A DNA stretch of 12,672 nt from Chryseobacterium sp. UBA6632 (GTDB taxonomy: Bacteria; Bacteroidota; Bacteroidia; Flavobacteriales; Weeksellaceae), in the NCBI GenBank assembly GCA_002455915.1, contig DKLU01000143.1, forward strand, positions 1-12,672, written 5' to 3'. The position numbers and the translations under genes are program-made. Positions within the stretch are counted from its first letter, which is position 1. Each line of letters starts with the position of its first letter. The notes below the pieces were generated by a model. That model worked only from the letters and a program-made list of their open reading frames with translations, was not told where the DNA came from and made no database searches. Below, in pieces: positions 1 through 12,672 of this stretch.

Positions 1-344
1 CCAAAAGCATCAATATTATTAAGCCCAAGCAAGTTTATTTAAAGATTTTGATTTTCGAAAGCAATGAAAAAGCTTTTCTCGAACTTTGCTCTCCGAATAA
101 GCAGATAAAGTTGATTGATCAGGATATTAAAAAGTCTCATGTACAATATGATACAAAAGAAATAGAACTGGATTCTGAAATAAAAAACGGAATAATTACG
201 TTAACCAATCCGCTGGATAAGAAGAAAATAACATTAAAAATCAACAGATCCGGCGAATATATTAAACTCACAGACATGAAAACAAAAGAAGTTTATATTG
301 CTGAAGAAAAACAGAAAAATCTTCCGGCAAAAGCAATAAAGTAA
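1..344 (+). CDS. 3' end of an unrecognised gene (partial)
   Basis: The frame ending in the TAA at 342-344 is open right back to the window edge. It contains no ATG before a methionine far into the protein; the only early candidate start is a TTG at 48. The simplest reading is that the start lies upstream of the window and this is the last ~113 residues of a larger protein. The visible part is lysine-rich and hydrophilic. It has alternating polar and hydrophobic stretches (for example IKNGIITLTNP and KKITLKINRSGEYIKLTD) that suggest beta-strands, and a charged tail. No signal peptide or membrane segment is visible in the part present. I do not recognise the family and assign no function. It is convergent with the GT9 gene and shares a terminator hairpin with it. 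If TTG at 48 were the true start, it would be a 98-aa protein. Confidence 0.6.
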   Translation, partial: KSINIIKPKQVYLKILIFESNEKAFLELCSPNKQIKLIDQDIKKSHVQYDTKEIELDSEIKNGIITLTNPLDKKKITLKINRSGEYIKLTDMKTKEVYIAEEKQKNLPAKAIK

Positions 345-370
345 AACCTTTCACAATTGAAAGGTTTTTT
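343..370. terminator. Bidirectional terminator hairpin between convergent genes
   Basis: An 11-bp perfect stem pairs 343-353 with 358-368 around a 4-base loop (354-357). A T-run follows on the + strand, and the complementary A-run serves the other strand. It overlaps the TAA of the upstream gene and lies just before the 3' end of the GT9 gene, so it probably stops transcription from both sides. Confidence 0.8.
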
Positions 371-372
371 AT

Positions 373-1338
373 TTAAATTTTATCGATAATCTTTTGAATA
401 TTAAGCTCTTCAAGACAGGCCCAATCATCACGATAGCATTCCTTATCTCCAAAAACAGAACAGGGTCTGCATGTAAGATCTTTCACCTGAACGACGTCAT
501 TATCACTTTGTCCAAATCCTAAAAACCCGGCAAAAGGATGTGTTGCACCCCAAACGGAAACACATCGGGTTCCCACAAGACTCGCCAAGTGCATATTCGC
601 AGAATCCATAGAAATCATCACTTCCAATTCAGAAATTGTCTGAAGTTCTTCTTTCAGGCTTAATTTTCCCGCTAAACTTTTTGTATTTGGGATCATATTT
701 TCCCATTGTTCAAGGGTTTCTTTTTCAGCTTTTCCTCCGCCAAAGAAATAAATAGTATGCTTTTGAGCCAAATTTTTTACCAGTTCAAAAGACTTTTCCA
801 AAGGCAGCATTTTTCCTTTATGTTGGGCAAAAGGAGCAAAGCCAATTCCTGATTTTTCAACAGATTTTGGTCTTAATTGATGAGAAAGCTCAACTTTATA
901 GCCCATTTCGCGAAAAACATCGGCATAACGTTCAACTGTTTTTTTTAACTGAACTTTATCCAGATTCCAAACATCAGTAAGTTTTTCTTTTTCTTCCTTT
1001 CCTTTATTGATTTTAAAAACCTTTAATCCTTTTCTTCTGTAAATTTTATCTAAAATTTTGGTTCGAATCACATCATGAAGATTAGCGATAAGATCGGGAT
1101 TAAATTCTTTAATTAATTCATTAGACAATCTTCTTAATCCAAAGAAACCTTTATAATCATCAAGGTTGATTCCTTTGAATATAACATTCGGAATATCAGC
1201 GAATAAATCCTCAAAATTACTTCGGGAAACCATAATAATTTCTACGTCCGGATTTTGTTCTAAAAATTCACGAAATACAGGCGCCGTCATGGCAACATCG
1301 CCAAAAGCGGAAAATCGATATGCTAAAATTCTGGTCAC
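373..1338 (-). CDS. Glycosyltransferase family 9 (heptosyltransferase-like)
   Basis: The 321-aa protein resembles ADP-heptose:LPS heptosyltransferases (WaaC/WaaF/RfaF, GT-B fold, GT9), which add sugars to the lipopolysaccharide core at the inner face of the cytoplasmic membrane. The N-terminus has the family signature FSAFGDVAMTAP at residues 9-20; its Asp14 corresponds to the acceptor-site aspartate of WaaC. The C-terminal nucleotide-sugar half has SMDSANMHLAS at 243-253 followed by SVWGATHPF at 261-269. The tail carries four cysteines (290, 293, 301, 308), as is common in this family. No signal peptide or membrane segment is visible. The length is normal. The gene starts 2 bases after the sufE stop, so the two are probably co-transcribed. 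The family assignment is firm. The exact sugar and acceptor cannot be read from sequence, and many Bacteroidota GT9 proteins have no tested substrate. Confidence 0.88.
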   Translation of the reverse strand: MTRILAYRFSAFGDVAMTAPVFREFLEQNPDVEIIMVSRSNFEDLFADIPNVIFKGINLDDYKGFFGLRRLSNELIKEFNPDLIANLHDVIRTKILDKIYRRKGLKVFKINKGKEEKEKLTDVWNLDKVQLKKTVERYADVFREMGYKVELSHQLRPKSVEKSGIGFAPFAQHKGKMLPLEKSFELVKNLAQKHTIYFFGGGKAEKETLEQWENMIPNTKSLAGKLSLKEELQTISELEVMISMDSANMHLASLVGTRCVSVWGATHPFAGFLGFGQSDNDVVQVKDLTCRPCSVFGDKECYRDDWACLEELNIQKIIDKI

Positions 1339-1340
1339 GA

Positions 1341-1760
1341 CTAAGACTTCAGCTGATAAGCAACTGCGTAAAATTTAATTTGCTTGGTCATCGCCATCAA
1401 ACCGTTGGCTCTGGAAGGAGAAAGAAACTCCTGCAATCCGATTTCGGCAATAAATTCGAAATCAGAATCTAAAATTTCCTGAGTAGAATGCCCGCTGTAA
1501 ATGCTTACCAGAAGAGAAACAATTCCCTTTGGCAATATACCGTCAGAATCTGCATCAAAAAATAATTTTCCATCTTTAAATTCAGCATCAATCCAAACTT
1601 TACTTTGGCATCCCTTGATCAGATTTTCGTCTGTTTTTTTATCTTCCGAAAGGCCTTTCAGCTCTTTTCCAAGGTCGATAATATATTCATATTTCTGCTC
1701 CCAATCGTCAAGAAATGCAAATTCGTCGATAATTTCCTGCTGTTTTTCTTTAATGGTCAT
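1341..1760 (-). CDS. sufE: SufE family Fe-S cluster assembly protein
   Basis: SufE accepts persulfide sulfur from the cysteine desulfurase SufS and passes it to the SufBCD scaffold for Fe-S cluster assembly in the cytoplasm. The 139-aa protein matches the family in length and shape. The active cysteine lies in LIKGCQSKVW at residue 51, the same number as in E. coli SufE. The C-terminal FLSPSRANGLMAM motif (residues 111-123) is also typical. I chose the ATG at 1760. A TTG-initiated form 7 codons longer (1781) is possible on paper, but that TTG falls inside a perfect -7 promoter box (TATCTTTG, 1786-1779), so it should not be translated. No sufS or sufBCD lies within the window. The GT9 gene follows after 2 bases. 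The only odd feature is the pairing with a glycosyltransferase. Confidence 0.92.
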   Translation of the reverse strand: MTIKEKQQEIIDEFAFLDDWEQKYEYIIDLGKELKGLSEDKKTDENLIKGCQSKVWIDAEFKDGKLFFDADSDGILPKGIVSLLVSIYSGHSTQEILDSDFEFIAEIGLQEFLSPSRANGLMAMTKQIKFYAVAYQLKS

Positions 1761-1778
1761 TTCTATACTTTCTTTGTG

Positions 1779-1786
1779 CAAAGATA
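1779..1786 (-). promoter_or_regulatory. -7 box (TAnnTTTG) for sufE-GT9
   Basis: Read on the minus strand, the bases are TATCTTTG, an exact match to the Bacteroidota sigma-ABfr -7 consensus TAnnTTTG. It lies 18 bases upstream of the sufE ATG at 1760, giving a very short leader. I see no clear -33 TTG at the usual spacing. Confidence 0.55.
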
Positions 1787-1840
1787 CTAAATTAGAAATT
1801 TTTCTATTTTAAGAATGATTTTAAATAATTTATGTTTTAT

Positions 1841-2516
1841 TTACCTTATCGTTACTGTTTTCCAGTACGTTTTACCATCTTCAAAATTGCAGATCTCAAA
1901 CTGATTCTTTTTTACTTTTCGTACTAAATCGCTGAATTTTACTTTATCCGGATCCTGAGTATTAATATCGAACGTAGAACTTGCAATTGCATCCCAAAAG
2001 TTCTGTTTTAAACTAAATATTCTCAATGATTTATATCTACTTACACAACTTGAATAATAAATAATAAATACCAATTTCATTGATTCCATCTTCGTCAATA
2101 TCTTTGATAACAAATAAATTATGTGGATTACAGCAATAAGAATCTGTTAAAAGTCGAGGGATAGACTTGTCATAAAAAACATAAGACTCTCCATCATCAC
2201 AATAATTAAATGAAGGAACAACAAAAACAGTATCTTGCTGAGCATTATTTCTGATATTCTTAATGATTTTTATTCCCTTAAAATTATCTTTCAGCTGCTT
2301 ATTTGTATAATTTTGATTTCCACACTTTTCAGATTGATACTTTTCTAAATAATCTTCTAAAATATCATTATTTGTCATCAATAAACTATCTGAAAAATAT
2401 TTTATTGAAGATTGAATTTCCGAAACATTATTTTGAGCATCAACCTTTGTTTTATTAGAACAAGATAAAATGATCAAAAGAATAAAAAGCAGAATTGAAT
2501 GATTAAGATTATTCAT
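1841..2516 (-). pseudogene. Lipoprotein gene disrupted by a 7-bp tandem duplication (frameshift)
   Basis: Two overlapping frames together encode one protein. The first (ATG at 2516) begins with a lipoprotein signal, a hydrophobic stretch then IILSC with the lipidated cysteine at residue 19. It runs to DEDGINEIGIYY and then shifts into a premature stop after 159 aa. The second frame continues naturally as SSCVSRYKSLRIFSLKQ and ends at 1841. The junction holds two tandem copies of a 7-mer (2056-2062 and 2063-2069; AATAAAT on the plus strand). Removing one copy restores a single frame of 222 aa. The DEDGINEIG stretch resembles the Asp-rich calcium-binding-type loops of FG-GAP/VCBS-like proteins, but I do not assign a function. 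The gene begins 6 bases after the GT4 gene, so it is the last gene of that operon. It could be a real pseudogene, a slippage-switched gene or a sequencing error. Confidence 0.75.
2053..2069 (-). repeat. 7-bp tandem repeat causing the frameshift
   Basis: The period is 7 and there are about 2.4 copies (AATAAAT on the plus strand, ATTTATT on the coding strand). The extra copy puts the 3' third of the lipoprotein gene out of frame. Loss of one copy restores the frame as Ile-Tyr-Tyr-Ser-Ser. A short direct repeat of this kind is a plausible site of replication slippage. Confidence 0.8.
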
Positions 2517-2522
2517 CTTTGT

Positions 2523-3626
2523 TTAGATTGATGTTGACGCTCGTTCAAAAACCTCAAGCAACTTCACTTCTTCATTTTCCCAACAAAGTTTATTAGCCGC
2601 TTTTTCAAGTTCAGGCAGATAGTTTCTTCGTTCTTTATCTAAAACTTTCTTTATTGCTTCTGCTATATTTTCAGGTTGATGATCTTTTATCACTTCGCCA
2701 ACATCAAATTGGTCTTTAATATTCTGCAATTCAGTAAGATTTGACAAAATCAACGGCACTCTGGACTGAATACAATCTAAAACTTTATTTGGCAAAGAAT
2801 AAAAATAGCTTTCTCCCCCGTTCTCTTCAATGCTCATACCGCAATCGGCTGAAGAGGTAATTTCGCGTAAATTTTCAGGTTTAAATTTTCCTATAAACTG
2901 AACTTTATCCTGAAGGTTTTCCTGAATAACTAATTCCTGATATTCTTCTTTTTTAGGCCCAAATCCAGCAATTTTAAATATTACATTATCTAAATGATGC
3001 ATCGCCAAAATAGCCTTATCAATTCCTCGAAAAGGATTGATTGCTCCCTGATATAAAAGAATTTTCGGATTGTTATCGCGAATTTCATCTTTGAATTCAA
3101 ATCTGCGAGGCGCATTCTGAACCACAATTGGATCTACATGATACTTTTTTTTGAACCATTTTGCATAGCTTCCACTGGCCGTAATCATGAATTTCATGTC
3201 AGGAATGAGCTTTTTTTCCAGGTAACGCCACAATTTTTGTGACATTTTGCCCTGAATCGCAGGCATTTCCGAAAAAATTTCGTGACTGTCGAAAACTAAC
3301 GGAATATTCAGCTTTTTAGCAATCAAATAATTGGGAAGTAAAGCATCAATATCATTGGCATGAAGAATCGTGTTTTTATTTGCTTTTTTCTTTAATTCGT
3401 GGTATAATTTCCAGTTGAATTCGAAATAAGCAGTTTTTAAACTTTTGGAAATTAATTTAATTCTGGAAAAAGAATACGGTCGCGACATTTCTTCAGCGCC
3501 ATTCCAGTCATTTCCTATCAAATCAATCTCGTAGCCGTTTTCATGTAAAGTTCTGCAAACCTTCTCTATACGCTGATCTGTGTATAAATTGCTGAAAGCA
3601 GAGGTTATAATTTTTTTTCTTTGCAT
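2523..3626 (-). CDS. Glycosyltransferase family 4 protein
   Basis: The 367-aa protein has the layout of a GT-B, GT4-type retaining glycosyltransferase. The N-terminal acceptor half has ILHANDIDALLPNYLIAKK at 87-105 and VFDSHEIFSE at 111-120. The C-terminal nucleotide-sugar half begins near KILLYQGAINPFRGIDKAI (188-206). It continues with FKIAGFGP (217-224), VQFIGKF (242-248), and SLPNKVLDCIQSRVPLILSN (277-296), which occupies the donor-site position. Such enzymes build cell-surface polysaccharide, lipopolysaccharide or glycolipids at the cytoplasmic face of the membrane. No signal or membrane segment is visible. Its ATG overlaps the stop of the upstream small membrane protein (TAATG), so translation of the two is probably coupled. 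The broken lipoprotein gene follows after 6 bases. The donor and acceptor cannot be inferred. Confidence 0.88.
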   Translation of the reverse strand: MQRKKIITSAFSNLYTDQRIEKVCRTLHENGYEIDLIGNDWNGAEEMSRPYSFSRIKLISKSLKTAYFEFNWKLYHELKKKANKNTILHANDIDALLPNYLIAKKLNIPLVFDSHEIFSEMPAIQGKMSQKLWRYLEKKLIPDMKFMITASGSYAKWFKKKYHVDPIVVQNAPRRFEFKDEIRDNNPKILLYQGAINPFRGIDKAILAMHHLDNVIFKIAGFGPKKEEYQELVIQENLQDKVQFIGKFKPENLREITSSADCGMSIEENGGESYFYSLPNKVLDCIQSRVPLILSNLTELQNIKDQFDVGEVIKDHQPENIAEAIKKVLDKERRNYLPELEKAANKLCWENEEVKLLEVFERASTSI

Positions 3627-3850
3627 TATTTCTTTTTAGCCAACAAAAGGTGGTAAATCTGAATAAAGCAAATTAATCCGTTCGGAATAATGATCGGCCA
3701 AAGCATTCCGCTGAAAATACCATATATGACAAAACAGATACAACCCACCATATTCACAATCCTGATTTTTCTGATATCTTTCAATATGAAACTCAGTACA
3801 ATGAAAAGTGAAGCGGAATATCCGACATAGGTAGCAATTTCGGGATTCAT
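3626..3850 (-). CDS. Small three-helix membrane protein (YgjV/SemiSWEET-like)
   Basis: The 74-aa protein is almost entirely hydrophobic. It has three probable transmembrane helices, roughly at residues 5-23, 31-48 and 51-70, separated by the short basic loop KDIRKIRI and ended by a KKK tail. Three short helices with a Pro-Asn pair in the third (IIPNGLICF) resemble the triple-helix half-transporter layout of SemiSWEET/PQ-loop and YgjV-like inner-membrane proteins. I base this on shape, not on a secure family match. It is the first gene of a three-gene minus-strand unit. Its TAA overlaps the ATG of the GT4 gene by one base. The tight coupling suggests that protein ratio or co-assembly with the glycosyltransferase matters, but a transport role is only an inference. 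Confidence 0.72.
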   Translation of the reverse strand: MNPEIATYVGYSASLFIVLSFILKDIRKIRIVNMVGCICFVIYGIFSGMLWPIIIPNGLICFIQIYHLLLAKKK

Positions 3851-3870
3851 GAGAAATTTTTAAAAGACAA

Positions 3871-3878
3871 CAAACTTA
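3871..3878 (-). promoter_or_regulatory. -7 box (TAnnTTTG) for the membrane protein-GT4-lipoprotein unit
   Basis: The minus-strand bases are TAAGTTTG, a perfect TAnnTTTG match, 20 bases upstream of the ATG at 3850. It lies in the 152-base spacer that separates this unit from the divergent clpC. I do not see a good -33 TTG at standard spacing. Confidence 0.5.
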
Positions 3879-4002
3879 ATCATTTTCAATAAGATAATAA
3901 AATTTTTTCTGCCATAAAGTCATTTATTGATTTTTGGTAAAATATTTGTAATTTAGATAATGAATAAATGGCAATGTTGCTTTTATTCTAATGAGATATA
4001 TT

Positions 4003-6540
4003 ATGGATTATAAGTTTTCACAAGGTTTGAGCCAAGTGTTCAAACAAAGCAAGAGCGAAGCGAAAAGGCTCAAAAGTGAATTTCTTAATACAGAACATCT
4101 ACTTTTAGGTATTATAAAAACAGAAAACTCTGCAAAAGAAATCCTTCAAAACCTTAATGCGGATTTAACACAAATCAGAAGAAAAATTGAAACTTTAAAT
4201 ACAGCAAGTCTTAGTCCTATTTCTGAGGAGGTTACCAATATTTCTTTCACAAAAATGGCAGATCATGCTATTAAACGTGCAGAGCTGGAATGCAGACAAT
4301 ATAAAAGTAATGAAATTAATACCGTTCATTTGCTTTTAGGCATTCTTTATAAATATGAGGACCCTACTTCAAATATCTTAGGAGCTTACGACATCGATTA
4401 TGAAGGAGTTTCAAGAGAATATCAGACGATGCTTAAAAATTCTGGAGAGTCGCCACAAATGAGCGCTTATGACGATGACGATGAAAGAGAGGAATTTGAG
4501 CAAATGAGAAAGCCTACAGGAAATTTAGGTTCTGCTAAAAGTAAAACACCAACTTTGGATAACTTTGGTAGAGATTTAACTTCTTTGGCAAGAGACGGGA
4601 AATTAGACCCTGTAATCGGTCGTGAAAAAGAAATTGAAAGAGTTTCGCAAATCTTATCGCGTAGAAAGAAAAACAATCCGCTTCTTATCGGGGAGCCGGG
4701 AGTTGGTAAATCTGCGATTGCAGAAGGTTTGGCATTAAGAATTCAACAGAAAAAAGTTTCCAGAGTTCTTTACGGAAAACGTGTAATCACTTTGGATTTG
4801 GCAAGTTTAGTTGCCGGAACTAAATACCGTGGTCAGTTTGAAGAAAGAATGAAGGCGATTATGACTGAGTTGGAGAAAAACAGAGATGTCATCTTATTCA
4901 TTGATGAGCTTCACACTATTGTAGGTGCTGGAAGTTCAACAGGAAGTCTAGATGCTTCGAATATGTTTAAACCGGCTTTGGCGAGAGGTGAAATTCAATG
5001 CATCGGGGCTACAACTTTGGATGAATACCGTCAGTACATCGAGAAAGATGGTGCTTTGGAAAGAAGATTCCAGAAAGTAATGGTGGAACCAACTTCTATT
5101 GACGAAACAATTCAGATTTTAAATCAAATCAAAGATAAGTATGAAGAGCACCACAATGTAATTTATACTCCTGAAGCGATTGCAGCGTGTGTCAATTTGA
5201 CATCAAGATATATTACAGACCGTTTCTTACCAGACAAAGCGATCGACGCGATGGATGAAGCCGGATCTCGTGTTTATATTAAAAACATGAAAGTTCCTAC
5301 AGAAATCATTGATTTTGAAAAGAAAATTGAAGAGATCAAGGAATTGAAGCAGAAAGCTGTAAAAGCTCAGGATTATCTTGAAGCAAGAAAACTGAAAGAT
5401 GAAGAGGAAAGACTTCAAATGGAATTGAATTCTGCTCAGGATAAATGGGACAAAGATGTGAAGGAGAAAAAAGAAACCGTTTCTGAAGAAAATGTAGCGG
5501 AGGTAGTTTCTATGATGAGTGGTGTTCCTGTAACGAAAGTTGGTAAAAACGAGCTTGATAAACTTGCCGGAATGGATAATAACCTGAACGGAAAAGTAAT
5601 TGGTCAGGAAGATGCTGTGAAAAAAGTTGTTAAGGCAATTCAAAGAAACAGAGCGGGTCTTAAAGATCCGAACCGTCCGATTGGTACATTCATTTTCTTA
5701 GGGACAACCGGGGTTGGTAAAACCGAGCTGGCTAAAGTAATGGCGAGAGAACTTTTCGAATCTGATGAATCTTTGATCAGAATCGATATGAGTGAATATA
5801 TGGAGAAATTCGCAGTTTCTAGATTGGTTGGAGCGCCTCCGGGATACGTGGGATATGAGGAAGGCGGACAATTAACGGAGGCCGTAAGAAGAAAACCATA
5901 TTCAGTTGTTCTTTTGGATGAAATTGAAAAAGCTCACCCAGATGTATTCAATATCTTATTACAGATCTTGGATGAAGGGCACGTTACAGATAGTTTAGGA
6001 AGAAAAATTGATTTTAGAAATACAATCATTATCCTTACTTCAAACATCGGTACAAGAGATCTTAAAGATTTCGGAGATGGTGTAGGATTCGGAACGAACG
6101 CGAAAAAGACCAACACAGACTCTAGAGCAAGAAGCACCATCGAGAATGCCCTTAAAAAAGCATTTTCACCAGAATTCTTAAACAGAATTGATGATATTGT
6201 GATCTTCAACTCTCTTGAAAAAGAAGATATCAAGAAAATTATTGATCTTGAATTGAATAAGCTTTACAGCAGACTTGAAAAATTAGGTTATAAAGTTGAT
6301 TTAACTGACGAAGCGAAAGATTTCATCTCTGAAAAAGGATGGGATAAAGATTTCGGAGCAAGACCATTGAAAAGAGCGATCCAGAAATATATTGAAGATT
6401 TATTGGCCGAAATGTTGGTAAACAAGCAATTAAACGAAGGAGAAACTGTAGTTCTTGATCTGAATGAAGCGAAAGATGCTTTGGCAGGAAAAACTTCAAA
6501 GCCGAAGAAATCAGCGGCTGAAAAGTCTTCTCAATCATAA
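4003..6540 (+). CDS. clpC: ClpC-type AAA+ unfoldase of the Clp protease
   Basis: This 845-aa Hsp100 ATPase unfolds substrates and threads them into ClpP in the cytoplasm. Domains in order are: a double Clp N-domain (about 1-146); an acidic linker (AYDDDDEREEFEQ, about 155-167); D1 with Walker A GEPGVGKS (230-237) and Walker B FIDE (299-302); a UVR-type coiled middle region (about 438-474), typical of ClpC rather than ClpA or ClpB; and D2 with Walker A GTTGVGKT (567-574) and Walker B LLDE (637-640). The tripeptide VGF (694-696), within GDGVGFG, is the ClpP-docking loop expected of ClpC. The C-terminus has the FGARPLKRA sensor-2 region. I chose the ATG at 4003 because MDYKFSQGLSQVF is the usual family start; an in-frame ATG 12 bases earlier (3991) is possible. 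No clpP, mcsA or mcsB is nearby. The gene is monocistronic, bounded by a divergent unit and a terminator. Confidence 0.96.
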   Translation: MDYKFSQGLSQVFKQSKSEAKRLKSEFLNTEHLLLGIIKTENSAKEILQNLNADLTQIRRKIETLNTASLSPISEEVTNISFTKMADHAIKRAELECRQYKSNEINTVHLLLGILYKYEDPTSNILGAYDIDYEGVSREYQTMLKNSGESPQMSAYDDDDEREEFEQMRKPTGNLGSAKSKTPTLDNFGRDLTSLARDGKLDPVIGREKEIERVSQILSRRKKNNPLLIGEPGVGKSAIAEGLALRIQQKKVSRVLYGKRVITLDLASLVAGTKYRGQFEERMKAIMTELEKNRDVILFIDELHTIVGAGSSTGSLDASNMFKPALARGEIQCIGATTLDEYRQYIEKDGALERRFQKVMVEPTSIDETIQILNQIKDKYEEHHNVIYTPEAIAACVNLTSRYITDRFLPDKAIDAMDEAGSRVYIKNMKVPTEIIDFEKKIEEIKELKQKAVKAQDYLEARKLKDEEERLQMELNSAQDKWDKDVKEKKETVSEENVAEVVSMMSGVPVTKVGKNELDKLAGMDNNLNGKVIGQEDAVKKVVKAIQRNRAGLKDPNRPIGTFIFLGTTGVGKTELAKVMARELFESDESLIRIDMSEYMEKFAVSRLVGAPPGYVGYEEGGQLTEAVRRKPYSVVLLDEIEKAHPDVFNILLQILDEGHVTDSLGRKIDFRNTIIILTSNIGTRDLKDFGDGVGFGTNAKKTNTDSRARSTIENALKKAFSPEFLNRIDDIVIFNSLEKEDIKKIIDLELNKLYSRLEKLGYKVDLTDEAKDFISEKGWDKDFGARPLKRAIQKYIEDLLAEMLVNKQLNEGETVVLDLNEAKDALAGKTSKPKKSAAEKSSQS

Positions 6541-6565
6541 AATAAATAGTTTAAATCATAATAAG

Positions 6566-6596
6566 AAAGCATCGGGATTTTTTCTCGGTGCTTTTT
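6566..6596 (+). terminator. clpC terminator
   Basis: An 11-bp stem pairs 6566-6576 with 6584-6594, including two G-U pairs, around a 7-base loop. The right arm ends in a T-run. It lies 26 bases after the clpC stop. Confidence 0.78.
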
Positions 6597-6657
6597 CATT
6601 TTTAGCAGATATTTAATTTATTTTTTCACGAAATAATGATTAATTAAGAAAAATAAT

Positions 6658-6665
6658 TAACTTTA
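6658..6665 (+). promoter_or_regulatory. Possible -7 box for the A1-B1 lipoprotein/secreted-protein array
   Basis: TAACTTTA matches TAnnTTTG at all but the last base and lies 23 bases upstream of the A1 ATG. No clear -33 element is visible. Because the clpC terminator lies upstream, the array should have its own promoter, and this is the best candidate I can see. Confidence 0.3.
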
Positions 6666-6688
6666 TTGAACATTAAATTAACAATATC

Positions 6689-7072
6689 ATGAAAATGAAA
6701 AAAACAGTTTTACTTTTTAGTATTTCGGTACTAAGCATTATCTCTTGTGCAAATGAGTCTACTTTAGCCACCACGGCTACTCCACAGCTTACAAAACCGG
6801 AAGCGGTTTCAAAATTCAACGCAGCTATTAAAAAAGTTGCCATGATTAAAGATCCTGCTCCTTCAATGCCAAAAACCTCAGCAGAATTAAGCGATGAGAA
6901 AAAAGACATGCTAATACCTTCAGCAAAAGAATTAATTGCTTCTACAGGAGTTTCTTCCGCAGAAATTGAAAGACAAACGAATAACGACAGAGAAAAAATC
7001 TTAAAATGGGCCGTTCAGGTGTATGGTGAGTACAACAAAAAAATGAATCAAAACTATCAATCTGCAAACTAA
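6689..7072 (+). CDS. Small lipoprotein A1 (unknown family, duplicated)
   Basis: The 127-aa protein starts with a basic, hydrophobic signal and the lipobox SIISC, giving a lipidated cysteine at residue 20 and a mature part of 108 residues. The mature part is hydrophilic and mostly helix-like, opening with PQLTKPEAVSKFNAAIKK and ending with DREKILKWAVQVYGEYNKK. There are no cysteines beyond the lipidated one and no enzyme motif that I recognise. The ATG at 6689 is preferred over the one at 6695 because it aligns with the start of the paralogue A2. The mature protein matches A2 at 103 of 108 positions. Secreted protein B1 starts 7 bases after the stop, across a spacer (GTATACC) identical to that of the A2-B2 pair. 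It is probably anchored on the periplasmic side of a membrane. Its function is unknown; being paired with a secreted partner suggests a shared role. Confidence 0.85.
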   Translation: MKMKKTVLLFSISVLSIISCANESTLATTATPQLTKPEAVSKFNAAIKKVAMIKDPAPSMPKTSAELSDEKKDMLIPSAKELIASTGVSSAEIERQTNNDREKILKWAVQVYGEYNKKMNQNYQSAN

Positions 7073-7079
7073 GTATACC

Positions 7080-7640
7080 ATGAAAAAATTATTTTTATCT
7101 CTTGCCTTTATTTTATCATACAGTATTTCGGCACAATCTAATATTTACTTTCAAAATTATACTCCTTACATCATGGAAATGAGTATTTTCAAGACCAATC
7201 AAGCTAATGTTGCAGGAGGATGTACTCCAAATTGGGATGGCAGAAACAGCATTACCGGGTTATTACCTCTCAAAGAATCTCCGACAGGTGGCGCTACCTC
7301 AACGGATGCATTTTATGATTCGGATTTAAATTTATCAAATACTTTTAATCCTATGTATCCGCAAACGCCATTGATTGATAGATGGATTCTTAATGCAGAT
7401 TATGCAAATCCTTACATTTTACCCGGTTCTACAATCCCTGCAAGCAGTTTAGCAGCAAAAGATTTGGGAATGAAATTTGGAGTAAAAGATCCGGTGACGG
7501 GAACAAATGTAGCAGGATATTTTCCTTTAGGATATGTTAACTGTGGAGCATTACCCCTCCTTAATACAGCAGCCTATACAACTCTTTTTAATAGCTCTTA
7601 TTTCACTTTTGGAGGTGACGAATGGGTTATCTTTTTTTAA
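7080..7640 (+). CDS. Secreted protein B1 (unknown family, first of three paralogues)
   Basis: The 186-aa protein has a clear Sec signal peptide ending near SISAQ (residues 15-19). The mature chain begins with NIYFQNYTP and is rich in Tyr, Asn, Thr and Pro, suggesting a beta-rich exported domain. Motifs shared with B2 and B3 are QNYTP near the mature N-terminus, STDA (74-77), a WILN segment (102-105), KFGVKD (132-137), a GY..LG region before a cysteine (C155), and a terminal FGG..WV followed by two aromatic residues. Two cysteines (48 and 155) are conserved in all three proteins and could form a disulfide. No type IX secretion C-terminal domain is visible. It follows lipoprotein A1 by 7 bases. 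It is the most divergent of the three, lacking the NTFSNVT.YHG stretch of B2 and B3. I do not recognise the family. Confidence 0.82.
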   Translation: MKKLFLSLAFILSYSISAQSNIYFQNYTPYIMEMSIFKTNQANVAGGCTPNWDGRNSITGLLPLKESPTGGATSTDAFYDSDLNLSNTFNPMYPQTPLIDRWILNADYANPYILPGSTIPASSLAAKDLGMKFGVKDPVTGTNVAGYFPLGYVNCGALPLLNTAAYTTLFNSSYFTFGGDEWVIFF

Positions 7641-7660
7641 AAAATTTTTATTCAACAATA

Positions 7661-7693
7661 ATTTAGGTAATGGCTGTAAACTGTTACCTAAAT
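7661..7693 (+). terminator. Hairpin between B1 and A2 (partial terminator or attenuator)
   Basis: A 10-bp perfect stem pairs 7661-7670 with 7684-7693. Inside it, two wobble pairs and one G-C pair extend it to 13 bp around a 7-base loop. Only a short, imperfect T-run (ATTTT) follows, so it could reduce rather than stop read-through from the A1-B1 pair into A2. It is the only structured element in the 80-base spacer. Confidence 0.45.
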
Positions 7694-7720
7694 ATTTTAA
7701 TCACAAAACAAATTAGTATC

Positions 7721-8098
7721 ATGAAAAAAACAATTTTTCTTGTAGGTATTTCTTTACTTACCATTTTATCGTGTGCAAACGAATCTAATTTAGCAACAAC
7801 CACTACTCCACAACTCACAAAACCTGAGGCAGTTTCAAAATTTAATGCCGCTATTAAAAAGGTCGCGATGATAAAAGATCCGGCTCCTTCGATGCCAAAA
7901 ACCTCAGCAGAATTGAGTGATGAGAAAAAAGATATGCTTATTCCTGCTGCAAAAGAATTGATTGCTTCTACGGGAGTTTCTTCAGCAGAAATCGAAAGAC
8001 AAACCAACAATGACAGAGAAAAGATTTTAAAATGGGCCGTTCAGGTGTATGGTGAGTACAACAAAAAAATAAATCAAAGCTATCAATCTGCAAATTAA
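7721..8098 (+). CDS. Small lipoprotein A2 (paralogue of A1)
   Basis: The 125-aa protein has a signal peptide and the lipobox TILSC, with the lipidated cysteine at residue 18. The mature 108 residues differ from A1 at only five positions, although the signal peptides differ more. An upstream in-frame ATG at 7670 would add 17 residues before the signal peptide and would start inside the preceding hairpin. The ATG at 7721 gives a normal lipoprotein signal and aligns with A1. Over the 74 codons before position 8027, I count about 28 silent differences from A1 and one replacement, so the protein is under strong conservation. From 8027 onward the DNA is almost the same as in A1. Secreted protein B2 starts 7 bases after the stop. 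The role is unknown, presumably the same as A1. Confidence 0.85.
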   Translation: MKKTIFLVGISLLTILSCANESNLATTTTPQLTKPEAVSKFNAAIKKVAMIKDPAPSMPKTSAELSDEKKDMLIPAAKELIASTGVSSAEIERQTNNDREKILKWAVQVYGEYNKKINQSYQSAN

Positions 8099-8105
8099 GT
8101 ATACC

Positions 8106-8666
8106 ATGAAAAAATTATTTTTACTAGCAGTTCTATTCATTTCTTATGGCTTATCTGCACAAACTAATCCTGGGGACTTATATATTCAAAACTACACCCC
8201 ACATTATATTGAATATTTTATATGGCGTTCAAATTTATCAAATACTGCAGGTGGCTGCGCTCCTACACTAGCACCAAGAGCCGCCACAGGAGGGCTAATG
8301 AGACTATCCTATTCTACAAACCCTGGATACACTTCAACCGACGCACTGCATGAATTTAATGTAAATACTACATTTTCTCCAAGTACTGCGTTTCCGACAA
8401 CACCGGTCATTGGAGCCTGGATTTTAAATAGTACAACTACTTATACTGCACCAACTCCTATCCTTAATACATTTAGTAATGTAACGTCTTATCACGGGGT
8501 AAAATTCGGAGTACAAGATGTAAACGGGGTGAATATTGGTGGATACTATTCTTTAGGACAAGAATGTGGAACGCCTATCATTCCCGATTTATCGTATAAT
8601 CCGAGTGCAGTTATCTCAGGAACCTTTTTTGCTTTCGGAGGCGCCAATTGGATGATATTATATTAA
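8106..8666 (+). CDS. Secreted protein B2 (paralogue of B1 and B3)
   Basis: The 186-aa protein has a Sec signal peptide ending near GLSAQ (15-19). The mature chain starts with a short acidic lead into LYIQNYTPHYIE and is rich in Thr, Asn, Pro and aromatic residues. Shared motifs are STDAL (77-81), FPTTPVIGAWILN (96-108), NTFSNVTSYHGVKFGV (121-136), NIGGYYSLG (143-151) and the terminal FGGANWMILY. Cysteines 51 and 154 are conserved in B1 and B3. It pairs with lipoprotein A2, whose stop is 7 bases upstream. It is much closer to B3 than to B1, especially in its second half, where even the DNA aligns well, pointing to a later duplication. It is probably exported to the periplasm or surface. I know of no family match and see no enzymatic signature. 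Confidence 0.82.
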   Translation: MKKLFLLAVLFISYGLSAQTNPGDLYIQNYTPHYIEYFIWRSNLSNTAGGCAPTLAPRAATGGLMRLSYSTNPGYTSTDALHEFNVNTTFSPSTAFPTTPVIGAWILNSTTTYTAPTPILNTFSNVTSYHGVKFGVQDVNGVNIGGYYSLGQECGTPIIPDLSYNPSAVISGTFFAFGGANWMILY

Positions 8667-8707
8667 AGTTTCATTGAGTTTTAAAAATCCATTAAAAAAG
8701 ATTCAAA

Positions 8708-9274
8708 ATGAGAAAAATATTTTTAATAGCAGCTTGCATATCGTCTTTATTTACATTGGCACAATCTACAGGAGATTTTTATATCCAGAATTATACTCCT
8801 CACTATATTGAGTTTTATCTTACTAAATCTAATTTAACGGATCCGGCAACCAATTGTTCACCTACGTTAGAAGCCAGAAGCCCTACAAATGGGTTGCTGC
8901 AGTTATCTTACTCCCCAAGCCCCAGTATAATATCTACTGATGCATTGTATACAGCAAATGTAAACAACACTTTCGCTACAAGTACAGCTTTTCCTACTAC
9001 TCCGGTAGTTGGCAGCTGGATTGTTAATTCTAATTACGCAAGCCCTTATTACTCACCAAACCCAATTCTTAATACTTTTAGTAATGTAACAACTTATCAC
9101 GGGATAAAATTCGGAGTAAAAGATGTTTACGGAGTGAATATTGGTGGATATTATTTTATGGGAGAAGGCTGCAACCTGCCTACCATAACAACAGATCTGA
9201 CCTATGACCCGACAGCCGTAATTGAAGGCTCCTATTTTAGCTTTGGAGGAGCAAAATGGGTTGTACTTTATTAA
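8708..9274 (+). CDS. Secreted protein B3 (paralogue of B2, without its own lipoprotein)
   Basis: The 188-aa protein has a signal peptide ending near TLAQ (16-19). The mature part opens with DFYIQNYTPHYIEF and keeps the family motifs: STDAL (76-80), FPTTPVVGSWIVN, NTFSNVTTYHGIKFGV (122-137), NIGGYY (144-149) and the terminal FGGAKWVVLY. Cysteines 50 and 155 match those in B1 and B2; a third cysteine lies in the signal peptide. It starts 41 bases after B2 with no A-type gene between them, so the array ends A2-B2-B3. No terminator separates B2 and B3, so they are probably co-transcribed. The missing A3 could mean that A2 serves both B2 and B3, or that a copy was lost. The function is unknown. 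Confidence 0.82.
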   Translation: MRKIFLIAACISSLFTLAQSTGDFYIQNYTPHYIEFYLTKSNLTDPATNCSPTLEARSPTNGLLQLSYSPSPSIISTDALYTANVNNTFATSTAFPTTPVVGSWIVNSNYASPYYSPNPILNTFSNVTTYHGIKFGVKDVYGVNIGGYYFMGEGCNLPTITTDLTYDPTAVIEGSYFSFGGAKWVVLY

Positions 9275-9323
9275 TATTTAAATTTTTCCGGATCATTTCT
9301 TCTAAGAAGAATATCTTTAAATA

Positions 9324-9350
9324 ACCCCGAAAAAAAATATATTTCGGGGT
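9324..9350. terminator. Hairpin between convergent B3 and barrel-protein genes
   Basis: A 9-bp perfect stem pairs 9324-9332 with 9342-9350 and contains four consecutive G-C pairs plus one more. The loop has 9 bases. T-rich sequence follows on the plus strand and a weaker T-rich run on the minus strand, so it could end both transcripts. It is the main structure in the 98-base gap. Confidence 0.7.
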
Positions 9351-9372
9351 CTTTATTTGTCTATTTAAATAA

Positions 9373-9900
9373 TTAAAGCCCAACTACAAACCCAATATTT
9401 GGAATCAGCCCACTAGATAAAAAGCTTGAATTTTCTTTATATAATACATTATACATCACTCCTATCTGCATAAAAGAGTTATTGCCAATTCTTTGCATGT
9501 AACCACCTCCGAGATATAAAGCCGTTTCTTGTTCATTAATCTTATAATCGTAATATTTATCTTTATAATTGATGAAGTACTGCTGAAGATTCGCCCCTAC
9601 ATAAAAAGATCTTGCAAAGTAATAATTAACAAACGGCCCCACTCCAAACAAAGTAGAACGGTAATAATCAGAAGTTTGCCAAGAAACACTTCCCAAAACT
9701 CCGGCTTCCAGATCATTAGTCAATCTGTAACCTACTCTCGGTGACGCAGATAAATTAAAAGCACTGTTGCTTCCAAAACCTACTCCAATTCCGCCTCCGA
9801 AAGTCCAGCGATTGTTATTTTCAGGGGAAGCGCCAATAGCAACCTGAGAAAACACGGCTCCAGAAATCATTAAGAATAAAAGAATAATAAACTTTTTCAT
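9373..9900 (-). CDS. Small outer-membrane beta-barrel protein
   Basis: The 175-aa protein has a Sec signal peptide (MKKFIILLFLMISGAVFS) with probable cleavage just before QVAIG. The mature chain of about 157 residues shows repeated alternating, glycine- and aromatic-rich strands, for example WTFGGGIGVGFG, SASPRVGYRL, LEAGVLGSVSW, VGPFVNYYF and FYVGANLQQYF. It ends in IPNIGFVVGL. The size and pattern fit an eight-stranded OmpA/OmpX-type barrel in the outer membrane. There are no cysteines and no peptidoglycan-binding domain. Such proteins are often annotated only as porin-family or outer-membrane-beta-barrel proteins, and the cargo or role is not deducible. It is convergent with the B array and divergent from mnmA. 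I found no perfect -7 box upstream; a TAATTTTA stretch is the nearest. Confidence 0.82.
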   Translation of the reverse strand: MKKFIILLFLMISGAVFSQVAIGASPENNNRWTFGGGIGVGFGSNSAFNLSASPRVGYRLTNDLEAGVLGSVSWQTSDYYRSTLFGVGPFVNYYFARSFYVGANLQQYFINYKDKYYDYKINEQETALYLGGGYMQRIGNNSFMQIGVMYNVLYKENSSFLSSGLIPNIGFVVGL

Positions 9901-9958
9901 ATTAAATTGTTTTTATCGATGTTTAAAATTATGGTTTTTTTACGAATTTAATTAATTG

Positions 9959-9966
9959 TATTTTTG
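9959..9966 (+). promoter_or_regulatory. -7 box (TAnnTTTG) for mnmA
   Basis: TATTTTTG is an exact TAnnTTTG match, 50 bases upstream of the mnmA ATG, giving a leader of roughly 45 bases. Within the leader, 9982-9986 can pair with 9994-9998 (5 bp plus one G-U, 7-base loop). A clear -33 TTG is not visible. Confidence 0.6.
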
Positions 9967-10016
9967 CGGCGTCAAACTAAGAACTCCCGTTAAGAGTTTC
10001 GTAAAATTGAAATACA

Positions 10017-11204
10017 ATGAAAGTAGTAGTAGGCCTCTCAGGAGGTGTAGACTCGAGTGTAACAGCCTATTTGTTACAACAGCAAGGTCATGAAGTTGTG
10101 GCTTTGTTTATGAGAAACTGGAATGATGCTTCGGTAACGTTGGAAGACGAATGCCCCTGGATCGAAGACAGTAATGATGCTCTAATGGTCGCTCAAAAGC
10201 TTGGGATTCCGTTTCAGGTGATCGATATGAGTGATCTTTACAAGGAAAGAATCGTTGATTATATGTTCGATGAATATCAGAAAGGAAGAACTCCGAATCC
10301 TGATGTTTTGTGCAACAGAGAAGTAAAATTCGATGTTTTTATGAAAACAGCGATGTCTTTGGGTGCAGATAAAGTGGCAACCGGGCATTATGCAAGAGTA
10401 GATTCAACGATTGATGAAAATGGTAAAGAAATTTTCCATCTTTTGGCAGGAAAGGATAATAATAAAGACCAGTCGTATTTCTTATGTCAATTAAGCCAGG
10501 ATCAATTATCTAAAGCATTATTTCCGATTGGAGAATTAACAAAACCTCAGGTGAGAGAAATTGCAAAGGAAATCGGATTAGTAACGGCTGATAAAAAAGA
10601 TTCTCAAGGGTTGTGTTTTATCGGAAAAGTAAGTCTTCCGCAATTTTTGCAACAACAATTAGTTCCTAAAGAAGGTGAAATTGTAGAAATTTTTAAAGAT
10701 TCTCCCCTTTTTGCACAAGAAAAACCTGAATTTTCTTCAAAACAAGAAGAATTAGAATTTTTAAGTCAGAAAATCAATTATAAAAAAACGGACGGGAAAG
10801 TTATCGGAAAGCACCAAGGTGCTCAATTTTTCACGATCGGACAAAGTAAGGGATTAGGAATCGGCGGCCATAAGGAAAGCTGTTTTATCATCTCCAGAGA
10901 TATGGAAAACAATATTCTTTTCGTTGGAGAAGGACATCAGTTTCCGGGATTATTAAAAAGAGCCTTGAAAATAGATAATTCTGAATTGCATTGGGTTCGT
11001 GAAGATTTAAGATTAAAAAACGGAGAATCGATGGAAGTAATGGCAAGATTCAGATACAGACAGCCTCTGCAGAAAGCGACTTTATATCAGTTTGAAGATG
11101 CTTTTTATGTAGAATTTGAAGATCCACAATCAGCCATCGCAGAAGGTCAGTTTGCATCGTGGTACAATGGTGAAGAATTATTAGGAAGTGGTGTTATTGC
11201 TTAG
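10017..11204 (+). CDS. mnmA: tRNA-specific 2-thiouridylase MnmA
   Basis: MnmA adenylates and thiolates U34 of tRNA-Lys, tRNA-Glu and tRNA-Gln, giving the s2U part of mnm5s2U in the cytoplasm. The 395-aa protein has the PP-loop ATP-binding motif LSGGVDSSV at 7-15. Catalytic Cys99 lies in [12 protein letters not shown], and the persulfide-forming Cys200 in QGLCFIGK, matching C102 and C199 of E. coli. ATGHYAR (121-127) and [14 protein letters not shown] (271-284) are further family blocks. It is longer than the E. coli enzyme (368 aa) mainly because of an extra charged segment of about 33 residues (about 226-258) before DGKVIG. It has its own promoter box upstream and two hairpins downstream, so it is probably monocistronic. 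The sulfur supply would come from a cysteine desulfurase not in this window. Confidence 0.96.
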
Positions 11205-11215
11205 TTTTAGCATTA

Positions 11216-11236
11216 TTTGTCATTTATGATGACAAA
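11216..11236 (+). terminator. First hairpin after mnmA
   Basis: An 8-bp perfect stem pairs 11216-11223 with 11229-11236 around a 5-base loop, 11 bases past the mnmA stop. The following T-run is short (CTTTA), so it is a weak terminator or a 3'-end stabiliser, with a stronger hairpin immediately downstream. Confidence 0.5.
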
Positions 11237-11248
11237 CTTTATAAATTT

Positions 11249-11287
11249 AAACGTCATAGGTTTTTGAAACTTATGACGTTTTTTTTA
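11249..11287. terminator. Strong terminator hairpin between mnmA and surE
   Basis: A 15-bp stem with one G-U pair joins 11249-11263 to 11267-11281 around a 3-base loop, followed by a run of Ts for the plus strand. It lies between convergent mnmA and surE and probably ends mnmA transcription; it may also serve surE. Confidence 0.85.
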
Positions 11288-11320
11288 TTTGGTCGAAAAT
11301 TGCCCGACTTAATATTCAAA

Positions 11321-12091
11321 TTAATCAAAATTCATTACCTCTTCCAACGTCTTCATGTACTCGTAAGCTGTAAGGTCGAATTTCACGGGAACAATTGAGA
11401 TATATCCATTTGATAAAGCCGTTTCATCCGCATCCGGAGATTCATCCATATTATTGAAATACCCTGTTAGCCAATAATATTTTTTACCGTGAGGGCTTAA
11501 TCTTTCTTCAAAACTTTCTTCCCATTTGGCATGAGCCTGTTTGCAAACCTTAATACCCTTAATCTCCTCTTTCGGAAGTTTAGGAATATTTACATTCAAT
11601 ACAATACCTTTAGGCATACGCTTCTCCAAAGTTCTTCTAACGATCTTCTGAATATATTCTTTTGCCTGAGTAAAATCTGCTTCCCAGCTGAAATCCAATA
11701 AAGAAAACCCAATCGCCGGAAGGCTTTCAACACCTGCTTCTACCGCAGCAGACATCGTTCCTGAATAAATCACATTAATCGAAGAATTCGCTCCGTGATT
11801 AATGCCCGAAACCACAATATCCGGTCTTCTTGGTAAAATTTTATCCAAAGCCATTTTTACACAGTCAACGGGAGTTCCGCTGCATGAAAAATCGGTTTGA
11901 GGACCTTCGAGCTGTACTTCTTCGTAACTTAAAGTAGAATTTATGGTAATTGCGTGACCTTTTCCGCTTTGTGGAGAGTTGGGTGCTACCACCACTACGT
12001 CTCCGATTTCGTTCATAAAACTTATAAGATTTCTGATACCCGGTGCTGTAATTCCGTCGTCATTAGTAACCAGAATAAGTGGTCTTTCCAT
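11321..12091 (-). CDS. surE: 5'/3'-nucleotidase SurE
   Basis: SurE is a metal-dependent phosphatase that removes phosphate from nucleoside 5'- and 3'-monophosphates and is linked to stationary-phase survival; it acts in the cytoplasm. The 256-aa length is normal. The signature LVTNDDGITAPGI (7-19) supplies the two metal-binding aspartates, D11 and D12. APNSPQSGKGHAIT (36-49) supplies the serine ligand (S42), and IVVSGINHGANSS (92-104) supplies the asparagine ligand (N98). IYSGTMSAAVEAG (108-120) is also highly conserved. The ATG at 12091 lies 19 bases after a perfect -7 box. No partner gene is visible; pcm and rpoS, its neighbours in enterobacteria, are absent, as expected for this phylum. 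It is convergent with mnmA. Confidence 0.96.
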   Translation of the reverse strand: MERPLILVTNDDGITAPGIRNLISFMNEIGDVVVVAPNSPQSGKGHAITINSTLSYEEVQLEGPQTDFSCSGTPVDCVKMALDKILPRRPDIVVSGINHGANSSINVIYSGTMSAAVEAGVESLPAIGFSLLDFSWEADFTQAKEYIQKIVRRTLEKRMPKGIVLNVNIPKLPKEEIKGIKVCKQAHAKWEESFEERLSPHGKKYYWLTGYFNNMDESPDADETALSNGYISIVPVKFDLTAYEYMKTLEEVMNFD

Positions 12092-12110
12092 AGAAATAAT
12101 TTAATTTTAA

Positions 12111-12118
12111 CAAATATA
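12111..12118 (-). promoter_or_regulatory. -7 box (TAnnTTTG) for surE
   Basis: The minus-strand bases are TATATTTG, a perfect TAnnTTTG match, 19 bases upstream of the surE ATG at 12091. No clear -33 TTG is seen at the expected spacing. The box makes surE a separate transcript from the 75-aa gene upstream. Confidence 0.6.
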
Positions 12119-12196
12119 CAATTTTCGAATATATGCTTTAATATTTAAGTTTTAAAGTGATTTTTTTGAAAAAACTGAAGATAACACAACAATTTA

Positions 12197-12424
12197 TTAT
12201 TCTTTTTCTTTTTGAAAACTTACCACTTCATATTCATCATTTGAGCAATATTTTTTACAACTTTCATCATTGAATAATTCTGGTTCTTTCAAAAAATCTT
12301 CGATATATTTTGCACTTTCTTCCGTCTTTATCGGAACAATGATCACATGGAAATTTTTTAAAACATATTCATCTGCGTTTTTCACGGCATCTTTTTTATA
12401 CTTTTTTGCTTCTGTAAAGTTCAT
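12197..12424 (-). CDS. Small hypothetical protein, 75 aa
   Basis: The protein is 75 aa, soluble and charged, starting MNFTEAKKYKKDAVKNADEY and ending in a Lys/Glu-rich tail. A single hydrophobic strand-like stretch (FHVIIVPI, residues 25-32) sits between two probable helices. Two cysteines (56 and 60) form a C-x3-C spacing. No signal peptide or membrane segment is visible, and I do not recognise the family. It has a regular ATG start and codon use like its neighbours, and its frame is not overlapped by a better gene, so I think it is real. It lies on the same strand as surE, 105 bases upstream of it, but surE appears to have its own promoter. No convincing promoter box is visible for this gene. 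Confidence 0.6.
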   Translation of the reverse strand: MNFTEAKKYKKDAVKNADEYVLKNFHVIIVPIKTEESAKYIEDFLKEPELFNDESCKKYCSNDEYEVVSFQKEKE

Positions 12425-12672
12425 GATCTAGGTGTTTATAATTATTTTCGGTAATGAATAAATTATACCATTCACATTATTTTTACAAAAAATATAACAA
12501 TTTTTCAGTTGAAAAGAGATATAAAAACTTCTATAATAAAAAATCTTAAAAGTACCTGATATTTATAAATAAGGTATTAAATTTGATAGTTTGTAACAGT
12601 AAATTAAAAATTACTACTAATTAAAATACTTTTAAGAAAAATAATAAAAATACATTACAGATTTATGTGGAA
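12425..12672. other. AT-rich non-coding end of the window
   Basis: No convincing reading frame, RNA gene or strong hairpin is visible in these 248 bases. One perfect plus-strand TAnnTTTG box (TAAATTTG, 12578-12585) could belong to a gene starting beyond the window, but such matches arise easily in AT-rich sequence, so I do not call it a promoter. Confidence 0.4.

Follow-up and report, generated by a model that had tools for sequence, protein, structure and literature searches.

An undescribed array alternating a conserved lipoprotein with diverse exported proteins in Chryseobacterium-type bacteria

Introduction

Why would a gene for a small lipoprotein and a gene for an exported protein be duplicated as a pair? 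The question is raised by five consecutive genes in the window (the whole stretch of 12,672 nucleotides of Chryseobacterium DNA that was analysed), in which a lipoprotein, here called A, precedes a Sec-exported protein, here called B. The original prediction, made from the nucleotide sequence, described the layout A1-B1-A2-B2-B3, recognised neither family and proposed that the two products work together at the cell envelope, where A could act as an anchor or a chaperone toward B. In this work, we asked whether both families are known, how regularly they are paired in other genomes, how they evolve, and which explanations of the pairing survive the comparison. Loci and genomes are cited by L and G numbers, respectively, where they need to be told apart.

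Results

Organization of the array in the window

The array extends over positions 6689-9274 with seven bases between A and B in each of the two pairs, as predicted (Table 1). Duplication of the pair and the presence of a third secreted copy were likewise borne out, with 90% identity between A1 and A2 and, among the paralogues of B, 40% for B1-B2, 39% for B1-B3 and 60% for B2-B3. We took the ATG at 7721, common to the relatives, as the start of A2; the automatic ORF start lies upstream, at 7670. Read from the sequence, the lipobox of A ends in S-C and the Sec-type signal of B ends in A-Q. The terminator-like hairpin between B1 and A2 could split A1-B1 from A2-B2-B3 transcriptionally.

Table 1. 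Coordinates of the array genes, the border genes and other features in the window.
Feature	Position	Strand	Remarks
ClpC-type AAA+ protein, left border of the array site	3991..6540	+	
A1, small lipoprotein, 127 aa	6689..7072	+	signal with C-A-N-E after the lipid cysteine
B1, Sec-exported protein, 186 aa	7080..7640	+	signal ends A-Q; two conserved mature cysteines
Terminator-like hairpin between B1 and A2	7661..7693	+	consensus match only
A2, second lipoprotein copy, 125 aa	7721..8098	+	
B2, exported protein, 186 aa	8106..8666	+	
B3, third exported copy, 188 aa	8708..9274	+	
Exported protein, 175 aa, between the array and the mnmA-type gene	9373-9900	-	outer-membrane-type family match weak, below cut-off
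tRNA 2-thiouridylase (MnmA-type), right border of the array site	10017..11204	+	

In many relatives, too, the exported protein of 175 aa separates the array from the mnmA-type gene, and the likeness of the window's copy to B in hhalign is confined to the signal peptide. Elsewhere in the window, on the reverse strand at 1841-2516, a lipoprotein-like ORF of 159 aa overlaps an ORF of 90 aa in another frame; the two look like a single gene with a broken frame. No Rfam family was found within the window.

Searches for known families

Neither A nor B scored above any curated cut-off in Pfam and NCBIfam (for A, 17 members were scanned against Pfam and the window's two copies against NCBIfam). A below-cut-off match joined A to DUF7292 over about 70 N-terminal residues. 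The sequences of solved structures gave no match to A or B at E <= 0.001, the best for A having an E value of 0.033, and a PHROGs search with B returned nothing convincing. The failure of the original prediction to recognise either family thus holds for the libraries searched, and neither family could be referred to a known, unrelated one by an above-cut-off profile match. Protein searches listed 39 relatives of A at 58-100% identity and 9 of B, rising to 22 with a 49-member profile, the window's own protein being included in each list; the named relatives of the window's A and B belong to Chryseobacterium. No papers on these arrays were found by title or start of abstract within the open-licence literature. 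The gene array is undescribed and is seen in many Chryseobacterium-type bacteria.

Pairing of A and B across genomes

An initial scan of contigs with the A profile found ten loci, nine of which have A then B, while the tenth (L010) lies at a contig end and retains the last part of A, then B. The full set of 58 loci comprises the window, these ten and 47 regions chosen from A and B hits. Annotation gave 164 hits for A and 249 for B. Five of the B hits were false, being proteins of 175-177 aa beside the mnmA-type gene that the iterated B profile had taken in, and were removed before the counts. The A of L078, L088, L098 and L109 and the B of L088, all masked by other ORFs, stand outside these tallies. 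In this profile-based survey B is directly next after A for 161 of the 164 A genes, a count that is conditioned on A because the loci were mostly picked by A hits, and that is not made of independent cases, since there are several loci per genome and the genomes are related. As for the three A with no annotated B next to them, in one case B was masked by ORF picking and for the other two no B was found. Array-terminal A with no B after them were seen at L089:10646-11029 and L117:7528-8025. The gap from A to B is -1 to 12 bases in 122 of the 161 pairs, 13-71 in 22 and below -1 in 17, the last mostly where an upstream ATG was taken as the start. From a reading of the flanking ORFs, the A-then-B order recurs in more than ten chromosomal neighbourhoods.

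Co-occurrence in genomes is the measure that starts from B. Among the 320 genomes of the family, where the best 10-13 candidates per genome were scored, the first A profile matched 65, and the broad B profile matched 107 at E <= 1e-4 and 68 at E <= 1e-15. The 65-genome A set and the 68-genome strong-B set have 62 genomes in common, and four further strong-B genomes gain A by a broader profile (G011, with a short A ORF, G030, G181 and G106). An A sequence is therefore present in 66 of the 68 strong-B genomes, two of those A being broken, and the two families are not usually found apart, in line with the original prediction. No A was found in the strong-B genomes G177 (B alone) and G189 (B cut short). 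The lone B of G177, at L139:5367-5870, is flanked by two large genes on the other strand. Broken A adjoins B in G146 and G249. Three A genomes fall outside the strong-B set: G204 and G246, with a weaker B beside A, and G124, with a broken A and no B. Beyond the family, samples of the order (12 of 395 genomes matched, two of them weakly) and of the phylum (2 of 247) contained A only in genomes already in the family set.

Size, sites and order of the arrays

The window contains a small example of an ordered array that is widespread. The largest array holds 8 A and 12 B (L077), and the arrays span up to about 10 kb in a single genome (also L077). Besides the clpC-mnmA site, A-B pairs occupy a second site, flanked by a PPK2 gene and an ECF sigma factor gene, a third close to genes that encode proteins of 376 and 110 aa, and further single sites. 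The large arrays L077-L102 occupy the second of these, between the genes for the PPK2 polyphosphate kinase and the ECF sigma factor.

At about 55% identity, 18 types of B can be told apart, and the succession of these types is shared: 17 of the 19 large arrays start with c-b and go on with f, d, k or a, a-e-h, i and g-j, with losses and repeats. The remaining two (L089 and L117) have a common different set, m-p, m-q, r-n.

Promoters of Bacteroidota follow a -33/-7 pattern. We considered whether each A has a promoter of its own and rejected the idea: the pattern occurs in 0 of the 164 regions upstream of A, and its -7 half in 8, below the 12.35 expected from shuffles.

Evolution of A and B

Within arrays, A is much more uniform than B. 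In the 30 loci with two or more of both, mean identity is 0.863 for A vs 0.395 for B, and A exceeds B in 29; identity among A copies falls sharply at the start of B. In the 19 large arrays, the nearest relative of B lies in another array for 162 of 166 B, in the same array for 3, with one tie. For A, 71 of 107 have theirs in another array, 25 have it in their own and 11 are tied, so A is partly homogenised. The A copies that stand before the same type of B are 0.892 identical, vs 0.865 otherwise, a difference reached by none of 300 shuffles; the gain is only slight, so A is not closely tuned to its own B, and shared descent by position also explains it.

In the window, A1 and A2 differ with pS 0.48 and pN 0.044, and B2 and B3 with pS 0.64 and pN 0.25. 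Over 14 locus pairs (some loci being used twice, the flanking genes matched by a rough rule and one intact B of L090 left out), dN/dS ranged over 0.009-0.181 (A), 0.011-0.216 (B) and 0.030-0.160 (flanking genes). B exceeds the flanking genes in 13 of the 14 pairs, indicating that it is less constrained than its neighbours, yet far from neutral; B orthologues are under purifying selection. Almost all copies are intact: 162 of the 164 A ORFs are of full length (118 aa or longer) with the lipobox cysteine at the expected place, and of the 244 B ORFs just 4 are short, among them two fragments of a single gene. The fast change that is the signature of a toxin-immunity arms race was not seen in whole-gene dN/dS of the 14 locus pairs. 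The identity, order and dN/dS results together point to old, specialised classes of B beside a constrained, common A, and argue against shuffling or an arms race.

Export signals, predicted location and fold

A [SAG]C lipobox, the mark of a lipoprotein signal, is present in 162 of the 164 A. The surface lipoproteins of three other Bacteroidota carry an LES signal (PMC5080379), in which a polar or basic residue shortly after the cysteine is followed by two acidic ones; the rule is not established for Chryseobacterium itself. A resembles those proteins in being a predicted lipoprotein of the same phylum; however, positions +2 to +5 contain one acidic residue, not two, in 161 of 162 A, and the LES signal was not found in A. 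The sole A with two acidic residues at these positions is in L085. With its single acidic residue, A is not expected to reach the cell surface by the known route, and the data do not support an outer-surface anchor; judged from its signal, A is more likely on the periplasmic side of the outer membrane.

A glutamine stands right after the signal of B in 239 of 240 cases (pattern test on B of 150 aa or more), so by its sequence B fits the Bacteroidetes Q-rule, which, as given in PMC5837995, places this residue right after the signal peptide in substrates of signal peptidase I. Exactly two mature cysteines are present in 171 of these 240 B and none in 49. A type IX C-terminal sorting domain (PF18962 or PF13585) was not matched at E <= 0.1 by any of 49 B. 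The mature part of B2, modelled from 37 sequences, is predicted with high confidence to be mostly beta (mean pLDDT 92.9, pTM 0.87), and the model probably represents a beta-sandwich. It has no significant known structural relatives, and the viral structure library gave nothing significant either.

A type IX-tailed third protein beside the pair

In divergent relatives, a protein of about 600 aa is encoded downstream of an intact A-B (L085, twice, and L140). It also comes after B in L086, where A is short, and in L143, where A is broken; it is in pieces in L141 and L144, and in L142 it follows a broken A with no B. At the clpC-mnmA site, it is directly upstream of A in G004 (L004) and G043 (L112). 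All three copies scanned match PF18962, the type IX tail, above its cut-off, and their propeller matches are weak and below the cut-offs of the propeller profiles. Like type IX cargo with this Por_Secre_tail domain, then, the third protein has the tail, whereas A and B show none. Among the 30 genomes searched, 15 have the protein at E <= 1e-20 (three partial and weak; in some it is elsewhere) and 15 lack it at that threshold. The pair thus does not require this protein, which is an old associate and may have belonged to the ancestral operon. Three tandem copies were seen at G164:C19:310781-316142, away from the A-B array.

Discussion

The reading that we favour, although we give it slightly less than an even chance, is that A is a shared lipoprotein partner serving a fixed set of exported clients. 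A would be an envelope lipoprotein that probably sits in the outer membrane, facing the periplasm, with each copy made just before one to three B, probably from a common message. B would be exported by Sec, cut before the glutamine and folded as a mostly-beta domain, probably a beta-sandwich, with the cysteine pair of most B possibly forming a disulphide. A would then receive, hold or tether B by direct contact, and each type of B may bind its own long-established ligand or target, be it a lipid, a glycan or a protein. In divergent relatives, the type IX-tailed protein encoded next to A and B suggests a role at or across the outer membrane. That redundant, near-identical A copies are kept intact would follow from a need for A in proportion to B, and the presence of many such copies, one before each group of B, supports a joint function at the envelope. 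This part of the original prediction therefore gains from the co-occurrence in 66 of 68 genomes and from the retained A copies, while the anchor or chaperone role stays conjectural and an outer-surface anchor is not supported, as A has no LES signal. Counting against the favoured reading are B with no A found (G177, G189) or beside a broken one (G146, G249), the two array-terminal A that lack B, the 49 B devoid of mature cysteines, the absence of the third protein from half of the genomes searched, the faster evolution of B relative to its flanking genes, and the loose match between A and its own type of B. A bolder form of the proposal, which we regard as possible but doubtful, makes the nearly invariant lipoprotein the common adaptor for some ten to eighteen ancient, positionally ordered classes of a new family of beta-proteins, possibly descended from a three-gene operon with a type IX-secreted propeller; the array would supply a constant set of binders, all carried on one mount.

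It is unlikely, but deserves weighing, that B are secreted, membrane-acting toxins of aegerolysin or actinoporin shape and A a common lipoprotein that protects the producer. Aegerolysins (PF06355) and the actinoporin-like beta-sandwiches are, like B, mostly beta and of similar size, and 102-107 residues of the B2 model superpose on OlyA/PlyA, a strength within the usual range of unrelated models. B differs from them in its N-terminal export signal and its partner lipoprotein, and no likeness of sequence or profile was found: the PF06355 profile matched 0 of 49 B at E <= 0.1, and hhalign of two B profiles against one Bacteroidota aegerolysin gave a probability of 0.1%. At the whole-gene level, dN/dS and the order of B types argue against the arms race of toxin-immunity pairs.

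That A and B are only co-transcribed, having a common promoter and separate jobs at the envelope, with duplications carrying both, seems to us rather improbable. The 80 B hits that come after another B with no intervening A would suit it, and so would the B alone in G177, but the A-before-B order is kept in all those chromosomal neighbourhoods, more than ten of them, and as many as 8 copies of A remain intact and strongly constrained. We give little credence to a defensive array, in which B would be periplasmic inhibitors or immunity proteins, one type per attacker, held by A. Low whole-gene dN/dS and an order of B types common to genomes count against it; PADLOC matched none of 17 A at E <= 0.1 and gave for 49 B three single weak matches (best E 0.011), nothing convincing, and the annotated borders are housekeeping genes. 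Very improbable, finally, is an array in which B forms a store of variants, shuffled to alter the cell surface: the shared A blocks, with identity dropping steeply where B starts, would make good recombination anchors, but the nearest relatives of B lie in other genomes' arrays (162 of 166), the order of B types is shared, dN/dS is low and few B ORFs are short. Antigenic shuffling, as well as the arms race, was rejected at the whole-gene level on dN/dS, nearest relatives and the order of B types.

Tandem arrays of lipoprotein genes exist in other bacteria, e.g., staphylococci. The arrays described here share with them the tandem paralogues of envelope proteins; they differ in the alternation of one conserved lipoprotein with groups of one to three exported proteins, soluble and divergent, and in an order of B types that is common to genomes.

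To return to a shared partner with a fixed set of clients, the scale of the arrangement, with up to 8 copies of A and a shared order of B, is invisible from the window alone. Chryseobacterium-type bacteria are common in soil, water, plants and clinics, and A and B, being kept intact in a shared order, probably matter to them. A constant lipoprotein set against a diversified exported partner offers a testable case of one envelope component with many clients, for which the type IX-tailed neighbour provides a first handle on place and function.
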